The notes under the pieces: generated by a model
Database searches by the model: none
What the model was told of the DNA's origin: nothing
What the model saw: the letters and a program-made list of their open reading frames with translations, nothing else
From: a virus
Length of the DNA: 64,000 nt
Strand: one strand, 5' to 3'
IMG/VR virus record: IMGVR_UViG_3300019458_000020
Span: 186,001-250,000 of that record
Shown here: positions 1 to 64,000 of the stretch, in pieces
Layout of the letters: every line of letters begins with the position of its first letter
Numbering within the stretch: position 1 is the first letter of the stretch
Translations under genes and position numbers: made by a program

Positions 1-498
1 AAAATGCCATACACCGTTCCACAATACAGTAACTTTTATATCATCGACAATTATATATGCATCCCATCCATCAAACATTCTTTCATTTGTTTTTACGGAT
101 TGAAATCGATTTAGACATAAATTTGCAAATTGTATTTCGTTTAGGCTTCTTTTTATATTCTTTTGTTTTTCTACAGAAATTCTTCCTCCTAAACTCACTC
201 TATGAATCTTACACGATTTACTACAACACCGCCTTCTTTTTTTGGAATGAAATATTTTTGAACAATGATTACAAATTTTTTTCGAAGAACTTCTTTTAAA
301 TATTCCATCCGCCCATTGTTTTCGTGTTCTATCCGAACAGTTCTTTCGGTTGGATGAAGACTTATTATCATTTACAGAACATTGAATTTTACAATAAAAT
401 TTTTTCTATAATTTCTTTTTTAGATAATTGTATCTCTTTAATGAAGATAAAAAATTAGCTTTACAAAATGAACATTTTAAAGTTACAAGTGTTATCAC
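1..498 (-). CDS. Vsr-like (EDxHD-type) homing endonuclease, runs off the left edge, one in-frame TAG
   Basis: This frame is open from a possible GTG at 498 to the window edge, except for one TAG at 406-408. The N-terminal half has paired cysteines (CSFC, then ICNHCSKIF, then RRCCSKSC) typical of zinc-binding homing endonucleases. The end (NEIQFANL, MFDGWDAY, IVDDIK, VLWNGVWHF) matches the catalytic part of the Vsr-like family. The protein is cut off by the window. The start is uncertain because the frame overlaps the end of the next gene. The TAG may be read by the suppressor tRNA at 8949-9024 or may be a nonsense mutation. Confidence 0.6.
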
Positions 499-502
499 AC
501 AT

Positions 503-715
503 TTATACTCTATCAACTTCTGGAGTCTCGTCTTTGAATTCTACAATACTCTGACATTCTTGAATATATCTTCTTCTAATACGATTATTTGAACAATCAC
601 AATGGTCTTCTGGACTCCAAAAATTATTCATATTACATCCATCGGCGTGAGGATTTTTATTCATAAATTCTCTAGCTAAACTTAATAGTTCTTCTGTAAC
701 AATATATTTTTTCAT
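503..715 (-). CDS. Hypothetical protein, 70 aa
   Basis: Not recognised. It is a small Cys/His-containing protein (DGCNMNN, HCDCSNN) that could bind a metal. I chose ATG 715 because the upstream small ORF ends with a TGA overlapping this ATG. The longer frame upstream has no better start. Confidence 0.55.
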   Translation of the reverse strand: MKKYIVTEELLSLAREFMNKNPHADGCNMNNFWSPEDHCDCSNNRIRRRYIQECQSIVEFKDETPEVDRV

Positions 716-792
716 AATTCTTCGAGATAAAATCCAGCCGAAGGCCAAGTTTTAAAATTAACTATAGCATTTTGACGGTCCGTTTCACTCAT
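712..792 (-). CDS. Micro-ORF, 26 aa
   Basis: This small ORF starts at ATG 792 and ends in a TGA overlapping the next ATG (ATGA), the usual junction in this region. No domain is visible. It could be a translational coupler or a remnant of a longer gene. Confidence 0.3.
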   Translation of the reverse strand: MSETDRQNAIVNFKTWPSAGFYLEEL

Positions 793-825
793 AATCATTG
801 TAGGGAAAATGGATACACATATTCC

Positions 826-1284
826 TTACCTAATAGATACCATTTTGACCACTCCATTTTTCATTCTCATGAATACAGGCAAAGCCTTATATCCTTCCAA
901 TACACTAGAATTTTTATCCACTCTTGCTAAAGAATTCACCAATTCTTTTAAATCATTTAGACGCATTTGTGATTCCATATATTTGTTCATTTTTTCGGAT
1001 ACGAGAAATATTTTCTCCATGTGAGTCAATTGTTTAATCTGATGTTCTCTTTTCATGGCTTCCGACTTTGTAGGAAATTCTTCTTGATACAATAATACAA
1101 CAGGCAACCTTCCTCGTGTATATTTTGCCCCTTTGCCAGCATTATGTTTCAAAACTCTGGCATCAACGTCATTTGTGTATCCGGTATATAATGTATTATC
1201 CGAACAAATGACTATATAAACGTAAAATTTCGTTCTTATCTGAATACGATTTTTACGATTTTGGTTGCGTCGTCGGTTGTCCAT
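826..1284 (-). CDS. GIY-YIG nuclease domain protein (UPF0213/YhbQ type)
   Basis: 152 aa. After about 18 basic residues comes a compact GIY-YIG domain: FYVYIV, then LYTGYT, then [12 protein letters not shown] with the conserved Arg region GRLPV, and the [10 protein letters not shown] helix. That is the YhbQ/SLX1-like order. The C-terminal 60 residues are a charged extension. It overlaps the upstream gene by about 50 nt. It is probably a structure-specific DNA nuclease or a degenerate homing enzyme. Confidence 0.75.
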
Positions 1285-1430
1285 GTATTACTTTCTGGAA
1301 TGTAATTAGAAAACTTTAATAAATATGGTTCCATTGTTCGGCTTAATTCACACGTACCTTCATGGGGAGTAATAGAAACCATACCATCTATTATGGTCTT
1401 CATGTGATTTAATTTTTCTGTTTCATTCAT
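1236..1430 (-). CDS. Hypothetical protein, 64 aa
   Basis: Not recognised. Its ATG at 1430 overlaps the TGA of the upstream gene (ATGA), which supports translation as part of a minus-strand operon. Acidic and polar, with no membrane segment. Confidence 0.55.
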
Positions 1431-1693
1431 AATTTTCTTACTTTATTCAACCATTTATTGAAATTATCGTCGTATTCTCCCAATTTACAATTAGGTTCTG
1501 GCTTCAAATTCTCACCGTTCAATAAATACTTATAAACTTCGTGAAAAAATTCCGCACCAAATCTTGTAGAAAAAATAAAAGGAGACTGAAATCTAATATA
1601 AAATTCTCTCTTTAATTTTACGTAATCGACTGCATATTGTTGTGATTGTGACAACAATTTCATGGCATCAGAACAAAATATTATATCATTCAT
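1427..1693 (-). CDS. Hypothetical protein, 88 aa
   Basis: Not recognised. Mixed alpha/beta composition with an aromatic-rich middle (YIRFQSPF). It overlaps the upstream gene by 8 nt and the downstream gene by 4 nt, typical of this operon. Confidence 0.55.
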   Translation of the reverse strand: MNDIIFCSDAMKLLSQSQQYAVDYVKLKREFYIRFQSPFIFSTRFGAEFFHEVYKYLLNGENLKPEPNCKLGEYDDNFNKWLNKVRKL

Positions 1694-2003
1694 TGGAATT
1701 TTTATTTAATGAATCTACCATGAATTTTAAAAATGGTAAAGTATTCATATCTACTGCACCATCTCTTTCTAATACTACTCCTTCTCCTAAATTCCAAGGA
1801 TGTCCTTCACGACTCATTAAATTTGACCAAATTCCCATCCTTTTAACCGATTCTTGCCATTCTTCTTTTGAATAAATAAAATTTCTTTTGAATAGTTGCC
1901 ACGTTAATGGGTCTTTTTCTTCCCACCTACTCAATTCTATAAAGTATAGTGGTTTATCATCACTATCTTTATATTCCGGATAAATTTCAAATGTATGTCT
2001 CAT
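1686..2003 (-). CDS. Hypothetical protein, 105 aa
   Basis: Not recognised. Trp-rich soluble protein. Its ATG 2003 overlaps the TAA of the upstream gene by one base, so it is translationally coupled. Confidence 0.55.
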   Translation of the reverse strand: MRHTFEIYPEYKDSDDKPLYFIELSRWEEKDPLTWQLFKRNFIYSKEEWQESVKRMGIWSNLMSREGHPWNLGEGVVLERDGAVDMNTLPFLKFMVDSLNKNSNE

Positions 2004-2239
2004 TATTCTCCTCTTTCTATTACAATTTTATCCGGAGTCACATACCTTAACCAAGATTCTGGAATACACCCTCTATTAATAAATCTTCCGTCTGTTGATT
2101 GAAAAATAATTTTCATAAATAAATTAGCTACGGCTTCTGTTTCCGTTTCTCCTTGACCAACAGGCGGCGAACCTGGCAAATCTAACATGTCAGCTCGAAA
2201 CGTTTTTCCATCATTATATTTTTCTATTTTAATTTTCAT
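2003..2239 (-). CDS. HicB-like fold protein (tentative), 78 aa
   Basis: The pattern LDLPGSPPVGQGETETEAVANLF resembles the antitoxin-like HicB fold (LPG...GxTxxEAxxN). No HicA partner is visible nearby, so an antitoxin role is not supported. It lies 3 nt before the MazG-like gene. Confidence 0.4.
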   Translation of the reverse strand: MKIKIEKYNDGKTFRADMLDLPGSPPVGQGETETEAVANLFMKIIFQSTDGRFINRGCIPESWLRYVTPDKIVIERGE

Positions 2240-2242
2240 ATA

Positions 2243-2488
2243 TCATTGTCTTTCTCCTTCTTCAAATGCAGACTTTGTAGCATTTTTCATAACAATCAAT
2301 TCATTCAAAGTAATATTATGTCTCATTTCAACGTATGCCTCAATAGCACCAATTAAATCACACAATTCAACCAACTTCATTACCGGATTACCTTGTTCGA
2401 TAGCATCCAAAAATTCTTCGTATTCCTCTCTTATTTTGGAAGTCTCTCCCAATACACCTTTTTGAATTTTTCTTTTATGGTATCCCAT
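2243..2488 (-). CDS. MazG-like NTP pyrophosphohydrolase
   Basis: 81 aa. REEYEEFLDAIEQ followed by VELCDLIGAIEAYV gives the EExxE and ExxD metal-binding pattern of MazG-like all-alpha pyrophosphatases. These hydrolyse NTPs or dNTPs to monophosphates and are common in phages. ATG 2488 is chosen because the upstream gene ends just before it (TGATATG). Single-domain size fits the phage subfamily. Confidence 0.65.
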   Translation of the reverse strand: MGYHKRKIQKGVLGETSKIREEYEEFLDAIEQGNPVMKLVELCDLIGAIEAYVEMRHNITLNELIVMKNATKSAFEEGERQ

Positions 2489-2489
2489 A

Positions 2490-2702
2490 TCATTTAATAA
2501 GTTGTTCAATTACACCAAATAATTCTTCTTTTTCTCTCTTAACAGAGAATGGACATGTGGGTTGATAGTTTTTTGGGTAAACTATTTCGGATTGATTTAA
2601 TTTCAATTGAATAAATCCTAAACCAAAATAATGAATAAGTTCATGATTTTTTACCAACCAATCAATATCTAAAAATTGTTTCAGATGTTCTACTCTTGAC
2701 AT
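2490..2702 (-). CDS. Hypothetical protein, 70 aa
   Basis: Not recognised. It starts at ATG 2702 in a TAATATG junction after the synthetase-like gene. A two-cysteine C-terminal part is absent and there is no membrane helix. Confidence 0.5.
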   Translation of the reverse strand: MSRVEHLKQFLDIDWLVKNHELIHYFGLGFIQLKLNQSEIVYPKNYQPTCPFSVKREKEELFGVIEQLIK

Positions 2703-2703
2703 A

Positions 2704-3237
2704 TTATAATCCTTTTGCACGACTTAATCTTGGTTCTGCAACACCGGTTCCATATACCCAAGAAATAAAGGAACATGACCGAATTCCATAACTTCCTAGT
2801 TCAATATTCTTATAGACTATATCGAAGGTTCCGTTTTTTAAATCAACCACATCTACATCCACCCACTGACGGAAAAAAGATAATGCATCATCAATTACCG
2901 ATGATAATGTGCCGACATTAACAAAATCTGTAATCATTAGTTCATTCTTCATAAAATATTTATGATTCCATTGAGTAATGGATTCTTCACGAAAACAGGG
3001 AGTGATTGTTTGAAATTTTCCTTTTGGTAAATGTCCTAAATTATATAAAGAAAGTAGTGATTGTTCTCCGGATGCTACTAACACTTCATCTTTTTCTTTA
3101 ATAGTAAAAAATGGATATCCTGGTGGTGTAGTAATCTCAGAAATTTTTCTAGGAATATACCAAGGAGATTCAATTTGTTTATATCCCCTCGCTTCATAAT
3201 ATTCTACCGACTTAGCAAGTATTGAATAATCAATCAT
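2704..3237 (-). CDS. Class II aminoacyl-tRNA-synthetase-like catalytic domain protein
   Basis: 177 aa. It carries the class II core signatures in order: a motif-1-like IESPWYIP near residue 25, motif 2 as PCFREE followed by HKYFMKNELMITDF (residues 83-105), and a motif-3-like YGTGVAEPRLSRA at the C terminus. There is no anticodon-binding domain, so it is a stand-alone core like HisZ, PoxA or AsnA relatives. Which amino acid or substrate it uses cannot be told. ATG 3237 sits in a TAATATG junction. Being phage-borne beside many tRNA genes makes a tRNA role plausible but unproven. Confidence 0.6.
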   Translation of the reverse strand: MIDYSILAKSVEYYEARGYKQIESPWYIPRKISEITTPPGYPFFTIKEKDEVLVASGEQSLLSLYNLGHLPKGKFQTITPCFREESITQWNHKYFMKNELMITDFVNVGTLSSVIDDALSFFRQWVDVDVVDLKNGTFDIVYKNIELGSYGIRSCSFISWVYGTGVAEPRLSRAKGL

Positions 3238-3238
3238 A

Positions 3239-3547
3239 TTACTTTTGTTTCTTTTTCTTTTCGTCACGTTTTCTTACACACGGTTCACAGACAAAAGAAT
3301 TTTCGTCTTCTGCTGCTAAGAACGGAAGTTGAGCCATGCAGTCTTCGCATTTAAGTATTTTAAGTTCAAAGTTAAAAACCTGTTGGGGAGGAAAGGGCCT
3401 TATCATCGCCACCAATTTGGGAGAATATTCCACATGAACACACATACTATTTGTGCCCACATAAGTATGTTGTCCAAAGACCCCTTTAAGGACATCTTCG
3501 ACGCCCCTAAATCGGTCAAATGAATTGGGTTTAAAGGTAACTTCCAT
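3239..3547 (-). CDS. Zinc-ribbon protein with leaderless start
   Basis: 102 aa. A C-terminal four-cysteine ribbon (CEDC near residue 69 and CEPC near residue 90) is followed by a Lys-rich tail. A promoter (TTGACA, 16 bp, TATCTT) ends 6 nt before ATG 3547 and 3 nt before the in-frame ATG 3550; I prefer 3547 because 6 nt is the commonest spacing in this genome. Function unknown. Confidence 0.55.
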   Translation of the reverse strand: MEVTFKPNSFDRFRGVEDVLKGVFGQHTYVGTNSMCVHVEYSPKLVAMIRPFPPQQVFNFELKILKCEDCMAQLPFLAAEDENSFVCEPCVRKRDEKKKKQK

Positions 3548-3577
3548 CATCGAAAGATACCACACTATTTTTATATG

Positions 3578-3835
3578 TCAATCTTCTATTTGAAGGTCTT
3601 TGGGGATAAGACCTGCCCTGACTGCCACTCTATAACTTCCTTTAGAATGTGATTTAAGAACAATCTGTTCCATATCCTCTTTGGGAATATTCGGATATAC
3701 ACGAAGTAATTCGTCTATGAGTTTTCTCATTTCCTCAAATGACTCACTTACATCTTTACGTATTCATTCTAATTTATCATCATCCAATTGATTCTTTTGT
3801 TGTAAAAAATTATTTATCAACCCTGAAAATTTCAT
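3578..3835 (-). CDS. Hypothetical protein with an in-frame TGA
   Basis: 86 codons from ATG 3835 to a TGA at 3578-3580, interrupted by TGA at codon 24 (3764-3766). Both halves look coding: an acidic N-terminus (QLDDDKLE) and then IRKDVSESFEEMRK. A Trp at the stop would fit the sequence. It is either a nonsense-mutated gene, a readthrough gene, or a base error. The only nearby re-start is an internal ATG (EEMRK). Confidence 0.45.
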
Positions 3836-3837
3836 AA

Positions 3838-4134
3838 TTAACTATACTTTCTTTTATTTCTGTCATTTCCTCGGTCCGACTTATAAACAACATCTACAGG
3901 TTGTTTTAGTCGCCACTTTAAGAACTTTTGAAATTTTTCAGTAGATAGTATGGTTTCTACTGTATTATATACATCTCTCAATTCATTATGTGACCACGTT
4001 TTGTGAATGAAATCCTCACAAGTTTCGCATGTAGAAACAATAATCACTCCGTCTTTTGACCGAGGAATAAGATGATGTCCTCTTGTATAAGTTACAAGTT
4101 TACAAAATACACATTCATTAACTTGTCCGGCCAT
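3838..4134 (-). CDS. Small HNH-type nuclease
   Basis: 98 aa. CVFC near the N-terminus, then GHHLIPRSKDG, then CETCEDFIH gives the zinc-stabilised HNH (beta-beta-alpha-metal) order. The C-terminal half is helical and basic. Such small proteins cut DNA or RNA in phages and plasmids. The target is unknown. Confidence 0.6.
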   Translation of the reverse strand: MAGQVNECVFCKLVTYTRGHHLIPRSKDGVIIVSTCETCEDFIHKTWSHNELRDVYNTVETILSTEKFQKFLKWRLKQPVDVVYKSDRGNDRNKRKYS

Positions 4135-4135
4135 A

Positions 4136-4297
4136 TTAGTCTTCTACCAACCAACCGTCTCTCGTTTTGAGAATATAAGTCAAATCGATATCATTTAATA
4201 GAATTGCTAATTGTCCACTATTCATATCTTTGGGGCGACTATCATAACTCGAAAAAACAACCTTTGTATTGTCTTCTAAAATTAAATCAACAATCAT
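4136..4297 (-). CDS. Hypothetical protein, 53 aa
   Basis: Not recognised. ATG 4297 overlaps the TGA of the upstream 37-aa gene (ATGA), which supports it. The sequence runs from MIVDLILEDN to a C-terminal GWLVED. Too short for most gene finders. Confidence 0.5.
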   Translation of the reverse strand: MIVDLILEDNTKVVFSSYDSRPKDMNSGQLAILLNDIDLTYILKTRDGWLVED

Positions 4298-4407
4298 TCC
4301 ATGCTATAATCATCTTGAATAGAAACTATCTCCGTTTCGAGAACGATTCTGTTTTTCAATAACTGATTAATGGATTCTTCTATACTCACGGTAGAATACA
4401 CTACCAT
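4294..4407 (-). CDS. Hypothetical protein, 37 aa
   Basis: Short ORF from ATG 4407 (starts MVVYSTVSIE) coupled to the next gene by ATGA. The amphipathic middle (NQLLKNRIVLETE) is coiled-coil-like. Function unknown. Confidence 0.4.
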   Translation of the reverse strand: MVVYSTVSIEESINQLLKNRIVLETEIVSIQDDYSME

Positions 4408-4422
4408 GAATTATAATATTTG

Positions 4423-4800
4423 TCAACGACCCAAGACTTTATTTACCCTCTTCCATTTTTCATGAAGAGATTCTGCTGCTATCGGTAATTCTTGGGTTTT
4501 TTGTAACTGTTCCGGAGTAAAAATTCCGTTTTTATAGTGTTGAACCAATTCTGGTTTATTAGATAAATCCAATTTCGCAGCATCTTGATCTTTCTTGGCA
4601 TTTTCAATCTTTTGTTGAATGTCTGCGTCGGTAATAGAGGGTATGTCTTTTTGTGTGGCCTTCCAAAATTCTCCAATATGTCTTGGACACATTCCATGAG
4701 AAAACTTGATGCCTTGTTCCTTATTAGCCTTTTCAACGGCTGGAGTCAAGCCAAATTCTCGTTGACACTGAGCACAGATTCTTACCAAAGTAGGTTCCAT
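4423..4800 (-). CDS. Zinc-binding hypothetical protein, 125 aa
   Basis: The N-terminus has CAQC and then SHGMCPRH, a possible zinc site. The rest is helical and Gln/Lys-rich (KKDQDAAK, EQLQKTQE). ATG 4800 is preferred over a TTG two codons upstream. No TTGACA promoter is seen directly upstream. Confidence 0.55.
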   Translation of the reverse strand: MEPTLVRICAQCQREFGLTPAVEKANKEQGIKFSHGMCPRHIGEFWKATQKDIPSITDADIQQKIENAKKDQDAAKLDLSNKPELVQHYKNGIFTPEQLQKTQELPIAAESLHEKWKRVNKVLGR

Positions 4801-4853
4801 ATTCAATAAATATAGGTTATAACTACTTCACCTTTAAATAAATGTACAAAACA

Positions 4854-4890
4854 AATGGCCACGACGTTTATTCCGTGGCCATTGTTGGTT
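4854..4890 (-). terminator. Hairpin terminator after the 43-aa membrane gene
   Basis: AATGGCCAC pairs with GTGGCCATT (9 bp) around a 12-nt loop. On the minus strand it is followed by a T-rich stretch (TTTGTTTTG), as in an intrinsic terminator. Confidence 0.6.
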
Positions 4891-4902
4891 GATTGTTAAT
4901 TA

Positions 4903-5034
4903 TTAGCGTTTCTTGTCGATTTTATCAACATGAGAATCCACCTTGGCTTTGATTTTTGGGTTGTTTCTCAATACGAGATACAAACCAATTCCGCCACCAA
5001 TTACACCGAGTACTACTAATACGAACGTTAACAT
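4903..5034 (-). CDS. Small membrane protein, 43 aa
   Basis: An N-terminal hydrophobic helix of about 20 residues (FVLVVLGVIGGGIG) precedes a basic, charged tail. The start has a strong ribosome site (AGGAGG, about 8 nt upstream), unlike most leaderless genes here. It probably sits in the inner membrane. Role unknown. Confidence 0.6.
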   Translation of the reverse strand: MLTFVLVVLGVIGGGIGLYLVLRNNPKIKAKVDSHVDKIDKKR

Positions 5035-5160
5035 AATTTACCTCCTATGTTTGGTAGTTTTCGTTACCTACATGCAACGATTTCACTACTATATAAATAT
5101 TAAAAATTAAGGTCAATATTGAAAAAATTTCATCAATCTAACCTGATGAATATAACCAAT

Positions 5161-5853
5161 TTAAGAAGTTACAGAAAGTTGCCAGGATAACTCTTTGAAT
5201 GACTCCCACCCGTTAGGCAATTCTATTAATTTATCGAATCCAAAGAAACCCGTTTTAGTGGTATTTTCGGCAATCATAATAAGATTCTCGTCACAATATG
5301 TTTGTAATACTTCCGGAGATGCTATACCTAACAACCAAACGTTTTTTGTGTCGGTAACTCCGATTACATTTGGACATTTATATCGTTTACCTACATGATT
5401 ACCTACACCACAAATATAATATCTCGATTCTTTAAATATCAGAGGAACGTTATTCACTGAAGACCCTTTTATATCACAACAAACTCCAACCGGAAGAAGG
5501 TCCGGATGATTTTTTAAAGAAGACTTTTTTACAATAGAATCATCAAATTGCCACTCCCTTTTATATTTTTTCAGTAATGCGTATTCGATGGTGGCTCCGG
5601 TCATCTCTCTTTTAATCCGCCTGTTGGCATCTATACCATTCCACTCAATATCTTTTGCTTTTGCTTTGTTCTTAGCAAATTCCTCAATCTTTTTCCAATC
5701 TGATTGAGTCAATAATACTTGATTGGATTTTATGAGTTTTGGTTGAATGAGTTGTTCGGTAACAAAATTGTTAAAGATAATACGATTGGTTTTGGAGAGT
5801 TTCTCTCCCGGAGTCTTTTGAATATACTCGTAAAATTCTTTGTAATAACTCAT
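5161..5853 (-). CDS. PD-(D/E)XK-like nuclease (tentative)
   Basis: 230 aa. The central region has GATIEYALLKKY, then HPDLLPVGVCCDIKGSS and a beta-rich YYICGVG. The spacing of E, D and DIK fits a PD-(D/E)XK nuclease core. It ends at TAA 5161 and is followed by about 120 nt without a gene. It could be a phage restriction-like or anti-host nuclease; only the fold pattern supports this. Confidence 0.45.
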   Translation of the reverse strand: MSYYKEFYEYIQKTPGEKLSKTNRIIFNNFVTEQLIQPKLIKSNQVLLTQSDWKKIEEFAKNKAKAKDIEWNGIDANRRIKREMTGATIEYALLKKYKREWQFDDSIVKKSSLKNHPDLLPVGVCCDIKGSSVNNVPLIFKESRYYICGVGNHVGKRYKCPNVIGVTDTKNVWLLGIASPEVLQTYCDENLIMIAENTTKTGFFGFDKLIELPNGWESFKELSWQLSVTS

Positions 5854-5858
5854 TTAAA

Positions 5859-5934
5859 TGGTGGAGCCACGGGGATTCGAACCCCGGACCTATAGCTTGC
5901 AAAGCTACCGCTCTACCAACTGAGCTATGGCCCC
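5859..5934 (-). tRNA. tRNA-Ala (anticodon TGC)
   Basis: A 76-nt cloverleaf with encoded CCA. D arm GCTC/GAGC with GG, anticodon loop CTTTGCAAG centre TGC, T loop TTCGAAT, acceptor GGGGCCA paired with TGGCTCC. It starts the minus-strand RNA block downstream of tRNA-Leu. Confidence 0.95.
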
Positions 5935-5947
5935 ATTATAAAACTTC

Positions 5948-6029
5948 GTTCGTGGGCACTCGATTCAACTGTTTTCCTTTACTTCCAGTGTGCCCACTGT
6001 GGGATAACTTGCGGTCGATCGACACGAAC
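5948..6029 (-). ncRNA. Structured RNA segment between tRNA-Ala and tRNA-Leu
   Basis: A 7-bp closing stem (GTTCGTG with CACGAAC) encloses 68 nt with a strong inner hairpin (CAGTG...CACTG). It is tRNA-sized, but has no CCA and no normal T loop. It may be a decayed tRNA or a structured spacer. Confidence 0.35.
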
Positions 6030-6037
6030 TACTAATC

Positions 6038-6121
6038 TGGTGGTCATGAAGGGAATTGCACCCCTACGGATTACTCCATTAGTTCCTAAGACTAACGCGG
6101 CTGCTATTACGCCACATGACC
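6038..6121 (-). tRNA. tRNA-Leu (anticodon TAG)
   Basis: 84 nt with encoded CCA. Acceptor GGTCATG/CATGACC, anticodon stem TTAGT/ACTAA with loop CTTAGGA (TAG), a class II variable arm (GGA...TCC), and T loop TGCAATT in place of the usual TTC. It should read CTA codons. Confidence 0.85.
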
Positions 6122-6382
6122 AAAATCAAAACGACTGGAATCGCTACGAGTAATATTCCTCGCCGGGGCTAACGGCCATCCAATCACACCCTACGTTGTT
6201 ATCCCAAGTTCAACGCTTTACATCGCTTGGGCGAAATTTGTGTGAGGCATTTCACCCCACGGATCGGTTCTTCACCAATTCTTTCGGAATACTTTCAAGG
6301 TTGTGCTGAACTACTTGAACATATCCGACTTTTCATTAGTCACCATTCACGTTACAGCACCGATGATGGCGAACTTAAAATC
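6122..6382 (-). other. Structured spacer RNA in the tRNA block
   Basis: 261 nt without a coding frame between two tRNA-like genes on the same transcript. It contains several inverted repeats on the minus strand (CCCAAG/CTTGGG, GGAAT/ATTCC, GTGGGG/CTCAC). I see no RNase P or group I intron core. It may be a leader, decayed tRNAs or an unknown ncRNA. Confidence 0.35.
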
Positions 6383-6456
6383 TGGTAGGGTCTAACGGTT
6401 ACGCTCCGTTGTCTCAATCGTGTCAGGATTGGATTTTACTATTAAAATAAGACCCT
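6383..6456 (-). tRNA. Atypical tRNA-Val-like RNA (anticodon GAC)
   Basis: A 74-nt cloverleaf with CCA: acceptor AGGGTCT/AGACCCT, anticodon stem CAATC/GATTG with loop CTGACAC, T stem AACGG/CCGTT. The D arm is short (TTTT/AAAA, 6-nt loop without GG) and the T loop is AGCGTAA rather than TTCNANY, so elbow contacts are missing. It may be a decayed tRNA or a tRNA mimic. Confidence 0.5.
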
Positions 6457-6468
6457 AATCTATCAATA

Positions 6469-6495
6469 ACTATATATCATACTTGAAAAAGTCAA
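6469..6495 (-). promoter_or_regulatory. Promoter for the 5.9-6.5 kb RNA block
   Basis: On the minus strand TTGACT is followed by 15 bp and TATAGT, ending about 12 nt before the first tRNA-like gene. Confidence 0.6.
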
Positions 6496-6510
6496 GTAAA
6501 ATATATTAAC

Positions 6511-7104
6511 TTACACAAACATTACCAACCATACAGCTAGAAAAAACACCAAATAACACGCTCCATACGCTGCTAACCAATCTTCGTGTGGAGGATCTTC
6601 TACGCTTCCATAAGTTACTTTCCTTCTAAAAAATCCCAATTTTTCACAAGAAGTTATTTTTCCCATTTTCTTCCTAACACAATTTCTATAAACGGTAAGA
6701 ATATAAAAAGGAGTAATGACTAACCAAACAAGAAAACCTACCAATACTCTTACAGTCGATTTCACAAGGCCTTGAACATCGTTGGCCATAATTTTCCATG
6801 ATACCAAGAACATTGCTAATTTTCCAGCAGGAGATTGTGCAAACTTTTCAGCATCACTACTAACCGTTCCCCAACATTCCTTAAAAGCGGAACCAAAAGC
6901 CTTACCGATATCGGCATACTTTTCGATTTTTTCGGGCGTCACTTCAACGGATTTAGCCTGAGTCATTTTTTCTTTGATGGACCGATATACACGCAATTCA
7001 TTGTCATCCAATTTAGTAATATCAACATCTAAAGCATCCTTTTGTTGAGCAAAAGACGATAAACACGAAATTATAAGGAGTATAGCAAATAACATTTTTT
7101 TCAT
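6511..7104 (-). CDS. Secreted/membrane protein, 197 aa
   Basis: ATG 7104 starts a signal peptide or N-terminal helix (LFAILLIISCLSSFA, then Gln). A soluble helical region follows, then two hydrophobic segments (LVGFLVWLVITPFYIL and a C-terminal CYLVFFLAVWLVMFV). A promoter (TTGACA, 16 bp, TATAGT) ends 9 nt before this ATG, which decides the start. Function unknown; it acts at the host inner membrane or periplasm. Confidence 0.6.
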   Translation of the reverse strand: MKKMLFAILLIISCLSSFAQQKDALDVDITKLDDNELRVYRSIKEKMTQAKSVEVTPEKIEKYADIGKAFGSAFKECWGTVSSDAEKFAQSPAGKLAMFLVSWKIMANDVQGLVKSTVRVLVGFLVWLVITPFYILTVYRNCVRKKMGKITSCEKLGFFRRKVTYGSVEDPPHEDWLAAYGACYLVFFLAVWLVMFV

Positions 7105-7137
7105 AGTTAACTTACTATACCCCATCACAACATATTG

Positions 7138-7617
7138 TCAAACTTTAATTTTCTTGAAGGCATCTTCCAGTCGTTGTTTTACTTCCGTTTTGATTCTCTC
7201 TTCTGCATAGTATTCCATTCGTTTTTCTACACGTTTTTCGATTTCAGCATCATTAGCCCAAAATTTTATAGCATCATCAACCGATTTACGAATCAATTCA
7301 TCGACGTGATTACGAACGAGGCTATCTATCTCCGTTTTAATAGCCGGATGAAGAGTGACCTTTTCTACCTGTCCGGCCCAATTTGTTTTAATTATACCTA
7401 CCTGAGAATTTGTTTCAGATATCATATCTTTTTCAATAGATGATTTCAAGCTGTTACAGAATTCTCTTATAGTTTCCGAATTTGCTACCGACTTTAAATG
7501 CTTTTCTGAAAACTTTTGGACAACAGAATTACGAATATCGACATCAACTTTTTCATCCCCACCAATAAGACGTTCCAACGCCTCTTTACTATTAATTTGT
7601 AATGTTAATTGACTCAT
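7138..7617 (-). CDS. Coiled-coil hypothetical protein, 159 aa
   Basis: Almost entirely helical, with heptad-like charged stretches (EKRVEKRMEYYAEERIKTEV). It lies 16 nt after the next upstream gene. No catalytic motif seen. Confidence 0.6.
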   Translation of the reverse strand: MSQLTLQINSKEALERLIGGDEKVDVDIRNSVVQKFSEKHLKSVANSETIREFCNSLKSSIEKDMISETNSQVGIIKTNWAGQVEKVTLHPAIKTEIDSLVRNHVDELIRKSVDDAIKFWANDAEIEKRVEKRMEYYAEERIKTEVKQRLEDAFKKIKV

Positions 7618-7633
7618 ATTATAACCTTTCTTT

Positions 7634-8038
7634 TTAATTGTTTACTGTTTCTTTACTTACCAAATACTGACGATTGGCTTCTATTTTCGCCAACTTTAAT
7701 TCCTCTAACATTTGTGTAACAGTCTTTCTGTATTCATTGATAAGAGAATACCATCTTATAATTCCGTTAACATCTTTGTATTTGTTAAATACTAAAGAAT
7801 ATCTTTCATTTGTCTCTCGCAACTCTTTCTGGAATCCTTCTTGTAAATCCCACAACTCACGGTAATAATTGGATTTAGCTCCCCTTTTATTCATAATTTT
7901 TTCGGATTTGGAGAAAATTTGTGCGTGAATCTTACGAACAAATTTCATATCTCGAATAGATTCACTCAATTCGTTGTATTTTTTCTTCCAATCGCAACGA
8001 TAGGTTAAATATTCTTGTTTAGTCGTAAATGTTATCAT
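7634..8038 (-). CDS. Coiled-coil hypothetical protein, 134 aa
   Basis: Lys/Glu-rich and helical (YNELSESIRDMK, EGFQKELRETNERY). Its ATG 8038 overlaps the TGA of the peptidyl-tRNA hydrolase gene (ATGA). Function unknown. Confidence 0.6.
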   Translation of the reverse strand: MITFTTKQEYLTYRCDWKKKYNELSESIRDMKFVRKIHAQIFSKSEKIMNKRGAKSNYYRELWDLQEGFQKELRETNERYSLVFNKYKDVNGIIRWYSLINEYRKTVTQMLEELKLAKIEANRQYLVSKETVNN

Positions 8039-8427
8039 AGTAATTTTAGTTTATTTGTTATATGTTGAATTTGTTCTTTGGTAGCCGGTCCAATACCTAA
8101 AGCTGTGACTGTTGATTCACCACCAAAAAAGTTTGGACAACCAGAATCGACCACAACATAAGTGGATAATCCGGCTGCCTTGGCTTCATAAGCAATTCTA
8201 TGAAGTTCAGAGAGACTGGAAACTTTTAAACAAATTTTAGTTCCCGGAGATTGAGGAAAATCTTTATGATATTCGGATAAAGCATGTTGATTTTTACAAT
8301 TTAAAAAGGCACCCAAAAAGGCATGACCAGCTTGTGCGGCAATTTTACCAGGCTCCATACCCAAATCTGTTCGGATTAAGGCGTAAAGTCTGTATGTATT
8401 ACCTTGAGTCTAGTATTCGTTATTCAT
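8035..8427 (-). CDS. Peptidyl-tRNA hydrolase 2 (PTH2) with an in-frame TAG at codon 6
   Basis: PTH2 frees tRNA from prematurely released peptidyl-tRNA. Family signatures are clear: RLYALIRTDL (first strand), GKIAAQAGHA, PGTKICLKV, VVVDSG and LGIGPA. The only ATG placing the first strand in frame is 8427, and codon 6 is TAG (8410-8412). Between that TAG and the strand there is no start codon. Starting at the internal ATG (GMEPGK) would delete the strand and leave 109 residues. Reading the TAG gives 130 residues, normal for PTH2. The gene sits directly downstream of the suppressor-tRNA array. Confidence 0.75.
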
Positions 8428-8454
8428 AGTTTTATTGGTTGATGTTTGTGAAAT

Positions 8455-8509
8455 TGGCGGTTGGGCATTGACTTGAACAATGAGAGACAGCTAAACTGTC
8501 ATCCCAACC
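8455..8509 (-). ncRNA. Minimal tRNA-like RNA 1 (55 nt, CCA end)
   Basis: Acceptor GGTTGGG/CCCAACC, a 5-bp arm with loop TTTAG (GACAG/CTGTC), a standard T arm (CATTG, loop TTCAAGT, CAATG), then G and CCA. There is no D arm. The same layout recurs at 8511-8563 and 8758-8812. Confidence 0.55.
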
Positions 8510-8510
8510 T

Positions 8511-8563
8511 TGGTGGTCAAGAGAAGTCCTACTTCTTGGATTTGATAAACAAATACCTTGACC
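8511..8563 (-). ncRNA. Minimal tRNA-like RNA 2 (53 nt, CCA end)
   Basis: Acceptor GGTCAAG/CTTGACC, arm ATTTG/CAAAT with loop TTTAT, second arm AGAAG/CTTCT with a 5-nt loop TAGGA, then A and CCA. Same layout as its neighbours but with a shortened T loop. Confidence 0.5.
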
Positions 8564-8568
8564 GAAAT

Positions 8569-8754
8569 TGGTGCTCGGGGAAGGACTCGAACCTTCAACA
8601 TCAGAACTTTCGTTCCAATCCATTCGTCTCTCGACGGGAAGACAATAGGGATATACTTCCACCATACACTCCTTCACGGTTCCTTCAAAACGCCCTACGT
8701 ATGACGTATGAATCCTACTAAATGAACTTGTGCCCTTTATTCTGGTACCCAAGC
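8569..8754 (-). ncRNA. Long tRNA-like RNA (186 nt, CCA end)
   Basis: The ends pair as an acceptor (GCTTGGG/CCCGAGC, one G-U) and the 3' side has a perfect T arm (GAAGG, TTCGAGT, CCTTC) and CCA. A variable-arm-like hairpin (GAACGAAAGTTC) lies just upstream. The remaining 100 nt do not fold into a normal anticodon arm. It may be a tRNA with an insertion or intron, or a tRNA mimic. Confidence 0.45.
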
Positions 8755-8757
8755 AAA

Positions 8758-8812
8758 TGGTGGTCAAGGAAGGAATTGAACCTTCATATATTCCTAAAGA
8801 ATAATCTTGACC
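8758..8812 (-). ncRNA. Minimal tRNA-like RNA 3 (55 nt, CCA end)
   Basis: Acceptor GGTCAAG/CTTGACC, arm TATTC/GAATA with loop TTTAG, standard T arm (GAAGG, TTCAATT, CCTTC), then A and CCA. The acceptor is identical to RNA 2, but the arms differ. Confidence 0.55.
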
Positions 8813-8817
8813 GTAAA

Positions 8818-8939
8818 TGGTGGTTGATGTGGAATTGAACCACACCTTCGTAATATTTTGCAACCTTTTCACGAAGTCCTGACCTTTACTCAAACGATTA
8901 CTTACGCGTTTCATCGTTTTTTCGCTTTCAGTTTCAACC
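8818..8939 (-). ncRNA. tRNA-like RNA (122 nt, CCA end)
   Basis: Acceptor GGTTGA/TCAACC, T arm TGTGG/CCACA with loop TTCAATT, and CCA. Between them are two long stems, AAACGAT/ATCGTTT and CTTCGT/ACGAAG, in place of D and anticodon arms. Lies just downstream of the suppressor tRNA. Confidence 0.45.
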
Positions 8940-8948
8940 ATAAAAAAA

Positions 8949-9024
8949 TGGCGCCCCATGTGGGAGTTGAACCCACACGAAATTGTTTTAGAGACAACTG
9001 CTCTACCAATTGAGCTAATGAGGC
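8949..9024 (-). tRNA. Amber suppressor tRNA (anticodon CTA)
   Basis: A fully canonical 76-nt cloverleaf: acceptor GCCTCAT/ATGGGGC, D arm GCTC/GAGC with GG, anticodon stem GTTGT/ACAAT, loop CTCTAAA, T loop TTCAACT, G73 and CCA. The anticodon (8989-8991) pairs with UAG. The loop and D loop closely resemble bacterial tRNA-Trp (loop CTCCAAA) with one C-to-U change, and G73 suits Trp or Gln charging. It heads the RNA array that ends in the TAG-containing PTH2 gene. Confidence 0.9.
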
Positions 9025-9107
9025 GTAATGAGGATAGAATGTTGGCTTCGGTGTTTTCACCGTTGCCTTTAGAAACCTATGTTGGTTTAATATTCATTCT
9101 ATTAATA

Positions 9108-9135
9108 ACTATATACCAATTTCGTGTTTTGTCAA
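9108..9135 (-). promoter_or_regulatory. Promoter of the suppressor-tRNA array
   Basis: TTGACA, 16 bp, TATAGT on the minus strand. The -35 box directly follows the T-run of the terminator of the outer-membrane gene. The transcript would reach PTH2. Confidence 0.7.
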
Positions 9136-9140
9136 GAAAA

Positions 9141-9178
9141 AAATAAACCCCCAAGTTTTAACTTGAGGGTTTTGTTTA
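9141..9178 (-). terminator. Terminator of the outer-membrane protein gene
   Basis: Minus-strand hairpin CCCTCAAG/CTTGGGGG closed by A-T pairs, followed by TATTTTTTTC, directly after gene 9211-9828. Confidence 0.75.
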
Positions 9179-9210
9179 TAACCTATTTAATTGTAATCAG
9201 ATACCGTTAA

Positions 9211-9828
9211 TTAAAACGGAAATCTAAGGCCCGCTTGGACTGCTCGGCTTCCTTGGCTCCAATGAAAATCAACATTACGATATTGAAATTCTCCGAAGGC
9301 TCGGACGTGTTTAACAACTTGAACTTCCAGACCCGCCTTTGCAACGTATGACCAAGTATTTCCTTCTTGCCAGTTCAAAACCGTTCCCAATCCACCATAA
9401 GGTGCAACGTGTCTTAACACGGGGCACTTCTCAAAGAGAGGAGCACGGAGTAAAAGCCCAGCATGAACTTCATCAACTTGCAATCGGTCATCGGTACTCT
9501 TGTAAATCGGAACATTAGCTTCCAATCCAACCAACTTGGTTGGGAACCAAAAGGCGCCGACAGTCAAATTAACCGTGCGATCTCCTTCACTACGAAGTGT
9601 ACGGGTTTCGTTTTGTGGATGACAATATTTATAGGAACGTTCCACTTCATTCGGAACTTCCACTGTTCGAACTGAATCAGGAGGATTCACCAAACAACCA
9701 GAACTCAAAGTGAGTCCAACTTCTCCAGCGTTAAAAAGAGAAGGCACTACAGGACTTGGTGCGGCCTTAACATTAACAACTGAAAACACCGACAAACATG
9801 CGATCAATGCGATTAATAACTTTTTCAT
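9211..9828 (-). CDS. Outer-membrane beta-barrel protein with signal peptide
   Basis: 205 aa. It has a clear signal peptide (KKLLIALIACLSVFSV, cleavage after VKA), then alternating hydrophobic strands (VNLTVGAFWF, YGGLGTVLNW, AGLEVQVV) and a C-terminal strand ending in Phe (AGLRFPF), the usual BamA-recognised end. Unlike most genes here it has a leader of about 70 nt with an inverted repeat and a purine ribosome site (AAAGGAAAGA). A phage-made outer-membrane protein could block receptors (superinfection exclusion); that is inference. Confidence 0.75.
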   Translation of the reverse strand: MKKLLIALIACLSVFSVVNVKAAPSPVVPSLFNAGEVGLTLSSGCLVNPPDSVRTVEVPNEVERSYKYCHPQNETRTLRSEGDRTVNLTVGAFWFPTKLVGLEANVPIYKSTDDRLQVDEVHAGLLLRAPLFEKCPVLRHVAPYGGLGTVLNWQEGNTWSYVAKAGLEVQVVKHVRAFGEFQYRNVDFHWSQGSRAVQAGLRFPF

Positions 9829-9927
9829 TTCTTTCCTTTTGTTTTCTTGTTTTTGTTTATACGGACACTAGTCGTCCGCGTTTCACTAGGGGATTAATAT
9901 ACAACCGAACAAAAGACAATCAACTTT

Positions 9928-10188
9928 TTATATTTGTTTGTTTTCAATGAATTTATAAAACTCTCTGGCTGTCTTTAAAATTTCATCAGCAGCGAATAAT
10001 TGACAGGAGTTATAATTTGGAGAAGCAATGGCGTGTCTAAGACTGACTGCTAATTCCAATACATGCAATCGAATCTCGTATGCATTTTTATTGACCGTAC
10101 TAATATATTTTAGTTCTTTAACTACATTCGGTGTAAGTTGAGTGAATTGCGACTCGTTTTTATCGGAGTCTTTAATAACTTTTTTCAT
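9928..10188 (-). CDS. Hypothetical protein, 86 aa
   Basis: Helical, soluble, not recognised. Preceded by a purine-rich ribosome site (AGAAAGAAAT) and no leaderless promoter. Confidence 0.5.
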   Translation of the reverse strand: MKKVIKDSDKNESQFTQLTPNVVKELKYISTVNKNAYEIRLHVLELAVSLRHAIASPNYNSCQLFAADEILKTAREFYKFIENKQI

Positions 10189-10267
10189 AATATTTCTTTC
10201 TGTATATGTGTGTTGATTCCAATATAGAATCCACGATACATATTATGAAATTATTCGAAGAAAATAA

Positions 10268-10582
10268 TTATAATTCGCTTCGTTGAATTTGATGAATTTG
10301 TTGGATAGTGGGTGCAATCTCTTCCAACAATCTTATAACTTGGTCCAACTTTTGCTTAGCTATATCTGTGGTAGGTTTATTCGGATGGGTTCGATATAAT
10401 TCATGAAAACCCGAAACTTCATCATAAATCGTTTCTAATTGAGATATCATTTTATTCCACGGCTGACCAATCATTGTACTTGGTGCGACATTGGCTTTTA
10501 ATCTCTCCAAATCCGTCAATTCTTCCTTAATGACTTCGTTGACGGTTTCTCGAATTAAAGTTTGTAATTCTTCACGTTTCAT
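10268..10582 (-). CDS. Coiled-coil hypothetical protein, 104 aa
   Basis: Charged helical N-terminus (LIRETVNEVIKEELTDLERLKA) and a helical C-terminus. ATG 10582 overlaps the TGA of the upstream gene. Confidence 0.55.
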   Translation of the reverse strand: MKREELQTLIRETVNEVIKEELTDLERLKANVAPSTMIGQPWNKMISQLETIYDEVSGFHELYRTHPNKPTTDIAKQKLDQVIRLLEEIAPTIQQIHQIQRSEL

Positions 10583-11184
10583 AGTTTATACATTTTGGAG
10601 TATTTATCTCTCGAATTATGAATACTATCAACGAATTGAACGGCCCATTCTTGTTTATCTCTTGGGAAATTCTTTTTGATAATTAATTTTGCACCTTCGG
10701 GGTCAACCAAAGCAGCCAATTCTAAATTCTTTTTGATGACTCTCTTTTTTTGTTCTCCGGCGGACCAAACACGATGGTCATCGGAATAATCATGATACCA
10801 ATCTACATGTTGAGAAGAAACATCTAATTGTTTTAAAACTTCTTCTGGATTTAATTCGGTTGGAGGGAAGGATTTGGCATAATTGGCATTCTGTTTCTCT
10901 TGCCACAATCTTTTTGCAACACCGTATAAATCTCTCTTAAATTTGTAAGGAGTTTTGTAAACAATTTGTCCAGTTGAACCACTATAGTCTCCGACTTTAT
11001 TAAAAGAAATGTGTGCTTCATCTTTGGCCGAATCTGAACCATACGATATTGTATATCCGGACGGGTTTTGAGTTAAGAAATCAGAAATGGCGGCTTCTGC
11101 CTTCTTTATTTCTTCTTCAGGCATAGTCTCTTGAGAAGCACCCATCAAACCCTCGAATATTCTATTTCTTTGTTCTTGATTCAT
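10579..11184 (-). CDS. Hypothetical protein, 201 aa
   Basis: Not recognised. A mixed fold with a central beta region (YTISYGSDSAKDEAHISF) and a helical C-terminus. First gene downstream of the tmRNA on the minus strand; coupled to the next gene by ATGA. Confidence 0.55.
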   Translation of the reverse strand: MNQEQRNRIFEGLMGASQETMPEEEIKKAEAAISDFLTQNPSGYTISYGSDSAKDEAHISFNKVGDYSGSTGQIVYKTPYKFKRDLYGVAKRLWQEKQNANYAKSFPPTELNPEEVLKQLDVSSQHVDWYHDYSDDHRVWSAGEQKKRVIKKNLELAALVDPEGAKLIIKKNFPRDKQEWAVQFVDSIHNSRDKYSKMYKL

Positions 11185-11241
11185 ATTTTATAAAAGCCTA
11201 TGTCTATAAATATAAATTGGCAAGAGGAATGGACAAAAAAA

Positions 11242-11649
11242 TGGTGGACCTAGTTGGAGTTGAACCAACGTGTTGAAAACCAAAGATATCCAGCAACTAC
11301 ATGTTTAGTTCGTTTGTGTATTCGCCTGTATGATAAACGAACAAACTGTCAGGCATAGATTGGCATACTGGCCTTTCGAATCAGTCTTGTAATTAAAACC
11401 ACAAGCAGTTCTCCCTCTGTTTTACGCCGTTTTTGACCTAGAGGAGTCAGTCAATACGACGGAACGGATATTAGGCCGCTACTGCGTTGAATTCGATTTC
11501 AACATTATTCATATTGAAAGAAAAATCAACATTTTGCAAACGAGTAAGTTTAGCATTTATTTTTCCGTCATCTTTTTTAAGAGGCCAGACGACCAACCTC
11601 TACATGCTCTGTGTATCCTATAATCTTCAGTCGATACCATTATAGGCCC
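11242..11649 (-). ncRNA. ssrA: tmRNA (ssrA), phage-encoded
   Basis: 408 nt. The 5' GGGCCTA pairs with the 3' TAGGTCC, with a G3-U70 pair, the alanine identity mark of tmRNA, then A and CCA. The 3' side has a normal T arm (GTTGG, TTCAACT, CCAAC). Near the 5' end, GAGCATGTAGAGG...CCTCTTAAAAA matches the conserved tmRNA helix and PK1 region. The tag frame starts at GCT 11554 and ends at TAA 11471. tmRNA rescues ribosomes stalled on broken mRNA and tags the product for proteolysis. Confidence 0.92.
11471..11554 (-). CDS. tmRNA tag reading frame, 27 aa
   Basis: From the resume codon GCT (Ala): begins AKLTRLQNV and ends EFNAVAA before TAA. The AVAA end is a typical ClpXP/ClpAP degron. It is longer than most tags (often 8-15 residues). 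It sits between the PK1 helix and the downstream pseudoknot region. Confidence 0.8.
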   Translation of the reverse strand, partial: AKLTRLQNVDFSFNMNNVEIEFNAVAA

Positions 11650-11678
11650 ACAAGTATCAATAAATATACTACGAAATG

Positions 11679-12173
11679 TTAAACTGTCAACTCTTTTTCA
11701 AGAAATTGAACCCAACCATCGAAATTGTAAGCTATTCCACTGTATCCAATTTTATCAAATGCCAAGGCACCTAGCTGTTTATAATAATCCGGTGAAGGTG
11801 AGGCATGAACTTTATAGGTATATTCAAATCGTTCTTTAAATATACTTAATCCAACGATACAAGAATCCGCCACGTCAGACATGTTTCTTGATTTTATTTT
11901 TTCATCCAACAATCCAAACGTTATTGGTTGATGAATGTATCTAACAATAGATTGAAATATTCTAACTGTGTCTTCTTCATTTTTCTGATATTGACAAAGT
12001 GTACACAGAATCCAATCGGTTCCATGTAAGGGGATAAATTTTGGTATGTCCTTTAATTGTTCGGCAATGTAACCACGAAGACGAAACTGTTGATCCGAAT
12101 CCGATTCGATATATAAATCTTTGAATGATTCGGCTTTTTTGCCATCATACATTAATTCTAGTAATCCATACAT
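11679..12173 (-). CDS. Hypothetical protein, 164 aa
   Basis: Not recognised. Soluble alpha/beta protein with an HGTDW motif near residue 52 and a C-terminal aromatic region. It lies just upstream of the tmRNA on the same strand and may share its transcript. Confidence 0.55.
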   Translation of the reverse strand: MYGLLELMYDGKKAESFKDLYIESDSDQQFRLRGYIAEQLKDIPKFIPLHGTDWILCTLCQYQKNEEDTVRIFQSIVRYIHQPITFGLLDEKIKSRNMSDVADSCIVGLSIFKERFEYTYKVHASPSPDYYKQLGALAFDKIGYSGIAYNFDGWVQFLEKELTV

Positions 12174-12205
12174 ACCAATAAATATTGGTATAATATCTCA
12201 TTGCG

Positions 12206-12826
12206 TCAAAGAATTTCAAAGTCGCCAGTAAATTCTATGATTTCATCCCGATCATACTTTTCATCGTGTTTATGGAATGGAAATTTTTTGTTTTTAAATC
12301 TTTCTCGCATCTCATGAGACGCATAAGGCAACAAAGATTTATTGAAAATTTTATTCATCTCAGGAGCATAGGATTCTAATTTTGAACACAATGCAGTAAC
12401 TTCATTGAAAGTAATGGAGTCTATTTCACCATATTCGGTTATATCTATTGACCCTCTTAAAAAGAAATCCATTCGTTCGGGACCACCGGACATCATCATA
12501 CATTCTCTAAGTAACATTCCTTTTTTAGAATCCAGTAATTTTATACCTAATTCTGCAAATAAAACACAACCAGAGGTTTTCTTGGTGGTGTGATGAAGCC
12601 TGTGGCCGGCTTCAACAATCACAAACGCTGCGCCTTCCTTGGTATTCCATAATTCATTAACACTTCCTACCAATCCTTTACTTATATTTTTACTGTATTC
12701 CGTCCATGCATCTTGAAATTTTCGTTCTAAAAAATATTCACTACTATTTCCGACGCACATCATACTCAATGGTATTTCAGCATCGACTTTAAAGAGAGTA
12801 TCTTCTAATAAGTTTACAGGTATCAT
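12206..12826 (-). CDS. Hypothetical protein, 206 aa
   Basis: Not recognised. Contains His-rich stretches (EAGHRLHHTTKKTSG and FPFHKHDEK) that could bind metal. Coupled to the upstream gene by ATGA. Confidence 0.55.
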   Translation of the reverse strand: MIPVNLLEDTLFKVDAEIPLSMMCVGNSSEYFLERKFQDAWTEYSKNISKGLVGSVNELWNTKEGAAFVIVEAGHRLHHTTKKTSGCVLFAELGIKLLDSKKGMLLRECMMMSGGPERMDFFLRGSIDITEYGEIDSITFNEVTALCSKLESYAPEMNKIFNKSLLPYASHEMRERFKNKKFPFHKHDEKYDRDEIIEFTGDFEIL

Positions 12827-13254
12827 AAACTAAACAATGTCTTCTTGAAAAGTTTTTCCCTAGAAAAACATACAGAGTTAAAAGTAATAGAATTCATGTG
12901 TAAACTCCTAATGTATGCCGGGTCTTTATCACCAACCGGAAACTCTTCCCAATCAGATTCTCCGGTTAAATAAAATCTTCCTGACTTAATAATCGTATCA
13001 ATATCCGTGTCATCATTTTCTATTAGATGAATATCCATAAGAATGTTTCTTCGGTCATCTATATAGATTGCCGTCGCATACATCGAATCGCCCTCCAAAC
13101 TAAAATACTGTTTACCGCTGGAAAACACTCCACGAGAAAATTGATATATAGCCTCTTGAATCAACGATTCATTTTCATTTAATACCATCAACCGTGAGTC
13201 TTCTATACCAATGTGTAGGTGAATAGTTCGGTGTGTTAAATCTTTATTAGTCAT
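12823..13254 (-). CDS. Hypothetical protein, 143 aa
   Basis: Not recognised. Beta-rich soluble protein; begins with a His-rich strand (HRTIHLHIG). Its TGA overlaps the start of the next gene. Confidence 0.55.
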   Translation of the reverse strand: MTNKDLTHRTIHLHIGIEDSRLMVLNENESLIQEAIYQFSRGVFSSGKQYFSLEGDSMYATAIYIDDRRNILMDIHLIENDDTDIDTIIKSGRFYLTGESDWEEFPVGDKDPAYIRSLHMNSITFNSVCFSREKLFKKTLFSL

Positions 13255-13554
13255 AGGTCATTTATTATTTAACATTTCTCCATTTAACCGCAGTTTTAAT
13301 GAATACACATATCCATTTATAGTTTTTCATACTAAAACCCAATTTTGCAAAATCTTATTTCCACTAAACTTGTGAAGAAAGATATTCTTAAAAATAATAC
13401 ATTATCATAAGACATATACCATAAAACGACAACTTATTATAAAAAGTCTTCCCAAGAAAAAATTTTGCCCTGTGGCATTTTTGAAAATCGACCAAGAAGG
13501 ACAAAAACTCATATAGGGAAAACGCTAGAATGACGATTGAAGATATTAAAACCG
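13255..13554. other. Gene-free stretch
   Basis: 300 nt of AT-rich sequence with no supported frame. Around 13470 it carries CCCTGTGGC followed by a T-run and GAAAATCG, a motif that recurs near 14634. Confidence 0.4.
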
Positions 13555-14426
13555 CTAATACAAACGATTTAACTTTGGTTCTGTTACTAACCGTTTTTTA
13601 TATTTCACCCAATCACTCTCCCAGATATAAAAAACCTCATAACCAATCGACCTCAAACGATTTAATCGTTCCATAGTTTTATTGTATAAAAATCCATAAG
13701 TCACTCCTTTGGCTTTGTTCATGTCTCCGAGGTTATATCGTTCCGGATTACCATGCCAATAATCGCCTAAAAATTCATATATGGTATTATCTATGATTCC
13801 ATCCACAACCATAGAGTCTATTGATTGTTGTCTTTTAATAATTCCATAGTGGTCAAGAAATTCTTTTTCAATTGGGGATTCATATCGATTCCAAGAACAC
13901 TCGATACACGGAGCAGACTTTTTTTCATATAAAATAGCTTGATACCTACAAGTATATTCTACTTCTTTTTTACAAAACGAACATATTCTACACCATTTTT
14001 TTATATGTTCTTTAAAGAAAATACCATCCACTTGTTTTTTTCTATGTTTTCTTGTAATTAATTTTATATTTGATTTTTTTGTTAAATAATTTGTATGACA
14101 TATCATACAATTTCTATTTTTTATTTCGGATTGAACCGCGTTGTCTTTTCGACTGTATTCTGTTTCTTTTTTACATTTTGGACAAATTCTACACCAAAAC
14201 CCGTTTTTATTTAAAAATACATTATTATATATTTTTGGAGATTTCATAGAATCTCTCATTTTTTGTTTTGTTTCTTCTGAAACTTTGTGATTTTTATTCC
14301 TACAAGCACCACATAATTTATTATTATTAAACGAAACTTTGGCGTTCCATTTGTGTGAAAAAACAATCTCCTTGTTACAATCAGGACATTTTTACACCAT
14401 TTAGATTGTGGATTTTTATAAATCAT
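13555..14426 (-). pseudogene. Vsr-like homing endonuclease with zinc repeats, frameshifted
   Basis: From ATG 14426 the frame reads MIYKNPQSKWCK, then one base is missing in an A-run near 14390, and the rest continues in the next frame to TAG 13555. Three zinc-binding repeats (WCRICPKCKKE type) precede the catalytic part: EKEFLDHYGI, then TIYEFLGDYWHGNPERY and a C-terminal YEVFYIWESDW, the EDxHD/Vsr-like pattern. The stop is TAG with an in-frame TAA two codons later. Confidence 0.65.
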
Positions 14427-14571
14427 TGACGTTGTTAAATTTAAAGTGGATATATTGTTCCTTTTTCTTTTGATTAATCTTATCCTTGTTTCTCAAGTAA
14501 TACTCCATCTGTCTTTTACGACGGGCAATTAGTTGTTCCTCTTCAGTGATATACTTTTTATGTCTTCCCAT
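14416..14571 (-). CDS. Basic hypothetical protein, 51 aa
   Basis: Very Lys/Arg-rich helix (MGRHKKYITEEEQ, RRKRQMEYYLRNKDK). Overlaps the start of the broken endonuclease. It may bind nucleic acid. Confidence 0.45.
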   Translation of the reverse strand: MGRHKKYITEEEQLIARRKRQMEYYLRNKDKINQKKKEQYIHFKFNNVNDL

Positions 14572-14597
14572 ATTTAATACATAGATTTGAGTAGAAT

Positions 14598-14712
14598 AAA
14601 AGTAGAGTAATTTATGTTATAAAAATTTCTTCCCTGTGGTTTTTTGGAAAATGAGTATGATTAACCGAAAAGATGAGTAATAAAATTGACTCTTCACTCT
14701 ACTTTTATTTTA
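14598..14712. repeat. Long inverted repeat
   Basis: ATAAAAGTAGAGT (from 14598) is matched by ACTCTACTTTTAT (to about 14712), a 13-bp perfect inverted repeat around about 85 nt. The loop holds the CCCTGTGG...TTTTTTGGAAAATGAG motif also seen near 13470. Confidence 0.6.
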
Positions 14713-14744
14713 GACCAAATTTTTGTCTGTGATCAGCGAATGGA

Positions 14745-14915
14745 CAAGGGGCGGCTGGGGGACCCCCCAAAACGGCTATCACGAAGGCCACCAAGCCCCT
14801 ATATAGGGGGGGCTAAAATGGGGCTTTTTTAGGGTTTTTATACCCCTTGCCCGTAGGGGCTGGAGGGAGGGTAAATGGTGGCTATTAAGCTGGCTCCGTA
14901 GGGGAGGGTTTGTTC
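14745..14915. repeat. GC-rich palindromic repeat block
   Basis: Contains CTGGGGGACCCCCC and then CCCCTATATAGGGGGGG and CTGGCTCCGTAGGGGAGGG, members of the dispersed GGGGGTACCCCC family (see 34823-34870). Much more GC-rich than its surroundings. No gene. Confidence 0.55.
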
Positions 14916-14927
14916 TTTTAGAAGAGG

Positions 14928-14994
14928 GCAGTCATTCGGTAGTAACTTAACCGTAGTGACTGCTCCGGTGATTTATCTCTCACCGATTGAGATT
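14928..14994 (-). ncRNA. Candidate structured small RNA
   Basis: Downstream of a good minus-strand promoter (TTGACA 15023-15028, TATAAT 15001-15006) the transcript folds into CGGTGA/TCACCG and GCAGTCA/TGACTGC hairpins and has no ORF. Confidence 0.4.
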
Positions 14995-15028
14995 GTTATT
15001 ATTATACAACAATCTCAGAAGATGTCAA
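14989..15028 (-). promoter_or_regulatory. Promoter with embedded palindrome
   Basis: The -10 box TATAAT lies in the loop of a 9-bp inverted repeat (GAGATTGTT at 14989-14997 and AACAATCTC at 15008-15016), a likely repressor site. -35 is TTGACA, 16 bp upstream. Confidence 0.6.
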
Positions 15029-15037
15029 ATCCTTTTC

Positions 15038-15244
15038 TTAAGCAACCTTGGTGAAATTACCAAAGGGATTCATTCCACTTTCCAGCATGGTGACTTGCCA
15101 TTGGTTCGTGCATTGGTCGAGCAACTTCTCATATTCGTCCTGTTCCGGTTCAGGTTGAGGAAACAAATCAAGTTGTTCAGTTGGAGTGATAGTCATAAGG
15201 TCTTTCAGGTCAGACTCGGCAGAGATATTGGAGAAATCGTTCAT
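15038..15244 (-). CDS. Acidic hypothetical protein, 68 aa
   Basis: Leaderless: TTGCCA, 16 bp, TATAAT, 6 nt, ATG 15244, which decides the start. Acidic with a Pro/Glu-rich middle (LFPQPEPEQDEYE). Function unknown. Confidence 0.6.
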   Translation of the reverse strand: MNDFSNISAESDLKDLMTITPTEQLDLFPQPEPEQDEYEKLLDQCTNQWQVTMLESGMNPFGNFTKVA

Positions 15245-15292
15245 GTAATTATTATACATTATCCCTTGTTGATGGCAAGAGAATCTTTTAAC

Positions 15293-15431
15293 TTAATCCA
15301 TCAAAGGAAGCGACCTGTAGTAAGAGTCAAGGCTCTCCTTTGTCCGATGGGCCTTGAAGGTTCTCGTATCAGGACTACCATAGTTGCCGAATATGATAGG
15401 TTTCTCCTATCTTTAGGTCTTTGATTTTCAT
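15293..15431 (-). pseudogene. Frameshifted small ORF
   Basis: From ATG 15431 the frame reads MKIKDLKIGETYH and then meets a TAG/TGA. The other frames continue as coding-like sequence (GNYGSPDTRTF to SLPLMD, ending at TAA 15293). A one-base shift would join them. Low support. Confidence 0.25.
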
Positions 15432-15475
15432 AGGTATTAGTGCCGTTCTCCACTGGCAACGATTTCACCAAGTTG

Positions 15476-15640
15476 TCATTCGTCAAGAGATTTGATACGT
15501 TTCTTTGCCGTTTGTTCGTCATCCTTCCGACCAGCTTTGTATGACTCCAACTGAATTTTACGAATCTGTTTGGCGAAGTTCTTATTGCCAATGCAGTGGT
15601 GAAGCTTAAATTCCCTTGCCCAATCGTCTGGAGTGTTCAT
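15476..15640 (-). CDS. Basic hypothetical protein, 54 aa
   Basis: Third gene of a small operon (15970 to 15476). ATG 15640 follows the stop of the previous gene by five bases. Lys/Arg-rich helix. Function unknown. Confidence 0.5.
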   Translation of the reverse strand: MNTPDDWAREFKLHHCIGNKNFAKQIRKIQLESYKAGRKDDEQTAKKRIKSLDE

Positions 15641-15642
15641 AT

Positions 15643-15834
15643 TCAATCCATTGATTCCTGAGACGTAATACGATACCATTTACGGCCGCGGTTTAAGCCA
15701 CGGTCTTTAGGCGTCATACCAACGGTGTCTTCATTGAAGATTGGCCAAAGGGCGGATCCTTCGAGTGAATGCATATCGCCTTTCTCAATTTTTTCATCTG
15801 GCCCAAGTTCTCGAAAATGGAATAGAATTTTCAT
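15643..15834 (-). CDS. Hypothetical protein, 63 aa
   Basis: ATG 15834 has a strong ribosome site (GGAGG, 8 nt upstream), which lies inside the end of the upstream gene and decides the start over an upstream TTG. Function unknown. Confidence 0.55.
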   Translation of the reverse strand: MKILFHFRELGPDEKIEKGDMHSLEGSALWPIFNEDTVGMTPKDRGLNRGRKWYRITSQESMD

Positions 15835-15835
15835 C

Positions 15836-15970
15836 TTAGAATCCTCCAAGGAATGTTAGTACCCACTGTGAACCACGTTTCTGAACTTTAAAGGTGGCCG
15901 TTGACCCGGTGAAATACCGAAGGAAATCGGTCAAGTCTTGAAGATCATCGAAGAAAATTTTACCGTTCAT
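15836..15970 (-). CDS. Hypothetical protein, 44 aa (leaderless)
   Basis: Starts 6 nt after a TAATAT box, with TTGACA 17 bp further up. The sequence runs from MNGKIFFDD to a C-terminal LGGF; soluble and aromatic. First gene of the small operon. Confidence 0.55.
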   Translation of the reverse strand: MNGKIFFDDLQDLTDFLRYFTGSTATFKVQKRGSQWVLTFLGGF

Positions 15971-15994
15971 GATGGTATATTATCCTTTTTATGT

Positions 15995-16125
15995 TTATTT
16001 GTCAAGCACGATTTTAATTTCTTTCAAAGTTTCTCTAATGGGTTTAAGGTCAACGAATACCGCACGAATGGCAACCATTTATGATACCTGCCAAGGTGGA
16101 TTCAATCCTTTTCAATAAGGCTAGT
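15995..16125 (-). pseudogene. Possible decayed small ORF
   Basis: A 27-codon frame from ATG 16078 (MVAIRAVFVD to VLDK) is preceded in another frame by ELALLKRIESTLAGII. Together they look like one small helical protein broken by a frameshift. It overlaps the promoter of the next gene. Confidence 0.25.
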
Positions 16126-16166
16126 TCATGAAAAGGAGAACGGGGATTCCTTTCCCCGTGATTGAC

Positions 16167-16463
16167 TTAGGCAGCGATGAGCTGCTTGACGTGTTCGGGC
16201 ATAGGACCATCGGATTCGCTCCAAACCCTTCGAGCAATGGCCTTGATTTCTGCCACGTAGTTATCGCCCATTTCAAACGTGCCGTAAGTGGCATCGGACT
16301 TAGCAGCCACGAACCATCTGGAATAAGGATTTCCATTTTCCTTTTCAGGTGTTTGATATTTTTTCAACACCAAATATGTAATAGTTCCCAGATCTCCAGC
16401 ATAGCCATGCCAAATCTCGTAGGGATTTGAAATTGGCCGAGTTTTTCCACACAGATTTTTCAT
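16167..16463 (-). CDS. Hypothetical protein, 98 aa (leaderless)
   Basis: Promoter TTGACA, 17 bp, TAGTAT ends 6 nt before ATG 16463. Trp-containing soluble alpha/beta protein. Not recognised. Confidence 0.6.
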   Translation of the reverse strand: MKNLCGKTRPISNPYEIWHGYAGDLGTITYLVLKKYQTPEKENGNPYSRWFVAAKSDATYGTFEMGDNYVAEIKAIARRVWSESDGPMPEHVKQLIAA

Positions 16464-16569
16464 ATAAAGATACTAATTCATTTTCATATTTATGTCAAAT
16501 GATTTTTGGCTGTTTTGTGGCATTACTTACAAATTTTTAATTGATTTGGTGATTTCCATGTCATCATAG

Positions 16570-16830
16570 TTATTCCTCAATAATATTCTGAGGAAGCTTG
16601 ATAAGTGCCGACTTTCGGATGCCACAGAACTTGGCTACTTTCTTCTCGCTAATGGCATGAACTGTGAGATATTGCTTGTCGTAATGACTTCCAACAGGCT
16701 TACCAGCTAAGTATTCCTTTTGACGAATAATCAAACGAACAACGGCACCCCGTTTATATTCGCTTGTAACGACATACAAATCGTCACTTAGAAGACAGTT
16801 TTCGCCGTCAAAGGCCTTGATGAATTTCAT
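16570..16830 (-). CDS. Hypothetical protein, 86 aa
   Basis: Promoter TTGACA, 16 bp, TAGATT lies 13 nt before the ATG, a short leader without a ribosome site. Basic, beta-rich N-terminus. Not recognised. Confidence 0.55.
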   Translation of the reverse strand: MKFIKAFDGENCLLSDDLYVVTSEYKRGAVVRLIIRQKEYLAGKPVGSHYDKQYLTVHAISEKKVAKFCGIRKSALIKLPQNIIEE

Positions 16831-16867
16831 GGAATGTTGAGAGAATCTATCCTATTTAACTGGCTTG

Positions 16868-17239
16868 TCAAGCGGTCAGTTTGAATTCTGTTTGGGTATG
16901 TTCAACCAGATGGGCAAAGTCTTCATTATTGACATCGACGTGAACGTTTTGTGCTTCAGTGGCCGTGAACCGAAAACCAGGCGAACAACCACAAAAACAA
17001 CCGGAATACTGACTCCATGTAAAATCCTTGGCGACAATCCCTTTCTTCTTGAATTCATCAATGACTTGAGGAATGACAACCTTACGATACAGGTTGTAAG
17101 GGCGAGAATGCCGATTCATCAGGTTTTCAAGGATTGTCTCACCTTTGGACCGGATATACAGACGGCAGTTGAGGGTGGAGAACCTCTGTTTTCGGGCAGA
17201 ACGGGATGTCGGATTTAGCGGACGAAATTTAATGTTCAT
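16868..17239 (-). CDS. Hypothetical protein, 123 aa (leaderless)
   Basis: Promoter TTGACA, 16 bp, TATATT, 6 nt, ATG 17239. Basic N-terminus, then a Cys cluster (GCFCGCSPGF) that may bind a metal. Divergent from the signal peptidase gene; the two promoters are back to back. Confidence 0.6.
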   Translation of the reverse strand: MNIKFRPLNPTSRSARKQRFSTLNCRLYIRSKGETILENLMNRHSRPYNLYRKVVIPQVIDEFKKKGIVAKDFTWSQYSGCFCGCSPGFRFTATEAQNVHVDVNNEDFAHLVEHTQTEFKLTA

Positions 17240-17245
17240 GGTTGG

Positions 17246-17304
17246 AATATATCAAACAATTGTGTGTTGTCAAGTCTTGACATTACAAAAAGATACGGTA
17301 ATCT
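17246..17304. promoter_or_regulatory. Back-to-back leaderless promoters
   Basis: Minus: TTGACA 17268-17273 and TATATT 17246-17251, 6 nt from ATG 17239. Plus: TTGACA 17277-17282 and TAATCT 17299-17304, 5 nt from ATG 17310. The -35 boxes are 3 bp apart, so a single regulator could control both genes. Confidence 0.75.
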
Positions 17305-17309
17305 ACCAC

Positions 17310-17780
17310 ATGACGAAATCGCGGAAAGTTGTCATCGGTTTGGTAGTCTTCACGGTGTTAGTGTTCATCGTTGAAAAGACATCAGTGAACCGTGTTAGGG
17401 TGTCAGGTGAGAGTATGCTTCCGACTCTTTCACATGGACAAAAGGGATTGTGTAACAAGTTCAGTCTTTACTTTCGGACATCATCGAGGGGCGACATCAT
17501 CATCTATAATGACCCTACTTCCGAAAACACACTAGTAGTCAAACGAGTTATAGGCATCCCCGGTGATTCAATTTTGATTGTCAATGGAAAGGTTTTTCTG
17601 AACGGAAGATTTCTTTCTGAACCATATCTGCCACGTTATACCTATACCTATGGTGATGGTGAATGGTTTTTAGGAAAAAATGAATACTTTGCCCTTGGTG
17701 ACAATCGCAACAACAGTATGGATTGCAGGGATTACGGACCAATTAACATCAAACGGATAAAAGGTTTCTTTGTTCCTTGA
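17310..17780 (+). CDS. Signal peptidase I
   Basis: 156 aa type I signal peptidase, which removes signal peptides at the outer face of the inner membrane. One N-terminal membrane anchor (VVIGLVVFTVLVFIV) is followed by box B with the catalytic Ser (SGESMLPTL), box D with the Lys base (VVKRVIGIPGD) and box E (GDNRNNSMDCRDYG). All catalytic residues are present; the length fits the short Gram-positive/phage-like form. The leaderless promoter fixes ATG 17310. With a secreted outer-membrane protein in the same phage, it may process phage exports. Confidence 0.9.
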   Translation: MTKSRKVVIGLVVFTVLVFIVEKTSVNRVRVSGESMLPTLSHGQKGLCNKFSLYFRTSSRGDIIIYNDPTSENTLVVKRVIGIPGDSILIVNGKVFLNGRFLSEPYLPRYTYTYGDGEWFLGKNEYFALGDNRNNSMDCRDYGPINIKRIKGFFVP

Positions 17781-17810
17781 CAATTTTTCAAACAACAGTA
17801 ATTTCCAACT

Positions 17811-17858
17811 ATGTCTAAATACAAATGTATCTATCGTCGGACAGACTTGGACTCGTGA
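17811..17858 (+). CDS. Leaderless micro-ORF, 15 aa
   Basis: ATG 17811 is 6 nt after TAATTT with TTGACA 16 bp further upstream, the same design as full genes. Basic peptide with one Cys (MSKYKCIYRR). It could be a micro-protein or a leftover gene start. Confidence 0.35.
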   Translation: MSKYKCIYRRTDLDS

Positions 17859-17949
17859 CATGATTGGATATAATTTACGATCACGGTCAAATGGAATACT
17901 TTTGGTGAATTTGATTTGACAAACAAAAGAAAACGAATATCATACAAAT

Positions 17950-18189
17950 ATGAATACTACATGGGAAACTACAATTGAAGACGTTGAAAGAGTGTTAGAA
18001 GCTCATGGTCTTGACCAGCTTGATGTTGTCGAAGTTCATGATGAATTGGACAAGGATGCGATTGAAGACGCTGCTCTTTACGGTGATGAGATGGAAGAAC
18101 AGACTTATTACGCCCTTCAGGAAATTGAATTTCAGCTCCGGCAGCAGGGTCACATCACCACCGAAACAACCAAGTTTCCCATCCCATGA
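17950..18189 (+). CDS. Acidic hypothetical protein, 79 aa (leaderless)
   Basis: TTGACA, 16 bp, TATCAT, 6 nt, ATG. Strongly acidic helical protein (DVVEVHDELDKDAIEDAA). Acidity could suggest a DNA mimic, but nothing more supports that. Coupled by ATGA to the next gene. Confidence 0.55.
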   Translation: MNTTWETTIEDVERVLEAHGLDQLDVVEVHDELDKDAIEDAALYGDEMEEQTYYALQEIEFQLRQQGHITTETTKFPIP

Positions 18190-18296
18190 ATCTGAAAACC
18201 AAACTCACGCTGATTTTCGTGGCCTGTGTGTTGATTGCTTACGTAATCGTGGCCAAGTATCTTCCGAAAGGCAAACCGAACTGGATTGGAATATGA
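18186..18296 (+). CDS. Small membrane protein, 36 aa
   Basis: ATGA-coupled on both sides. One hydrophobic helix (LTLIFVACVLIAYVIVA) and a basic tail. Too short for usual gene callers. Confidence 0.5.
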   Translation: MNLKTKLTLIFVACVLIAYVIVAKYLPKGKPNWIGI

Positions 18297-18439
18297 ATCA
18301 TCCTTTTATCATTGCTCTGGCAATCATCTGGGGATGTGCCACCATTGGTGCCTGTGTAACCAAAAAGCACGAATGTTATCACTCCGCATTTTGGATCAGC
18401 TTTTTGATGGGATTTGGTTACTTCTTGTTCAAGGTTTAA
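18293..18439 (+). CDS. Small membrane protein, 48 aa
   Basis: ATG 18293 overlaps the previous TGA. Two short hydrophobic segments (FIIALAIIWGCATIGAC and FWISFLMGFGYFLF). Likely inner membrane. Confidence 0.55.
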   Translation: MNHPFIIALAIIWGCATIGACVTKKHECYHSAFWISFLMGFGYFLFKV

Positions 18440-18484
18440 AAAATTAATCCTTGACATTTCTACAAAAAATTGTAGAGTGTGGAC

Positions 18485-18733
18485 ATGAATAACACAATTG
18501 TTAAAGGTTCGGTTGTAAAACACACTGCCAAGTCGGACTTCTCTCGTGCCGGAATCAAAACGGGCGACACGAGATATTACCGAGTGACAGCAACGTTCAA
18601 AAACACCGCCAATATCGGTGGAATCTTCAACGGCATCATCTACTTCAAGAGTGTGCCGTTGACGGAACTCGTTGAGGCCCACGATGAATGGTATGACAAG
18701 TGGCAGCAAAGTGAGACGTATCAATCAATGTAA
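18485..18733 (+). CDS. Hypothetical protein, 82 aa (leaderless)
   Basis: TTGACA, 16 bp, TAGAGT, 6 nt, ATG 18485, which is preferred to the GTG two codons earlier. Beta-rich soluble protein. Not recognised. Confidence 0.55.
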   Translation: MNNTIVKGSVVKHTAKSDFSRAGIKTGDTRYYRVTATFKNTANIGGIFNGIIYFKSVPLTELVEAHDEWYDKWQQSETYQSM

Positions 18734-18739
18734 AACGAA

Positions 18740-18768
18740 CAGGGGCAAGGATGCCCCTTGACTTCTTT
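18740..18768 (+). terminator. Terminator fused to the tRNA-Met promoter
   Basis: Hairpin AGGGGCA/TGCCCCT followed by TGACTTCTTTCT. The CTTGACT after the stem is also the -35 box of the tRNA-Met promoter (16 bp to TGATCT). Confidence 0.55.
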
Positions 18769-18791
18769 CTAAAACAAAGTGATCTTTTATC

Positions 18792-18866
18792 TGGCCCTTA
18801 ACTTAAAGGTGAAGTAGTGTGCTCATAACACAACGAGTGTAGGTTCGAGTCCTACAGGGCCAACCA
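18792..18866 (+). tRNA. tRNA-Met (anticodon CAT), elongator or Ile2 type
   Basis: 75 nt with CCA; acceptor TGGCCCT/AGGGCCA, loop CTCATAA, T loop TTCGAGT. It lacks initiator features (the 1-72 pair is made). CAT could also be a lysidine tRNA-Ile. An HNH gene on the other strand overlaps its 3' part. Confidence 0.88.
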
Positions 18867-19575
18867 TTTCATGTAAACCTGCATGCGTTTCAGCATGACA
18901 ATTTTTACATACACAAATACACTTATCCAACTCAACCTTTAACATTTCCCACGAATAGGTTCTAAGATTGGATATGTTGAATTCTTTCTTGGTTGGGTCA
19001 ATATGATGAAAATCCAATGCACCGATGTATTTGTTATATCCACAAATCATACATTTGCCACCTTTGTAATCTACACACTTTTGTTTCCGTTCGGTTTGCT
19101 TTTTTAATGAAATTCTGTTATTACACCGTTTACACCAATAATGAAATTTTCCATTTTTCTTTAGATAGAAATTTTCATTTGTCAATGTCTTTTTTTGATT
19201 ACACTGAGAACAAGTTTTATATCCTTCTTCTATCTCTTTCTTAATTTTTGTTCTTAATATTGTCCATTGTGGATTGGTTTTCAAACCATAAATGTTTAAC
19301 CAATAACGGATAACACATTGGCTACAATTTAGTTCACGGGCCATTTTATGAGTAGAATAATTTTGTCCAATGTATGTTTCTAATTGACATTTTTGAATCT
19401 TTAATGGTTCTCTTTTGTGTATAGTTTTTAACCCTAACTTTCTAAAATGACCCTTTATTGTTGACCAAGGCACCATCATTTCGTTGGCTACTTGTTTTGT
19501 AGTATATCCATTATTGATGAAAGATTGATACTTGTCTTTTAACTCATTAGTTATATTTATGGTAATAACTATCAA
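18823..19575 (-). CDS. HNH homing endonuclease converging on tRNA-Met
   Basis: 250 aa. N-terminal HTH-like segments (TTKQVANEMMVPWSTIKGHF, then STHKMARELNCSQCVIRYWL), a zinc ribbon (CSQCNQKK with CKRC), and an HNH domain (CMICGYNKYIGALDFHHIDP and CVCKNCHAETH). Its last about 14 codons (GPVGLEPT) are antisense to the tRNA-Met T arm. It probably homes to this tRNA. Confidence 0.8.
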   Translation of the reverse strand: MIVITINITNELKDKYQSFINNGYTTKQVANEMMVPWSTIKGHFRKLGLKTIHKREPLKIQKCQLETYIGQNYSTHKMARELNCSQCVIRYWLNIYGLKTNPQWTILRTKIKKEIEEGYKTCSQCNQKKTLTNENFYLKKNGKFHYWCKRCNNRISLKKQTERKQKCVDYKGGKCMICGYNKYIGALDFHHIDPTKKEFNISNLRTYSWEMLKVELDKCICVCKNCHAETHAGLHEMVGPVGLEPTLVVL

Positions 19576-19639
19576 ATTAATGGTTCAAACATCATGATTT
19601 CTGTTGACAACCATATAAAAAAGTGTTAAGATTCGTTTC

Positions 19640-19675
19640 GTGAAAATTAAATTTATCATAACGGAATACCCATGA
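19640..19675 (+). CDS. Leader peptide ORF, 11 aa (GTG)
   Basis: A promoter (TTGACA, 17 bp, TAAGAT) ends 7 nt before GTG 19640. The 11 codons (MKIKFIITEYP) end in a TGA that overlaps the ATG of the next gene, so it could couple translation to it. Confidence 0.4.
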   Translation: MKIKFIITEYP

Positions 19676-19860
19676 TGCCGTCAAGTGTTATCAAACGTAA
19701 GCAGAAAATCGCCCAAATGGACCGTGAGACTGCGATGGAATATTTCCGTCCATTGGAACTTGACCAAATCAAATCAATGGAAAGGCGTCATTGTGTGAAG
19801 CCTGGAACCTATACCCGATTTTATCGGATGGTGACTTGCCAAACCGAAGATTCGCAGTAA
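19672..19860 (+). CDS. Hypothetical protein, 62 aa
   Basis: Basic soluble protein, not recognised. Its start overlaps the stop of the 11-codon leader (ATGA). Confidence 0.55.
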   Translation: MMPSSVIKRKQKIAQMDRETAMEYFRPLELDQIKSMERRHCVKPGTYTRFYRMVTCQTEDSQ

Positions 19861-19869
19861 AGTTTTTAT

Positions 19870-20229
19870 ATGAACATGTCATCATTTTTAACACCGGCGG
19901 GGCCAAAGGCTCCGGTTAATAAATTCTGGTTTACACTTGGCGTTTTACTTGCCATTGTAGTCGTCGTTGGTTCGTTATATCTCGGACTTTGGCTCTGCCT
20001 GATTGGTGGAATCGTTCAAGTCGTTGAAGCTTGTAAGTCGAATCCTGTTTCTTCGATGGGTATTGCCTTGGGATTTCTTCGATTCATCGCAACGGGAATC
20101 GTCAGTTGGGGCAGCTTTTTCATTGGTTGTGGATTAACCAGTTGGTGTTTCGGACGTGCGTATGCTGCCAGAAACAAGCAGAAGCTAGACCATCTGAATA
20201 AAGTTCAAAATGAATTTTTCGGAAAGTGA
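19870..20229 (+). CDS. Membrane protein with three hydrophobic segments, 119 aa
   Basis: Hydrophobic segments near residues 18-38, 40-52 and 65-92, then a basic Gln/Lys-rich tail. Gly-rich, with small-residue packing. Probably inner membrane. Not recognised. Confidence 0.55.
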   Translation: MNMSSFLTPAGPKAPVNKFWFTLGVLLAIVVVVGSLYLGLWLCLIGGIVQVVEACKSNPVSSMGIALGFLRFIATGIVSWGSFFIGCGLTSWCFGRAYAARNKQKLDHLNKVQNEFFGK

Positions 20230-20419
20230 CGATTTGCGTAGGCTGTTCGCCGAAGGCAAACCAGTGGTGACATACGAAGAGGTTGAACAATGCGGCCTGG
20301 CCTATATTAAAGACGTTGACGTAGGGCCAGAATATGCCTTTGAACTGGCTTCCAACGACTACGCTCCTGATTATGGTTATGTGGATAATGGTTGTGAACA
20401 ATTTGTGAAAGTCGCTTGA
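20210..20419 (+). CDS. Acidic hypothetical protein, 69 aa
   Basis: Overlaps the previous gene by 20 nt. Acidic alpha/beta protein. Not recognised. Confidence 0.5.
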   Translation: MNFSESDDLRRLFAEGKPVVTYEEVEQCGLAYIKDVDVGPEYAFELASNDYAPDYGYVDNGCEQFVKVA

Positions 20420-20422
20420 CAA

Positions 20423-20449
20423 TCTAAATTGTTTTGATATATTCTCGCC
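20423..20449 (+). promoter_or_regulatory. Leaderless promoter (example)
   Basis: TTGACA, 16 bp, TATATT, then exactly 6 nt (CTCGCC) and ATG 20450. The transcript start would fall at or next to the start codon; there is no room for a ribosome site. Confidence 0.75.
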
Positions 20450-20674
20450 ATGATTAGTTTCAAAAATGATACCGAACTGACGCTCGTTACTTCTTTTGAC
20501 GAGAAAACCGACACCATTACCGGCGAAGAGACGGAAACGTTTAAGGCCGGCGAACCTGTTGACGCTGATATTATCGACGAAAACGAAACTAAAGGTGAAA
20601 TGTTCGTTGACTTGCAGTTTGGTGACGGATCTGTTGCCTTTGGTGTTCAACGCGAATGCTTTGATGTCCTATGA
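20450..20674 (+). CDS. Acidic hypothetical protein, 74 aa (leaderless)
   Basis: Acidic beta-rich protein (EKTDTITGEETETFKAGE). Coupled by ATGA to the following gene. Not recognised. Confidence 0.55.
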   Translation: MISFKNDTELTLVTSFDEKTDTITGEETETFKAGEPVDADIIDENETKGEMFVDLQFGDGSVAFGVQRECFDVL

Positions 20675-21183
20675 TTCAACTAGAAGCACAATTCACGTCT
20701 GGCGTTGACGGGTTCTCCGCTAACCCTCTTACCTATACACAACTCGCCAGAACGCAACGGGCCGCAATCTATGAACGTTCCCGTGATGGTAAGCCAAAGG
20801 ATTACGAAGTCTTTATCATCAAAGTTGACCTGAAGGGAAAACAAATCTTTCAGCAAGTTCTGGAGGATGACCGGGAACGATATCCAACGGCAAGCCAGTT
20901 CGGATTCATTGCATGGTCTTTCAACAACAAAGACGTTGCCTTTGAACGGTTTAAGGAGTTAAACGAAGAATTGAATGCTCCTGAAGAATCCAAAGTCGAA
21001 AAAATCATTGTCATTCCTTCTGGTGAGTTTAGTGTGGCTCAACTTGCTGACCATAACAAGGTTTCCTATATAGAAGCCTCTGCTTTTGTCAAGGAAAATC
21101 TTGATAAAACCATCAAGTTCGTTCGCCAATTCAAGAAAGAGGGACAACGTGGAAAGCCGGCGAACTTCTACACGAAAATATAA
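20671..21183 (+). CDS. Hypothetical protein, 170 aa
   Basis: Alpha/beta N-terminus (YEVFIIKVDLKGKQ, FGFIAWSFNN) and a C-terminal helical segment like a winged helix (FSVAQLADHNKVSYIEASAF, then basic KKEGQRGKPANF). It could be a DNA-binding regulator; only the helix pattern supports that. Confidence 0.5.
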   Translation: MIQLEAQFTSGVDGFSANPLTYTQLARTQRAAIYERSRDGKPKDYEVFIIKVDLKGKQIFQQVLEDDRERYPTASQFGFIAWSFNNKDVAFERFKELNEELNAPEESKVEKIIVIPSGEFSVAQLADHNKVSYIEASAFVKENLDKTIKFVRQFKKEGQRGKPANFYTKI

Positions 21184-21235
21184 AAACGATTTGACATTCT
21201 GAAAAGAATGTTGTAACTTGAATCTCGGTCGAAAG

Positions 21236-21275
21236 ACTGTTGACAAAATCTCTTAATAAGAGATCACATAGACAG
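21236..21275 (+). promoter_or_regulatory. Promoter region with palindrome
   Basis: TTGACA near 21241 precedes a perfect inverted repeat ATCTCTTA-A-TAAGAGAT, a possible operator, about 15 nt before the tRNA-like RNA. Confidence 0.4.
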
Positions 21276-21279
21276 TGAA

Positions 21280-21350
21280 GATTCTGATAGTTTAGTTAGA
21301 AGAACACTGCCGTTGAGGCGGGGGCACGGGTGCAATTCCCGTTCAGATCA
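21280..21350 (+). tRNA. Atypical tRNA-like RNA
   Basis: 71 nt. Normal D arm (GTTT/GAAC, loop AGTTAGAA) and T arm (ACGGG/CCCGT, loop TGCAATT), and an acceptor GA(T)TCTGA/TCAGATC with a one-base bulge. The anticodon arm is 5 bp with a 5-nt loop (GTTGA). No CCA is encoded. The identity cannot be given; with a 7-nt loop the anticodon would be TTG but with G33. Confidence 0.45.
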
Positions 21351-21404
21351 AGTAACTGGAACCACTTGAGCGTAGGCTCCGTGAAATCGTGTTCATTCAA
21401 AGAA

Positions 21405-21505
21405 GCCGGGAGCAGAGATGGTCAAATGGTTCGGACAGCCAGTGCCGAACCAATTTGGGCGAACCTCTCACCTTTAGTTTCGCCGCTAAGGGAAAAGCTC
21501 CCGGC
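21405..21505 (+). ncRNA. Structured RNA closed by a 9-bp stem
   Basis: GCCGGGAGC pairs with GCTCCCGGC; inside are GGTTCGG/CCGAACC and GGCGAA/TTCGCC. It is followed by a T-run, so it may double as a terminator, and the T-run leads straight into the next TTGACA. Confidence 0.45.
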
Positions 21506-21550
21506 ACATTTTTCTTGACAATCTGTTTTGATTTGGTATAATTATATCAA

Positions 21551-21697
21551 ATGAAGAACGTGATGAAAACTCAGATGGAAGTCTATAAATCCATCCGTAA
21601 GCCCTTCGCTCCCTCTGTTAAGGTTGAGCGTCCGAACAAGGGTGCTGGTTATCGTCGTCACCGTGGAAACTGGCAGAAATGGGTTGACAACGAGTAA
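21551..21697 (+). CDS. Basic hypothetical protein, 48 aa (leaderless)
   Basis: TTGACA, 16 bp, TATAAT, 8 nt, ATG. Strongly basic C-terminal half (GAGYRRHRGNWQKW), so nucleic-acid binding is possible. The -35 box of the next gene lies inside its last codons. Confidence 0.55.
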   Translation: MKNVMKTQMEVYKSIRKPFAPSVKVERPNKGAGYRRHRGNWQKWVDNE

Positions 21698-21720
21698 ATC
21701 GGTTGTATAATAACCACCAA

Positions 21721-21903
21721 ATGAAACTTCGAGCAACGGTAATGTATAACGAAGGCAGAGGCCACTGGCAGGCAGTTTTGCGTGGTGGAACGGCTTTCAA
21801 CATTCCAGATGGTCAAGCTGATTTTCTCCGTCATGGTGACGAGATTTATATTAGCATTCATGCCAATTATACCGATTGTGACGTAGTAAAGAAGGCAGCA
21901 TGA
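21721..21903 (+). CDS. Hypothetical protein, 60 aa (leaderless)
   Basis: TTGACA, 16 bp, TATAAT, 9 nt, ATG 21721. Beta-rich. Coupled to the next gene by ATGA. Confidence 0.55.
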   Translation: MKLRATVMYNEGRGHWQAVLRGGTAFNIPDGQADFLRHGDEIYISIHANYTDCDVVKKAA

Positions 21904-22220
21904 ACTGGACTAAAGAACAAATTTTGGAAATCTTTGAAAAGGATGAACTTCTGCATCCTTCTCCGGAAATAGATCCGGATGACCTTATGAATTTGCACCT
22001 TGACCTTGCTGAATTGATTCTAAAAGGTTATGCGGAACTTTTCTTCGATGACAACAATAGGCCAATGGTTAGAGCAACGGCCAAAGCATATCAAAAGGAT
22101 ATGATTTCGATTCCGCTTAGACGGGATCATTCTGCTGCTTTCTTTTTCACGGAGATAGTAAAGAAAACCATTCCTATTCAAATTCCTCTCTTGACATTCA
22201 CTCCTGAAATGTTAAATTAA
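21900..22220 (+). CDS. Hypothetical protein, 106 aa
   Basis: Acidic, helical N-terminal part (DPDDLMNLHLDLAELI). Not recognised. ATGA-coupled. Confidence 0.5.
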   Translation: MNWTKEQILEIFEKDELLHPSPEIDPDDLMNLHLDLAELILKGYAELFFDDNNRPMVRATAKAYQKDMISIPLRRDHSAAFFFTEIVKKTIPIQIPLLTFTPEMLN

Positions 22221-22225
22221 TTTAA

Positions 22226-22756
22226 ATGTTATCGACAAACGTTCAGACGGAAGAAGAGAGAATTTACCATGTTGTTTATGGATTCGCATACCATGCTCAT
22301 CAAAGCCGGGCATTGACTCCTGAAAAACGTTTCCGTAAAAATGGCCGAGGACAGAATTCTGAAATTCTTTACATTACCCATCCAGTTGCTGTCAAGGATG
22401 ATGCCATTCATCGGGCAAATGACTACTATCCTGCTGGTTCTCGAAACGTGTTCCTGATCAGTTTGGTTGCGATTCTCCATGATGTGCTAGAAGACACCGC
22501 CGTAACCAAGAATGAATTACAAACATTTTTGATGGAGTTGCTTCCTTTCGCTGATGCAGTCAAGGTGATGGATGCTGTTTTACTTCTCACCAAAGACGGA
22601 AATAACTTCAATATCATCACTTATCTTCATGGGATTCGATTGAATCCCTTCGCTACTATCGTCAAGTTGTCTGATCTTGACCATAACATGAGTGATTTGA
22701 AACCTGGTAATTTGCTTGACAAATACAAGCTCTGCCACTATTTTCTCACTCAATGA
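22226..22756 (+). CDS. HD-domain hydrolase, SpoT/MESH1-like
   Basis: 176 aa. The HD pattern of (p)ppGpp hydrolases is present: YITHPVAV, then LVAILHDVLEDT (the HD pair), then LTKDG and VKLSDLDHNMSDL. No synthetase, TGS or ACT domain follows, so it is a small alarmone hydrolase of the MESH1 type. It could lower host (p)ppGpp during infection. The leaderless promoter (TTGACA, 16 bp, TAAATT, 7 nt) sets the start. Confidence 0.75.
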   Translation: MLSTNVQTEEERIYHVVYGFAYHAHQSRALTPEKRFRKNGRGQNSEILYITHPVAVKDDAIHRANDYYPAGSRNVFLISLVAILHDVLEDTAVTKNELQTFLMELLPFADAVKVMDAVLLLTKDGNNFNIITYLHGIRLNPFATIVKLSDLDHNMSDLKPGNLLDKYKLCHYFLTQ

Positions 22757-23028
22757 AATTCGTGTTTAGATACCGAAGTGGTCCAGATTGGATGACTCAA
22801 AAGGCGGCTAGCCGGGATTTTGCCGATAAATCCAGTGCCGAAGCTTTTGCTGATGGATTACGACTCGGGGGTGCTGGTAATGTGTCTTACGAAGAAGACG
22901 CGGGGGGTACCCCCACTCCATTACCTCGTAAGGGTAGAGGCCAATATTTTTGTGTTGTGTGTAATGAAAATCCAGTAAACCCACACGAAGGATTTGACAC
23001 CTGTTCAAACTGTGTCAATAAAACGTAA
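22753..23028 (+). CDS. Zinc-ribbon protein containing a repeat insertion, 91 aa
   Basis: C-terminal ribbon (CVVCNENP and CSNCVNK). The middle (DAGGTPTPLPRKGRG) is encoded by a copy of the GGGGGTACCCCC repeat, so the repeat has inserted in frame. ATGA-coupled to the HD gene. Confidence 0.5.
   Translation: MKFVFRYRSGPDWMTQKAASRDFADKSSAEAFADGLRLGGAGNVSYEEDAGGTPTPLPRKGRGQYFCVVCNENPVNPHEGFDTCSNCVNKT
22906..22945. repeat. Palindromic repeat copy inside a gene
   Basis: CGGGGGGTACCCCC followed by CCTCGTAAGGGTAGAGG, a member of the dispersed family, in frame within 22753-23028. Confidence 0.55.
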
Positions 23029-23031
23029 GTT

Positions 23032-23304
23032 TTAATCGTTTGTCTGTATAGTGTATATTAGAAGGAATGTTCTTTTCTTTTTTATACTCTCTAATAAATC
23101 TACTTCAAATTCAAAATTTTCTTCTCCGTATTTGTTCCATGATTTTTGTAAATAATCATTATCATGTCTATTGGCTTTCAAATCGTTTTTATGTTCGGAC
23201 CATCTTCCTTTTATATCATTAGAACTACCAATGTAGTATTTTCCATTAACTTTGTTAATGATTTTATAGATTCCAGATTTTTTTATTGACAGTGTATCAT
23301 TCAT
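23032..23304 (-). pseudogene. Truncated GIY-YIG homing endonuclease
   Basis: 90 aa from ATG 23304: SGIYKIINKVNGKYYIGSSNDIKGRW, then YLQKSWNKYGEENFEF, nearly the same as the first 90 residues of the intact gene at 37661. It stops before the rest of the nuclease and DNA-binding parts. Confidence 0.65.
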
Positions 23305-23355
23305 GTAGTACATGTATAATGACAAAGTAGAAACATGTATAAATAACGAGAAAAT

Positions 23356-23526
23356 ATGGGAAAAAGCTGGCGAGAAAATCCGTCAAAGTGGAAACACAAA
23401 ATCAAACACAACAAGCCGGGTAAGTTCAAGGGCGGAAAACCCCGTCATGATGACAATGGTAACGGAGATAAAAAGTATTCTCCATTTGATGACTCACAAG
23501 GTTATCATTCATCGGTTAATTTTTAA
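23356..23526 (+). CDS. Basic hypothetical protein, 56 aa
   Basis: From ATG 23356: Lys/His-rich N-terminus (SWRENPSKWKHKIKHNKPG) and a polar tail. Ends 1 nt before tRNA-Leu. Not recognised. Confidence 0.5.
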   Translation: MGKSWRENPSKWKHKIKHNKPGKFKGGKPRHDDNGNGDKKYSPFDDSQGYHSSVNF

Positions 23527-23527
23527 A

Positions 23528-23616
23528 GGGCGTGTGGCGAAGCTGGTTGAACCGCGGCAGACTTAAAATCTGCTACTTAGGAAACATCGGGGGTTCGATT
23601 CCCTCCACGCCTACCA
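23528..23616 (+). tRNA. tRNA-Leu (anticodon TAA)
   Basis: 89 nt, class II, with CCA: acceptor GGGCGTG/CACGCCT, anticodon stem GCAGA/TCTGC with loop CTTAAAA, long variable arm, T loop TTCGATT. Overlapped at its 3' half by an HNH gene on the other strand. Confidence 0.93.
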
Positions 23617-24244
23617 TTTTAGGGTCATGTCTTCGGGACCAAATATTTATCTTCTTGACATCAATACCATTTCTAAGTGCGTGTTTTTTAACACTACTAG
23701 CAGATACTTTTAATTTTCTAGCAACTTCTGATATGGGATTGTTGGATAATAGAGAAATCATTTCTTCATTTGAAGGCCATTTGATTTTTATCTTGAAAAC
23801 ATTTCCAACAGATGAATAACGGCTTCTTATGGTTTCTATTCTTTTTTGTTGTTCTTCATAAATTTTCGATTGTAGGAAATGAATTCCACGTTTTTCAATC
23901 AAATCATTGATTCGGTAGTAGTTTCCCCCATAACCAACAAGTCCACATTTTAATAATGCTTCTCTTCGTGTATAAGATGATTCTATGGATATTATCAATT
24001 CTTCATCCGTGACGTAATGGCCTTTCTTTTGTTTTTTTCTAGCTCTATAATTTGGAGTCAATGCATGACAATTACAACAAAAAAGTTTAAGATTTTCCAA
24101 TTCATTATTTTTTCTATTGCCATCGACATGATGTAATTCTAACGGAATTGATTCATTTTTCCATTTTGTCAACTGGCAACCTTCACATCGATGTTCTTTT
24201 ACACCATCTTTTATTAGTTTAAGTTTTAATCTAAAAGTTGTCAT
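23573..24244 (-). CDS. HNH homing endonuclease converging on tRNA-Leu
   Basis: 223 aa. N-terminal HNH (CEGCQLTKW, PLELHHVDGNRKNN, LFCCNCHALT), then DNA-binding HTH segments (VTDEELIISIESS, NPISEVARKLKVSASSVKKH). Its last codons (GVEGIEPP) are antisense to the tRNA-Leu T arm. ATG 24244 is chosen; longer starts lack support. Confidence 0.75.
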   Translation of the reverse strand: MTTFRLKLKLIKDGVKEHRCEGCQLTKWKNESIPLELHHVDGNRKNNELENLKLFCCNCHALTPNYRARKKQKKGHYVTDEELIISIESSYTRREALLKCGLVGYGGNYYRINDLIEKRGIHFLQSKIYEEQQKRIETIRSRYSSVGNVFKIKIKWPSNEEMISLLSNNPISEVARKLKVSASSVKKHALRNGIDVKKINIWSRRHDPKMVGVEGIEPPMFPK

Positions 24245-24322
24245 GGTTATACATATACAACAAGTGTGAGTTCTAGTTAATTTAATTCTTGACTCTCTTT
24301 GAAAATCTGATACTCTCATCCT

Positions 24323-24841
24323 ATGATTGAAGTTCCACGACTTCCACGGATTACTCATGTAACCAACAAGATTGAAAAATATTTGTTGGATTTATTTGAA
24401 GCCGAACCGGATACAGCTTACCATCAAAAAGAATTATTGACGATGGTTAGAATGGAATACTCCGATGAATTCGGATGGGAATTGGAAGCACACGTTTCTC
24501 GTGCCTTGGATAAACACCACTGTAACAACGATATCAAACGTGTAGCACCTGCGACATTTGAATCTGTATATGGTCCTGATGACGTGTATAGTGAAAGGGA
24601 AACGGGCCACATGCCTCTCGGAGAAACCGCCCAACGTCCCTTCAACGTTCATTTGAGGGAACAACAGAACAAGTTTCGGAGTCAGAAAGAATTCAACGAG
24701 GCCGTTCGCAAGACAGAAAGTTCGGTTAGTATCCTTCGAGACAACAAGATGACCGATCAACAAATATCCGATTCTTTGATTCAAGCCGGTTTCAATCATT
24801 TGATTGTGAAAAAGGTTCTCCGTAACAAGAAAAACGGTTGA
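24323..24841 (+). CDS. Hypothetical protein, 172 aa (leaderless)
   Basis: TTGACT, 16 bp, TACTCT, 6 nt, ATG. Helical; N-terminal part resembles a winged-helix arrangement (YLLDLFEAEPDTAYHQKELL). Not recognised. Confidence 0.55.
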   Translation: MIEVPRLPRITHVTNKIEKYLLDLFEAEPDTAYHQKELLTMVRMEYSDEFGWELEAHVSRALDKHHCNNDIKRVAPATFESVYGPDDVYSERETGHMPLGETAQRPFNVHLREQQNKFRSQKEFNEAVRKTESSVSILRDNKMTDQQISDSLIQAGFNHLIVKKVLRNKKNG

Positions 24842-24915
24842 CAATCTATAAAAACATTGACCAGTCAAGACACAACAAAAACATTCCGATTCAATGTTGG
24901 TCTTAACATAAATTC

Positions 24916-25053
24916 GTGAAACAACTTCTTTCAGACATGGAAAAGTTCATTGCCTACAAAGGGTTAGGCAATCTTCTTTCCACAGACGAGGGTAGGGAAT
25001 TTCTCATAAATTACTTGACTATCAAAGAAATAAGTGATACGGTTTCGACATGA
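24916..25053 (+). CDS. Hypothetical protein, 45 aa (GTG start)
   Basis: GTG 24916 to a TGA that overlaps the ATG of the RNA ligase (ATGA). Helical (MEKFIAYKGLGNLL). It may couple ligase translation. Confidence 0.45.
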   Translation: MKQLLSDMEKFIAYKGLGNLLSTDEGREFLINYLTIKEISDTVST

Positions 25054-26144
25054 AAATTGATTTGGCTTCGATTGACCGTGAACAATTCATGGTTCACGAA
25101 CACATTCTTTTTGGGGAAGTCGTGTATCTCGTCCAACCACAACATATTGGTTGTAAGTGGACACAGGCCAATAAACATCTCCGGTCTGCTGTCTTCAATT
25201 CTGAAGGTGAACTGATTTCAATGGGTTTTCCCAAATTCACAAACTGGAGCGAAAACCCGGACAACTTCCCTGTTCCTACTTCTCTGAATGGTTGTAAGGT
25301 TATGGAGAAGCTTGATGGTTCTCTTTTGATTGTTTCCAAATACAAGGGTCAATTCATCCTTCGTACTCGTGGCACCATTAATGCCGAAAACCTTGACAAC
25401 GGCCATGAACTGGCTTTGTTGAAACAGAAGTATCCAGAAATCTTTAAGTTTCAATCTTGTGGAATGGAAACTTGGCCGTTTTCTCTTTTGTTTGAATGGG
25501 TTTCTCCTATTAATCGAATTGTTTTGAGTTACGGCGATGAAGCGGATTTCATTTTGGTTGGTGGTATCTACCATGACAAATGCATTCTTTGGGACCAAGA
25601 GTGGTTAGACGCAATGGCCAAGGGTTTTGGTTGTAAACGTCCGATTACATATAACTTTCCTTCTGTAGATGACTTAATTGCCAATGTTGACCAGTGGAAA
25701 GGCAAAGAGGGAGTTGTTATCTATTCCAAAGACGGTCAAGCTCTCCATAAAGTTAAATCGGCTTGGTATCTCGTTTTACATAGAATGAAGGAATCCTTAT
25801 CATCCATTGATAAAGTTGTGGATGTTTGGTTTGTTCAGGGGAAATTACCATATCAAGAATTTGAAGAATATATTACATCGACTTTTGATTGGGAATTGTG
25901 GAATCAAATTCGGGGAGAAGTTAGCCAAATTTGTGATGGTTGGAAAGAAGTTCAACGAATAGTTCAAGGTATGAAATCGTTCGTTGAACCGCTAAATACC
26001 TGGTCAAGAAAAGATGCAGCAAAAAAGATTATTGATTCATACGGAATCACTAATCGAAGTTCCTTTTGTTTTCAATTGTTAGATGGAAAAGAATTATGTG
26101 ACGATGCTCTAAAAAAACTTTTGTGGCAAGTTCTCAAAAAGTAA
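25050..26144 (+). CDS. RNA ligase (T4 Rnl1-like)
   Basis: 364 aa. Nucleotidyltransferase motifs in order: motif I KVMEKLDGSLL (Lys about residue 88), RTRG, motif IIIa LLFEWVSP, motif IV KEGVVIY, motif V LHKVKSAWY, then a helical C-terminal domain. This matches phage 5'-phosphate/3'-OH RNA ligases that repair cut tRNAs. No polynucleotide kinase is seen next to it. A second ligase lies at 48325. Confidence 0.8.
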   Translation: MKIDLASIDREQFMVHEHILFGEVVYLVQPQHIGCKWTQANKHLRSAVFNSEGELISMGFPKFTNWSENPDNFPVPTSLNGCKVMEKLDGSLLIVSKYKGQFILRTRGTINAENLDNGHELALLKQKYPEIFKFQSCGMETWPFSLLFEWVSPINRIVLSYGDEADFILVGGIYHDKCILWDQEWLDAMAKGFGCKRPITYNFPSVDDLIANVDQWKGKEGVVIYSKDGQALHKVKSAWYLVLHRMKESLSSIDKVVDVWFVQGKLPYQEFEEYITSTFDWELWNQIRGEVSQICDGWKEVQRIVQGMKSFVEPLNTWSRKDAAKKIIDSYGITNRSSFCFQLLDGKELCDDALKKLLWQVLKK

Positions 26145-26159
26145 TTTGAGTTGGTTCAT

Positions 26160-26249
26160 TTTTTAGTATTTGAAACAAAACACAAAGCATCGGATGGAAC
26201 GGCATCATTTGATAGAATTGACTCAAGTGAAGGTTATGTAAAGGGGTAA
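26160..26249 (+). pseudogene. HNH endonuclease remnant
   Basis: FETKHKASDGTASFDRIDSSEGYVKG is present in one frame (parts match LDRIDSSKGYVNG of the gene at 27372), with neither start nor end. A leftover of a homing gene. Confidence 0.5.
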
Positions 26250-26424
26250 GTATTGGTCTTCCAGCCGTGGACATTGTGACAAGTATGGATGTCCCGAAGA
26301 ACCTGATACTTCAGCCGAAATCGAAATCCAATCTTCTAAGAACAAGGAAACGGGTGAAGATGTGGAATTGACCGAATCCGAACAAGATGAAGTCATTCAA
26401 AAGGGATTTGAACAAATTTGGTGA
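26245..26424 (+). pseudogene. 5'-truncated gene fragment
   Basis: 60-codon open frame without a start, joined to the HNH remnant. CDKYGCPEEP looks like a metal ligand pair and the rest is acidic. A resident gene whose 5' end was replaced by the homing insertion is the likely source. Confidence 0.35.
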
Positions 26425-26425
26425 T

Positions 26426-26485
26426 ATGGAAGCCGATTATCCCGAACCTGACTTTTGTTCTCCTAAAGGGGAAACATGGAAATAA
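26426..26485 (+). CDS. Micro-ORF, 19 aa
   Basis: ATG 26426 follows the TGA of the fragment by one base (TGATATG), as at other junctions here. Acidic (MEADYPEPDF). Weak support. Confidence 0.25.
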   Translation: MEADYPEPDFCSPKGETWK

Positions 26486-26524
26486 TTTGTTGACAGTCTT
26501 GACCTTTAAGATTAAAATAACATC

Positions 26525-26740
26525 ATGAACCGAATTAAGATTCTCGTCTTAAACAAGAAAGCGGAAGTGTTCAATTCTTTTGTTGACATTGATGCTGCCG
26601 TTGGTTTTCTTCTCCGAACAGGATACCTCAATAACAAAACCGTCATTCTTCAACGTGGCGACAAAGCCCGTGTGTTTGAAACCATTACGGATGTCTTGGA
26701 CCTTCAAAAGCAGTTAAGGGAACTTTCTACTACTCTGTGA
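26525..26740 (+). CDS. Hypothetical protein, 71 aa (leaderless)
   Basis: TTGACA, 16 bp, TTAAAA, 7 nt, ATG. Alpha/beta soluble protein. Its TGA overlaps the GTG of the next gene. Confidence 0.55.
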   Translation: MNRIKILVLNKKAEVFNSFVDIDAAVGFLLRTGYLNNKTVILQRGDKARVFETITDVLDLQKQLRELSTTL

Positions 26741-26985
26741 AAGGTTTATTGATACTTCTGTCATTGATTATTGTCCCAATAGGCATTATCTTTTCATTGA
26801 ATGAACTTTTTGCAGAAAGTCTTTTCACTGACCCAATTCCATACAATTTTTACACATGATTTGCAATCATGTTTATTGGTGTAGTTGTTAGATTGTTAAT
26901 AACACCGGTTGTTATTAATAGTCAACTCATTATTCCACCATATCCAGAAGAAAAGAAAGATGAGTTACCGAAAACAGAAACTTAG
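26737..26985 (+). CDS. Two-helix membrane protein with an in-frame TGA
   Basis: GTG 26737 to TAG 26983-26985. Helix one (GLLILLSLIIVPIGIIFSL) and helix two (FAIMFIGVVVRLLIT) are split by TGA at 26857-26859, where Trp would suit a membrane boundary. The TGA lies inside a palindrome (ACATGATT-TGC-AATCATGT). The TAG end is followed two codons later by TAA. Confidence 0.45.
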
Positions 26986-27382
26986 ACTTTTTAATCTAAA
27001 CCCGAATTGTTATTGGTGTGGATGCCTCACGATAAATACCAACGAACAATCAATAAAGGGAAGGCCAAATCCAAAGATGGCCACGATTGATCATCTTATC
27101 TCAAGATATGACCCCAGACGTTGGCTTCGCACACCAACTAATGAACAAAAAAAAGTCTTGGCATGTTTTGAGTGCAACCAACGGCGTCAAAGAGAAGAAA
27201 CAGCAAATTTATCTAAAACAGAAAAATTGGCCCGTTCTCTTGGTATTGTCTTCAAACCAAAAAATAATCTTCCAACAACATTAGAAAAACTCAAAGAGCT
27301 TTATGCCGAACAAGGGTTTGAACTGGATATAAATAATGGACAACCAAAAGCCATTATAGTAATGTCTATTGATGAAATGTAA
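26960..27382 (+). CDS. HNH endonuclease, 140 aa
   Basis: CYWCGCLT, then ATIDHLISRYDPRRW, then VLACFECNQRR: an HNH fold with two zinc knuckles. ATG 26960 has a purine-rich upstream (GAAAGAAAG). Free-standing homing or colicin-like nuclease. Confidence 0.7.
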   Translation: MSYRKQKLRLFNLNPNCYWCGCLTINTNEQSIKGRPNPKMATIDHLISRYDPRRWLRTPTNEQKKVLACFECNQRRQREETANLSKTEKLARSLGIVFKPKNNLPTTLEKLKELYAEQGFELDINNGQPKAIIVMSIDEM

Positions 27383-27948
27383 AGAAGGTCAGAGATTTGG
27401 AAAATTAATTGTTATTAAATACGATTGTAAGAAAAAATCGTATCAAAGAAAATTTCCAAAAGAAGGTTGGAAACCTGTTTGGTGTTATAGTCATTACTGG
27501 CAATGTAGATGTGATTGCGGAAAAGAAAAGTCTATTAGACAAAATCATCTTACTCAAAAAATAGTAAAATCTTGTGGTTGTATAAAAAGAGGCAAAAATA
27601 GTATTCACTGGCAAGGATGTGGAGATATTTCAGGATATACATTTTGTCAAATCAAATCCAAAGCAAAAGAATATAAAAATGAAATTATCTCTACAACAAT
27701 TGTGGAGATTATTTCTAAAACAAGAAAGAAAATGTGCATTAACTGATTTATTACTAACTTTTGAAAAACAAAAACGGGGAGAAAAAACTGCCTCACTAGA
27801 TAGAATAGATTCATCCAAAGGGTATGTTAATGGAAATGTTCAATGGGTTCATAAGGATATAAACTGGATGAAAAATCGTTTTTCCCAAGAAAGATTTATA
27901 GAAATGTGCAAACTCGTAGCTAAAAAATATGGAAAATCATTATCTTAA
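27372..27948 (+). pseudogene. HNH homing endonuclease split by a frameshift
   Basis: From ATG 27372: N-terminal zinc domain (CKEGQRFGKLIVIKY, WQCRCDCGKEKSIRQNHL, SCGC) in one frame, then after about 27685 the HNH part (LSLQQLWRLFLKQERKCAL, TASLDRIDSSKGYVNGNVQWVHKDIN) in another. Both parts are well conserved, so the break is recent or a base error. Confidence 0.65.
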
Positions 27949-28288
27949 TTCAGGAGACTTAGTTAAACAAGACCCCGCCGTTATACCTATTCAAGTCGAT
28001 ATGATGAATATGAACGGTTTTGCAGCAGTGAAACGTGATGGTTCTTGGACACTTTATGAAATGGAAAAATGGCCGGAGGTAAAAGTTTGGCTCCAAAACT
28101 TTCAATCCGATTTCAGTCAACAATATATTCTAATGTTGGTTTTCAAAGCCGGCATATTGAGTGGCCGTGTTACTCAATGTAATGAACAAAGGATTGCTAT
28201 GGGATTAGATGTCATGGTTGATGAAGATGTTGAAAGGTTGGCATCGTTTCAAGATCCTTGGATGGCCGTTAATCATCCTCGTCATTAA
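27929..28288 (+). CDS. Hypothetical protein, 119 aa
   Basis: Not recognised. Soluble, aromatic and Met-rich. Overlaps the end of the broken HNH gene by 20 nt. Confidence 0.5.
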   Translation: MENHYLNSGDLVKQDPAVIPIQVDMMNMNGFAAVKRDGSWTLYEMEKWPEVKVWLQNFQSDFSQQYILMLVFKAGILSGRVTQCNEQRIAMGLDVMVDEDVERLASFQDPWMAVNHPRH

Positions 28289-28353
28289 ATATGATTATCG
28301 ACATAATAAATACCCTTTCTGTCAATAAGTCGAACTTGACATAGAATTCGTTC

Positions 28354-28382
28354 TTGACTTTTCTTGGTGAATTTGTTATAGT
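28354..28382 (+). promoter_or_regulatory. Promoter of conserved ncRNA element A
   Basis: TTGACT, 17 bp, TATAGT, just before the conserved element. Confidence 0.65.
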
Positions 28383-28383
28383 A

Positions 28384-28470
28384 TTGGAGTGGATGAGGCC
28401 GACCGAAAGGCGCCAAGAGTAGGGTACCTGGGAGACGATAAAAACTTTAACGATACCGTAAATACTTTCA
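28384..28470 (+). ncRNA. Conserved intergenic element A
   Basis: GATGAGGCC, a GAAA-capped stem, CCAAGAGTAGGGTACCTGGG, then ACTTTAACG. One of five elements with the same order and each behind its own promoter (others at 32156, 33429, 42301 and 46201). Confidence 0.5.
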
Positions 28471-28523
28471 AAAAATCTCCGTAATTTGTTTGACAAATAG
28501 GTTGAACTGGGTTAATATTCCCC

Positions 28524-28850
28524 ATGAAGAAAAAAGACATCAAAGCGTTGTTCAAAATGAAACTTGGAACGGATGCTAATTGGGCCGTCAAAGGAATGTT
28601 GAAGATTTACGAATTCCAAACCACATCGGAAAAGGCCGTTCAAACCACAACGGACCACAATGACGTTGGTTTTTCTGGTTGTGATGCTGAAATTCTCAGT
28701 TCTTTCAGCGAACAGGTTTTGAAGGGCCGTAATCTGAGTGAAAAACAAATGGCCATTGTGTTCAAGAAAATGCCGAAGTATTGGCAACAGCTTGTCAAAC
28801 TGTCGGATATGGCGAAAGTTGAAGCTGCCGGTGCTAAGATGGCGGCATGA
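28524..28850 (+). CDS. Hypothetical protein, 108 aa (leaderless)
   Basis: TTGACA, 16 bp, TTAATA, 6 nt, ATG. Helical. ATGA-coupled to the next gene. Not recognised. Confidence 0.55.
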   Translation: MKKKDIKALFKMKLGTDANWAVKGMLKIYEFQTTSEKAVQTTTDHNDVGFSGCDAEILSSFSEQVLKGRNLSEKQMAIVFKKMPKYWQQLVKLSDMAKVEAAGAKMAA

Positions 28851-29116
28851 ATCGGTTCACTTACAAAAATAACGGGGGAAAGTCATTGGATGGCTTCCCC
28901 TATGTCATTGAGTCTGATAACATTCTGAAGTCAGACACAATATTTAAGGAGAAAAGTGGATTCGATGTTGTAAAGTGTCCCTGGATAGGATGTTCCATAG
29001 AATTTAACATCTCAAATGATTATTTGACAAAATTGCTGAGTGTGATATTTTATATCCGAATTTACCAATCGGTAGCCGATGATATACGGAACCTGTTGGT
29101 GGCAAAGAAAAAGTAA
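28847..29116 (+). CDS. Hypothetical protein, 89 aa
   Basis: Not recognised. Contains CPWIGCS near the middle and a helical C-terminus with a Lys tail. Confidence 0.5.
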   Translation: MNRFTYKNNGGKSLDGFPYVIESDNILKSDTIFKEKSGFDVVKCPWIGCSIEFNISNDYLTKLLSVIFYIRIYQSVADDIRNLLVAKKK

Positions 29117-29134
29117 ACATCAAAAATAAAAAAC

Positions 29135-29290
29135 ATGAACACAAAACAAGCACTCCGTTGGCTCCACCGCAACTGCGGCCTCAAGTTGAATGGCACGTAT
29201 CATGTCACCCGTATGGGTGAAACCGTCAGTAATCGTAATTGGAACACGTTCCGCAAGGAATTTCTGGCACTGGTTGCTCGTGTGGGCTAA
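29135..29290 (+). CDS. Basic hypothetical protein, 51 aa
   Basis: From ATG 29135 (MNTKQALRWLHRNCG). Basic and aromatic, possible nucleic-acid binder. Confidence 0.5.
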   Translation: MNTKQALRWLHRNCGLKLNGTYHVTRMGETVSNRNWNTFRKEFLALVARVG

Positions 29291-29354
29291 ATCCCACAAA
29301 AAGGACAAGTATGTCCCTTGACATCTCCTTTTTTTCAAGTAAACTCTCGTCAAC

Positions 29355-29546
29355 ATGAAACTTATTGATTCTGTAAGTCCCGGTGACAGAGTAACAATCA
29401 TCACCCGTCATGGTTCAAAGTTGTCAGGTAGGGCAGTGATGCCATCTTCTCATGGTGGCTGGGTTTTGAATGGAGGCGGACGACATGGGACACCAATGTT
29501 GGCCGATGACACAAACACCATCAAAGTAAGCAAGAAAAGAAAGTAA
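29355..29546 (+). CDS. Hypothetical protein, 63 aa (leaderless)
   Basis: TTGACA, 16 bp, TAAACT, 9 nt, ATG. Beta-rich small barrel-like pattern (GDRVTIITRHGSKLSGRAV), Lys-rich end. One nt before the next gene. Confidence 0.5.
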   Translation: MKLIDSVSPGDRVTIITRHGSKLSGRAVMPSSHGGWVLNGGGRHGTPMLADDTNTIKVSKKRK

Positions 29547-29547
29547 T

Positions 29548-29895
29548 ATGACACTCAAAGACAAGCCAGTTCCGTTCAAAGAAATCAACCTAAAGGATTT
29601 GGAAGGCGAATGGGTAGGATCTTACCGGGGCCACTTCGAACAAGTCATTAAGTTCCACATTCAGCCGGATGGGTGGCTGATAGCCACCAAGATTACGGGA
29701 GATGAACACGTTCCGGGTGGGGAAATTACTTTCAAAGCAGATTTGAATCGCAATGGCATGGGCGTAGGCCAAGTTGCTGAAAAAGAATTTCGCAATAACA
29801 CTTGGGTAATCGGTCAACTCATTGTTGAAGACAAGGAACATGTCATTTTTACATGGGCCGGATGTGGTTCGGTTAGATTCCGAAAAGATGGCTGA
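29548..29895 (+). CDS. Hypothetical beta-rich protein, 115 aa
   Basis: Lipocalin-like strand pattern (LEGEWVGSYRGHFEQVIKF to WAGCGSVRFRK). Not recognised further. Confidence 0.5.
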   Translation: MTLKDKPVPFKEINLKDLEGEWVGSYRGHFEQVIKFHIQPDGWLIATKITGDEHVPGGEITFKADLNRNGMGVGQVAEKEFRNNTWVIGQLIVEDKEHVIFTWAGCGSVRFRKDG

Positions 29896-29939
29896 TTTCC
29901 CTTGACATAAACAAAAAAACTGATTACTTTCACCAAAAT

Positions 29940-30170
29940 ATGAATTTAACTCCTACAATCAATCTGTATATCTCGCCTCGGGATATTGAAGCCATTTCCT
30001 CGGGCCAACCGGTCCAAGCTCGTAATAGCCGAATGGATAATATGGGCAATGACATTGCCCATTTGGTTCAGGTTTCGTTTCCAATCACGGCATACGAAAT
30101 CATTCCGAGCGTCCAGAACCTCGGTCTGTTCACCGTCACTCGTATTCGTGAATCCGGCCAATTTTCTTAA
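29940..30170 (+). CDS. Hypothetical protein, 76 aa (leaderless)
   Basis: TTGACA, 17 bp, TACTTT, 9 nt, ATG. Not recognised. Four nt before the phosphoesterase. Confidence 0.5.
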   Translation: MNLTPTINLYISPRDIEAISSGQPVQARNSRMDNMGNDIAHLVQVSFPITAYEIIPSVQNLGLFTVTRIRESGQFS

Positions 30171-30174
30171 TAAA

Positions 30175-30756
30175 ATGATTATCGTTGGCGACATTCACGG
30201 CCGATACAGAAAGCTTAATGATATCGCCCGTAAGCACAAAGACCAAACCATTGTCCAGATTGGTGACTTTGGTTTCGGCTTTGGAGAAATGTTTGATCTT
30301 GACGGAAGCTTAATCGAAAAAAACATTCGATTCTTTCGTGGTAATCATGACAATCCAGAACTGTGTAACAAGCATCCTCAATCACTCGGCGACTATGGAG
30401 TGTTTGAAGGAATGTTCTTTGTTGCAGGAGCAGATTCAATCGACAAGGATTTGAGAATTGAAGGATTGACATGGTGGCGTAATGAAGAATTGACGATGCA
30501 GCAATTCAATGACGCCATCGACCAGTATAGTCATGTGAAACCAGAAATCGTTTTATCACATGATTGCCCACAACAAATTTGTACAGACTTCTTCGGTATT
30601 CCCGAATCAAGTAGAACGCGGCAGGGATTACAAGCCATGTTGGAGATCCATCGTCCCAGAGTTTGGATTTTTGGACATCATCATCGGCATTTTGCAAAAA
30701 ATGTAGATGGATGTACATTCCGTTGTCTTCCAGAACTACAAGCATATCAATTATGA
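30175..30756 (+). CDS. Calcineurin-like metallophosphoesterase
   Basis: 193 aa. All motifs present: GDIHG, QIGDFG, RGNHD, LSHDCP and FGHHHRH, giving a two-metal site for phosphate ester hydrolysis. Single domain of normal size. ATG 30175 is chosen because the motif starts at residue 5. Substrate unknown (protein phosphate, cyclic nucleotides or RNA ends). ATGA-coupled to the next gene. Confidence 0.82.
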   Translation: MIIVGDIHGRYRKLNDIARKHKDQTIVQIGDFGFGFGEMFDLDGSLIEKNIRFFRGNHDNPELCNKHPQSLGDYGVFEGMFFVAGADSIDKDLRIEGLTWWRNEELTMQQFNDAIDQYSHVKPEIVLSHDCPQQICTDFFGIPESSRTRQGLQAMLEIHRPRVWIFGHHHRHFAKNVDGCTFRCLPELQAYQL

Positions 30757-31022
30757 TTAAAATCCACATTCATCTAACAATCAGGGAAGGGCACATTCGA
30801 GGCGATGAAATTCGCAAGGATGGAACCAAGGGCAAAAATGTTTACTACTACATTGAAGATGGATTCCCGACTGTCTTGGCGGGATTCTCGGCTGCTGTGG
30901 ATAGAATCATGTTTGATGAAGCGGAATGTGAAATCACATTCACAACAGACCAATCATATCAGAATGAGCTTAATACTGTCTTGGATGCAGTCAGAAGCGG
31001 AAAGGTTTTGATTACACTATGA
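30753..31022 (+). CDS. Hypothetical protein, 89 aa
   Basis: ATG 30753 overlaps the phosphoesterase stop; the longer upstream frame is not used. Alpha/beta. Not recognised. Confidence 0.55.
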   Translation: MIKIHIHLTIREGHIRGDEIRKDGTKGKNVYYYIEDGFPTVLAGFSAAVDRIMFDEAECEITFTTDQSYQNELNTVLDAVRSGKVLITL

Positions 31023-31156
31023 TAAGACTGATACAATTCGTCTCGGCCGTTACAGGCTGCATATTCATTGGCGTAGCCATGAACAGCTGGTTAATTGGTA
31101 TTGGCATCGGATTGGTTTGGCTCACACTGCCGCCTTTCAATCCTGACCAAGACTAA
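31019..31156 (+). CDS. Small membrane protein, 45 aa
   Basis: ATGA-coupled. Hydrophobic almost throughout (FVSAVTGCIFIGVA, LIGIGIGLVWLTL), ends acidic. Confidence 0.5.
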   Translation: MIRLIQFVSAVTGCIFIGVAMNSWLIGIGIGLVWLTLPPFNPDQD

Positions 31157-31202
31157 GATTATCACTTGACAATTCTTTTAAGTATTGTATTCTATCGTCA
31201 CC

Positions 31203-31739
31203 ATGACGATACCGAACGACATTGTTAAGAGAGTGGAAGACAAGATTCTTGACACTCTTTTACTTCTTCAAAAGCGATACCCGAACGCCAATTTGGAAAT
31301 CCCGAAGTGGCAATGGACAAAGATGGGAAGAACAGCCGGACGTGCTCACTACGGCCTTGGTTTGGTTGAATTGAATCCCGACTTCATCACTAATCATTTG
31401 GAAGAACTTATCAATCAAACCCTTCCACACGAAATTGCCCACCTAGCATCATTCAAAATCTACGGCATTCTTGGAAAAGGACACGGCAGATTTTGGAAAT
31501 CTGTGATGTATGCTCTTGCCCCTCTTGGTGTTCAAGTGAAACGGTGCCATGATTACAGTTTGGATGGTGTAACTACTCGGGTTCGCCCTCGGCCTTACGA
31601 ATACGTCTGTGGTTGTAAAGATAAGACTATCAAGGTAACATCTAACATTCACAACAAGATCCAACGTGGCCAAAAACGTTTCTGTATTCGTTGTAAAGTC
31701 ACCATTAAGTTAAAGTCTCTTGTTCAACAGGCCGCTTAA
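31203..31739 (+). CDS. SprT-like zinc metalloprotease
   Basis: 178 aa. HExxH as HEIAH followed by GHGRFWKSVM and a C-terminal zinc ribbon (CGC and CIRC). This is the SprT/Spartan order, linked to cleavage of DNA-bound proteins. Leaderless: TTGACA, 16 bp, TATTCT, 9 nt, ATG 31203. It may clear host proteins from phage DNA (inference). Confidence 0.82.
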   Translation: MTIPNDIVKRVEDKILDTLLLLQKRYPNANLEIPKWQWTKMGRTAGRAHYGLGLVELNPDFITNHLEELINQTLPHEIAHLASFKIYGILGKGHGRFWKSVMYALAPLGVQVKRCHDYSLDGVTTRVRPRPYEYVCGCKDKTIKVTSNIHNKIQRGQKRFCIRCKVTIKLKSLVQQAA

Positions 31740-31757
31740 ATTTTCGCAGTAGGCATC

Positions 31758-31785
31758 TTGACAACCAAAACAAAAACAGTATAAT
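31758..31785 (+). promoter_or_regulatory. Leaderless promoter (example)
   Basis: TTGACA, 16 bp, TATAAT, 6 nt, ATG 31792: perfect consensus boxes with no space for a leader. Confidence 0.78.
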
Positions 31786-31791
31786 ATCACC

Positions 31792-32028
31792 ATGAAATAC
31801 AATAATAACACTACGGCCACAGCTACCGGTAACAGTTCCAAACGAAAGATTGGTGGTTACAACAGCTCGATTCTTCGGGCCAAACGTAATCAGAAGCGAC
31901 ATGAAGCCGAGGCACGAAACCAAGCGTGGTCCGATTTGACTCCAAAGCAACAACTGGCCAGTCTCGCCGGCCGCAGGGGTGAATCCAAACGTCAAGTGGC
32001 ACGCATTCAAGCAGCCAACAAGAGTTAA
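31792..32028 (+). CDS. Basic hypothetical protein, 78 aa (leaderless)
   Basis: Arg/Lys/Gln-rich, disordered-looking (RAKRNQKRHEAEARNQ). Perhaps nucleic-acid binding. Not recognised. Confidence 0.55.
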   Translation: MKYNNNTTATATGNSSKRKIGGYNSSILRAKRNQKRHEAEARNQAWSDLTPKQQLASLAGRRGESKRQVARIQAANKS

Positions 32029-32101
32029 GTTTTCCGGCATGGATGGATACGATGGATAAAGGAGAACCCGGTTCTTCCCCACGTTCAAAGGCCACCAAAC
32101 A

Positions 32102-32140
32102 AAGTCAAGTGTCGAAAGATGCTTGACTTTTTTATTTTAT
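32102..32140 (+). terminator. Terminator whose arm is the next -35 box
   Basis: AAGTCAAG pairs with CTTGACTT, then TTTTTATTTT. The 3' arm (TTGACT, 32123-32128) is the -35 of the promoter for element D (16 bp to TAAGTT). Confidence 0.6.
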
Positions 32141-32155
32141 GTCGTAAGTTCACGT

Positions 32156-32230
32156 CAACAGGTGTCAAACCGAGGATAGGGGACCGGAGGATCTCAAAAT
32201 CACTTTAACGTTAATCCCTAACCACAACAA
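32156..32230 (+). ncRNA. Conserved intergenic element D
   Basis: ACCGAGGATAGGGGACCGG, GGATC, then ACTTTAACGTTAA. Same core as the other four elements. Confidence 0.5.
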
Positions 32231-32245
32231 TTCTATAAAAAAGAT

Positions 32246-32273
32246 TTGACAGACTGATTTACTTTGATATATT
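32246..32273 (+). promoter_or_regulatory. Leaderless promoter (example)
   Basis: TTGACA, 16 bp, TATATT, 6 nt, ATG 32280. Confidence 0.75.
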
Positions 32274-32279
32274 CCTACC

Positions 32280-32912
32280 ATGAATAAAAAGTCAACTACA
32301 GTTACAATTCAAGACAGAAACGAAATGGTTGGATTCATCCGTTCACTCGGGACTGAATGCCGGTTTGTTTCTATGGTGACGGAAACTCCTGTGAAGATGC
32401 GCAAGACTGGCAATCCTTTTGCCTCCGGCGTTATCAAGGTGAGCCGCCGAAACGGTCTGATTAACGTCAACTATGTCGCTGCCGTTGAACGGAATCTGAA
32501 AGAAGCGAATGGTGGCACGCCGGTTGAATACACTGCCGGCGAAACGTGGTATGTTCATGCTACCACCGATGACGGCCGGGCGATTCCCTTGTGTGTTCAC
32601 AAAAAGGATTCAAAGAAACACTATCTCCAATACTTTCCTCACCGCACCCTTGGCCGCAACGAATACTTTTTCAATGGTCAGAAAATGACCACTGAACAAG
32701 TCGCCACCATGAAGAAATTTGTTCAGGAAGACAATCGGGCTGAGTTTAAGCCTACCGTGATTACCCTTGGAATCGACTCCATTCGGGTTCTGAAAGCTCG
32801 TCGAGTGGAGATGAAGAATAAGCTCGTCAGCCGCATCACAAGTCGTCTGGCGCAGTTTAAGAACATTCTGGCGAACATTGACGGACCAACGAAACCGGCA
32901 GTTGTCGCTTGA
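32280..32912 (+). CDS. Hypothetical protein, 210 aa (leaderless)
   Basis: Not recognised. N-terminal beta-rich and basic (MVTETPVKMRKTGNPF, KVSRRNGLINVNY), C-terminal helical and Lys/Arg-rich. Possibly nucleic-acid binding. Confidence 0.55.
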   Translation: MNKKSTTVTIQDRNEMVGFIRSLGTECRFVSMVTETPVKMRKTGNPFASGVIKVSRRNGLINVNYVAAVERNLKEANGGTPVEYTAGETWYVHATTDDGRAIPLCVHKKDSKKHYLQYFPHRTLGRNEYFFNGQKMTTEQVATMKKFVQEDNRAEFKPTVITLGIDSIRVLKARRVEMKNKLVSRITSRLAQFKNILANIDGPTKPAVVA

Positions 32913-32945
32913 CAATAACCACAACATCCAGTAAAGTAAAAAACT

Positions 32946-33314
32946 ATGAAATACATGAAAAACATTGTACCTATTAATATGGGTGCCCGTGTCGAAGTTA
33001 GATTTGAATTTGACCGAATTCTGTCCACCCGGCGGCTCTTCGCCAGTTGGGTCGGCGACCGTACGTTTAGTACGTTAAGTAACATTCCGGACAACGTGGC
33101 TGAACTTTTGACCGCCGTGGCCACTGTTCCTGGCGTCAATAACCATCGTGACGGGCAGACTCACGTCAGCGGCAACGAGCTTTCCGTTGAAGTGATTGCT
33201 ATTGCCAATCGTCCCGTTCGGGAAATCGTCAAGACCATTCTGAAACGTGTTCAACGCCGGGTGGCAAAGGGTGAACGTCTTCAAATGGTTCGGCTACTAC
33301 CTCGCAGCAAGTAA
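32946..33314 (+). CDS. Hypothetical protein, 122 aa (leaderless)
   Basis: TTGACA, 17 bp, TAAAGT, 8 nt, ATG. Arg/Val-rich alpha/beta protein. Not recognised. Confidence 0.55.
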   Translation: MKYMKNIVPINMGARVEVRFEFDRILSTRRLFASWVGDRTFSTLSNIPDNVAELLTAVATVPGVNNHRDGQTHVSGNELSVEVIAIANRPVREIVKTILKRVQRRVAKGERLQMVRLLPRSK

Positions 33315-33354
33315 ACTTTTCCTTCCAATTGGAAACGAAATGGGGATACCGTCC

Positions 33355-33394
33355 CAGCCCGTTGGAGAAATCCAACGGGTTTTTGTTTTTTCCA
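33355..33394 (+). terminator. Intrinsic terminator
   Basis: CCCGTTGGA pairs with TCCAACGGG around a 4-nt loop (GAAA), followed by TTTTTGTTTTTT. A textbook terminator for the upstream gene. Confidence 0.85.
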
Positions 33395-33428
33395 TTTGAC
33401 TTTTTTTAATTAAATGTTAAACTTAATT

Positions 33429-33500
33429 AACAGCCGACGAGGCGAGGGTAGGGGACCAGTGGATCGACAAAAATTTTAACGTTAAAGTAAATAGTTAAAA
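33429..33500 (+). ncRNA. Conserved intergenic element C
   Basis: CGACGAGGCGAGGGTAGGGG, ACCAG, GGATCG, then TTTTAACGTTAA. Promoter TTGACT (33396-33401), 16 bp, TAAACT. Confidence 0.5.
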
Positions 33501-33541
33501 AACTCTTTGACAACTGATTTCTTTATGTTATTCTTTATGGC

Positions 33542-33700
33542 ATGAATGAATTTGAAGCTAACTTAGCCGCTGAGTCTGCCGCCGAATGGGCCGCAGAGGA
33601 AGCAATGGAAAGGGAAATGCTTGAACAGGGTGATTGTTGTTTGGACAACGAGCCGCCTGATTATCCCGACGGTTTCGATGATGGATACGGTGGCGAATAA
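33542..33700 (+). CDS. Acidic hypothetical protein, 52 aa (leaderless)
   Basis: TTGACA, 16 bp, TATTCT, 7 nt, ATG. Very acidic with Ala-rich helix (ANLAAESAAEWAAEEAME). Not recognised. Confidence 0.55.
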   Translation: MNEFEANLAAESAAEWAAEEAMEREMLEQGDCCLDNEPPDYPDGFDDGYGGE

Positions 33701-33748
33701 CTTCAAAAAACTCTTGACAATCAAACCCTAATACATTAAGGTTGTCGC

Positions 33749-34600
33749 ATGAATAAACTTATCTTTGGAAAAGGTAATGCCAAACTGGCCGAAAACATTC
33801 TAACCTTTTCCCTTCCGTCTGGTTATAGTTGTCCGGGTGCAAAGGATTGCCTTTCAAAGGCCAATAGAGAAACCGGAAAGATTACAGACGGTGCCGGTTG
33901 TCAATTCCGTTGTTTCTCAGCGAGTCAGGAGTGCATTTTCCGTAACGTTCGGGAATCCCGATGGAACAATTTTGAACTGCTTCGGAACGCAAAAACGGTG
34001 AACGGCATGAAAGCTATTATTCTTGAATCACTTCCGAAAACTCCCTTTCAGGTTGTCGTTCGGATTCATGTCGCTGGTGATTTTTTCAGCCAGACATACT
34101 TTGACGCATGGTTGGCAGTCGCTAAGGAAAACCCTAACTTTCTCCTTTACGCTTACACTAAATCCCTTCCCTACTGGGTGGCTCGTTTGAATGATATCCC
34201 TTCTAACTTCATTCTAACTTCTTCTTTTGGTGGTAAGTATGACGATATGATAACGCAACACAATTTGCGTTACGCAAAGGTTGTTTACTCTGAGGAGCAG
34301 GCACAAGCCTTGAATCTGGAAATTGACCATGACGATAGCCACGCCTATAAGAATGGACCTTCTTTCGCTCTGTTACTTCATGGAACACAACCTAAAGGAA
34401 CAGAGGCAAACGTTGCTCTTCGGGTGTTACGGAAGGCAGGCAAAGGTGGTTATTATTCTCCCTATAACATCGGAAAGAACAAAGCCAAAAAGGGATATGG
34501 CCGTCTGGCCAAGTCAAAAAAGAAAACCGCTGGGGGGAGTACCCCCGAAGCCGGCTCCATAGGGGGGAAGAGTGTTTCTGCTGAACAAATTGCTGCTTGA
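33749..34600 (+). CDS. Gp88-family protein
   Basis: 283 aa. GNAKLAENILTFSLPSGYSC, then CPGA and a series of Cys (CLSKAN, CQFRCFSAS) match the Gp88 family known from actinophages and other large phages. The function of the family is not established. The C-terminal tail (TAGGSTPEAGSIGGKS) comes from an in-frame copy of the GC-rich repeat. Leaderless start. Confidence 0.75.
   Translation: MNKLIFGKGNAKLAENILTFSLPSGYSCPGAKDCLSKANRETGKITDGAGCQFRCFSASQECIFRNVRESRWNNFELLRNAKTVNGMKAIILESLPKTPFQVVVRIHVAGDFFSQTYFDAWLAVAKENPNFLLYAYTKSLPYWVARLNDIPSNFILTSSFGGKYDDMITQHNLRYAKVVYSEEQAQALNLEIDHDDSHAYKNGPSFALLLHGTQPKGTEANVALRVLRKAGKGGYYSPYNIGKNKAKKGYGRLAKSKKKTAGGSTPEAGSIGGKSVSAEQIAA
34523..34580. repeat. Palindromic repeat copy inside the Gp88 gene
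   Basis: CTGGGGGGAGTACCCCCG followed by CTCCATAGGGGGGA. Confidence 0.55.
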
Positions 34601-34603
34601 TTT

Positions 34604-34822
34604 ATGAAATGGACACGAAAGAAACCAACGAAACCCGGCCGCTACTGGTTCCGTGGCTGGGGCAAAACAAAGGTGGTTGTCATAGCCCATCATACCGATG
34701 CGGAGATTGACGCCTGGCGAGTTTGTGCCGTCGAATTCAATGAATACGGAACAGCGTTGAGCCTCTTTCCGGAAAATGAATGTGAGTGGTCCGACCGGGC
34801 CATTCCTGAACCAACGGAGTAA
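34604..34822 (+). CDS. Hypothetical protein, 72 aa, DUF551-like
   Basis: WTRKKPTKPGRYWFRGWGK resembles the KPxxPGxYW motif of DUF551-like phage proteins; the gene at 44142 has a similar pattern (KPDKPGIWEW). Confidence 0.45.
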   Translation: MKWTRKKPTKPGRYWFRGWGKTKVVVIAHHTDAEIDAWRVCAVEFNEYGTALSLFPENECEWSDRAIPEPTE

Positions 34823-34870
34823 CGCTGGGGGGTACCCCCCGAATAATCCATCCATACGGTAGGGATAGGA
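34823..34870. repeat. Palindromic repeat copy (best example)
   Basis: GCTGGGGGGTACCCCCC, a spacer, then CCATACGGTAGGGATAGG. Consensus of the family: CTGGGGGGTACCCCC, 8-30 nt, CATA(C)GGTAGGG. Confidence 0.65.
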
Positions 34871-34915
34871 CTTGACAGTAGAATCAATGTCTGTTACATT
34901 GTAAGTTGAAAAATT

Positions 34916-35626
34916 ATGAATACAAAAAACAAAACAATTGCTATCGTCTTTGATAACTCCATATCGGCAGTGTCAAAAAATACGAAACCACTTCAATTGG
35001 CCCTGTTTGGGCTTGGTTACAAGTGGAATCGTTTCGACACTCAACCGGTTGTTATCAACTTCCCGGCAAAGCAGTGTGTGATTTACTTGAACACCAAAAC
35101 CAAGAGCCTCTCTTGGGATAACGTTGTTCAAAGCAACGTCAAAGTTGTCGGCAACTACTCTTATACGAGCATCCGATTGACCGGCAACAATCTTTCGGAA
35201 GTCCTTAATTTCGTGGAACATCCGGTAAAACCCAAAATCGACGTGACAATTGAGGAATTGCATGATGATCGGTCAATTAAATTCATCGTCAACGCCGATG
35301 AAAAAACCGTAAAGGTCAATCTCACAAAACGTAACACCCTCAATCGGGAATCGGTTCATGACTTTCCTATTGCTGTTGAATTGTTAGACAAAGTTCAATC
35401 AGCTTTGGGCCGCAATTCTGTTTTGCCTGTTGTGAACTTCATTTATCCTTCCAGTTCAACGGGAAGGCCAGTGAATCGCCGGGTTCGTGTTACATTCTTC
35501 AATGACGCATACATTCGTGGTTATGAACTTGAAGATGAAAATGATGACAAGGGCACATTCAAAGCCTTCCAAACAAAGAAAATAAACGGATCTGTTCTGT
35601 TGGTTTCCTTCCATTCTGGTAAGTAA
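34916..35626 (+). CDS. Hypothetical protein, 236 aa
   Basis: Promoter TTGACA, 17 bp, TACATT, 15 nt, ATG. Beta-rich with repeated strand patterns. Not recognised. Confidence 0.55.
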   Translation: MNTKNKTIAIVFDNSISAVSKNTKPLQLALFGLGYKWNRFDTQPVVINFPAKQCVIYLNTKTKSLSWDNVVQSNVKVVGNYSYTSIRLTGNNLSEVLNFVEHPVKPKIDVTIEELHDDRSIKFIVNADEKTVKVNLTKRNTLNRESVHDFPIAVELLDKVQSALGRNSVLPVVNFIYPSSSTGRPVNRRVRVTFFNDAYIRGYELEDENDDKGTFKAFQTKKINGSVLLVSFHSGK

Positions 35627-35682
35627 TTTCGGTGTAGGTTCATGTTTCTCTAGCCCCTCCTGAGTGGGACGGGTGGTACTAA

Positions 35683-35722
35683 ATTAATAGGGTGGGGGGT
35701 ACCCTCCCCATAGGGGGCATTT
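35683..35722. repeat. Palindromic repeat copy
   Basis: GGTGGGGGGTACCCTCCCC then ATAGGGGGC. Confidence 0.6.
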
Positions 35723-35746
35723 AAAATAAAGGGAAAAGGAGAAATT

Positions 35747-35823
35747 TGGTAGTCCTAGTGGGAATCGAACCCGACATCTATAGGTTGAAAGCCTATTATC
35801 CTAAGCCATTGGACGACAGGACC
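35747..35823 (-). tRNA. tRNA-Glu (anticodon TTC)
   Basis: 77 nt with CCA; acceptor GGTCCTG/TAGGACT (two G-U), anticodon stem ATAGG/CCTAT, loop CTTTCAA, T loop TTCGATT. Confidence 0.92.
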
Positions 35824-35834
35824 ATAAAAATTGT

Positions 35835-35909
35835 TGGAGCGGGTTGCAGGCAACGCTCACTGCACCTGACACTGGAAAGTGCCCATGATTCTCCTTTCAC
35901 CAAACCCGC
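35835..35909 (-). ncRNA. tRNA-like RNA with CCA end
   Basis: 75 nt: acceptor GCGGGTT/AACCCGC then T and CCA; D-like arm GTGA/TCAT; anticodon-like arm GGCAC/GTGTC with a 6-nt loop TTTCCA. The T arm does not have a TTC loop (contains GAGCGTT, compare AGCGTAA in the 6383 RNA). Confidence 0.4.
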
Positions 35910-36205
35910 ACACATAACTATAGGACGGATCTATGAAAGTGTCAAAATAATTAAAACAGGCGGAAACTCTTTAGCGGGGTTTCTCTTATCCGTTTCCGTT
36001 AGGCGCCCACAGGCGCACAGTTATGACACTGCCTGTTTTGAAAAACCGAATCTTAGCCGGAGGGTGCCCTCTCCATTGGTGATTACGATTCACCGGCCTC
36101 TGCAGAAGCCCTCAGGTATCCCCGAGCCGGACGTTTTACGCCGGACCTACGTTCTTTCTAATCGCTAAGACGTGTTAATAGTCATTCGACTCAATTACTG
36201 TCCAA
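35910..36205 (-). other. Structured leader of the tRNA-Glu transcript
   Basis: About 300 nt without a gene between the promoter and the tRNA-like RNA. Minus-strand stems include AAAACAGGC/GCCTGTTTT, GGAAAC/GTTTCC, CCGG...CCGG around GTAAAACG and GGTGA/TCACC with loop ATCGTAA. It could contain further degenerate tRNAs or an unknown ncRNA. Confidence 0.4.
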
Positions 36206-36222
36206 CTTCCATCAACAATGAT

Positions 36223-36250
36223 ACTATATCACACAGTATAAAAATGTCAA
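36223..36250 (-). promoter_or_regulatory. Promoter of the tRNA-Glu transcript
   Basis: TTGACA, 16 bp, TATAGT on the minus strand. Confidence 0.65.
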
Positions 36251-36287
36251 ATCCAATTCTTTTAATTGAATTGATATATGTATCTCC

Positions 36288-36686
36288 ATGAAAGATAAAA
36301 TCTTAGAACTTCACAATTCAGGAAAATCATATAGAGAAATAAGACAAATTTTAGGATGTTCACATTCTCTCATTTCTTACTATGTTAACCCGGATGGCAA
36401 AACAAAACAACTCCAAAGACAAAATAAAAATCGTTTTATAAAAAGAGAAAAATACAAGTTATCTATGGGAGGAAAATGTTGTAAATGTGGATATGACCGT
36501 TGTCTTGCAGCCTTGCATTTTCATCATAAAAACCCAGAAGAAAAAAAGTTTTTGTTAAGTTCTGCTATGTGGGGAGTAAATTCAATAACCGAAGAAGATA
36601 TCTTAAATGAAATTAAGAAATGTGACTTGATTTGTGCAAATTGTCACGCAGAGTATCATTATCCAAATACTCTCAAGAAATGGTAG
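36288..36686 (+). CDS. HNH homing endonuclease converging on tRNA-fMet
   Basis: 132 aa. N-terminal HTH (MKDKILELHNSGKSYREIRQ, GCSHSLISYYV), HNH (CCKCGYDRCLAALHFHHKNP, LICANCHAEYH). It ends at TAG 36684-36686 in the CCA end of tRNA-fMet on the other strand. If TAG were read, six more residues would follow before TGA. Confidence 0.78.
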   Translation: MKDKILELHNSGKSYREIRQILGCSHSLISYYVNPDGKTKQLQRQNKNRFIKREKYKLSMGGKCCKCGYDRCLAALHFHHKNPEEKKFLLSSAMWGVNSITEEDILNEIKKCDLICANCHAEYHYPNTLKKW

Positions 36687-36755
36687 CAGGGACAGGAATC
36701 GAACCTGTGACCTTCGGGTTATGAGCCAGACGAGCTGCCACTGCTCTACCCTGCA
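36681..36755 (-). tRNA. Initiator-type tRNA-fMet (anticodon CAT)
   Basis: 75 nt with CCA. The core GAGCAG...AGCTCGTC, GGCTCATAACCCGAAGGTC is nearly that of bacterial initiator tRNA. The 1-72 pair is a T-T mismatch, the classic initiator feature. The anticodon stem has two of the usual three G-C pairs plus one U-C mismatch. Phage-encoded initiator tRNAs are uncommon. Confidence 0.85.
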
Positions 36756-36882
36756 ATCTGTTGTCGGAGCTAAAAGCTTCTACGACGAAAATCAGCAGGC
36801 GGTTTTTATTCTCGGCTTCTTAGACCGAACCGGCTTCCTATTCGGGCCGGTGGTTCATCCGCGAACCATCTTCATACTCATT
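36756..36882 (-). other. Structured leader of tRNA-fMet
   Basis: About 125 nt from the promoter to the tRNA with consecutive hairpins: GGTTC/GAACC, ACCGGC/GCCGGT, TCGG/CCGA and GTCG/CGAC. No ORF. Much more than a tRNA leader needs. Confidence 0.4.
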
Positions 36883-36910
36883 ATTATATCACCGATTGTT
36901 CTGTTGTCAA
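36883..36910 (-). promoter_or_regulatory. Promoter of tRNA-fMet
   Basis: TTGACA, 16 bp, TATAAT on the minus strand. Confidence 0.7.
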
Positions 36911-37219
36911 CTTGAAACGGCGATGATACGTCAACATTTTTTACCGTCTCGTGACTGTGGCTTTCATCTTCTTTCAACCAAGATGCCCACCGCTCAGGTT
37001 TAAATTCAGCCTTTTTGGTCTGCTGTAGGCCGAGGGAGCGACCCTCAACAGCGGATGGATCTCTTATTTTAAGTCGAACCCACCCTCGACGAAAGTACCG
37101 TGTCACTGTTCATGCCGTCATCGTTTCAACTGGCTACGTTAAACCACAAGCTTCGTTTCTATTGTTTCGGCTACATGGTCCGCCATCCACTCAGGCAATT
37201 CCTAATTGATCGGAGTCGA
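36911..37219. other. Unresolved stretch
   Basis: About 310 nt. A minus-strand frame (36855-37106, KKAEFKPERWASWLK) is open, but it runs across the tRNA-fMet promoter and lacks a convincing start. A strong hairpin (GAGGGTCGCTCCCTC) lies near 37040. Either a decayed gene or a structured RNA. Confidence 0.3.
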
Positions 37220-37378
37220 TTAACCAATTTCTAATTCTATAAACCGACCAATCTGCTCAGACACGCTAACAGGTTCGTATTTTAACTTTCCCTTTTTTGA
37301 TTCACCGTCATAGGTTACACACGACGTTTTTCCGGTGACTCGACCTTCCATCTTAGCTCTCAACTTCCGAATCAACAT
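37220..37378 (-). CDS. Basic hypothetical protein, 52 aa
   Basis: From ATG 37378, 13 nt after TATAGT with TTGACG 16 bp upstream. Basic N-terminus (MLIRKLRAKMEGRV). Not recognised. Confidence 0.5.
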   Translation of the reverse strand: MLIRKLRAKMEGRVTGKTSCVTYDGESKKGKLKYEPVSVSEQIGRFIELEIG

Positions 37379-37423
37379 TCACCGTTAAATAACTATACGA
37401 CAGAATATAAAAACGTCAAGTCT

Positions 37424-37600
37424 TTACAGCAATCTTTTTCTCTGGTCGCCCTTACCAACAATGTTGCCATTTCTATCACGGGTTATGTTCTCTCGTTCAT
37501 TGTATTTGGCAATAATCTTGCCAGTTCTATCACGGATAATGTCTCTATCAATTTTTCCGATGATTTTTCCCTCACGATTTCTAAGATATGCATCATTCAT
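37424..37600 (-). CDS. Short tandem-repeat protein, 58 aa (leaderless)
   Basis: TTGACA, 16 bp, TATGTT, 6 nt, ATG. Four repeats of RxRxGKIIGK type (RNREGKIIGKIDRD, RDRTGKIIAKYNE, RDRNGNIVGKGD), as in small four-fold beta-flower proteins. Confidence 0.6.
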   Translation of the reverse strand: MNDAYLRNREGKIIGKIDRDIIRDRTGKIIAKYNERENITRDRNGNIVGKGDQRKRLL

Positions 37601-37660
37601 ATAACGAACATATCACAAATAAAATAATTGTCAATCGCATTCTTGTTATACATATCAGAT

Positions 37661-38494
37661 ATGACAAATACATTAAAGACCGAAAAGATAAGTGGAATAT
37701 ACAAAATTATCAATAATATCAATGATAAATACTACGTTGGTAGTTCAAATAACATTTACAAACGATGGAAATATCACAAGCAAGATTTAAATCGAGGCAA
37801 TCACAGGTCACAATATTTGCAACGTGCGTGGAACAAATACGGTGAAGATAATTTTACTTTTGTAGTCACCGAATTAATTATATTGGATGAATTACTTTTA
37901 CAAATAGAACAAGAATATCTTAATATTGCTTGTCAAGAAAAGGAAAAATGTTATAATTCATCTTTTGTTGCTGGAAAAATTGAAATGAATGAGATTACGA
38001 GAAACAAAATAAGTCAATCTCACAAAGGAAAGAAATTATCCAAGGAAACAAAAGAAAAGTTACGGCAATGTAATTTAGGAAAAAGATTATCAGAAGAAAC
38101 TAAAAAGAAAATTAGTGATGCACACAAAGGAAAAGTTTTAAGTCAACCCAAAGGATGGCATCATACCGAAGAATCAAAGAAAAAAATTAGCCAGAAATTA
38201 AAAGGAAAATATGTTGGAATATTGAGTCATAAATTTGGTACTAAACATACTGAAGAATGGAAAAAACAATGGAGAGAAAGACTGAAAAATCATCATCCGA
38301 GGTTAGACAAAACTGTATATCGATTTCAAAACGAAGTTACCAACGAAGTTTTTGACGGGTTGCAGTTTGATTTTAGAGTAAAATATAACATTCCTCCAGG
38401 AAATTTATGTCATATAATTCGAGGAAGGAGAAAATCTATACAAGGATGGAAATTGGTGGTCCGACCGGGATTCGAACCCGGAACAAAGCTTTAG
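37661..38494 (+). CDS. GIY-YIG homing endonuclease converging on tRNA-Arg
   Basis: 277 aa. N-terminal GIY-YIG (SGIYKIINNINDKYYVGSS, RWKYHKQDL, RAWNKYGEDNFTF), then NUMOD3-type DNA-binding repeats (SEETKKKISDAHKGK, TEESKKKISQKLKGK) and a C-terminal module. The last residues (VVRPGFEPGTK) are antisense to tRNA-Arg and the stop is TAG inside the tRNA. Confidence 0.85.
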   Translation: MTNTLKTEKISGIYKIINNINDKYYVGSSNNIYKRWKYHKQDLNRGNHRSQYLQRAWNKYGEDNFTFVVTELIILDELLLQIEQEYLNIACQEKEKCYNSSFVAGKIEMNEITRNKISQSHKGKKLSKETKEKLRQCNLGKRLSEETKKKISDAHKGKVLSQPKGWHHTEESKKKISQKLKGKYVGILSHKFGTKHTEEWKKQWRERLKNHHPRLDKTVYRFQNEVTNEVFDGLQFDFRVKYNIPPGNLCHIIRGRRKSIQGWKLVVRPGFEPGTKL

Positions 38495-38528
38495 AAGAGC
38501 CCTATGATATCCATTTCACCATCAGACC
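38454..38528 (-). tRNA. tRNA-Arg (anticodon TCT)
   Basis: 75 nt with CCA; acceptor GGTCTGA/TCGGACC, loop CTTCTAA, T loop TTCGAAT. Reads AGA. Overlapped on the other strand by the GIY-YIG gene. Confidence 0.92.
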
Positions 38529-38529
38529 A

Positions 38530-38715
38530 TTAAATCGTAAATTGTGATTGATGAGGATGATAGGAAACTTCATGATGAACATATTCAATCAATGAGTTGT
38601 TGCTATCACGTTCAGCAAGGAAAAGCTTACCCTTATACTTGACAAGCACATGACCACCATTAACCGTAAGCTTCACAGCCGCCGCTATGGCTTCTCTTAG
38701 CTTCGTTTCCTCCAT
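38530..38715 (-). CDS. Hypothetical protein, 61 aa
   Basis: From ATG 38715 inside the end of the upstream gene. Helix then beta strands (GGHVLVKYKGKLFLAERD). Not recognised. Confidence 0.5.
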   Translation of the reverse strand: MEETKLREAIAAAVKLTVNGGHVLVKYKGKLFLAERDSNNSLIEYVHHEVSYHPHQSQFTI

Positions 38716-39610
38716 CACATCCTGTAGTTGAAACAGGTTTCTCTGGGCTGTCGGCCCTGAGTTCTTTAGGCTGTTCTGAAACACTATCACCAATTGAGCT
38801 ACTGGCGTCATTTGATGGAGAAGATAACAGACTTTTTTTAGTTGTCAAGACGAATTTAGGTTCACCAATAGTAATTCTTGTAAACCTAAAGTTCTCATTA
38901 TTAAGAGTATCAATCAAATAATATTTGTCTTCATCAACAATGACAATGCCATCAAAAGATTTTAGAATATTTGTCTTGATTTTTTCGGCAAATGAGTCAT
39001 AAGTAAAGTTCTCAAAATCTATGGCATCAGAAAACCATTTGTCAAACTTAAATTCGTGTGAATGCTGTTTTAATTTGACAAGAAAATTACCTAATGCTCT
39101 TAATTTAGATTCATTTAATTCATTTGGTTTATCCATGATGCCAATTGCATTCCATTCGATTGTTAACTCATGAGAATAATAATGCGTCAATGCTCTGTCG
39201 ATAATATATAAGTTTTTTCTCAGACAAGTGATTTCGTTCATCGTGGCCGCATTATTATAAAAACGTATATCCTTTTTCTGTTCTTTGAATTCATATCGTT
39301 TGTTATCTATGATAGAATCACAGCCTGTTATTCTTTTGGCCTTTATAGATTGCGGTATAGTGAGCAAACACCAAGCTTCTCCACGTCCCATTTGATTACG
39401 TTTTATATGCTTGTGAATTAATTTCTCCAATTCAGAATGATTCTCATTGGTTTCTTTTACAAGTTCTTCTATGGAGTTAAATTGAGGGATTTCAGTTATG
39501 TTATATAACTGAAGTTCAGCAACAAGGTTGGATATTAAATCAGTACGTGAGAAACCCATCTTGGTTTCTAAACGGTCCTTGATGAAAGTATATAATTCTT
39601 CCGGCCCCAT
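38660..39610 (-). CDS. Hypothetical protein, 316 aa
   Basis: Central part has YEFKEQKKDIRFYN and strands that could form a nuclease-like alpha/beta fold (CDSIIDNKRYEFKEQK), but no full motif is seen. The C-terminal 50 residues are low complexity (Ser/Gly/Glu) and overlap the next gene. Located downstream of the helicase. Confidence 0.55.
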   Translation of the reverse strand: MGPEELYTFIKDRLETKMGFSRTDLISNLVAELQLYNITEIPQFNSIEELVKETNENHSELEKLIHKHIKRNQMGRGEAWCLLTIPQSIKAKRITGCDSIIDNKRYEFKEQKKDIRFYNNAATMNEITCLRKNLYIIDRALTHYYSHELTIEWNAIGIMDKPNELNESKLRALGNFLVKLKQHSHEFKFDKWFSDAIDFENFTYDSFAEKIKTNILKSFDGIVIVDEDKYYLIDTLNNENFRFTRITIGEPKFVLTTKKSLLSSPSNDASSSIGDSVSEQPKELRADSPEKPVSTTGCDGGNEAKRSHSGGCEAYG

Positions 39611-39672
39611 CACTGGGGACAAATAGATTACAAAATGCTCAATCTCAATTTATTTTAACAATTTGAGCTTTC

Positions 39673-41097
39673 TTATATACTTCTGCCCATCAGGAATCTG
39701 AAAAACTTCATTCCTTCAACCATGTCACCATCATTTAAAATACTCAGGTTGGTGATTTTAGAATTAAGACGATGACAAATTTGCTCTTCACGGGTTCCAG
39801 CAGCGAAGAGAATTCGTTGGTAACACTTTGTTAATCCACCTTGACGATGAATTCTGCCGAGAACTTGAAGTAATTGGATAGCGGAGTAATTTGGATTGAT
39901 GATTGTAGCACGGGGATGTTTACCGGTTAAATCATGAAGATTAATCGATTGCCCACCAGCAGCATTGTTAGCAATGATGATTCTTTTCCTGTCTGCATTG
40001 AAATCGGCAACGTCCTGAATTCTATCATTCACACTCTGCCCACCATAAATCAATCCAATCTTATCACGAAACTTTTTCTTGGAAGACAGACGGCGATTAA
40101 TCAATTCAATGGTATTTGTGAAGTTTACAAACACGCCAACAGACTTTCCTTCATCAAACAAGTCTTCAATCATTTCCAAAATTGTAGGCACCTTGAGCAA
40201 TTCAATTTCACGACGAGCTTTGATGATTACTGCCAAGATATGTTCGGCATACTTGGCTGTTTGTTCTTGAAGTCGAGCAATCTCATTTTCCATCCAGTCA
40301 TATCTGGCTTGAATCTTATCGGCGTTATCCATAGCGTATGCCTTGACAACGATTTGATTCTCTGGAAACAACGTACCCATTCCTTCACGGGTCAAACGAG
40401 ACGATATCTTTTGAGTATCAAACAGATTTGTGTGACACAACTTCATTTTGGCTTGTGCCTCTTTATCATCATTATCGAAATACTGTGCTCCCCATTTACC
40501 TACCCATTGAGCACCGTAATCAATACAAAAGTCATTGAAATCCGAAAGCTTATGGAGATTGACAGTATAACCAAACGCCTTCATCTCAAGAGGATTTGTG
40601 GCTTGAGTGGCAGACAACAGAAGACAACGATATCCTTGACGTTTCAAGGCAATCATCAATCCTGCATTAAGACTTGATGGACCTTTACACTTATGAGATT
40701 CATCCAAGATAACCAAACATCCTGGCGGCAGCTTCAATTCAGCAGTAAGAAACCTTTCCACCTTGTGCGTTTTCTTTGTGGAACGTATCAACACATCGTC
40801 GGCCTTTGGCTTCTTATACTTCAAATATTTGGTATTACCACGACAAAGCTTTTCGTAATTGATGATAATGGTTGGCTTCAATCCATACAAAGCCAATGTA
40901 GCAACCCAGTCAGGCATTACCATCTTCGGGCAAATAACAACGATTGGACAATTCATTCCCCTTGCGATACAAGAGGCGACGTGAGTTTTTCCACAACCTG
41001 TTTCCGACAAGTCAGCAGCCACACCATTAAGGTAAAGGCTGTCAATGAGAGTCATTGCATGGGCCTTTTGAGGGTCAAGAAGTCCGGTAAGATTCAT
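39673..41097 (-). CDS. SF2 helicase/translocase (SNF2-like)
   Basis: 474 aa. Walker A ETGCGKTH, motif Ia PIVVICPKMV, DEAH-type box VILDESHKC, motif III LLLSATQ, and in the second RecA domain VGVFVNF, IIIANNAAGGQSINL and motif VI QVLGRIHRQG. The order matches SNF2/UvsW-like phage helicases in recombination or replication fork handling. Leaderless: ATG 41097 is 8 nt after TATAAT. Confidence 0.85.
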   Translation of the reverse strand: MNLTGLLDPQKAHAMTLIDSLYLNGVAADLSETGCGKTHVASCIARGMNCPIVVICPKMVMPDWVATLALYGLKPTIIINYEKLCRGNTKYLKYKKPKADDVLIRSTKKTHKVERFLTAELKLPPGCLVILDESHKCKGPSSLNAGLMIALKRQGYRCLLLSATQATNPLEMKAFGYTVNLHKLSDFNDFCIDYGAQWVGKWGAQYFDNDDKEAQAKMKLCHTNLFDTQKISSRLTREGMGTLFPENQIVVKAYAMDNADKIQARYDWMENEIARLQEQTAKYAEHILAVIIKARREIELLKVPTILEMIEDLFDEGKSVGVFVNFTNTIELINRRLSSKKKFRDKIGLIYGGQSVNDRIQDVADFNADRKRIIIANNAAGGQSINLHDLTGKHPRATIINPNYSAIQLLQVLGRIHRQGGLTKCYQRILFAAGTREEQICHRLNSKITNLSILNDGDMVEGMKFFRFLMGRSI

Positions 41098-41105
41098 GTT
41101 CGGAG

Positions 41106-41133
41106 ATTATACTATCAATTAAGAGAATGTCAA
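41106..41133 (-). promoter_or_regulatory. Leaderless promoter of the helicase
   Basis: TTGACA, 16 bp, TATAAT on the minus strand, 8 nt from ATG 41097. Confidence 0.75.
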
Positions 41134-41136
41134 GCG

Positions 41137-41391
41137 TTAGTCATTGAAGACCACACACTCCACGAAAACACCTTGAACCGAAGTAACATATACCCACATT
41201 TGAAGTTCATTGTCTTCATCATCCGAACGAATTTCGAGGCCTTTGCCTGGCGGAAATTGACGATTCCACGGGTCAAGAAAACCATTCGCCATCAAGTCAG
41301 AATCCTCAGCAACGTATCGGCCAGTTGTCTCTGTAAAGGACCAGAGTTTATTCTTAATGGGATACTTCTTATTGATTTCAGTTGGTTTCAT
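41137..41391 (-). CDS. Hypothetical protein, 84 aa
   Basis: Not recognised. Acidic beta-rich. ATGA-coupled to the upstream gene. Confidence 0.5.
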   Translation of the reverse strand: MKPTEINKKYPIKNKLWSFTETTGRYVAEDSDLMANGFLDPWNRQFPPGKGLEIRSDDEDNELQMWVYVTSVQGVFVECVVFND

Positions 41392-41570
41392 TTTGAATCG
41401 GTGACTTCAACCGTTTCGATGGTTAAATCTTGAATGTCTGCCTTGTCTTTCAATTTTTTATCCAAACAATTCATATCCAACCGAACATTGTCCATGTATT
41501 CATCTAGATTCAAATCAGAATCGGCGGACAGAATCACGTTCACCGTCAGGGTAGCATAGATTTTTCTCAT
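41388..41570 (-). CDS. Hypothetical protein, 60 aa (leaderless)
   Basis: TTGCCA, 16 bp, TATATT, 6 nt, ATG 41570 (not the ATG two codons earlier). Acidic. Not recognised. Confidence 0.55.
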   Translation of the reverse strand: MRKIYATLTVNVILSADSDLNLDEYMDNVRLDMNCLDKKLKDKADIQDLTIETVEVTDSK

Positions 41571-41602
41571 AATCAAAATATATCACTTATTATCCATTTG
41601 GC

Positions 41603-41641
41603 AAAAAGAAAAGGGGAGGTTTTTAGCCTCCCCTTTTTGCT
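41603..41641. terminator. Bidirectional terminator
   Basis: AAAAGGGGAGG pairs with CCTCCCCTTTT around TTTTTAG; A-run on one side, T-run on the other. Confidence 0.8.
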
Positions 41642-41659
41642 TCCCAAGCCTGATTTCAA

Positions 41660-42091
41660 TTAGGCAGTCGCTTCAACAGCAATGCCTTCGGGAGCGGTGA
41701 CGATGACAGCCGGGGCGGGTGTCGGCTCAGCGGCGATAATCTCACCAGCGGGCAACGTCACAGCGGGCCTGACGGTAGCCGGAGCCAGAACAGCGGCCTT
41801 CTTGGCCGGCTTCGTGGTACGCTTGGCCTTGACCGGAGCGTTGGTCTTCAGCATGTAACGGAACGACGGGCGACCGACTTCTTTGGTCTTCAGGTCTTCC
41901 GAAAGACGGATGAGCGTCTTGGAAGCCACACCGGCCTCAATCTTGTTGCGAACGGTCAACTCACACACGTGCGGGTTGAGACTCACGACAGCGGCGATGG
42001 TGAAGGCGCCACGGGGGAACTTGATGACTTTGGCGGGAGCGCCAGGACCACGCTTGATTTCGGACTTCGTATTACGATTCTTGTTCTTCAT
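41660..42091 (-). CDS. GC-rich Ala/Pro-rich basic protein, 143 aa
   Basis: The N-terminal 80 residues are basic with an HTH-like middle (FTIAAVVSLNPHVCELTVRNKI), the C-terminal half is Lys/Ala/Pro-rich (TTKPAKKAAVLAP, EPTPAPAV), like histone-tail or nucleoid proteins. Codon choice is far more GC-rich than its neighbours, a sign of high expression or recent transfer. It has a long leader and a purine ribosome site, not a leaderless start. Confidence 0.6.
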   Translation of the reverse strand: MKNKNRNTKSEIKRGPGAPAKVIKFPRGAFTIAAVVSLNPHVCELTVRNKIEAGVASKTLIRLSEDLKTKEVGRPSFRYMLKTNAPVKAKRTTKPAKKAAVLAPATVRPAVTLPAGEIIAAEPTPAPAVIVTAPEGIAVEATA

Positions 42092-42137
42092 ATCAGTTTT
42101 CTTTCTACTAACGTTCTTTTTTTTGTTTGTTAATTCA

Positions 42138-42159
42138 TTGATTCAACTATTGAATCAAC
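42138..42159. promoter_or_regulatory. Palindromic operator candidate
   Basis: TTGATTCAA-CTA-TTGAATCAA, a 9-bp perfect inverted repeat upstream of the Ala/Pro-rich protein gene. Confidence 0.55.
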
Positions 42160-42266
42160 TTTCGATATACCATCATAATTCATTTCTATAAGAAGTCAAA
42201 CAGAATTTTCAAAATTTTCTACTTTTCTTTTCTGAAAGAATCTTTCGTACAAATAACGTTTTCGAC

Positions 42267-42294
42267 TTGACTTTTATAAAAAGTATGTTATAGT
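42267..42294 (+). promoter_or_regulatory. Promoter of conserved element B
   Basis: TTGACT, 16 bp, TATAGT. Confidence 0.65.
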
Positions 42295-42300
42295 ATTCAC

Positions 42301-42385
42301 GTTGATGAGGTCGTCCCGAGGAACGCCGGGGGCACCAAGAGTAGGGGACCAGGGGATCGTTATAAACTTTAACGTTAACCTATTT
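42301..42385 (+). ncRNA. Conserved intergenic element B
   Basis: GTTGATGAGGTCG, a stem, CACCAAGAGTAGGGGACCAG, GGATCG, then ACTTTAACGTTAACC. The longest match to element A. Confidence 0.55.
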
Positions 42386-42389
42386 AATA

Positions 42390-42422
42390 CAAAAAATCGC
42401 CAACCTTTCGATTGGCGATTGG
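42390..42422 (-). terminator. Terminator of gene 42439-42801
   Basis: Minus-strand AATCGCCAA/TTGGCGATT hairpin with loop containing TCGAAAGG, then TTTTTTG. Confidence 0.75.
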
Positions 42423-42438
42423 AATGACAGCCTCCGAA

Positions 42439-42801
42439 TCAATCCCACCAGATTCTATAAACAGGAATGTTTTGTCCACCGAAGTCAATCGTTCTCAAAT
42501 GACATTCATTCGCTTTGAGTGTATCCTTTAGAACACACGTATCCACTGTGATTGGAGAAATAACATACACACAAACCGATCCTTCCCTTGCCAAGATAAC
42601 CTTGGAACCATTCGGCAACCGATTGAGAAGTTCTGGCCGAAATGCGTTATATCTGACAACAGTTCGTTCCAAAATCTCAACAGCTACCGACACCGAACAA
42701 TATTCATTGGCACGAAAGTTAAGATTCCGTTCATGCTTAGTTCCATTACAATCGGAGTAAGCATTCCGAACATCACGAAGCAAAGTTTGATTTAATTTCA
42801 T
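42439..42801 (-). CDS. Hypothetical protein, 120 aa (leaderless)
   Basis: TTGACA, 16 bp, TAAACT, 6 nt, ATG. Alpha/beta soluble protein. Not recognised. Confidence 0.55.
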   Translation of the reverse strand: MKLNQTLLRDVRNAYSDCNGTKHERNLNFRANEYCSVSVAVEILERTVVRYNAFRPELLNRLPNGSKVILAREGSVCVYVISPITVDTCVLKDTLKANECHLRTIDFGGQNIPVYRIWWD

Positions 42802-42831
42802 GGTGAGAGTTTACTGTTTTTTATACAAATG

Positions 42832-43209
42832 TCAAGCAGGTTTCTTAAAGAAAGCTGCAGTTCGATCTTCAAACTCAGCCATTCTCTGTGCAACTTGTGT
42901 GGGAACCATTAACTTGTTTCCCTCTTGGAAAACACCAGGAAATGAATATCCATCCATGTAATCGATGAAAGCAACTTCCGTAAATCGCTTGTTGACTTTC
43001 AGAACGATATAATGGGCATAACCATCACAAACATTCCACTTCAGATGTTTTCCTGGCTTCAAACCCTTTCCAGCAATCTTCTGAAGGGTTTCAACCAATT
43101 GCCAAAGTTGTTCGTCGTATTCACGCCATTTACCATCGTGGAGATTGTCACGAGCAACACCAGCAAGACGATTGATTTCTGTAATTGTATCAGTAATGAG
43201 ATTTTTCAT
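42832..43209 (-). CDS. Hypothetical protein, 125 aa (leaderless)
   Basis: TTGCCA, 16 bp, TAAACT, 7 nt, ATG. Helical N-terminus, SH3-like middle (GKHLKWNVCDGYAHYIVLKV). Not recognised. Confidence 0.55.
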   Translation of the reverse strand: MKNLITDTITEINRLAGVARDNLHDGKWREYDEQLWQLVETLQKIAGKGLKPGKHLKWNVCDGYAHYIVLKVNKRFTEVAFIDYMDGYSFPGVFQEGNKLMVPTQVAQRMAEFEDRTAAFFKKPA

Positions 43210-43245
43210 AGAAAGGAGTTTACTATATTAAGGGTCAATGGCAAG

Positions 43246-43395
43246 TCAGACTTTCCATTTTCTATAACATTTTGTGCATTCGCAACGCCCACGTAAGATT
43301 GCTCTTCCAAAGATATTCCAATGACCACCATCACGAGAGAAATGATGTCCACGATGGAACAAAGTGCATTTGATTGTTTGCCAAATCTTTTTCAT
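43246..43395 (-). CDS. Zinc-ribbon-like protein, 49 aa
   Basis: ATGA-coupled to the upstream gene. Cys/His-rich (CTLFHRGHHF, CECTKCYRKW), like small phage zinc proteins. Confidence 0.5.
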   Translation of the reverse strand: MKKIWQTIKCTLFHRGHHFSRDGGHWNIFGRAILRGRCECTKCYRKWKV

Positions 43396-43703
43396 GCAAT
43401 CGGCTTCGGGTCACCACCAAAACAATCGTCAATCCAAGAATTGGCTTCTTCCCTCGGCGTTACTCCGTTATGGTCTGCCATCTCGTAAATGAATCCACGG
43501 TCATCCTGAGCAAAAAGATACTTTACCATATCCTTACGAGTCATCTTCTTTTTCGTAAAAATATATGTAGAGTCGTCACTTCCTTCCGTTGCTGGATTCA
43601 CATAAACAAAGATACCAGCAGACCGAAGAATCGGTGCAATCTCTTCAATTACCGAATCGGCAGATTCTTTCCAATCAAAGTTAAGTTCAATGGGGAATTT
43701 CAT
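43392..43703 (-). CDS. Hypothetical protein, 103 aa
   Basis: Not recognised. Basic helix in the middle (KKKMTRKDMVKYLF). ATGA-coupled on both sides. Confidence 0.5.
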   Translation of the reverse strand: MKFPIELNFDWKESADSVIEEIAPILRSAGIFVYVNPATEGSDDSTYIFTKKKMTRKDMVKYLFAQDDRGFIYEMADHNGVTPREEANSWIDDCFGGDPKPIA

Positions 43704-44092
43704 AGGTCATCAAGTGTGTGTTGTGGAGGAATCGTCACGTTATATTTTTCTTTCACGAATGACCGAACCACTTCACAATAACGTTGAACGTCTTTTTCAA
43801 GGTCCATCGTCAAGTCACTCATAAGAAACGGAATCAATTCACCACCAACATAATCGCCAGCCTCGTTTGTCAATTGAACAGGAATTGAATCTTCACATTC
43901 CCAAAATGGAGTTGCCCAAATGTAATCGAAATGGCCCTCTTTGGATTCTCCGACGGCGTTCCAACAAAGGCAACCGGTCATATCTTCCACCCAACAATGT
44001 TTGCTTTCCATGAAAGCAATTCGATGAATGAGAACATTGATGTAATCGTAAACCAAATCTTTGTAGTCAACAGCGTTTTCAGTAACGTTCAT
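43700..44092 (-). CDS. Hypothetical protein, 130 aa (leaderless)
   Basis: TTGACA, 16 bp, TAAACT, 6 nt, ATG. Acidic, Trp/Cys-containing. Not recognised. Confidence 0.55.
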   Translation of the reverse strand: MNVTENAVDYKDLVYDYINVLIHRIAFMESKHCWVEDMTGCLCWNAVGESKEGHFDYIWATPFWECEDSIPVQLTNEAGDYVGGELIPFLMSDLTMDLEKDVQRYCEVVRSFVKEKYNVTIPPQHTLDDL

Positions 44093-44141
44093 GGTGTGAG
44101 TTTACCGTTTTTTATAAAATTGTCAAGTGAATTTTATCGTT

Positions 44142-44405
44142 TCAAGGAAACAAGTAAAGTTCAGAATCAGGCACGGAACCTGTTGGACCTACGTAGTTTC
44201 CCCAACGGTCAGGCCACTCGGATTTATTAAATTCTGCTTCATCCGTTCCAACCATTTCATCATTGACATTGTAGTAACCACCAAACCAGAAGACTCTGAG
44301 ATATGGGGGATACGATGCATCTGGTTCAACATTAACCACTACGACCAATCTTTTGTGGCCTGTTTCGTCGAACCATTCCCAAATGCCTGGCTTGTCGGGC
44401 TTCAT
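44142..44405 (-). CDS. Hypothetical protein, 87 aa, DUF551-like
   Basis: KPDKPGIWEWFDETG resembles the start of the gene at 34604; the C-terminal half has Gly/Trp/Pro turns. No clear promoter directly upstream. Confidence 0.45.
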   Translation of the reverse strand: MKPDKPGIWEWFDETGHKRLVVVVNVEPDASYPPYLRVFWFGGYYNVNDEMVGTDEAEFNKSEWPDRWGNYVGPTGSVPDSELYLFP

Positions 44406-44449
44406 TTGTCAAGAAAAGCGTTTATATGATTTATTTATGCGCAATGGCA

Positions 44450-44764
44450 TTACTTTATCAAACCCAAGGCCCTCTTCTCTTCAGCCGTCAACTTCTTGAG
44501 AGCTTGAGTTCGGAGTTCAGCACGTTCGTTAATCTTTCGACGTTCATCACGTTCCTTGTGTTCTTTCCACCACGGTTGAAGGCCGGAAATCTGGTCGATG
44601 TTCAAAGGAACAATAACATTATTTTTCTCCAGAACCGTCATTACTTCACAAAGCAAATGAGTCACCAAATCCAATTCCTTTTTATATGGTTGAGTCAGTT
44701 TCTTGTTTGCAGCTTTCTTTGCAGCTGCAATTTCTTCAGGAGATTCGTAGTATTGACATGGCAT
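44450..44764 (-). CDS. Helical hypothetical protein, 104 aa
   Basis: Promoter TTGACA, 17 bp, TATAAT, then a 30-nt leader. Charged helical C-terminus (KEHKERDERRKINERAELR). Confidence 0.5.
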   Translation of the reverse strand: MPCQYYESPEEIAAAKKAANKKLTQPYKKELDLVTHLLCEVMTVLEKNNVIVPLNIDQISGLQPWWKEHKERDERRKINERAELRTQALKKLTAEEKRALGLIK

Positions 44765-44801
44765 AGATTTTATTTGTTAAATCAGTTGTGTGGATTATAC
44801 T

Positions 44802-45026
44802 TCAACTTTTTATATTTGTCAAACGAATAAGCGCTGCTTTCCTCTTATTATTCCAGCAACCCATACAAAGAATCGTAACACCGTCAGAATCAAGAAAAGA
44901 CATGTTCCCGATGCAATCCCAGTTATGAATAAGAGAATTGCAAACGTCACAACTCTCAACAAGGCCGCTGCCATTTGGAGCCACCTGCATGTCTTCTTCG
45001 AGAATCTTTGCATTGAATGCGTTCAC
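44802..45026 (-). CDS. Zinc-finger-like protein, 74 aa (GTG start)
   Basis: GTG 45026 overlaps the TGA of the upstream gene (GTGA). CDVC near residue 25 and CMGC near residue 55 form a possible zinc site. Confidence 0.5.
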   Translation of the reverse strand: MNAFNAKILEEDMQVAPNGSGLVESCDVCNSLIHNWDCIGNMSFLDSDGVTILCMGCWNNKRKAALIRLTNIKS

Positions 45027-45244
45027 TCCATAATATTACGAATAATATTAAGAATGTCAAACAGAATCATCCGACAAACCCTCATTTCCACTCTTTTCTT
45101 TCCGTGGTCAATCGATGCCAGAGCTTCATCCTCCGTCTCATATCTCATGGAATAGATTGTGCCTGTATTCAGATTCAAAACTCGCCATTCCTTCAGCCTG
45201 CCACAATAAACGGCTGTTTCGTATATCATTCTGTTCTTAGGCAT
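45023..45244 (-). CDS. Hypothetical protein, 73 aa
   Basis: Not recognised. Alpha/beta, basic C-terminus. Coupled downstream by GTGA. Confidence 0.5.
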   Translation of the reverse strand: MPKNRMIYETAVYCGRLKEWRVLNLNTGTIYSMRYETEDEALASIDHGKKRVEMRVCRMILFDILNIIRNIME

Positions 45245-45247
45245 AAT

Positions 45248-45439
45248 TCACATTTGTTCCCGTGGAGTCAACCCAACACGTTGCCGACTGCGATGATCCA
45301 CGATTTTCATACCAGAAAAACCGGCGTCAACAATTTCATTGGTCAATAATCCATGACCAACCTTGTTGTTAGCAAACCGGTTTCCACGCCAAGAGAAGTG
45401 GTTTTTGTATCTGTGAACAATGGTCTGTTTCTTATTCAT
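45248..45439 (-). CDS. Basic hypothetical protein, 63 aa (leaderless)
   Basis: TTGACT, 16 bp, TAGGGT, 7 nt, ATG. Basic, Asn/Arg-rich. Three nt before the next gene. Confidence 0.5.
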   Translation of the reverse strand: MNKKQTIVHRYKNHFSWRGNRFANNKVGHGLLTNEIVDAGFSGMKIVDHRSRQRVGLTPREQM

Positions 45440-45542
45440 GGCCTCAACCCTATCATTGAAATATATAAAGTCAAATAGTGCGACACTTTTTTATACTTCT
45501 TACTTGACAACATCAAACGAAAGTGTTATCGTGTTGCACACC

Positions 45543-45641
45543 GAAGATCCCCAAATTCCTGAATCCTATTGGCGTTTATGGAATACTGTGGCAGGCGATG
45601 AATGTATCACTCGGCATCCATTGCCGATGTTCCATGCTTAG
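45543..45641 (+). CDS. Possible short plus-strand ORF
   Basis: A promoter (TTGACA, 17 bp, TATCGT) precedes a short frame that ends in TAG 45639-45641 and overlaps the ATPase gene antisense. Its start is unclear. Possibly a false frame. Confidence 0.2.
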   Translation, partial: EDPQIPESYWRLWNTVAGDECITRHPLPMFHA

Positions 45642-46121
45642 GACATTCTTAAATCCTCGTATAACAATGGGATTGTGAACGGCAGCAATGATTTGGCATC
45701 CATTCTTCTCTGCCTTCCGAAAACAATCAACCAGAAAATGACATGACCGAATTGACAGTGCCATATCAGGCTCGTCCATGATAATCGTTTCATGCTTCCA
45801 CGTCTGAATTTCATCAATAATCTTCTTAACCATTTGACCATGAGACATCATTATACAAGCCAGTTGCGTCATTGTCTCAATTTTATGGCCAAGCCGAGGA
45901 TTATCCTTCTCAAAGTCAAACTCTCGAATGGCGTTGTTTCCATCGGTATCAAACTTGACAACATTCTTTCCCGCTGCGTGTCTTCCCATTATTAACTTCA
46001 ACAGACTGCTTTTACCTGTTCCTTGTTCTCCAACCAGAAGATTGACGCCAACATTAAAGTCAAAGGTTTCCCCTGCCTTCAATACTCGAAAGTCTTTCAG
46101 TATTTCCATTCGTTTCAACAT
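45576..46121 (-). CDS. Small ABC/SMC-type ATPase
   Basis: 181 aa. Walker A GEQGTGKSSLL, Walker B HETIIMDEPDMALS, H-loop IIAAVHNP. It has a single nucleotide-binding domain with no membrane or coiled-coil part. Similar stand-alone ATPases occur in phages with unknown partners. Its promoter (TTGACA, 16 bp, TATTGT, 12 nt) is divergent from element E. Confidence 0.7.
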   Translation of the reverse strand: MLKRMEILKDFRVLKAGETFDFNVGVNLLVGEQGTGKSSLLKLIMGRHAAGKNVVKFDTDGNNAIREFDFEKDNPRLGHKIETMTQLACIMMSHGQMVKKIIDEIQTWKHETIIMDEPDMALSIRSCHFLVDCFRKAEKNGCQIIAAVHNPIVIRGFKNVLSMEHRQWMPSDTFIACHSIP

Positions 46122-46166
46122 ATACGTGCGTCAACAATACTCCATAAAAATTCTTTGTCAAGTCGC

Positions 46167-46194
46167 TTGACATTTATATAAAAAATGGTAATTT
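46167..46194 (+). promoter_or_regulatory. Promoter of conserved element E
   Basis: TTGACA, 16 bp, TAATTT, back to back with the ATPase promoter. Confidence 0.55.
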
Positions 46195-46200
46195 CTTTCA

Positions 46201-46300
46201 CAATTTAAGAACGGATTCAAAAAGTGGCGGCGACACTAAAAGCCAGACTAACGGTAAAACGTGAAGGGTAGGGGACCGGCAGATCGATGCAGCTTGGCAC
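46201..46300 (+). ncRNA. Conserved intergenic element E
   Basis: Core GAAGGGTAGGGGACCGGCAG and GATCGATG at 46263-46289. It lacks the TTTAACGTTAA tail, so it is the most divergent of the five. Confidence 0.4.
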
Positions 46301-46451
46301 TGTATTGGCGTATATGGCGTTTCCTATTATTATTAGGTATTTCCCCTATCTCTTACAGGCGTCTTACATAACTTGTTGAAACACAACGCCATTTCTATAA
46401 CTTATTATCAAGGGTTTATACAATATTTATAATTATCACGAAATCAACGCT
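46301..46451. other. Gene-free stretch
   Basis: About 150 nt, downstream of element E, with no supported frame and no clear structure. Confidence 0.3.
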
Positions 46452-46610
46452 TTAGGCGTCTTTATCGTTAACTTTATCAATAACATCAAGATCCTCTTCA
46501 AGTTGCTCAGGACCCTCCACTTTTCCAGACATACCTACTCCCCGTGCAAGTAGCCAAGCAATTACATTGAGTAAAACGACAATAATAGCACCTAAGACTT
46601 TTAAGGACAT
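46452..46610 (-). CDS. Small membrane protein, 52 aa
   Basis: N-terminal helix (LGAIIVVLLNVIAWLLA) and an acidic tail (EQLEEDLDVIDKVNDKDA). ATG 46610. Role unknown. Confidence 0.55.
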   Translation of the reverse strand: MSLKVLGAIIVVLLNVIAWLLARGVGMSGKVEGPEQLEEDLDVIDKVNDKDA

Positions 46611-46633
46611 ATATTAATTTATTGATCAATTAC

Positions 46634-46668
46634 TCCAGGGTACTTTTCCCTGGGTACTTTTTTCTTTT
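46634..46668 (+). terminator. Hairpin with T-run
   Basis: CCAGGG/CCCTGG around TACTTTT then GTACTTTTTTCTTTTT. It would stop plus-strand transcripts such as one from element E. Confidence 0.6.
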
Positions 46669-46699
46669 TAGTACTTTTAAGCAATTAGCAGCAACAGCG

Positions 46700-46735
46700 T
46701 TCTGGGGAGGTACATAGGAGGGGAGCAATTCCAAA
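46700..46735. repeat. Partial palindromic repeat copy
   Basis: CTGGGGAGGTACATAGGAGGGG, a degenerate member of the family. Confidence 0.35.
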
Positions 46736-46787
46736 GCGCCAAAATATTTTCATATAAATAATTCTGATACGGAGATACGTATTTACA

Positions 46788-46868
46788 TTATTAAGTAAAA
46801 TTTTTACCGTGCCAGGAATTTCTGAAAGTAAAGAACGCACGGAGAGTCAGCATTTTTACTTAATACTT
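46788..46868. repeat. Long imperfect stem-loop
   Basis: ATTAAGTAAAA pairs with TTTTACTTAAT and, inside, CCGTGC with GCACGG. About 80 nt in all. No gene here; could be a protein-binding site or an RNA stem. Confidence 0.5.
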
Positions 46869-46937
46869 TTTATACAATTAGCTCTGTAGGGGACAAAATG
46901 GGGTGAAGTGGGTCATTGTGGTGCTTATGGGTCAGTC

Positions 46938-46995
46938 TTCAAAAGTTGGGGGGTACCCCCGCGTTGAAACCCTCTCTGTATATAGGGTGAGGGCT
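46938..46995. repeat. Palindromic repeat copy
   Basis: GTTGGGGGGTACCCCCG then TATATAGGGTGAGGG. Confidence 0.6.
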
Positions 46996-47012
46996 TTATT
47001 CCGTTGGACAAA

Positions 47013-47333
47013 TCACCGTTTTATAGCTTTTTCATCGAGGTAATCTTTGGCAGACTTCCACTCTTTTATTTTGATTGCGTAATAATGTCTTCCGAAGAAA
47101 GGTTCCCAAATAATTATAACATAACTCTTTTTGACTGGTGCGTCCAAGCCCGTATTTCCGGAATACTGTTCAAGCATAGGTCCGACCAAGATACTTATCT
47201 TTAATCTTTCATTTCTATAATTGAAATGTCTATCAATTAATTTATCTTTATTAGAAGAGACGGCGAGGATAATGAAACTTATTATAAAACCAAAAAATAG
47301 AATAGTCAGTAACGTGGCCCTTTTTACTTTCAT
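47013..47333 (-). CDS. Membrane-anchored protein, 106 aa
   Basis: One N-terminal helix (LLTILFFGFIISFIILAV), then a soluble domain. SYVIIIWEPFFGRHYYAIK and EWKSAKDYL match the gene at 50246 (SYIVFFFQPLFGSHDFRF, SWTMEEYY), so they are paralogues. Confidence 0.6.
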   Translation of the reverse strand: MKVKRATLLTILFFGFIISFIILAVSSNKDKLIDRHFNYRNERLKISILVGPMLEQYSGNTGLDAPVKKSYVIIIWEPFFGRHYYAIKIKEWKSAKDYLDEKAIKR

Positions 47334-47424
47334 AAATATGTAATTGTAACCGGCTTGGCTTTTCTTCCGTCTATGTGTGACCTGTATCCTTTCTTACTTA
47401 TATTCAAGATTCATTATTCTTATT

Positions 47425-47640
47425 TTAGTTTAAGGAACAGAACAATGGTATATCTATTATTTGTTCGTTGAGTATAATAATTCCATTAAAACGTATTAGT
47501 TTTGTTCCTCTATATTGGGTGGAATATCCTAATTGAATTGGTTTCTTTCCGTTTGTAAGTTTATTAACTACGTGAATTACACCAACAATGATAGGAGTCA
47601 GAGCCAACATCCATATTATTATCTTTTTGGAAATTTTCAT
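47425..47640 (-). CDS. Membrane-anchored protein, 71 aa
   Basis: N-terminal helix (IIIWMLALTPIIVGVI), short soluble part ending FCSLN. ATGA-coupled to the upstream gene. Confidence 0.55.
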   Translation of the reverse strand: MKISKKIIIWMLALTPIIVGVIHVVNKLTNGKKPIQLGYSTQYRGTKLIRFNGIIILNEQIIDIPLFCSLN

Positions 47641-47816
47641 GATTTATTCTTATTTAAGAATACATTAATTATCCAAATGAGATACATGCAAAGTGGTAAT
47701 AGAAGAAAGATTAGAGATGACCACATGGTTCCCTTTGACAGTAAGACGATGCTCGATGCGAACGCGAGGAAGATGACAATAAATGTCAATAGGGTTTTGA
47801 TTATCACACGTATCAT
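47637..47816 (-). CDS. Two-helix membrane protein, 59 aa
   Basis: Helices TLLTFIVIFLAFASSIVLL and SLIFLLLPLCMYLIWIINV. ATGA junctions at both ends. Other frames here are shadows. Confidence 0.6.
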   Translation of the reverse strand: MIRVIIKTLLTFIVIFLAFASSIVLLSKGTMWSSLIFLLLPLCMYLIWIINVFLNKNKS

Positions 47817-47965
47817 AAATGTGTATTGAGTTTTTTATCCAATTCAATGATTCGTTGTTTTATTTGACGCAGTTTCACTTCAGCATAAATGTTGTATCCT
47901 ATCAATGGAATAAGCAACGTCAACATGGTTATGAGTAGTATCTTTTTCTTTTTATATTTTGTCAT
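47813..47965 (-). CDS. Membrane-anchored coiled-coil protein, 50 aa
   Basis: Basic start, one helix (ILLITMLTLLIPLIGY), then a heptad-like segment (VKLRQIKQRIIELDKKL). Resembles small spanin- or Rz-like or LemA-like anchors only in general form. Confidence 0.5.
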   Translation of the reverse strand: MTKYKKKKILLITMLTLLIPLIGYNIYAEVKLRQIKQRIIELDKKLNTHL

Positions 47966-48013
47966 ACGGTTGAATTCTACACTTATTACCTCTCTACATC
48001 TTTCATTTTCATA

Positions 48014-48328
48014 TTATATACACTCCAATACTTCAGCGAACGCTCGATTCAAATCTCCTTGGTCACAGGCAAGGGGATAACCTTCTGGACCATACTTTGA
48101 AATAATATCCTTGATTCGTTGACGTGCAGGAGACTTCAAGAATGTTTCACGTTTGATTCTTTGTTCATTAGCTTTTCTTGTGGCTTCTTCTTCCGTCAAA
48201 CCCGTTCCACAAACTACTCTTCCATCTGAACAGAATAGAAATTGTCTCCAATAACTTTCATGGAAACCCATACAATTTTCTCCGTTTACTAAATGTGGTG
48301 GTTCATCTTTATTAATGATAGTATTCAT
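48014..48328 (-). CDS. Hypothetical protein, 104 aa
   Basis: Not recognised. GLTEEEATRKANEQRI is a common phage helix; Cys-containing. ATGA-coupled to the RNA ligase. Confidence 0.55.
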   Translation of the reverse strand: MNTIINKDEPPHLVNGENCMGFHESYWRQFLFCSDGRVVCGTGLTEEEATRKANEQRIKRETFLKSPARQRIKDIISKYGPEGYPLACDQGDLNRAFAEVLECI

Positions 48329-49170
48329 TGGATTTTAGAACGGAGATAATTCTTATACATTTCAACGGTCTTTTTGCCGACGGATTTCTTTACGGCTTCG
48401 GATTCCACAATTTCTCCCTTACCTTCTCTCAAAACATCTTCTGTCATGGCAGAGATAATATCTCTCATTTTTTCCATACAATGTCCTGGCAATTTATCCA
48501 AGACATGTTCTAGTCGCATCAAAGTCACCCACTCGTCCGCAACGGCGTTGGCATCATCCAACACTTTAAGTTGTGAAGGGTCAACAACAGGTCTTGGTGT
48601 GGATGTTTCTTTGAAAGAATCTCCCTTATGTTTACAAATAAGTCTCTCACCATTGCTTAGAGTAATTTCAATCAAAGGCCGGAGGACGACACCTTCCCGC
48701 TTTTTTGGTTCTGTGATTCCATTTCTTACTGACTGAACACTTGGTTTGTCTCGTTCGGCATCCAAAGCCACAAGGTCAGTAGAAACTTTTGTATAATCGA
48801 CAAATTCGAGGCCCAATTTCTTTGCTATATCCGCAGCGTCCGGAACTGATAACCAACAATCACCAATTTGAACATCGAAGACAACGAATTTTAGTTCCTT
48901 TCCGTAAGTTGCCGACATTCCTTGTTGACTTCCGCCGTAAGCTTCACCAAAAACTGTTACATCTTTGTCAATAGGCGAACCAAGGTCTTTGAATTGTTGA
49001 ATTAAATTTGTTTCATCAAACAAAGCTACGAAACGTACGTGACTTTCTCCACCAGAGAAGTAACGAATACTTCCATCTGACGGACGAAACGTGACGTGTG
49101 CATAGGTTCCATGAATTTTCTCCAAGGCATAACATTCCTTAAACAAAAGGATTGTCTGTTCTTTATACAA
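48325..49170 (-). CDS. RNA ligase, Rnl2/Rnl5-like
   Basis: 281 aa. Motif I ALEKIHGTYAHV, motif III VFGEAYGG, FVVFDV, motif IV KREGVVLRP, motif V LICKHKGDSFKE, and a helical C-terminus. This is the nucleotidyltransferase order of RNA ligases that seal nicks or splints. The start is uncertain: only TTG 49170 fits, since the frame upstream has no ATG before a TAA. A promoter (TTGACA, 16 bp, TATAAT near 49280) gives a leader of about 100 nt. Substrate preference is not clear. Confidence 0.75.
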   Translation of the reverse strand: MYKEQTILLFKECYALEKIHGTYAHVTFRPSDGSIRYFSGGESHVRFVALFDETNLIQQFKDLGSPIDKDVTVFGEAYGGSQQGMSATYGKELKFVVFDVQIGDCWLSVPDAADIAKKLGLEFVDYTKVSTDLVALDAERDKPSVQSVRNGITEPKKREGVVLRPLIEITLSNGERLICKHKGDSFKETSTPRPVVDPSQLKVLDDANAVADEWVTLMRLEHVLDKLPGHCMEKMRDIISAMTEDVLREGKGEIVESEAVKKSVGKKTVEMYKNYLRSKIQ

Positions 49171-49319
49171 GTTACTAATGTGTAAATACCCGATATGTCC
49201 TTTCCGCCCAACAATTTACGTTGGTGCTTGGTTAATTTTGTGTCTCGTCAGATACCATTTTCTTCTGGACTTCTACCACATATTATACACTTGGTTTCTT
49301 GATTGTCAAGCATCACTTA

Positions 49320-49505
49320 TTATTCTTGTTGTCTATTTTGTATCCATCTGCAATCTATTGCCAATCCGTATGGTGCAATCAAATTTTTATCACACTTTAT
49401 ACATTTACATGATACCATACCAGAATCATTACGTGCAGTCAATTCTGAGAGAAGACACACATGATTACAGAATTTTTGTTTTATTAATGTAAAAAATGAT
49501 TTCAT
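49320..49505 (-). CDS. Zinc-binding hypothetical protein, 61 aa
   Basis: ATG 49505 overlaps the TGA of the upstream gene. FCNHVCLLSEL and SCKCIKCDKN match small phage zinc proteins. Confidence 0.5.
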   Translation of the reverse strand: MKSFFTLIKQKFCNHVCLLSELTARNDSGMVSCKCIKCDKNLIAPYGLAIDCRWIQNRQQE

Positions 49506-49915
49506 TTATTCAAATGAGTCAAACAGTTTTCAAACCCATCAGATAATTCTCTTAATGAAGCAATATGAACGGCATCTCCGTGATTGCGGAGAGATAATCT
49601 CCACACGTCATCAACGAGAATTGAGACGGAACTGGCTACTTCAATTATACCAATTCTGAGAAATTTTGATAAAATTCTCACGTTTGCGTATGGCATTGAA
49701 AATAAGACATAGAAATTGGAAGGGTGTCCTTCACACGAAAAGTATGTGATTCCACCCATTCTTTCGATTGCTTCAACGAAATATGTTACTCCTCGTTCTA
49801 ATGTTGCTGGCCGGTTAAAAATCAAATCATACCGAACAAGAGGCGGTTTCCTATAAGAAATATCCCACGGAGTTTCTAATTCTCCGGGCAATCTTTCTCT
49901 GTATGATTTTTTCAT
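49502..49915 (-). CDS. Hypothetical protein, 137 aa
   Basis: ATG 49915 overlaps the stop of the upstream gene (ATGA) and decides the start. Contains GGITYFSCEGHPSNFYV, a pattern seen in some phage proteins of unknown role. Confidence 0.55.
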   Translation of the reverse strand: MKKSYRERLPGELETPWDISYRKPPLVRYDLIFNRPATLERGVTYFVEAIERMGGITYFSCEGHPSNFYVLFSMPYANVRILSKFLRIGIIEVASSVSILVDDVWRLSLRNHGDAVHIASLRELSDGFENCLTHLNK

Positions 49916-50136
49916 ATAACTGGAAAACTCCATCCCTTTCCGGGATTCTCATTCCATCCTACTCTTTTACCATTTTCAAGCGTCCACCATGAATGAACGT
50001 TACGATGCACTCCCGGCCAAGATTCGATATAACTTTCGTGTTCCGAAACAACTGACAGATGAAGAAACTTAGCAGCCCGAGTATCCATAAATGACCGAAA
50101 GAATTCTTGTGGTAATACATCTCTGAGTGTTTTCAT
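49912..50136 (-). CDS. Hypothetical protein, 74 aa (leaderless)
   Basis: TTGACT, 16 bp, TATAAT, 8 nt, ATG 50136. His/Trp-rich. Not recognised. Confidence 0.55.
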   Translation of the reverse strand: MKTLRDVLPQEFFRSFMDTRAAKFLHLSVVSEHESYIESWPGVHRNVHSWWTLENGKRVGWNENPGKGWSFPVI

Positions 50137-50187
50137 GATTGACAATTATAACACCGATGTATAAAAAGTCAAGGGTGGTTTATTTCA

Positions 50188-50242
50188 CTGGTGGGGGTAC
50201 CCCCCAAAAAAAAGAATCCACCAACGGTATAGGGAGAGGATA
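50188..50242. repeat. Palindromic repeat copy
   Basis: CTGGTGGGGGTACCCCCC then ACGGTATAGGGAGAGG. Confidence 0.6.
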
Positions 50243-50245
50243 TAT

Positions 50246-50593
50246 TTACAAATCCCCACGTTGGCGATGATACTCTATTAAATCTTCAGACATTTGAATT
50301 GCTATTTCTTCTTTGTAATATTCTTCCATCGTCCACGATTTTGATTGGAATCGAAAATCGTGTGAACCAAATAAAGGTTGGAAGAAAAATACTATATAGC
50401 TTTGTTTAACTATTCCATTCTTTATCTCTATATAAGTTCCACCTGAAACACGAACCTTGAAGACATCGTTCGTATAATCCCAAAATTTATTACGACGTTC
50501 GTTAAAAAAAGAATTAAGACTAGAATGTAGAAATAAACCCAAAACAAGAATGAACGTTGATATACACAGATGTTTCATTCTAAATTTTTTCAT
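50246..50593 (-). CDS. Membrane-anchored protein, 115 aa
   Basis: N-terminal helix (CISTFILVLGLFLHSSL), then a soluble domain paralogous to the gene at 47013. ATG 50593 in a TGATATG junction. Confidence 0.6.
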   Translation of the reverse strand: MKKFRMKHLCISTFILVLGLFLHSSLNSFFNERRNKFWDYTNDVFKVRVSGGTYIEIKNGIVKQSYIVFFFQPLFGSHDFRFQSKSWTMEEYYKEEIAIQMSEDLIEYHRQRGDL

Positions 50594-50594
50594 A

Positions 50595-50783
50595 TCAAAA
50601 TTTTTCCGTAAAAGATTCATCAGAATCGGCTTCCTCCTGTTTTATCATCGCCTGATGTATATACGCCCTATCTCCAAACGGATACCCCCATAGTTCCCAT
50701 CCCTGTTCTAAGTATTTATTAACGGCATTAGTTAAACATGATGGAGTTTCGCTGAGAATTTTGTATTTAATGATAGTATTCAT
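50595..50783 (-). CDS. DUF1737-like protein, 62 aa
   Basis: YKILSETPSCLTNAVNKYL, then GWELWGYPFG and IHQAMIK match the DUF1737 pattern common in phages. Role unknown. Confidence 0.6.
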   Translation of the reverse strand: MNTIIKYKILSETPSCLTNAVNKYLEQGWELWGYPFGDRAYIHQAMIKQEEADSDESFTEKF

Positions 50784-50837
50784 AATTAATGGTAAAGTAA
50801 TTTGTCATGATTTATTTCCTACATTCTTTTTATCTTA

Positions 50838-51128
50838 TCACTCGTAGAATATTTTCCATAAAAATTGATAAATTTCTTTTTGTCTTTGAAGTTCGTCTTT
50901 GCAAGATTGAACCGACTCTATACAATATCTAACAGATTCATTAGCCGCATCAGATTTTGGACAAACACCTAAATTATCTGCATCTAATTGATGAGCCCAT
51001 TCTTTTCTAACTTCTGCTGAAGCTAATTCAGACTGAGATTGGATAAGATTTTCTGTACATCTATCGACTTCACATTGAATGAGTCTTAGAACGTATTTCG
51101 CTTTGTCAGCATCGGTCATTGTTTTCAT
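50838..51128 (-). CDS. Coiled-coil hypothetical protein, 96 aa
   Basis: ATG 51128 overlaps the upstream TGA. Helical with long charged stretches (TENLIQSQSELASAEVRKEW). Confidence 0.5.
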   Translation of the reverse strand: MKTMTDADKAKYVLRLIQCEVDRCTENLIQSQSELASAEVRKEWAHQLDADNLGVCPKSDAANESVRYCIESVQSCKDELQRQKEIYQFLWKIFYE

Positions 51129-51349
51129 AATGGAATGGCTGGACACCAAGCACCATGTCTATTTTCAGAGGAGTGTCCGTCTTTATCTTTAATTTCTTGT
51201 AGATATCTTTCCCAAGCAGAAATTGTCTGATCAAGAAATCCGGCTTCCCATTGAAGCAAACAATCTCTTGCACAAACAACTCCACGTTCATGACCCAAAG
51301 CACCATCAACTAATTCAACAATTTGAACGATACGTCTTTGTTCATTCAT
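51125..51349 (-). CDS. Hypothetical protein, 74 aa
   Basis: ATG 51349 overlaps the upstream stop by 8 nt (ATGAATGA). HERGVVCARDCLLQW and helical C-part. Not recognised. Confidence 0.5.
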   Translation of the reverse strand: MNEQRRIVQIVELVDGALGHERGVVCARDCLLQWEAGFLDQTISAWERYLQEIKDKDGHSSENRHGAWCPAIPL

Positions 51350-51617
51350 TGGTAAAATCCTGTGATTGATAGTCTTCTTCAAGTTCACTCAAATCGCTAA
51401 ATACTTCTAATATCATTGTATCTTCATCCGTCAACCATCCTTCGGAATTTAAGTATTCATAGGCAGTTCTTCCGTCTCTCCATTGAAGCTCTAATTGGTC
51501 TTCGGCACTCAATCCTTCATATTCTCCATAAATAGAAATAACTTTGTGCCATTGTTGCCAGTTAGATTCAAGAATGACCACCAACTGTTCATTTAAAACG
51601 TGTTTAGTTTTTGACAT
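51342..51617 (-). CDS. Acidic hypothetical protein, 91 aa
   Basis: Acidic, Trp-rich (WQQWHKVISIYGEYEG, DLSELEEDYQSQ). Not recognised. Confidence 0.5.
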   Translation of the reverse strand: MSKTKHVLNEQLVVILESNWQQWHKVISIYGEYEGLSAEDQLELQWRDGRTAYEYLNSEGWLTDEDTMILEVFSDLSELEEDYQSQDFTNE

Positions 51618-51618
51618 A

Positions 51619-51903
51619 TTATGATAATTCTACAGTAAGTTTAGTTTTTACCGATTTGGGAAGGGCCTCAATAATTCGGTAATCCTCTTTTTGATTATTT
51701 TCCACCCATTTACGAAGTTCCTCCATCCCCTCGGGAGTATTATTAAATGCAATATATGTCACTATCGACTTATAATGTGCTGGATATCCGTGACCGGGAC
51801 ATTGAATACTTCGTTCGTCGCCGGGAACATAAACAGAATCAAGATGAAGAACGGCTGTATGTGGAACGGCGGGAAAGTCGGAACTTTGGGAACAGTATTT
51901 CAT
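51619..51903 (-). CDS. Hypothetical protein, 94 aa
   Basis: ATG 51903 lies in a TAATATG junction. CPGHGYPAHYKSIVTYIAF. Not recognised. Confidence 0.5.
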   Translation of the reverse strand: MKYCSQSSDFPAVPHTAVLHLDSVYVPGDERSIQCPGHGYPAHYKSIVTYIAFNNTPEGMEELRKWVENNQKEDYRIIEALPKSVKTKLTVELS

Positions 51904-51904
51904 A

Positions 51905-52234
51905 TTATTTCTTTCTATTTCTCTTTTTTGTAAAAGTGAATGTGGCCGGATAATAATTTTCATTGTATCCGGGTTTATCATATTCTACCTTCCATCCATT
52001 TTTCTCAAAAATGGGCTCAATATCAAGATAACCGGCATTAAATATTTCATCTCCGTTAATCTTTCCGTTATATTTAGTAATAATTTCATCAACTAATTCA
52101 TTTTGAGTGAACTCGGCGTTTTGTTTTTGGTCACTCCAATTATTTACTATGCATTCATTGACAGCCTTAATAACCAAAGGAGGAATTTTTTTCGATTTAA
52201 CTTTGCCTACATCTTCTGGTCTAATTGGTTTCAT
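51905..52234 (-). CDS. Hypothetical protein, 109 aa
   Basis: MKPIRPEDVGKVKSKKIPP then helices (LVIKAVNECIVNNWS) is a domain found in several large phages, function unknown. TAATATG junction. Confidence 0.55.
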   Translation of the reverse strand: MKPIRPEDVGKVKSKKIPPLVIKAVNECIVNNWSDQKQNAEFTQNELVDEIITKYNGKINGDEIFNAGYLDIEPIFEKNGWKVEYDKPGYNENYYPATFTFTKKRNRKK

Positions 52235-52235
52235 A

Positions 52236-52484
52236 TTAGTATAAATCTTCACTAAATAATTCTTTTGAATTAAATTTTAGTTTTTTTATTTGTCCACGTT
52301 GTAAAGCAATTTTTGCTGCCTCTTCTCTATCAACAAATTTTCCATCATCCGTTACGAATCCTTGTGTATGTTCTCCACCAACTTTTTTGACTCCGGTTTC
52401 AGCAATAATTTTACTAATTACATCATGGTGTCTTCTTCCAGTAAAAACTACTCCGTTGAATAGTATTGCTGACTCCTTTATCAT
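52236..52484 (-). CDS. Hypothetical protein, 82 aa
   Basis: ATG 52484 in a TAATATG junction directly after clpX. RRHHDVISKIIAETG and GFVTDDGKFVDREEAA are reminiscent of small phage proteins seen beside recombination genes. Not recognised. Confidence 0.5.
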   Translation of the reverse strand: MIKESAILFNGVVFTGRRHHDVISKIIAETGVKKVGGEHTQGFVTDDGKFVDREEAAKIALQRGQIKKLKFNSKELFSEDLY

Positions 52485-52485
52485 A

Positions 52486-53739
52486 TTATGCCACTTTACG
52501 TTCCTTTCTTTCAAGAATAGGCAACTCCCTACCGTCAACCACGTCTTCTGTAATCTTACAAGAAACTACATCACTATTAGGAATATCAAACATGACATTC
52601 AACATGAGTTTTTCGACCAATCCACGAAGAGCACGGGCACCTGTTCCTTTTTTAATGGCGATGTTGGCCAAACGTTTCAAGGCTTCATCCGTAAAATTCA
52701 AGGAAACACCTTCCAATTCAAATAACTTTGTATATTGACGAATCAAGGCATTCCTTGGTTTGGTCAAAATATCAATCAACTGAGATTCAGTCAATGGTTT
52801 AAGAGAAGTAATCATAGGCAACCGACCAATGAATTCAGGAATGAATCCGAATTCAGCCAAATCCTCCGGTTCCACATGTTCTAAAATTTCAGACGAAGAA
52901 ATTTCTTCTTCTGGAATAAATGTATCTCTGAATCCCATTGTTCTACCAGAAGCACCATCCATACGTTTCCGAACAATATTTTCCAATCCATTAAAAGCAC
53001 CACCACAGATAAAAAGAATCGAACTGGTATCAACTTTAATATATTCTTGTCCGGGATGTTTTCTTCCACCTTGAGGCGGCACATTACAAATAGTTCCTTC
53101 GATAATTTTTAATAGTGCCTGTTGAACACCTTCACCAGAAACGTCTCTCGTAATTGAAGGTCCATTACTTTTCTTGGTAATTTTATCAATTTCATCAATG
53201 TAAACAATTCCCTGTTGTGCCTTTTGAACATCGAAGTCGGCATTTTGTAAAAGACGAAGAATCACATTCTCCACGTCTTCACCGACATAACCGGCTTCAG
53301 TAAGTGTAGTGGCATCAGAAATAGAAAAAGGAACACCCAATGATTTTGCCAAAGAACGTGCCAGAAGAGTTTTTCCTGAACCTGTATTTCCGATAAGAAG
53401 AATGTTACTCTTTTCTAATTCCACTTCACCGGCTTTATTTTCATGTAACAGTCTTTTATAATGATTGTGAACAGCTACGGAAAGAGTCCTCTTTGTATGT
53501 TCTTGTCCAATACAATATTCATCAAGACCTTCTTTGACTTCGATTGGTAGGGGAATTTTGGAAATGGTCTTTGGTGCCTTTCCGGCGAGCTTGAGAGATT
53601 CTTTATCCATCACACTTTGACATAGAGTGACGCAATTATTACAAATATATACCCCCGGCCCCTGAATCAATTTTTGAACTTCGGCATGGGATTTACCACA
53701 GAAACTACACATTGTTGTTGGGGTTTTCTTTGAACTCAT
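52486..53739 (-). CDS. clpX: ClpX, ATP-dependent unfoldase
   Basis: 417 aa, full length. N-terminal zinc domain ([12 protein letters not shown]), Walker A GNTGSGKT, pore loop GYVG, Walker [10 protein letters not shown], arginine finger and sensor regions ([21 protein letters not shown]). The ClpP-binding IGF loop position reads MGF, close to consensus, so ClpP docking is plausible. ClpX unfolds ssrA-tagged and other proteins for ClpP. With a phage tmRNA in the same genome, the phage could both tag and unfold. No ClpP in this window. ATG 53739 overlaps the upstream stop. Confidence 0.93.
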
Positions 53740-53891
53740 ATTATTTCTTTTATTATTCCGTGTTTTAGTTTTGGGTTTACACCCACAGAATCGAAGATTT
53801 TTTCATCCTTGTGAAACAAAACGTAGTTTCCGTTGACTAATCTTACGAGTCTTGTATCATTAACATTAAACGGATTGTATCTAATTGTCAA
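53736..53891 (-). CDS. Hypothetical protein, 51 aa (start uncertain)
   Basis: Ends in a TGA overlapping the clpX ATG. The best start is TTG 53891, inside a TTGACA box; a longer frame upstream collides with the previous gene. Basic C-terminus. Confidence 0.4.
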
Positions 53892-53910
53892 GGAGTTTGT
53901 TAGAGTTTTT

Positions 53911-54051
53911 TTAACGTCTATCCACGTCTTGAACCGAAGTTCCACCAGCATCCTTGACACCGGAAAGGATCTCAATGAGAATTTGATTGAGGTTTGTTGT
54001 TACAGTGGGAGTAACACTATCTAAGATGGTTGTCGATACCGAATTTGTCAT
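53911..54051 (-). CDS. Hypothetical protein, 46 aa
   Basis: Starts MTNSVSTTILD, Thr/Val-rich, helical end. ATG 54051 overlaps the upstream stop (ATGA). Confidence 0.45.
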   Translation of the reverse strand: MTNSVSTTILDSVTPTVTTNLNQILIEILSGVKDAGGTSVQDVDRR

Positions 54052-54254
54052 GGTGGCAATCTACCACCATTAGTCATGTTGTCAACACTTTTTTTATTTT
54101 GTTCCTCTTCTTCTTTCTCCTTGGCAATCAATATCTTGTAATGTTTTATTCCAGTGATTAAATGATATAGTAACCAGATTAATAAACAGAATAAAAGACT
54201 GAGGACAAAAATCCACACCTTATCATCAAATGAAAGATACGACAAAAATACCAT
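54048..54254 (-). CDS. Membrane protein, 68 aa
   Basis: One helix (VWIFVLSLLFCLLIWLLYHL) then a basic and acidic tail (KEKEEEEQNKK). Its ATG is in frame with the upstream TAG-terminated gene two codons away, so TAG readthrough would fuse both proteins. Confidence 0.55.
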   Translation of the reverse strand: MVFLSYLSFDDKVWIFVLSLLFCLLIWLLYHLITGIKHYKILIAKEKEEEEQNKKSVDNMTNGGRLPP

Positions 54255-54257
54255 GCT

Positions 54258-54395
54258 CTATAAATAGAACCAATAGAATATGATATTAAGGAAATTGAAA
54301 ATCACTTCACCGACAACTAATGATAAATAAAAAGCCAGAAAACAAAGTATAATTATCTCTAATGCACAAAAGAAATTTTCTATGTATTTTTTCAT
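54258..54395 (-). CDS. Small membrane protein, 45 aa, ends in TAG
   Basis: Two hydrophobic stretches (ALEIIILCFLAFYLSLVV and VIFNFLNIIFYWFYL). Its stop is TAG (54258-54260), rare in this phage. Reading it as an amino acid gives Ser and then the full next protein, 115 residues in total. Confidence 0.55.
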   Translation of the reverse strand: MKKYIENFFCALEIIILCFLAFYLSLVVGEVIFNFLNIIFYWFYL

Positions 54396-54799
54396 ATCCC
54401 ATCCATTTCATTCATTATTTGATCCATTTCGGTGTGCGAATCAGGAACAACAGGCATCGATCTTTCTGGTATATTAGAAGAAATTTCTTCTGGAAATAAA
54501 GTGGCTTTATAGGCAGACACCAATTCATCATCCAATTTCCCTTGATAATCTACAGCCTCACGATAAAGGGATTGAAATTTTTCTTTTTTATCAGGTATTT
54601 CATTGATGTGAAGTAAATATATTGCCACACAAGAACGAAGGGAGGTCATATATTTAATTTCCAAACCTTCTTCTAATTGAATGTATTCAAAATTTGATAA
54701 ACCTAATTGGTATGCAGCTGATTTTATTGAATACCCTGTAGATTCTCTAGTGTATCTGAGATATTCACCAAATATAACGATTGGATTTTTTACTTCCAT
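54392..54799 (-). CDS. XRE-like HTH protein, 135 aa
   Basis: FGEYLRYTRESTGYSIKSAA followed by YQLGLSNFEYIQLEEG matches an XRE-type helix-turn-helix (recognition helix about 32-44). Acidic C-terminal half. A regulator is likely. Confidence 0.6.
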   Translation of the reverse strand: MEVKNPIVIFGEYLRYTRESTGYSIKSAAYQLGLSNFEYIQLEEGLEIKYMTSLRSCVAIYLLHINEIPDKKEKFQSLYREAVDYQGKLDDELVSAYKATLFPEEISSNIPERSMPVVPDSHTEMDQIMNEMDGI

Positions 54800-54806
54800 A
54801 ATCGGT

Positions 54807-54899
54807 TTATAGTTTTTTGCTGGCCTTCAAATATATCAGTAATAACAACACAATCAAACATAACCAATGGATTGTATCAATAACTCCAATTGTTATCAT
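54807..54899 (-). CDS. Small membrane protein, 30 aa
   Basis: ATG 54899 inside the end of the upstream gene. Single helix (WLCLIVLLLLIYL) and a Lys tail. Weak support alone, but fits the local pattern. Confidence 0.35.
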   Translation of the reverse strand: MITIGVIDTIHWLCLIVLLLLIYLKASKKL

Positions 54900-55038
54900 A
54901 CGTTGTTTTGGGTTTATTTTTGTAATACCGTCTGATATCTTTTATCATGAGAGAAATATCTCGAATTATCATCACAAATCCGAAGAGGATGAATCCGTAA
55001 TAAAGAATCTTAAAAATTCCTTTAAGAATATCGCCCAT
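54877..55038 (-). CDS. Membrane protein, 53 aa
   Basis: ATG 55038 overlaps the end of the upstream gene. Helix ILYYGFILFGFVMII then basic tail. Confidence 0.5.
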   Translation of the reverse strand: MGDILKGIFKILYYGFILFGFVMIIRDISLMIKDIRRYYKNKPKTTYDNNWSY

Positions 55039-55141
55039 AATCAACCCCTTTGATTCCACAAACAAATCTTCGCCATAACCAAACTATTGAATAGATGGTC
55101 ATTAGTACTAAATAAGTAAATGCTAATGGAACGATAATCAT
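55022..55141 (-). CDS. Small membrane protein, 39 aa
   Basis: ATG 55141 overlaps the upstream TGA. Helix IIVPLAFTYLVLMTIYSIVW, then WRRFVCG. Overlapping on both sides. Confidence 0.45.
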   Translation of the reverse strand: MIIVPLAFTYLVLMTIYSIVWLWRRFVCGIKGVDYGRYS

Positions 55142-55296
55142 TTGTTTTTGGTGTAATAATAACAAAGAAATCCAAAAAATAGAATAGAACCAATCAATCC
55201 TGATTTAGATTCTGTAGTTGGATTGACCGAGCAGGCGAGTATCGATAATATGACGGCCAATGTTGTCAATCCTATTACTATGAGTTTTTTATTCAT
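55138..55296 (-). CDS. Small lipoprotein-like or two-helix protein, 52 aa
   Basis: Signal-like N-terminus (LIVIGLTTLAVILSILACS) with a possible lipobox, then a second hydrophobic stretch (GLIGSILFFGFLCYYY). Overlaps the previous stop by 8 nt. Confidence 0.45.
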   Translation of the reverse strand: MNKKLIVIGLTTLAVILSILACSVNPTTESKSGLIGSILFFGFLCYYYTKNK

Positions 55297-55603
55297 TTGA
55301 TATAATTATTCGGAATGGTTTAGAGATGTAAATTTCCTGTTGATTACTTAATTGAAAGTAAACGAATCCGTTGTTAACAATTGGTTTATTAAATGTTTTC
55401 CAATTTGTTACGACGTGGCCCCTTTCATTTAATTGTTCTATGATACAAATTTGTTTTGTAGATATTTTTTTCTTTTGGAAATTTATTGGTGGAGAAAAAT
55501 AAAAAGTTCCGCTTAGTATTGTCAGCCAAATCATTATTAGACCAATCAAAATCATTAATATATTTGTGTAATTTTTTTTCATATAATGAATTAATTTATT
55601 CAT
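55289..55603 (-). CDS. Membrane-anchored protein, 104 aa
   Basis: One helix (ILMILIGLIMIWLTILSGTF), then a beta-rich soluble domain. Overlaps the Thg1-like stop by 8 nt (ATGAATAA). Confidence 0.55.
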   Translation of the reverse strand: MNKLIHYMKKNYTNILMILIGLIMIWLTILSGTFYFSPPINFQKKKISTKQICIIEQLNERGHVVTNWKTFNKPIVNNGFVYFQLSNQQEIYISKPFRIIISNE

Positions 55604-56426
55604 AAGATGGTATCATTCTTTGTAATTCTTGTGGTTGTTCTGTAAATTTCCAACAAGGTTTGACTATCCAACGTGTTCTTTCCACGTAATCACCGGAAGA
55701 CAATATGGCATTTCTTAACACCGCGTTGTGTTTATAATCCGGGTCAATGTAAGTTTCCTTAACAATTAATCGTCCATGACGAAATCCCTTTGGATAATCC
55801 ACTGCCCAACTTTTCTCTTTTTCAAAAATCATATCAATCATCTCTGATTGACTTTTACCATTTAATTGTTTGTGAGAAAATAATGATTGTGCAACCATTG
55901 ACACACTGTTTCGGATACAATCTTGTTGTCTCCAAACAAAATAATTATAAACTTCCGTTGGGTCAGGAATGGTGAAAACACGAGCATCAAAGAAAGCCAA
56001 TTTCATTGCTTCGACGATGACTTTATCTGTACTCACTTTCTTTTGGTCGGATAAATTCATCCATCTAGCTCGTCGGAGCATATTGAATTCGGCAGTCATG
56101 ATACTCGAAGAAACACTCACCATTTTTTGAATATTTCCATCAAACCAAGCACAAGTTTGTGGCGTGGCAAAATCAGTCAATAATAGAGAAATTTCATCGG
56201 ATTGAGTGTAAGCAAATACAACTCCTTGAACTTCTTTACATAAAGAAATAATGGAATTATCCATGTCGTCAAACAACCCTTGGTCGAATGGTTTTGTTAA
56301 ACCTTTGGTGTAAGTGTGGAAACTTTTACCGTCAAGTCTAAGTATAGAATACGTTCGTCGGGGAAGAAACGTTCTAGTTCTATCCTCATAATTTAATTTC
56401 ATTCTGTCGCCTAACGTATCTTTCAT
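55596..56426 (-). CDS. Thg1-like tRNA 3'-5' polymerase
   Basis: 276 aa. RTYSILRLDGKSFHTYTKG, KPFDQG and VFAYTQSDEISLLL carry the metal-binding Asp and the QSDE motif of the Thg1/TLP family. These add nucleotides to tRNA 5' ends; bacterial and phage members usually repair truncated tRNAs. Start MKDTLGDRMK is the family start. It overlaps the end of a LAGLIDADG gene by about 40 nt. Confidence 0.8.
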   Translation of the reverse strand: MKDTLGDRMKLNYEDRTRTFLPRRTYSILRLDGKSFHTYTKGLTKPFDQGLFDDMDNSIISLCKEVQGVVFAYTQSDEISLLLTDFATPQTCAWFDGNIQKMVSVSSSIMTAEFNMLRRARWMNLSDQKKVSTDKVIVEAMKLAFFDARVFTIPDPTEVYNYFVWRQQDCIRNSVSMVAQSLFSHKQLNGKSQSEMIDMIFEKEKSWAVDYPKGFRHGRLIVKETYIDPDYKHNAVLRNAILSSGDYVERTRWIVKPCWKFTEQPQELQRMIPSYE

Positions 56427-57195
56427 ACTTGTATTCTTTAAAATGCCATTTATGTTTGTAACATATCATAACACAATCTCCTATGTAGTCAAGGAATTTT
56501 TTTATTTGTATTCGTGGAATGTATATCACATATTGTTTCTTGCCGTATTTTTTAGGTTGATATTCGGAGAGCTTATCCATAAGAATGTTTATATCTTTGG
56601 AACTAAAAGAATAAGTGGATAATTTTATATATTGTGACCTTGGGCCGTTTATTAATCCACCATCTCCAACATACCAAAACAACATTGTTGTAGGAGTTAA
56701 CACCACATCCGGAGGAACTATCTTTATGCCTCGCGGATACCATTTATTTCTTAAATGATAAAATGATAAATTACTAATAGTTCTAATTGTATATCTTGTA
56801 TAGTATTTATTAGTTCTTTCATCGAAGGAAACATATTTAATGGGTCCAAATTGGCACTCTTTTACCATCATTCTTTTAAGTTTTCTATAAACAAATTTTA
56901 CATGTTCATATTTGCTGGAACAATAGGTAAATTGAGAACTATTCCCTCACGGGAGAGTTATGTGACCATCACCTAATAAACATCCATTTATTACTTCTAA
57001 TTCTTTATTACTAAATTTCAATTCATCGTTATGATGTTTTCTTTCCGAATCAATTTTTATATCGTTTTGTAACATCCAATTAGAAAGTGTTTTTCGAGTC
57101 GTATTTAAAATTTCACTACAATCTTCGAGACTCAATTTCCGATTGTGATATAGATTTAAGACTTCTTCTTTTTTAAATAATTTCTTTTTACTCAT
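56386..57195 (-). pseudogene. LAGLIDADG homing endonuclease with an in-frame TGA
   Basis: Two in-frame parts separated by TGA near 56930. The first has an HTH start (LSLEDCSEILNTTRKTLSNW) and VINGCLLGDGHITLP (LAGLIDADG helix 1). The second has TMLFWYVGDGGLIN (helix 2) and the C-terminal part. The TGA follows ITLP, where family members often have Lys/Arg or Gly. Free-standing, its end overlaps the Thg1-like start. Promoter TTGACA, 17 bp, TACGTA, 9 nt. Confidence 0.7.
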
Positions 57196-57222
57196 ATACA
57201 ATAATACGTATGGGGAAAGAAA

Positions 57223-57444
57223 TCATTTGTCAACTCTTTTGTGAGAAGGTTTGTAAGGAATGAATCGTTGTTTGAAATCTCCATACAAAACGAATAATAC
57301 AATAAGTGGAGAAAATAATAAATCCAGAATAATACAAACAATATCAAACCAATAGAATCCTTTAATTGTATAAATGTTAGTTTTAAATCCACGTATCATT
57401 AGATACAACCAACAAATAAACCAAAGATAAAGAATCATGTTCAT
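57223..57444 (-). CDS. Membrane protein, 73 aa
   Basis: Helices ILYLWFICWLYLMI and FDIVCIILDLLFSPLIVLFVL, basic tail. No clear promoter. Confidence 0.55.
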   Translation of the reverse strand: MNMILYLWFICWLYLMIRGFKTNIYTIKGFYWFDIVCIILDLLFSPLIVLFVLYGDFKQRFIPYKPSHKRVDK

Positions 57445-57507
57445 TTATAATATGAATTATTTGATATATAGGACACTATACCAAGATAATAACCGATATA
57501 TAGGACG

Positions 57508-57720
57508 TTAGTCTTTCAAGAAAATCACGGATTCTATAGGAAACATAACTTCACCACCTACAATGGTTTTATATTTTACAACCGCATAGGTCGCCGGATT
57601 TTCATCAAAATCACCGACAGGAGGGAAAGTTGTTTCTCTTAATAATGGAAGTTTTACAATTTCATTATTGAATATAACGAGAACGTTTTTACAACGAGCT
57701 TTACGATTTTTAGGTTTCAT
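57508..57720 (-). CDS. Basic hypothetical protein, 70 aa
   Basis: Basic start (MKPKNRKARCKNVLVIF), beta-rich. One nt after the VWA gene (TGATATG). Not recognised. Confidence 0.5.
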   Translation of the reverse strand: MKPKNRKARCKNVLVIFNNEIVKLPLLRETTFPPVGDFDENPATYAVVKYKTIVGGEVMFPIESVIFLKD

Positions 57721-57721
57721 A

Positions 57722-58726
57722 TCACTTTAAAACAATGAGTGTCGTTCCTGGGTCGGTGTCTCGGTTATACGAATTACTCTGAACAAAGATATCGAAATTT
57801 TTCAAATTACCAGGAGTAACCTTTGCATTTGTATTCGGCAGTTCGAGCAAATCTCTTGCAGCATCGCCTGTATAAACTTTGCCGGTGTTTTTATCCTTAA
57901 TACAAATCTTCTTGTTTGCCTGAATTAATTCAGGCTGAGTCAATTGATAGTAAGCAGAACCTTTAACATATTTCTTACCTGTGAAGTTCTCCACACAATC
58001 ACGAATTTCTTCGGTTTTAGTGATACGAATAACAACGTATGAAGAACGAGGAAGTTCATCAAGATTGTTACGAACGGTAGAAGACGAAACATTAACATCC
58101 ATCTTGAAAAGAGAACGAGAACCACGGATACCCTTGGAACGGTTTGTCATGAATCCGTCTGTAGATTTTTGAATAATCTTATCAACCTCTTCAAATCCTT
58201 CATTAGAACACGCATTCCAAATAGAACAATTATCTGCTGGAAAGCCGGCTTTCTTTGCTTCATACATACCATCCTGATTAGGAACCAATGCGGCCAGTGT
58301 CCAATTTTCACGTAGAGAATTAATTTTTCTAGCTAATTGCCATGCGGCATTCTTACTGCGATTTTCAAATCCATCGGTCAGGCTGTAAATTAAAAATGCG
58401 TGATCGCCGTATAATTCCGGAGTTTTCTCAAGGTCTTCAATAGCCTTCAATGTTCCATCAATAAGAGCGGTCATTCCGTTAGTTTCATAGTAACCAGCAA
58501 GGGATGGCATTCTCATAACATCCATATCATAAACGAGACATTCCACGGCGTTCGCAAACAAATAAACGGACACACGCGTTTCTTGTTTTAATTCCTTTGA
58601 CCTTCGGACCAAGTGTTTGATTTGATTGTCAAACACTTTAACAACTTGTTCTTCGTAATGTTCCATTGAATCGCTGGCGTCAACGACGAAAACAATATGA
58701 TTGACTAAATTTTGTATTCTTTTCAT
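57722..58726 (-). CDS. VWA-domain protein, 334 aa
   Basis: MIDAS motif DASDSM near residue 17, NGMTALIDG and a SLTDGFEN segment complete a metal-dependent VWA fold. The C-terminal 140 residues are unknown. VWA proteins of this kind occur in large phages, partners unknown. Confidence 0.75.
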   Translation of the reverse strand: MKRIQNLVNHIVFVVDASDSMEHYEEQVVKVFDNQIKHLVRRSKELKQETRVSVYLFANAVECLVYDMDVMRMPSLAGYYETNGMTALIDGTLKAIEDLEKTPELYGDHAFLIYSLTDGFENRSKNAAWQLARKINSLRENWTLAALVPNQDGMYEAKKAGFPADNCSIWNACSNEGFEEVDKIIQKSTDGFMTNRSKGIRGSRSLFKMDVNVSSSTVRNNLDELPRSSYVVIRITKTEEIRDCVENFTGKKYVKGSAYYQLTQPELIQANKKICIKDKNTGKVYTGDAARDLLELPNTNAKVTPGNLKNFDIFVQSNSYNRDTDPGTTLIVLK

Positions 58727-58729
58727 AAA

Positions 58730-59092
58730 TTAGGATAATAGTTTTTTGATTTTCTTTTTCATTAAATCTTCTGCTTCTATTTCAGTTCGGTATAACATTC
58801 TTTTCATCATTTCCGAAATGATAAATTGTTCCGTTTCTCCACGGTTATAAGAAATTCGAGTAATAATCCGATGGGTTTTTTCATCGGTAATAAACAGATT
58901 CCAATATTTGACTTGATTTTCATGAAACCCACGAATAAAAGTCATTTTTATGACCAAATTAGGTCCAAACTCCATTAGGTATTCATCTCTGTCACCGTTA
59001 TTAAATTCGGTTTCAATGGAATTGAATCCCATCAACAAAAGAGTTTGTTTAATGACTTCATCATTTCTATTTATAGAAAGGGTCGATTCCAT
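58730..59092 (-). CDS. Hypothetical protein, 120 aa (leaderless)
   Basis: TTGACA, 16 bp, TTATAT, 9 nt, ATG. Beta-rich N-part, basic helical C-terminus. Heads the VWA/Thg1/ClpX operon. Confidence 0.55.
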   Translation of the reverse strand: MESTLSINRNDEVIKQTLLLMGFNSIETEFNNGDRDEYLMEFGPNLVIKMTFIRGFHENQVKYWNLFITDEKTHRIITRISYNRGETEQFIISEMMKRMLYRTEIEAEDLMKKKIKKLLS

Positions 59093-59181
59093 TATCTGTT
59101 AATATAAATCGAAGGATGGATGTTGTCAATCGATTTTGTCGATTGATAAAACCCTTATATCTGTATGTAAGTGTTAATGAT

Positions 59182-59499
59182 ATGAAACGGAGTGAATTCA
59201 ACAAACGTATCAAAAATCTTCTCCAAGAATCCATCAATCTCGAATGTGGTTCCAACACAATGTTTCTAACGTCAATCTTTTTAGCCAATGAATCCGATAG
59301 AATTGAATCACAATTATCGTCTCCTACCATTACAGAAAAAGAAAAGAAATCATTAGAAAAACAGATGGCCAATATTCTTAAAAAGATGGAATGGGAATTA
59401 AAATTCAATAAGCAGATGGAGAATAAGGCCAAGGAAATTACCGAAGAAATGGATAAATTGAATAAATTAAAAGAAGAAGGGAAAATAGAAGATGAATGA
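59182..59499 (+). CDS. Coiled-coil protein, 105 aa
   Basis: ATG 59182 (not the earlier frame). Long charged helix (KKSLEKQMANILKKMEWELK, EEMDKLNKLKEEG). Small plus-strand island; overlaps the next gene by 8 nt. Confidence 0.5.
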   Translation: MKRSEFNKRIKNLLQESINLECGSNTMFLTSIFLANESDRIESQLSSPTITEKEKKSLEKQMANILKKMEWELKFNKQMENKAKEITEEMDKLNKLKEEGKIEDE

Positions 59500-59695
59500 C
59501 CGACCTGATTTTGATGGGATTGCTTTGACGATAAAAAGTAGTCAATTCATTCAAGAAGAAGCAAAAAAACTTCTCGATAAGTATTATAATTCTTCCAACG
59601 AGTTCGAAAAAAAGGAAATTATTGGTAAATTGGAAAAGATTCAAGTAAAGATGCAACGAGAATTGGAAAGTCTTAATGTTCTGATGGAACGGTGA
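59492..59695 (+). CDS. Helical protein, 67 aa
   Basis: KKLLDKYYNSSNEFEKKEII and KMQRELESL resemble the minus-strand gene at 59949 (DRMLKRYYSLKTEESRKK, SQKREICKLL): diverged paralogues. Confidence 0.5.
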   Translation: MNDRPDFDGIALTIKSSQFIQEEAKKLLDKYYNSSNEFEKKEIIGKLEKIQVKMQRELESLNVLMER

Positions 59696-59737
59696 AATAA
59701 TAATTAAGATAGAATTAATGAAATATATTTATACTTA

Positions 59738-59947
59738 ATGAAACAGAATAGTGGAAAGAATCCGAATATCCACATCAATCTATGGAAACATTCTGTAGAA
59801 ATTGATAATGAGAATGCAGTGTATATAAGCCATGTACACTGTAAAAAACCATGTCCTGATACCGAAAAAATTATTGATTATTTACAAGCCGAAGCTTTTA
59901 TTGGCAAAGCTTATCTTCTCACCGAGACATACGAAGATAAAAAATAA
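59738..59947 (+). CDS. Hypothetical protein, 69 aa
   Basis: Starts MKQNSGKNPN and contains HVHCKKPCPDT. No match recognised. Third gene of the plus-strand island. Confidence 0.45.
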   Translation: MKQNSGKNPNIHINLWKHSVEIDNENAVYISHVHCKKPCPDTEKIIDYLQAEAFIGKAYLLTETYEDKK

Positions 59948-59948
59948 A

Positions 59949-60140
59949 TCACTCTCCCAATAATTTACAGATTTCTCTTTTTTGAGATTGAAGTTTACCG
60001 GCCATTGCTCTAAGAAGTGGTTCCATCTTCTTTCTTGATTCTTCAGTTTTTAACGAATAATACCGTTTTAACATTCTGTCAGCTTCATTACAAACCCATT
60101 CACCGGATTCTAATTGTAAATCAGTAAATTGGTCTTCCAT
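59949..60140 (-). CDS. Helical protein, 63 aa
   Basis: ATG 60140 in a TAATATG junction. Paralogue of the gene at 59492. Converges with 59738-59947, one nt apart. Confidence 0.5.
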   Translation of the reverse strand: MEDQFTDLQLESGEWVCNEADRMLKRYYSLKTEESRKKMEPLLRAMAGKLQSQKREICKLLGE

Positions 60141-60141
60141 A

Positions 60142-60493
60142 TTATTGTGTTCCTTCGTATTTAGTCCCATCGAAAATATGACTAACAATTCCTATATGTC
60201 GATACTTGGCAATTAATTCGGAGTCACTGTAACAACAACTACACCATCCACCGAAGTTCTTGGTCCCAAAAAACTCTATAGGGGCCATATCTATCTCCTT
60301 TAATTAAATCCCCGTCATAAATCTCTTTACCATTTACATCTTTCAAGCCGGTTGCCATTTGAACTACAAAAGATTTTATAAAATTTGCGTGTGCCACCCA
60401 AATTCACCGTTCCTTTTTATAGTCAACTGTTCCGTCTTCAAAATCATACCAACGGTCGTTAACTGTATCTCTGACTCTGAATTTAACTTTCAT
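60142..60493 (-). pseudogene. YopX-like phage gene, broken by TGA and a frameshift
   Basis: From ATG 60493: MKVKFRVRDTVNDRW, then TGA (60404-60406), then SFVVQMATGLKDVNGKEIYDGDLIKGD (YopX core). After a frameshift the C-terminal RHIGIVSHIFDG lies in the ORF 60142-60288, which has its own strong ribosome site (AAAGGAGATAGAT) and could be made alone as a 48-aa protein with several Cys. Confidence 0.55.
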
Positions 60494-60494
60494 A

Positions 60495-60692
60495 TTAAAA
60501 ATTTCCGCAAACTTCGTTCCAGAATAATTCTTTTATTGCCTCTCTTAAATCTTCTCTTGATTGATGATATTCTTCTTTAAAGAACATAGGTTCGTCAACA
60601 TGATATTTTTCTTTAATTAGCGTCATTATTTCGACGAAAGCTTTTTCGGCTTGTTGATCGGAGAATTCTTTGTTTGCTCCCATACATGGCAT
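60495..60692 (-). CDS. Hypothetical protein, 65 aa
   Basis: ATG 60692 is preceded by AAAGGTGA. Helical (SDQQAEKAFVEIMTLIKEK). Overlaps the upstream gene by 67 nt. Not recognised. Confidence 0.45.
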   Translation of the reverse strand: MPCMGANKEFSDQQAEKAFVEIMTLIKEKYHVDEPMFFKEEYHQSREDLREAIKELFWNEVCGNF

Positions 60693-60937
60693 AAATTCAC
60701 CTTTACTTTCTTTGGTTTTTTTATAATTTTTACCCTACTTGTAGTTTCAATCCAAACTCTGGCTCCACACTGAAGCGGTTTATCCGGACTGTAAATGATT
60801 TTAGCTGGTCCTTGAATATCTACGCCATAACCATATTCATTGGTTTTGTATGTTTTAACGGTTAATACCGGTAGATTTGTTCCATTCTTTTTATTAGAAC
60901 GAATATGATGTTGATTTACATGGATGATCGTCTTCAT
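60626..60937 (-). CDS. Hypothetical protein, 103 aa
   Basis: MKTIIHVNQHHIRSNKKNG, then VDIQGPAKIIYSPDKPL and RVWIETTS are a conserved small phage family; it normally ends after about 70 residues, so the last 30 may come from a lost stop. Confidence 0.55.
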   Translation of the reverse strand: MKTIIHVNQHHIRSNKKNGTNLPVLTVKTYKTNEYGYGVDIQGPAKIIYSPDKPLQCGARVWIETTSRVKIIKKPKKVKVNLCHVWEQTKNSPINKPKKLSSK

Positions 60938-60939
60938 GT

Positions 60940-61179
60940 TTATTCCGAGTATTTTCCTATAAAATAACACACCAATAGAATTATATCAGCAAATACTCCG
61001 AAAAACAAACACGCATGTAAATCTTTACTCCATCCCGGTGTAAAAAATTCTATCACATTGATAATACAAAAACCAAGAACAACCGTTACGAGGAATCCAA
61101 GGATAATCATCATTAATCCTCTTAATACGGTTTTTAACGTATCCATAAGTTGTATTAGTTTACAAATTTGACCATCCAT
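60940..61179 (-). CDS. Two-helix membrane protein, 79 aa
   Basis: Helices MMIILGFLVTVVLGFCIINVI and LFFGVFADIILLVCYFI. Starts inside the end of the upstream gene. Confidence 0.55.
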   Translation of the reverse strand: MDGQICKLIQLMDTLKTVLRGLMMIILGFLVTVVLGFCIINVIEFFTPGWSKDLHACLFFGVFADIILLVCYFIGKYSE

Positions 61180-61328
61180 GATTTAAGTAAAGAATGGCAC
61201 AGATGACCATATTCATCCTCCCAAATTAATGTTAATTGATTATCTACAGAAACTACACCAAGGTAATATCCTCCTATAGTACATTTCGAGTCGGTTTTGC
61301 TGGTTAATTTTATTTTTAATTTTTTCAT
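61155..61328 (-). CDS. Hypothetical protein, 57 aa
   Basis: From ATG 61328: basic N-terminus (MKKLKIKLTSKTDSK), SH3-like strands (YYLGVVSVDNQLTLIWEDEY). Overlaps the next gene by 25 nt. Confidence 0.45.
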   Translation of the reverse strand: MKKLKIKLTSKTDSKCTIGGYYLGVVSVDNQLTLIWEDEYGHLCHSLLKSWMVKFVN

Positions 61329-61331
61329 AAA

Positions 61332-61763
61332 TCATTTTCTCAATTCTTCATTTAATTCATTCAAGAATTTTGGTAATTGAGATACAGGAATGAAATCGTC
61401 GGATTGTTTACCATATCTATTCTTAACTACAATAAATTCTTGTTCTACCGTATCCACTTGTATCACCAAATCTGCCATAGCAACCACTCTTAAATGATTG
61501 ACGATTCTATCAGAAATATCAAGAATAACTAAGTTTCTGAAACGTGGGTCATTTTCGGAAACTCTCTTTTCCAACTCTTCATTTTTTCGACGTAAAATGT
61601 ATATCTGTAATTGAGATGCCTCGTTCTCCATCTTCAATACTTCACGTCGGAGATAGCCACCTGGGTCGTCCGAACAATAACCACTATCATGAGAGATACG
61701 GTCATTCATTTCCTTCAACTTTTTTTCGAGTTGAGGAATGGTTTGTTCTGACCAAGGTTTCAT
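61332..61763 (-). CDS. Coiled-coil protein, 143 aa
   Basis: Long helical segments (IPQLEKKLKEMNDRIS, LRRKNEELEKRVSE), then an alpha/beta C-part. ATGA-coupled. Confidence 0.55.
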   Translation of the reverse strand: MKPWSEQTIPQLEKKLKEMNDRISHDSGYCSDDPGGYLRREVLKMENEASQLQIYILRRKNEELEKRVSENDPRFRNLVILDISDRIVNHLRVVAMADLVIQVDTVEQEFIVVKNRYGKQSDDFIPVSQLPKFLNELNEELRK

Positions 61764-61969
61764 GTTTCAGAAGTGACTCTGACATCATTTTCACATAGAG
61801 CGACCAAACCTTTATTTAATCCATGTGGTAGAACATCGTATCCATAACAATTAAGAAACTCTCTGTTTCCAATGATATCCAATGTTTGACCATAGTGTAG
61901 AACGTCACCGGATGAAAGTGTTACGCCTTTGGGATTGATAATAACTCCGTATCTTTTATTTTTATTCAT
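61760..61969 (-). CDS. Hypothetical protein, 69 aa (leaderless)
   Basis: TTGACA, 16 bp, TAGAAT, 8 nt, ATG. Beta-rich. Not recognised. Confidence 0.5.
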   Translation of the reverse strand: MNKNKRYGVIINPKGVTLSSGDVLHYGQTLDIIGNREFLNCYGYDVLPHGLNKGLVALCENDVRVTSET

Positions 61970-62001
61970 AGAATGCTATTCTACTCTATTTGTTATTTTT
62001 G

Positions 62002-62436
62002 TCAACTCCATTCACCTAATCGAATAAATTCATTTTTGACCGCCAACCAATCAGTTTCAGGTTCAAATCCGGCCCGGTCATCCAAAAGGATATTGAAATA
62101 AAATTTACTCTCGAAACAACTTCGATTTGTACTTTTCGCTTCTGGATTTTCGTTGAAATATTTGAAATTAATCCCGTTTTGTCTCAACCATTCCAATACT
62201 TTCACAACACGTTCTTTGGGAATACTACTCCACAAAATAAGAACTATGTCCTTCCGGCCACTGAGTTTCTGAAGAACTTCTTTTGCATAAGGATAAAATT
62301 CGGTGTGTTCTTCAATATCGTTTAGGGTCTTTCCACTCGGAATGATGGTTCCGTGTAAATCCACAGAAACATACAATGTATCCCAACCACGAACCTTTTT
62401 TAAATTAAATTGTGTCTCAATGTTAAATACATTCAT
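62002..62436 (-). CDS. HAD-superfamily phosphatase-like protein
   Basis: 144 aa. VSVDLHGTII is the catalytic DxHxT variant of motif I, IVLILWSS is motif II, and a C-terminal ILLDDRAGF gives the acidic motif. The second motif-I Asp is His, so activity may be changed. ATGA-coupled. Confidence 0.6.
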   Translation of the reverse strand: MNVFNIETQFNLKKVRGWDTLYVSVDLHGTIIPSGKTLNDIEEHTEFYPYAKEVLQKLSGRKDIVLILWSSIPKERVVKVLEWLRQNGINFKYFNENPEAKSTNRSCFESKFYFNILLDDRAGFEPETDWLAVKNEFIRLGEWS

Positions 62437-63242
62437 GATACCACTTCCATTTCTTCGAGAGAAAATCCTTCATACTCAGCACCATTTCTTTCTTTTAATA
62501 AAAGATAAGCTCTCTTTCCACCTAAAAGGTCGTCATTCTTTTTAATAAATTCAATGTCTTCAATCTGAGCCAGTTTAGATTTTTTGTATTTAAGATAGTG
62601 TTCGTAATGTGACCACTCTTCTAGCGCCGCTTTCTTTACAGGTCCATCTTTTAATTTTTCAATATCCTCCTTCGTCATTGAAGGTTTTTGGTAGTCTGTA
62701 TCCTTTTCTATATCTTTCTTTGTTGGATACCAATATCCATCTTTAATTCGTTCCATGACAATATTACGACAGGTCTTGAATAATGATGGTAAGTTGGAAA
62801 CGTAAAACATTCTATTGCCGTGTTTTTCTTTTAAGATAAGAACATTATTGTAATTGAATGAAGTATCCAAAATAACTGCTTCACATCGACCTAATTGTTT
62901 TAAATTTTTAAGTGTCGATTCAGCGACTTTTAAATCGTGATGATTGAATACAAGCCTTCTTTTGCCTTCCTTGGAATCCTCATAAATAGTATAACCAAAG
63001 CCGCCATGATTATCACTGATTAAGTAATAAAAACATTTTCCTTCGGCATAAGCGTCTTGTTCCTCTTGAACATTCCAAGCAGAATTTGGGTCCAAATAAC
63101 CACCCCTTTCGGCAGGAGCCCATTTAGGATGTATCCACAATGTATATTCTCGTCCACTACTTGTCTTGTCGGAATGTTCAGACCATCCCTTTGAACGGAG
63201 ATATTCAAGTTGTTTCTCAGTTAATTCTTTTCTTTGTTTCAT
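62433..63242 (-). CDS. Hypothetical protein, 269 aa
   Basis: ATG 63242 overlaps the stop of the 6-codon leader. Early part has a KGWSEHSDKT and WIHPKWAPAERGGYL stretch, middle alpha/beta, C-terminal helical. Not recognised. Confidence 0.55.
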   Translation of the reverse strand: MKQRKELTEKQLEYLRSKGWSEHSDKTSSGREYTLWIHPKWAPAERGGYLDPNSAWNVQEEQDAYAEGKCFYYLISDNHGGFGYTIYEDSKEGKRRLVFNHHDLKVAESTLKNLKQLGRCEAVILDTSFNYNNVLILKEKHGNRMFYVSNLPSLFKTCRNIVMERIKDGYWYPTKKDIEKDTDYQKPSMTKEDIEKLKDGPVKKAALEEWSHYEHYLKYKKSKLAQIEDIEFIKKNDDLLGGKRAYLLLKERNGAEYEGFSLEEMEVVS

Positions 63243-63259
63243 AGGTCCCGTGTATTCAT
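63239..63259 (-). CDS. Leader peptide ORF, 6 aa
   Basis: ATG 63259 is 6 nt after TATATT with TTGACA 16 bp upstream (leaderless). MNTRDL ends in a TGA overlapping the next ATG, so the main gene is reached by re-initiation. Confidence 0.45.
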   Translation of the reverse strand: MNTRDL

Positions 63260-63373
63260 CGTTACAATATACACACAGATTATAGATTGTCAATAGACTT
63301 TTTATACTGACTTTCTAAAGAAACGTAAATATGTATATACTGATAGTTTAACACATAACACACAGAATATAAA

Positions 63374-64000
63374 ATGAATGATGAACCTCTTTATGAAGAA
63401 TCGGAGTCGAAATATACTCGTCGTGATTACTCTCTAGTTTCCATAATCAGCAACAATCCAAATTTATTAAAAGTATTGACTAAGAAAGTTGAAGAAGTCA
63501 AGAAGGATAAACAAAATATTATCGATGCTGCAGAGAAGTTTTATGAACAGAATCGTGAAGAAATAATGGAAGGAACCAAAAAGAAACAACTTCTTCTTAC
63601 AGACGGCGCTAGAAGAGGATTAGAGGAAAAAGATGTAATGAAAGATTACGGTAAGTTTATCCCTACCGTTCATACCCCAATTTTAAATCTATTATATTTC
63701 ATATTACGTGAATCAAAGGAAGATATGGTTAGAGTTCAAAAGTTTTGTCATGAATTGAATAGGCAGTCTGGCCACATGGATATCAAACTGTCCGACATCG
63801 ACGATGTATCGTTATTGATGGATAATTATAATAAACAATATGGCCATTTGGCGGACAACGAGAGTTTGTCCGACAATATCAAAAGTATTCCGGAAATGGA
63901 AAAATATCTGTTTGAAAATTGTACCTATGAGGTTTTTTGTAAAATCAAAAAGTTAAAGAAAATGATGCAATCTCCATACGAAGACGAAGCAAATGCTGCC
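63374..64000 (+). CDS. Coiled-coil protein, runs off the right edge
   Basis: Open to the window end (209 codons, no stop). Charged helices (KKVEEVKKDKQNIIDAAEKF, LRESKEDMVRVQKF). Divergent from the 63.2 kb promoter; AT-rich upstream. Not recognised. Confidence 0.6.
   Translation, partial: MNDEPLYEESESKYTRRDYSLVSIISNNPNLLKVLTKKVEEVKKDKQNIIDAAEKFYEQNREEIMEGTKKKQLLLTDGARRGLEEKDVMKDYGKFIPTVHTPILNLLYFILRESKEDMVRVQKFCHELNRQSGHMDIKLSDIDDVSLLMDNYNKQYGHLADNESLSDNIKSIPEMEKYLFENCTYEVFCKIKKLKKMMQSPYEDEANAA

Follow-up and report, generated by a model that had tools for sequence, protein, structure and literature searches.

Genome-wide reassignment of stop codons with the help of suppressor tRNAs has been described for crAss-like and Lak phages that use code 15 (PMC11210395, PMC10879173, PMC13037316). 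Suppressor tRNAs have also been reported in jumbo phages that keep the standard code, namely in Atu_ph07 (anticodon UCA; PMC6102473), XacN1 (CUA; PMC5852040), and RsoM2USA (CUA; PMC8504454). The accessible portions of these three reports name no specific target for the tRNAs (PMC6102473, PMC5852040, PMC8504454), and, according to the accessible text on XacN1, its authors sought an amber read-through target and found none (PMC5852040).

The locus that we describe here resembles those of code-15 phages in that a phage-encoded CUA (or UCA) tRNA would read the stop. It differs from them in that TAG and TGA stay terminators, in that one gene, encoding the peptidyl-tRNA hydrolase PTH2, carries a single (sometimes double) early stop, and in that stop and tRNA change in concert, with TAA/UUA as one of the pairs. 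An early in-frame stop near the start is also a feature of the gene for release factor RF2 (prfB), which is autoregulated via a +1 frameshift at UGA. Both cases concern a translation factor gene with an early stop where a translation event gates synthesis, but in the phage PTH2 genes the frame is unchanged past the stop (in all but one locus, L099) and a cognate suppressor tRNA is present in the same phage. The phage proteins share fold, K/D/T residues, and length with archaeal and eukaryotic PTH2 (PF01981; PDB 2zv3, 1xty, 1q7s), whereas the early stop is absent from the cellular genes (0/80). The open papers searched, as far as their text was accessible, contained no description of an early stop in phage PTH2, and we would file the arrangement as a new form of stop suppression, in which one gene is paired with a matched tRNA under the standard code.

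A PTH2 gene with an early in-frame TAG near a suppressor tRNA

The window, i.e., the whole stretch of 64,000 nucleotides that was analyzed, covers positions 186001-250000 of a 250.8-kb virus record (G000). Three of its features are central:

8035-8427 (-): gene for the peptidyl-tRNA hydrolase PTH2, 130 residues with the TAG read (PF01981, E = 4.6e-26)
8410-8412 (-): in-frame TAG, codon 6 of PTH2, with A as the next base (sequence reading)
8949-9024 (-): suppressor tRNA with anticodon CUA, G73, and encoded CCA (ARAGORN, Rfam, and sequence reading)

The PTH2 gene runs from an ATG at 8425-8427 to a terminal TAA at 8035-8037 (-). Its product matches PF01981 over positions 2-115 of 115, i.e., over the whole domain, and archaeal PTH2 (PDB 2zv3) with E = 7e-21; the conserved G-K..Q..H, D, and T of the fold are present, with K16, Q20, H23, T51, and D82 (core numbering) invariant. 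By profile and fold, the gene is thus a PTH2, with peptidyl-tRNA hydrolysis as its predicted activity. An AF2 model (mean pLDDT of 90.2) places strand 1 at residues 13-19, while residues 1-6, the stop residue included, have a pLDDT below 50. Because the stop residue lies in this disordered tail before strand 1, the identity of the inserted amino acid should hardly matter. A sequence-only reading of the window had placed the TAG at codon 6 and had seen no alternative start between it and strand 1, and this holds: The six codons that lead from the TAG to the strand-1 motif RLYALIRTDL (ACT CAA GGT AAT ACA TAC) include no ATG, GTG, or TTG (sequence reading), and the first candidate starts downstream of the TAG are a TTG and the ATG of ‘DLGM’, both past strand 1. 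Judging from the model, a start there would delete strand 1 and should not be tolerated.

The same reading had described a canonical tRNA(CUA) at 8949-9024 (-), in agreement with the anticodon called by ARAGORN (cta), the score against the Rfam tRNA model (66.3 bits), and the structure as read from the sequence, with a 7-bp acceptor stem (GCCTCAT/ATGGGGC) and a 5-bp anticodon stem that closes the loop CTCTAAA. The ‘Pyl’ label given by ARAGORN is due to the anticodon only; measured against the hallmarks of tRNA-Pyl (6-bp anticodon stem, tiny variable loop, reduced D loop), this identity is ruled out by the 5-bp anticodon stem, the 5-nt variable loop, and a D loop with GG. The discriminator base is G73, and other discriminators occur among the suppressor tRNAs of relatives. 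By its structure and its stop-complementary anticodon, the element is a suppressor tRNA, which would be charged and would decode the stop during infection. As a refinement, ~520 bases lie between the tRNA and PTH2; they hold D-armless elements that resemble tRNAs, and they are crossed by an open frame with its start in a leader upstream of the tRNA (see below).

Early stops are shared by a whole PTH2 subfamily

With the window PTH2 as a single query protein, a scan of viral sequences yielded three relatives. All three have a CUA tRNA upstream, and in all three the start of PTH2 contains in-frame TAGs. A six-sequence profile yielded 54 loci. Within the subfamily marked by ‘RLYAIVRxDLxM’, an early interruption was present in 38/38 PTH2s (the window and Sinorhizobium phage Phosso counted), where these 38 rows are related and stem from a search seeded with early-stop members, chosen by protein similarity only. 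The interruption is an in-frame stop in 37 of them and a stop plus a frame change in one (L099). The first stop usually falls at codons 3-9, several genes have two stops, and the stop is mostly TAG, with TGA in three genes and TAA in one. The subfamily forms one clade (98/99), apart from nine phage PTH2s with a normal start. At cellular PTH2 loci (mostly archaeal), a start codon precedes any upstream stop in 80/80, and a mechanical test in which ATG, GTG, and TTG were all allowed as starts found the stop first in 32/37 subfamily rows versus 0/80 cellular ones. That early stops extend across the whole PTH2 clade, versus 0/80 cellular PTH2s, excludes chance as the origin of the early TAG. A nucleotide search of phage records with positions 1-24000 of the window gave no match.

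Two members of the subfamily are isolates: The PTH2 gene of Agrobacterium phage Atu_ph07 begins ATG ATT GGC GAA CAC TTT TGA ATT, and that of Phosso begins ATG AAG TAT TAG GTT. In both records, PTH2 is annotated from an internal ATG with the loss of strand 1, which exposes a systematic annotation error. Two further loci show peculiarities. PTH2 of L099 (~9915-10000) lies at +1 to the start ATG AAC ACA GCT ATG CAG TAG GTT, which points to either a shift at the TAG or an indel introduced by sequencing, and L091 has, just ahead of the full PTH2, a second, partial copy (9063) that carries an early TAG of its own.

The sequence around the stop behaves as a continuous reading frame

In eight close relatives, the TAG is invariant, the codons on its two sides share a single frame, and the length of the sequence around the stop is constant. 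Differences among the codons before it (MLTNSFL) number 67/32/13 at codon positions 3/1/2, and those among the codons after it (EAAARY...) number 210/72/52. As judged from these patterns, the flanks on both sides of the stop evolve as coding sequence. The invariance of the TAG itself also counts for readthrough, because an ordinary terminator would be free to change into TAA or TGA. At +4, directly after the stop, a purine (G or A) is found in 31/32 cases. A purine at this position favors suppression over termination. Many of the pre-stop ATGs in the subfamily are preceded by a Shine-Dalgarno (SD) sequence, and in the subclade of the window the ATG lies 7-10 nt downstream of the −10 box of a strong promoter, which suggests near-leaderless starts.

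Stop identity follows the anticodon of the suppressor tRNA

When pairs were compiled from ARAGORN runs on the loci and from whole-record searches, the stop of PTH2 and the anticodon of the phage tRNA combined as TAG/CUA in 28 cases, TGA/UCA in 3, and TAA/UUA in 1, with 0 mismatches (P = 7e-6 by permutation, i.e., random pairing; P = 7e-5 with the related L094 and L098 merged). TGA/UCA is found in L094, L098, and Atu_ph07, so that the UCA tRNA of the latter is here matched to the TGA of its own PTH2, while TAA/UUA is found in L087, where the tRNA lies directly upstream of PTH2. In pattern searches with a sensitivity of ~87% (27/31), the records with TGA or TAA in PTH2 yielded no CUA tRNA, and those with TAG yielded no UCA tRNA. 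A selenocysteine identity of the three UCA tRNAs, for which at least 90 nt and a long extra arm were required, is ruled out by their length of 75-77 nt and their class I form.

Stop identity changed at least three separate times on the PTH2 tree, each time with the matching tRNA, and, since the rows are related, these independent switches weigh more than the count of pairs. L094 and L098 have near-identical PTH2s and very different UCA tRNAs, which indicates that the tRNA turns over while the match persists. A suppressor tRNA was present in 32/35 early-stop phages (short fragments L097, L099, and L100 excluded) versus 2/18 phages whose PTH2 is normal or of another kind (P = 8.5e-9), a comparison that draws on local ARAGORN for most of the early-stop phages and on whole-record patterns (27/31 sensitivity) for the controls. 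Searches of the whole records found no suppressor tRNA in L083 (which has no tRNAs at all), L091 (543 kb), and L095, all with TAG in PTH2; it may be that part of the genome is missing from these records or that the stop is read by a host or near-cognate tRNA instead. CUA tRNAs alongside a normal-start PTH2 occur in G041 (L255, a 47.6-kb contig) and in XacN1 (W08). The XacN1 case implies that such tRNAs have other uses, and other suppression targets may exist in both phages. For RsoM2USA, too, which has a CUA tRNA, the analysis detected no PTH2 with an early stop.

As far as comparative sequence data can tell, the clade-wide early stop and the matching of stop and anticodon across three switches strongly support what the sequence-only reading had proposed, namely that PTH2 depends on the adjacent tRNA(CUA). 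PTH2, which is conserved throughout a diverse, deeply branching clade of phages, is the likely target of the suppressor tRNAs here, and the co-switching of stop and anticodon offers a natural, testable case of suppressor-tRNA-gated expression. As a separate observation, the uncultured phage LR745208 (L012) carries a tRNA with a UUA anticodon (3145-3221) 1.2 kb past a normal-start PTH2.

Suppression is probably targeted to one gene

The early TAG had originally been put down to amber recoding, with code-15 gene calling and a search for in-frame TAGs in conserved genes as suggested checks. Genome-wide recoding of the code-15 kind did not survive the analysis: Among the 94 ORFs of the window, 47 end in TAA, 42 in TGA, and 5 in TAG, which is thus depleted as a terminator (5/94 versus 16% of stop-like trinucleotides; P = 0.002) yet still in use as one, also for long ORFs, and with TAG read as Q the gene map of the window remained nearly unchanged. 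A search for SD-supported early-stop ORFs over ~700 kb of loci brought up mainly PTH2, the remainder being chance-like except for one gene in L095; without the SD requirement, many chance matches appeared, with all three stops. The early stop is thus nearly restricted to PTH2 in the stretches examined. Many conserved genes that end in TAG and show no readthrough had been named as a possible refutation of the original proposal, but suppression targeted to one gene would be compatible with such genes. According to the accessible text on Atu_ph07, UGA serves as a normal stop in many of its genes (PMC6102473), so suppression must coexist with termination there. The pattern suggests that nonsense suppression can serve as a switch dedicated to one gene, with no need to reassign the code.

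The exceptional gene in L095 (11525-12121) lies 1.6 kb past PTH2 and starts with ATG ACC ATG TAG, preceded by an SD sequence. Its orthologs in L112, L113, and L115 have a normal start, which makes it a second, young early-TAG gene.

Proposed mechanism and alternative explanations

We consider it highly likely that PTH2 is made by programmed suppression of a single gene via a dedicated phage suppressor tRNA. Translation would begin at the ATG and reach the in-frame stop after 2-8 codons, in a context of weak termination (purine at +4), where the matching phage tRNA, charged and decoding during infection, would insert an amino acid and so yield full PTH2. The enzyme would probably be made only while the stop-reading tRNA of the phage itself works.

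Among the alternatives, the stop might act as a termination or release-factor sensor, in which case PTH2 would be made through near-cognate readthrough or at low RF, and the suppressor tRNA would be incidental or would only raise the background. The known autoregulation of RF2 by an early stop, the three whole records with no suppressor detected, and the weak +4 context fit such a sensor, but TAG (RF1), TGA (RF2), and TAA (both) are all in use, which a single-factor sensor cannot explain, and the anticodon tracks the stop across three switches; we therefore regard it as improbable. Even less probable is a start of PTH2 past the stop, by re-initiation or at a rare start codon, with the ATG-stop as an upstream mini-ORF. 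Five members do have a possible start between the stop and strand 1 (GTG in L094, L098, and L113; TTG in L104; ATG in L103), as in the TGA GTG of L094 and L098, so re-initiation is possible in those five, but 32/37 have no ATG, GTG, or TTG ahead of strand 1. Moreover, SD sites or promoters fit the pre-stop ATG, both flanks evolve as a single frame, and the type of stop tracks the tRNA, for which there would be no need if the stop were a plain terminator.

That TAG is a sense codon throughout, as in crAss-like and Lak phages, would fit the CUA tRNA and the depletion of TAG as a terminator, but it is almost certainly wrong given that ORFs are nearly the same under TAG = Q, that long ORFs end in TAG, and that early-stop ORFs are mostly PTH2. 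Equally hard to credit is a pseudogene or sequencing error: The frame problem of L099 and a short ORF in L119 are of that kind, whereas the pattern recurs in dozens of genes from independent records, two isolates (Atu_ph07 and Phosso) among them, and the fold is intact. Programmed frameshifting and ribosome bypassing are ruled out by the continuous frame.

As to what programmed suppression of PTH2 would be for, our tentative proposal, which may well be wrong, is a feed-forward or homeostatic coupling, in which the hydrolase rises with suppressor activity. PTH2 output would follow the activity of the suppressor and repair its side effects, chiefly the loss of scarce tRNAs as peptidyl-tRNA, with PTH2 recycling the tRNAs from dropped-off short peptidyl-tRNAs. 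In E. coli, peptidyl-tRNA drop-off occurs mainly within the first ~16 codons (up to the 10th for non-cognate drop-off), is promoted by hungry A-site codons, and is followed by recycling of the peptidyl-tRNAs by PTH (PMC10192219). The early stops of PTH2 fall within this E. coli drop-off zone. It is also possible that the early stop is a simple infection timer.

A leader frame that runs across the tRNA

The region upstream of the tRNA contains a second ATG...TAG arrangement:

9145-9172 (-): terminator-like hairpin upstream of the promoter, with a 12-pair stem and a T tail
9108-9135 (-): putative sigma-70-type promoter, TTGACA-16-TATAGT (sequence match, 11/12)
9077-9097 (-): leader mini-ORF ATG AAT ATT AAA CCA ACA TAG (M-N-I-K-P-T-stop; sequence reading)
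8432-9097 (-): open frame that begins at the leader ATG and continues past the leader TAG, across the tRNA and the mini-tRNAs, with a TGA end just ahead of the PTH2 ATG

The identical promoter is found at the identical distance in five relatives (L003, L084, L085, L086, and L089), and equivalents of the leader mini-ORF are found in L003, L084, L086, and L089, where, as in the window, they lie ahead of the tRNA and open into a frame that crosses it. In the window, the ATG of the mini-ORF lies 10 nt past the −10 box, and its TAG is followed by GTT TCT; the mini-ORF resembles the 5′ end of PTH2. Past the TAG, the leader frame stays open for 214 codons (0/2000 Markov shuffles were open), with 10 and 18 stops in the other two frames of the region, and in L089 for 233 codons (1/2000 shuffles). 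In L003 (4084-4613) and L084 (9848-10354), the PTH2 frame starts upstream of the suppressor tRNA gene and contains it, with only two TAGs as interruptions.

The second ATG...TAG leader and the frames that are open across the tRNA in the window and L089 suggest, more speculatively, that readthrough limits tRNA production. Readthrough of the leader TAG would translate the tRNA precursor and could thereby limit tRNA maturation. The corresponding self-regulating circuit, which we regard as doubtful, would consist of a near-leaderless tRNA transcript with its own ATG...TAG, where more suppressor would send more ribosomes through the precursor and yield less new tRNA, while the stop-interrupted frame would convert suppressor activity into PTH2. 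Leader frame and PTH2 frame would be separate in such a circuit, but one and the same in L003 and L084, where the tRNA lies within the PTH2 frame, so that, if the circuit is true, a single RNA could give either tRNA or enzyme.

Two further observations concern the leader. In L086 (6316-6867), the leader frame passes its TAG and the tRNA into a 170-codon ORF located between tRNA and PTH2, which resembles an HNH endonuclease by eye and may be a mobile element. A role of the ACATAGGTTTC motif as a general regulatory site was considered and rejected; its exact form was found in the window only ahead of the tRNA.

Mini-tRNAs and a tmRNA near the locus

Between the suppressor tRNA and PTH2, the window holds several tRNA-like elements, and a tmRNA lies farther upstream:

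8818-8865 (-): degenerate, weak mini-tRNA-like element (model R1, 22.1 bits, E = 0.0038)
8758-8812 (-): 55-nt D-armless mini-tRNA with loop UUUAG, a T arm, and ACCA (z = −3.45; 73.7 bits against a covariance model that was built from this element)
8511-8563 (-): 53-nt mini-tRNA variant with loop UUUAU and a T loop without TTCRA (model match)
8455-8509 (-): 55-nt D-armless mini-tRNA with loop UUUAG and GCCA (z = −3.52)
11242-11649 (-): tmRNA, located 2.2 kb upstream and thus a further ribosome-rescue function in the neighborhood (its place in the circuit is putative)

The mini-tRNAs share a plan of a perfect 7-bp acceptor, 2 nt, a 5-bp hairpin with a 5-nt loop UUUAG (UUCAG, UUUAU), a T arm, and NCCA; with the hairpin drawn as a 7-nt loop, the triplet after U33 is UUA or UCA. 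The fold z of four typical mini-tRNAs is about −3.1 to −3.5. When 16 other phage records were searched with the covariance model and a viral collection with one pattern, only the closest relative (G008/L089) gave strong matches, at 9383-9437 and 9440-9494. Genes for tmRNA recur near suppressor/PTH2 loci (L089, L094, L098, L099, L103, and L116) and near the CUA tRNAs of XacN1. In the window and L089, the predicted tag peptides are unusually long, with 27 and 31 residues, respectively.
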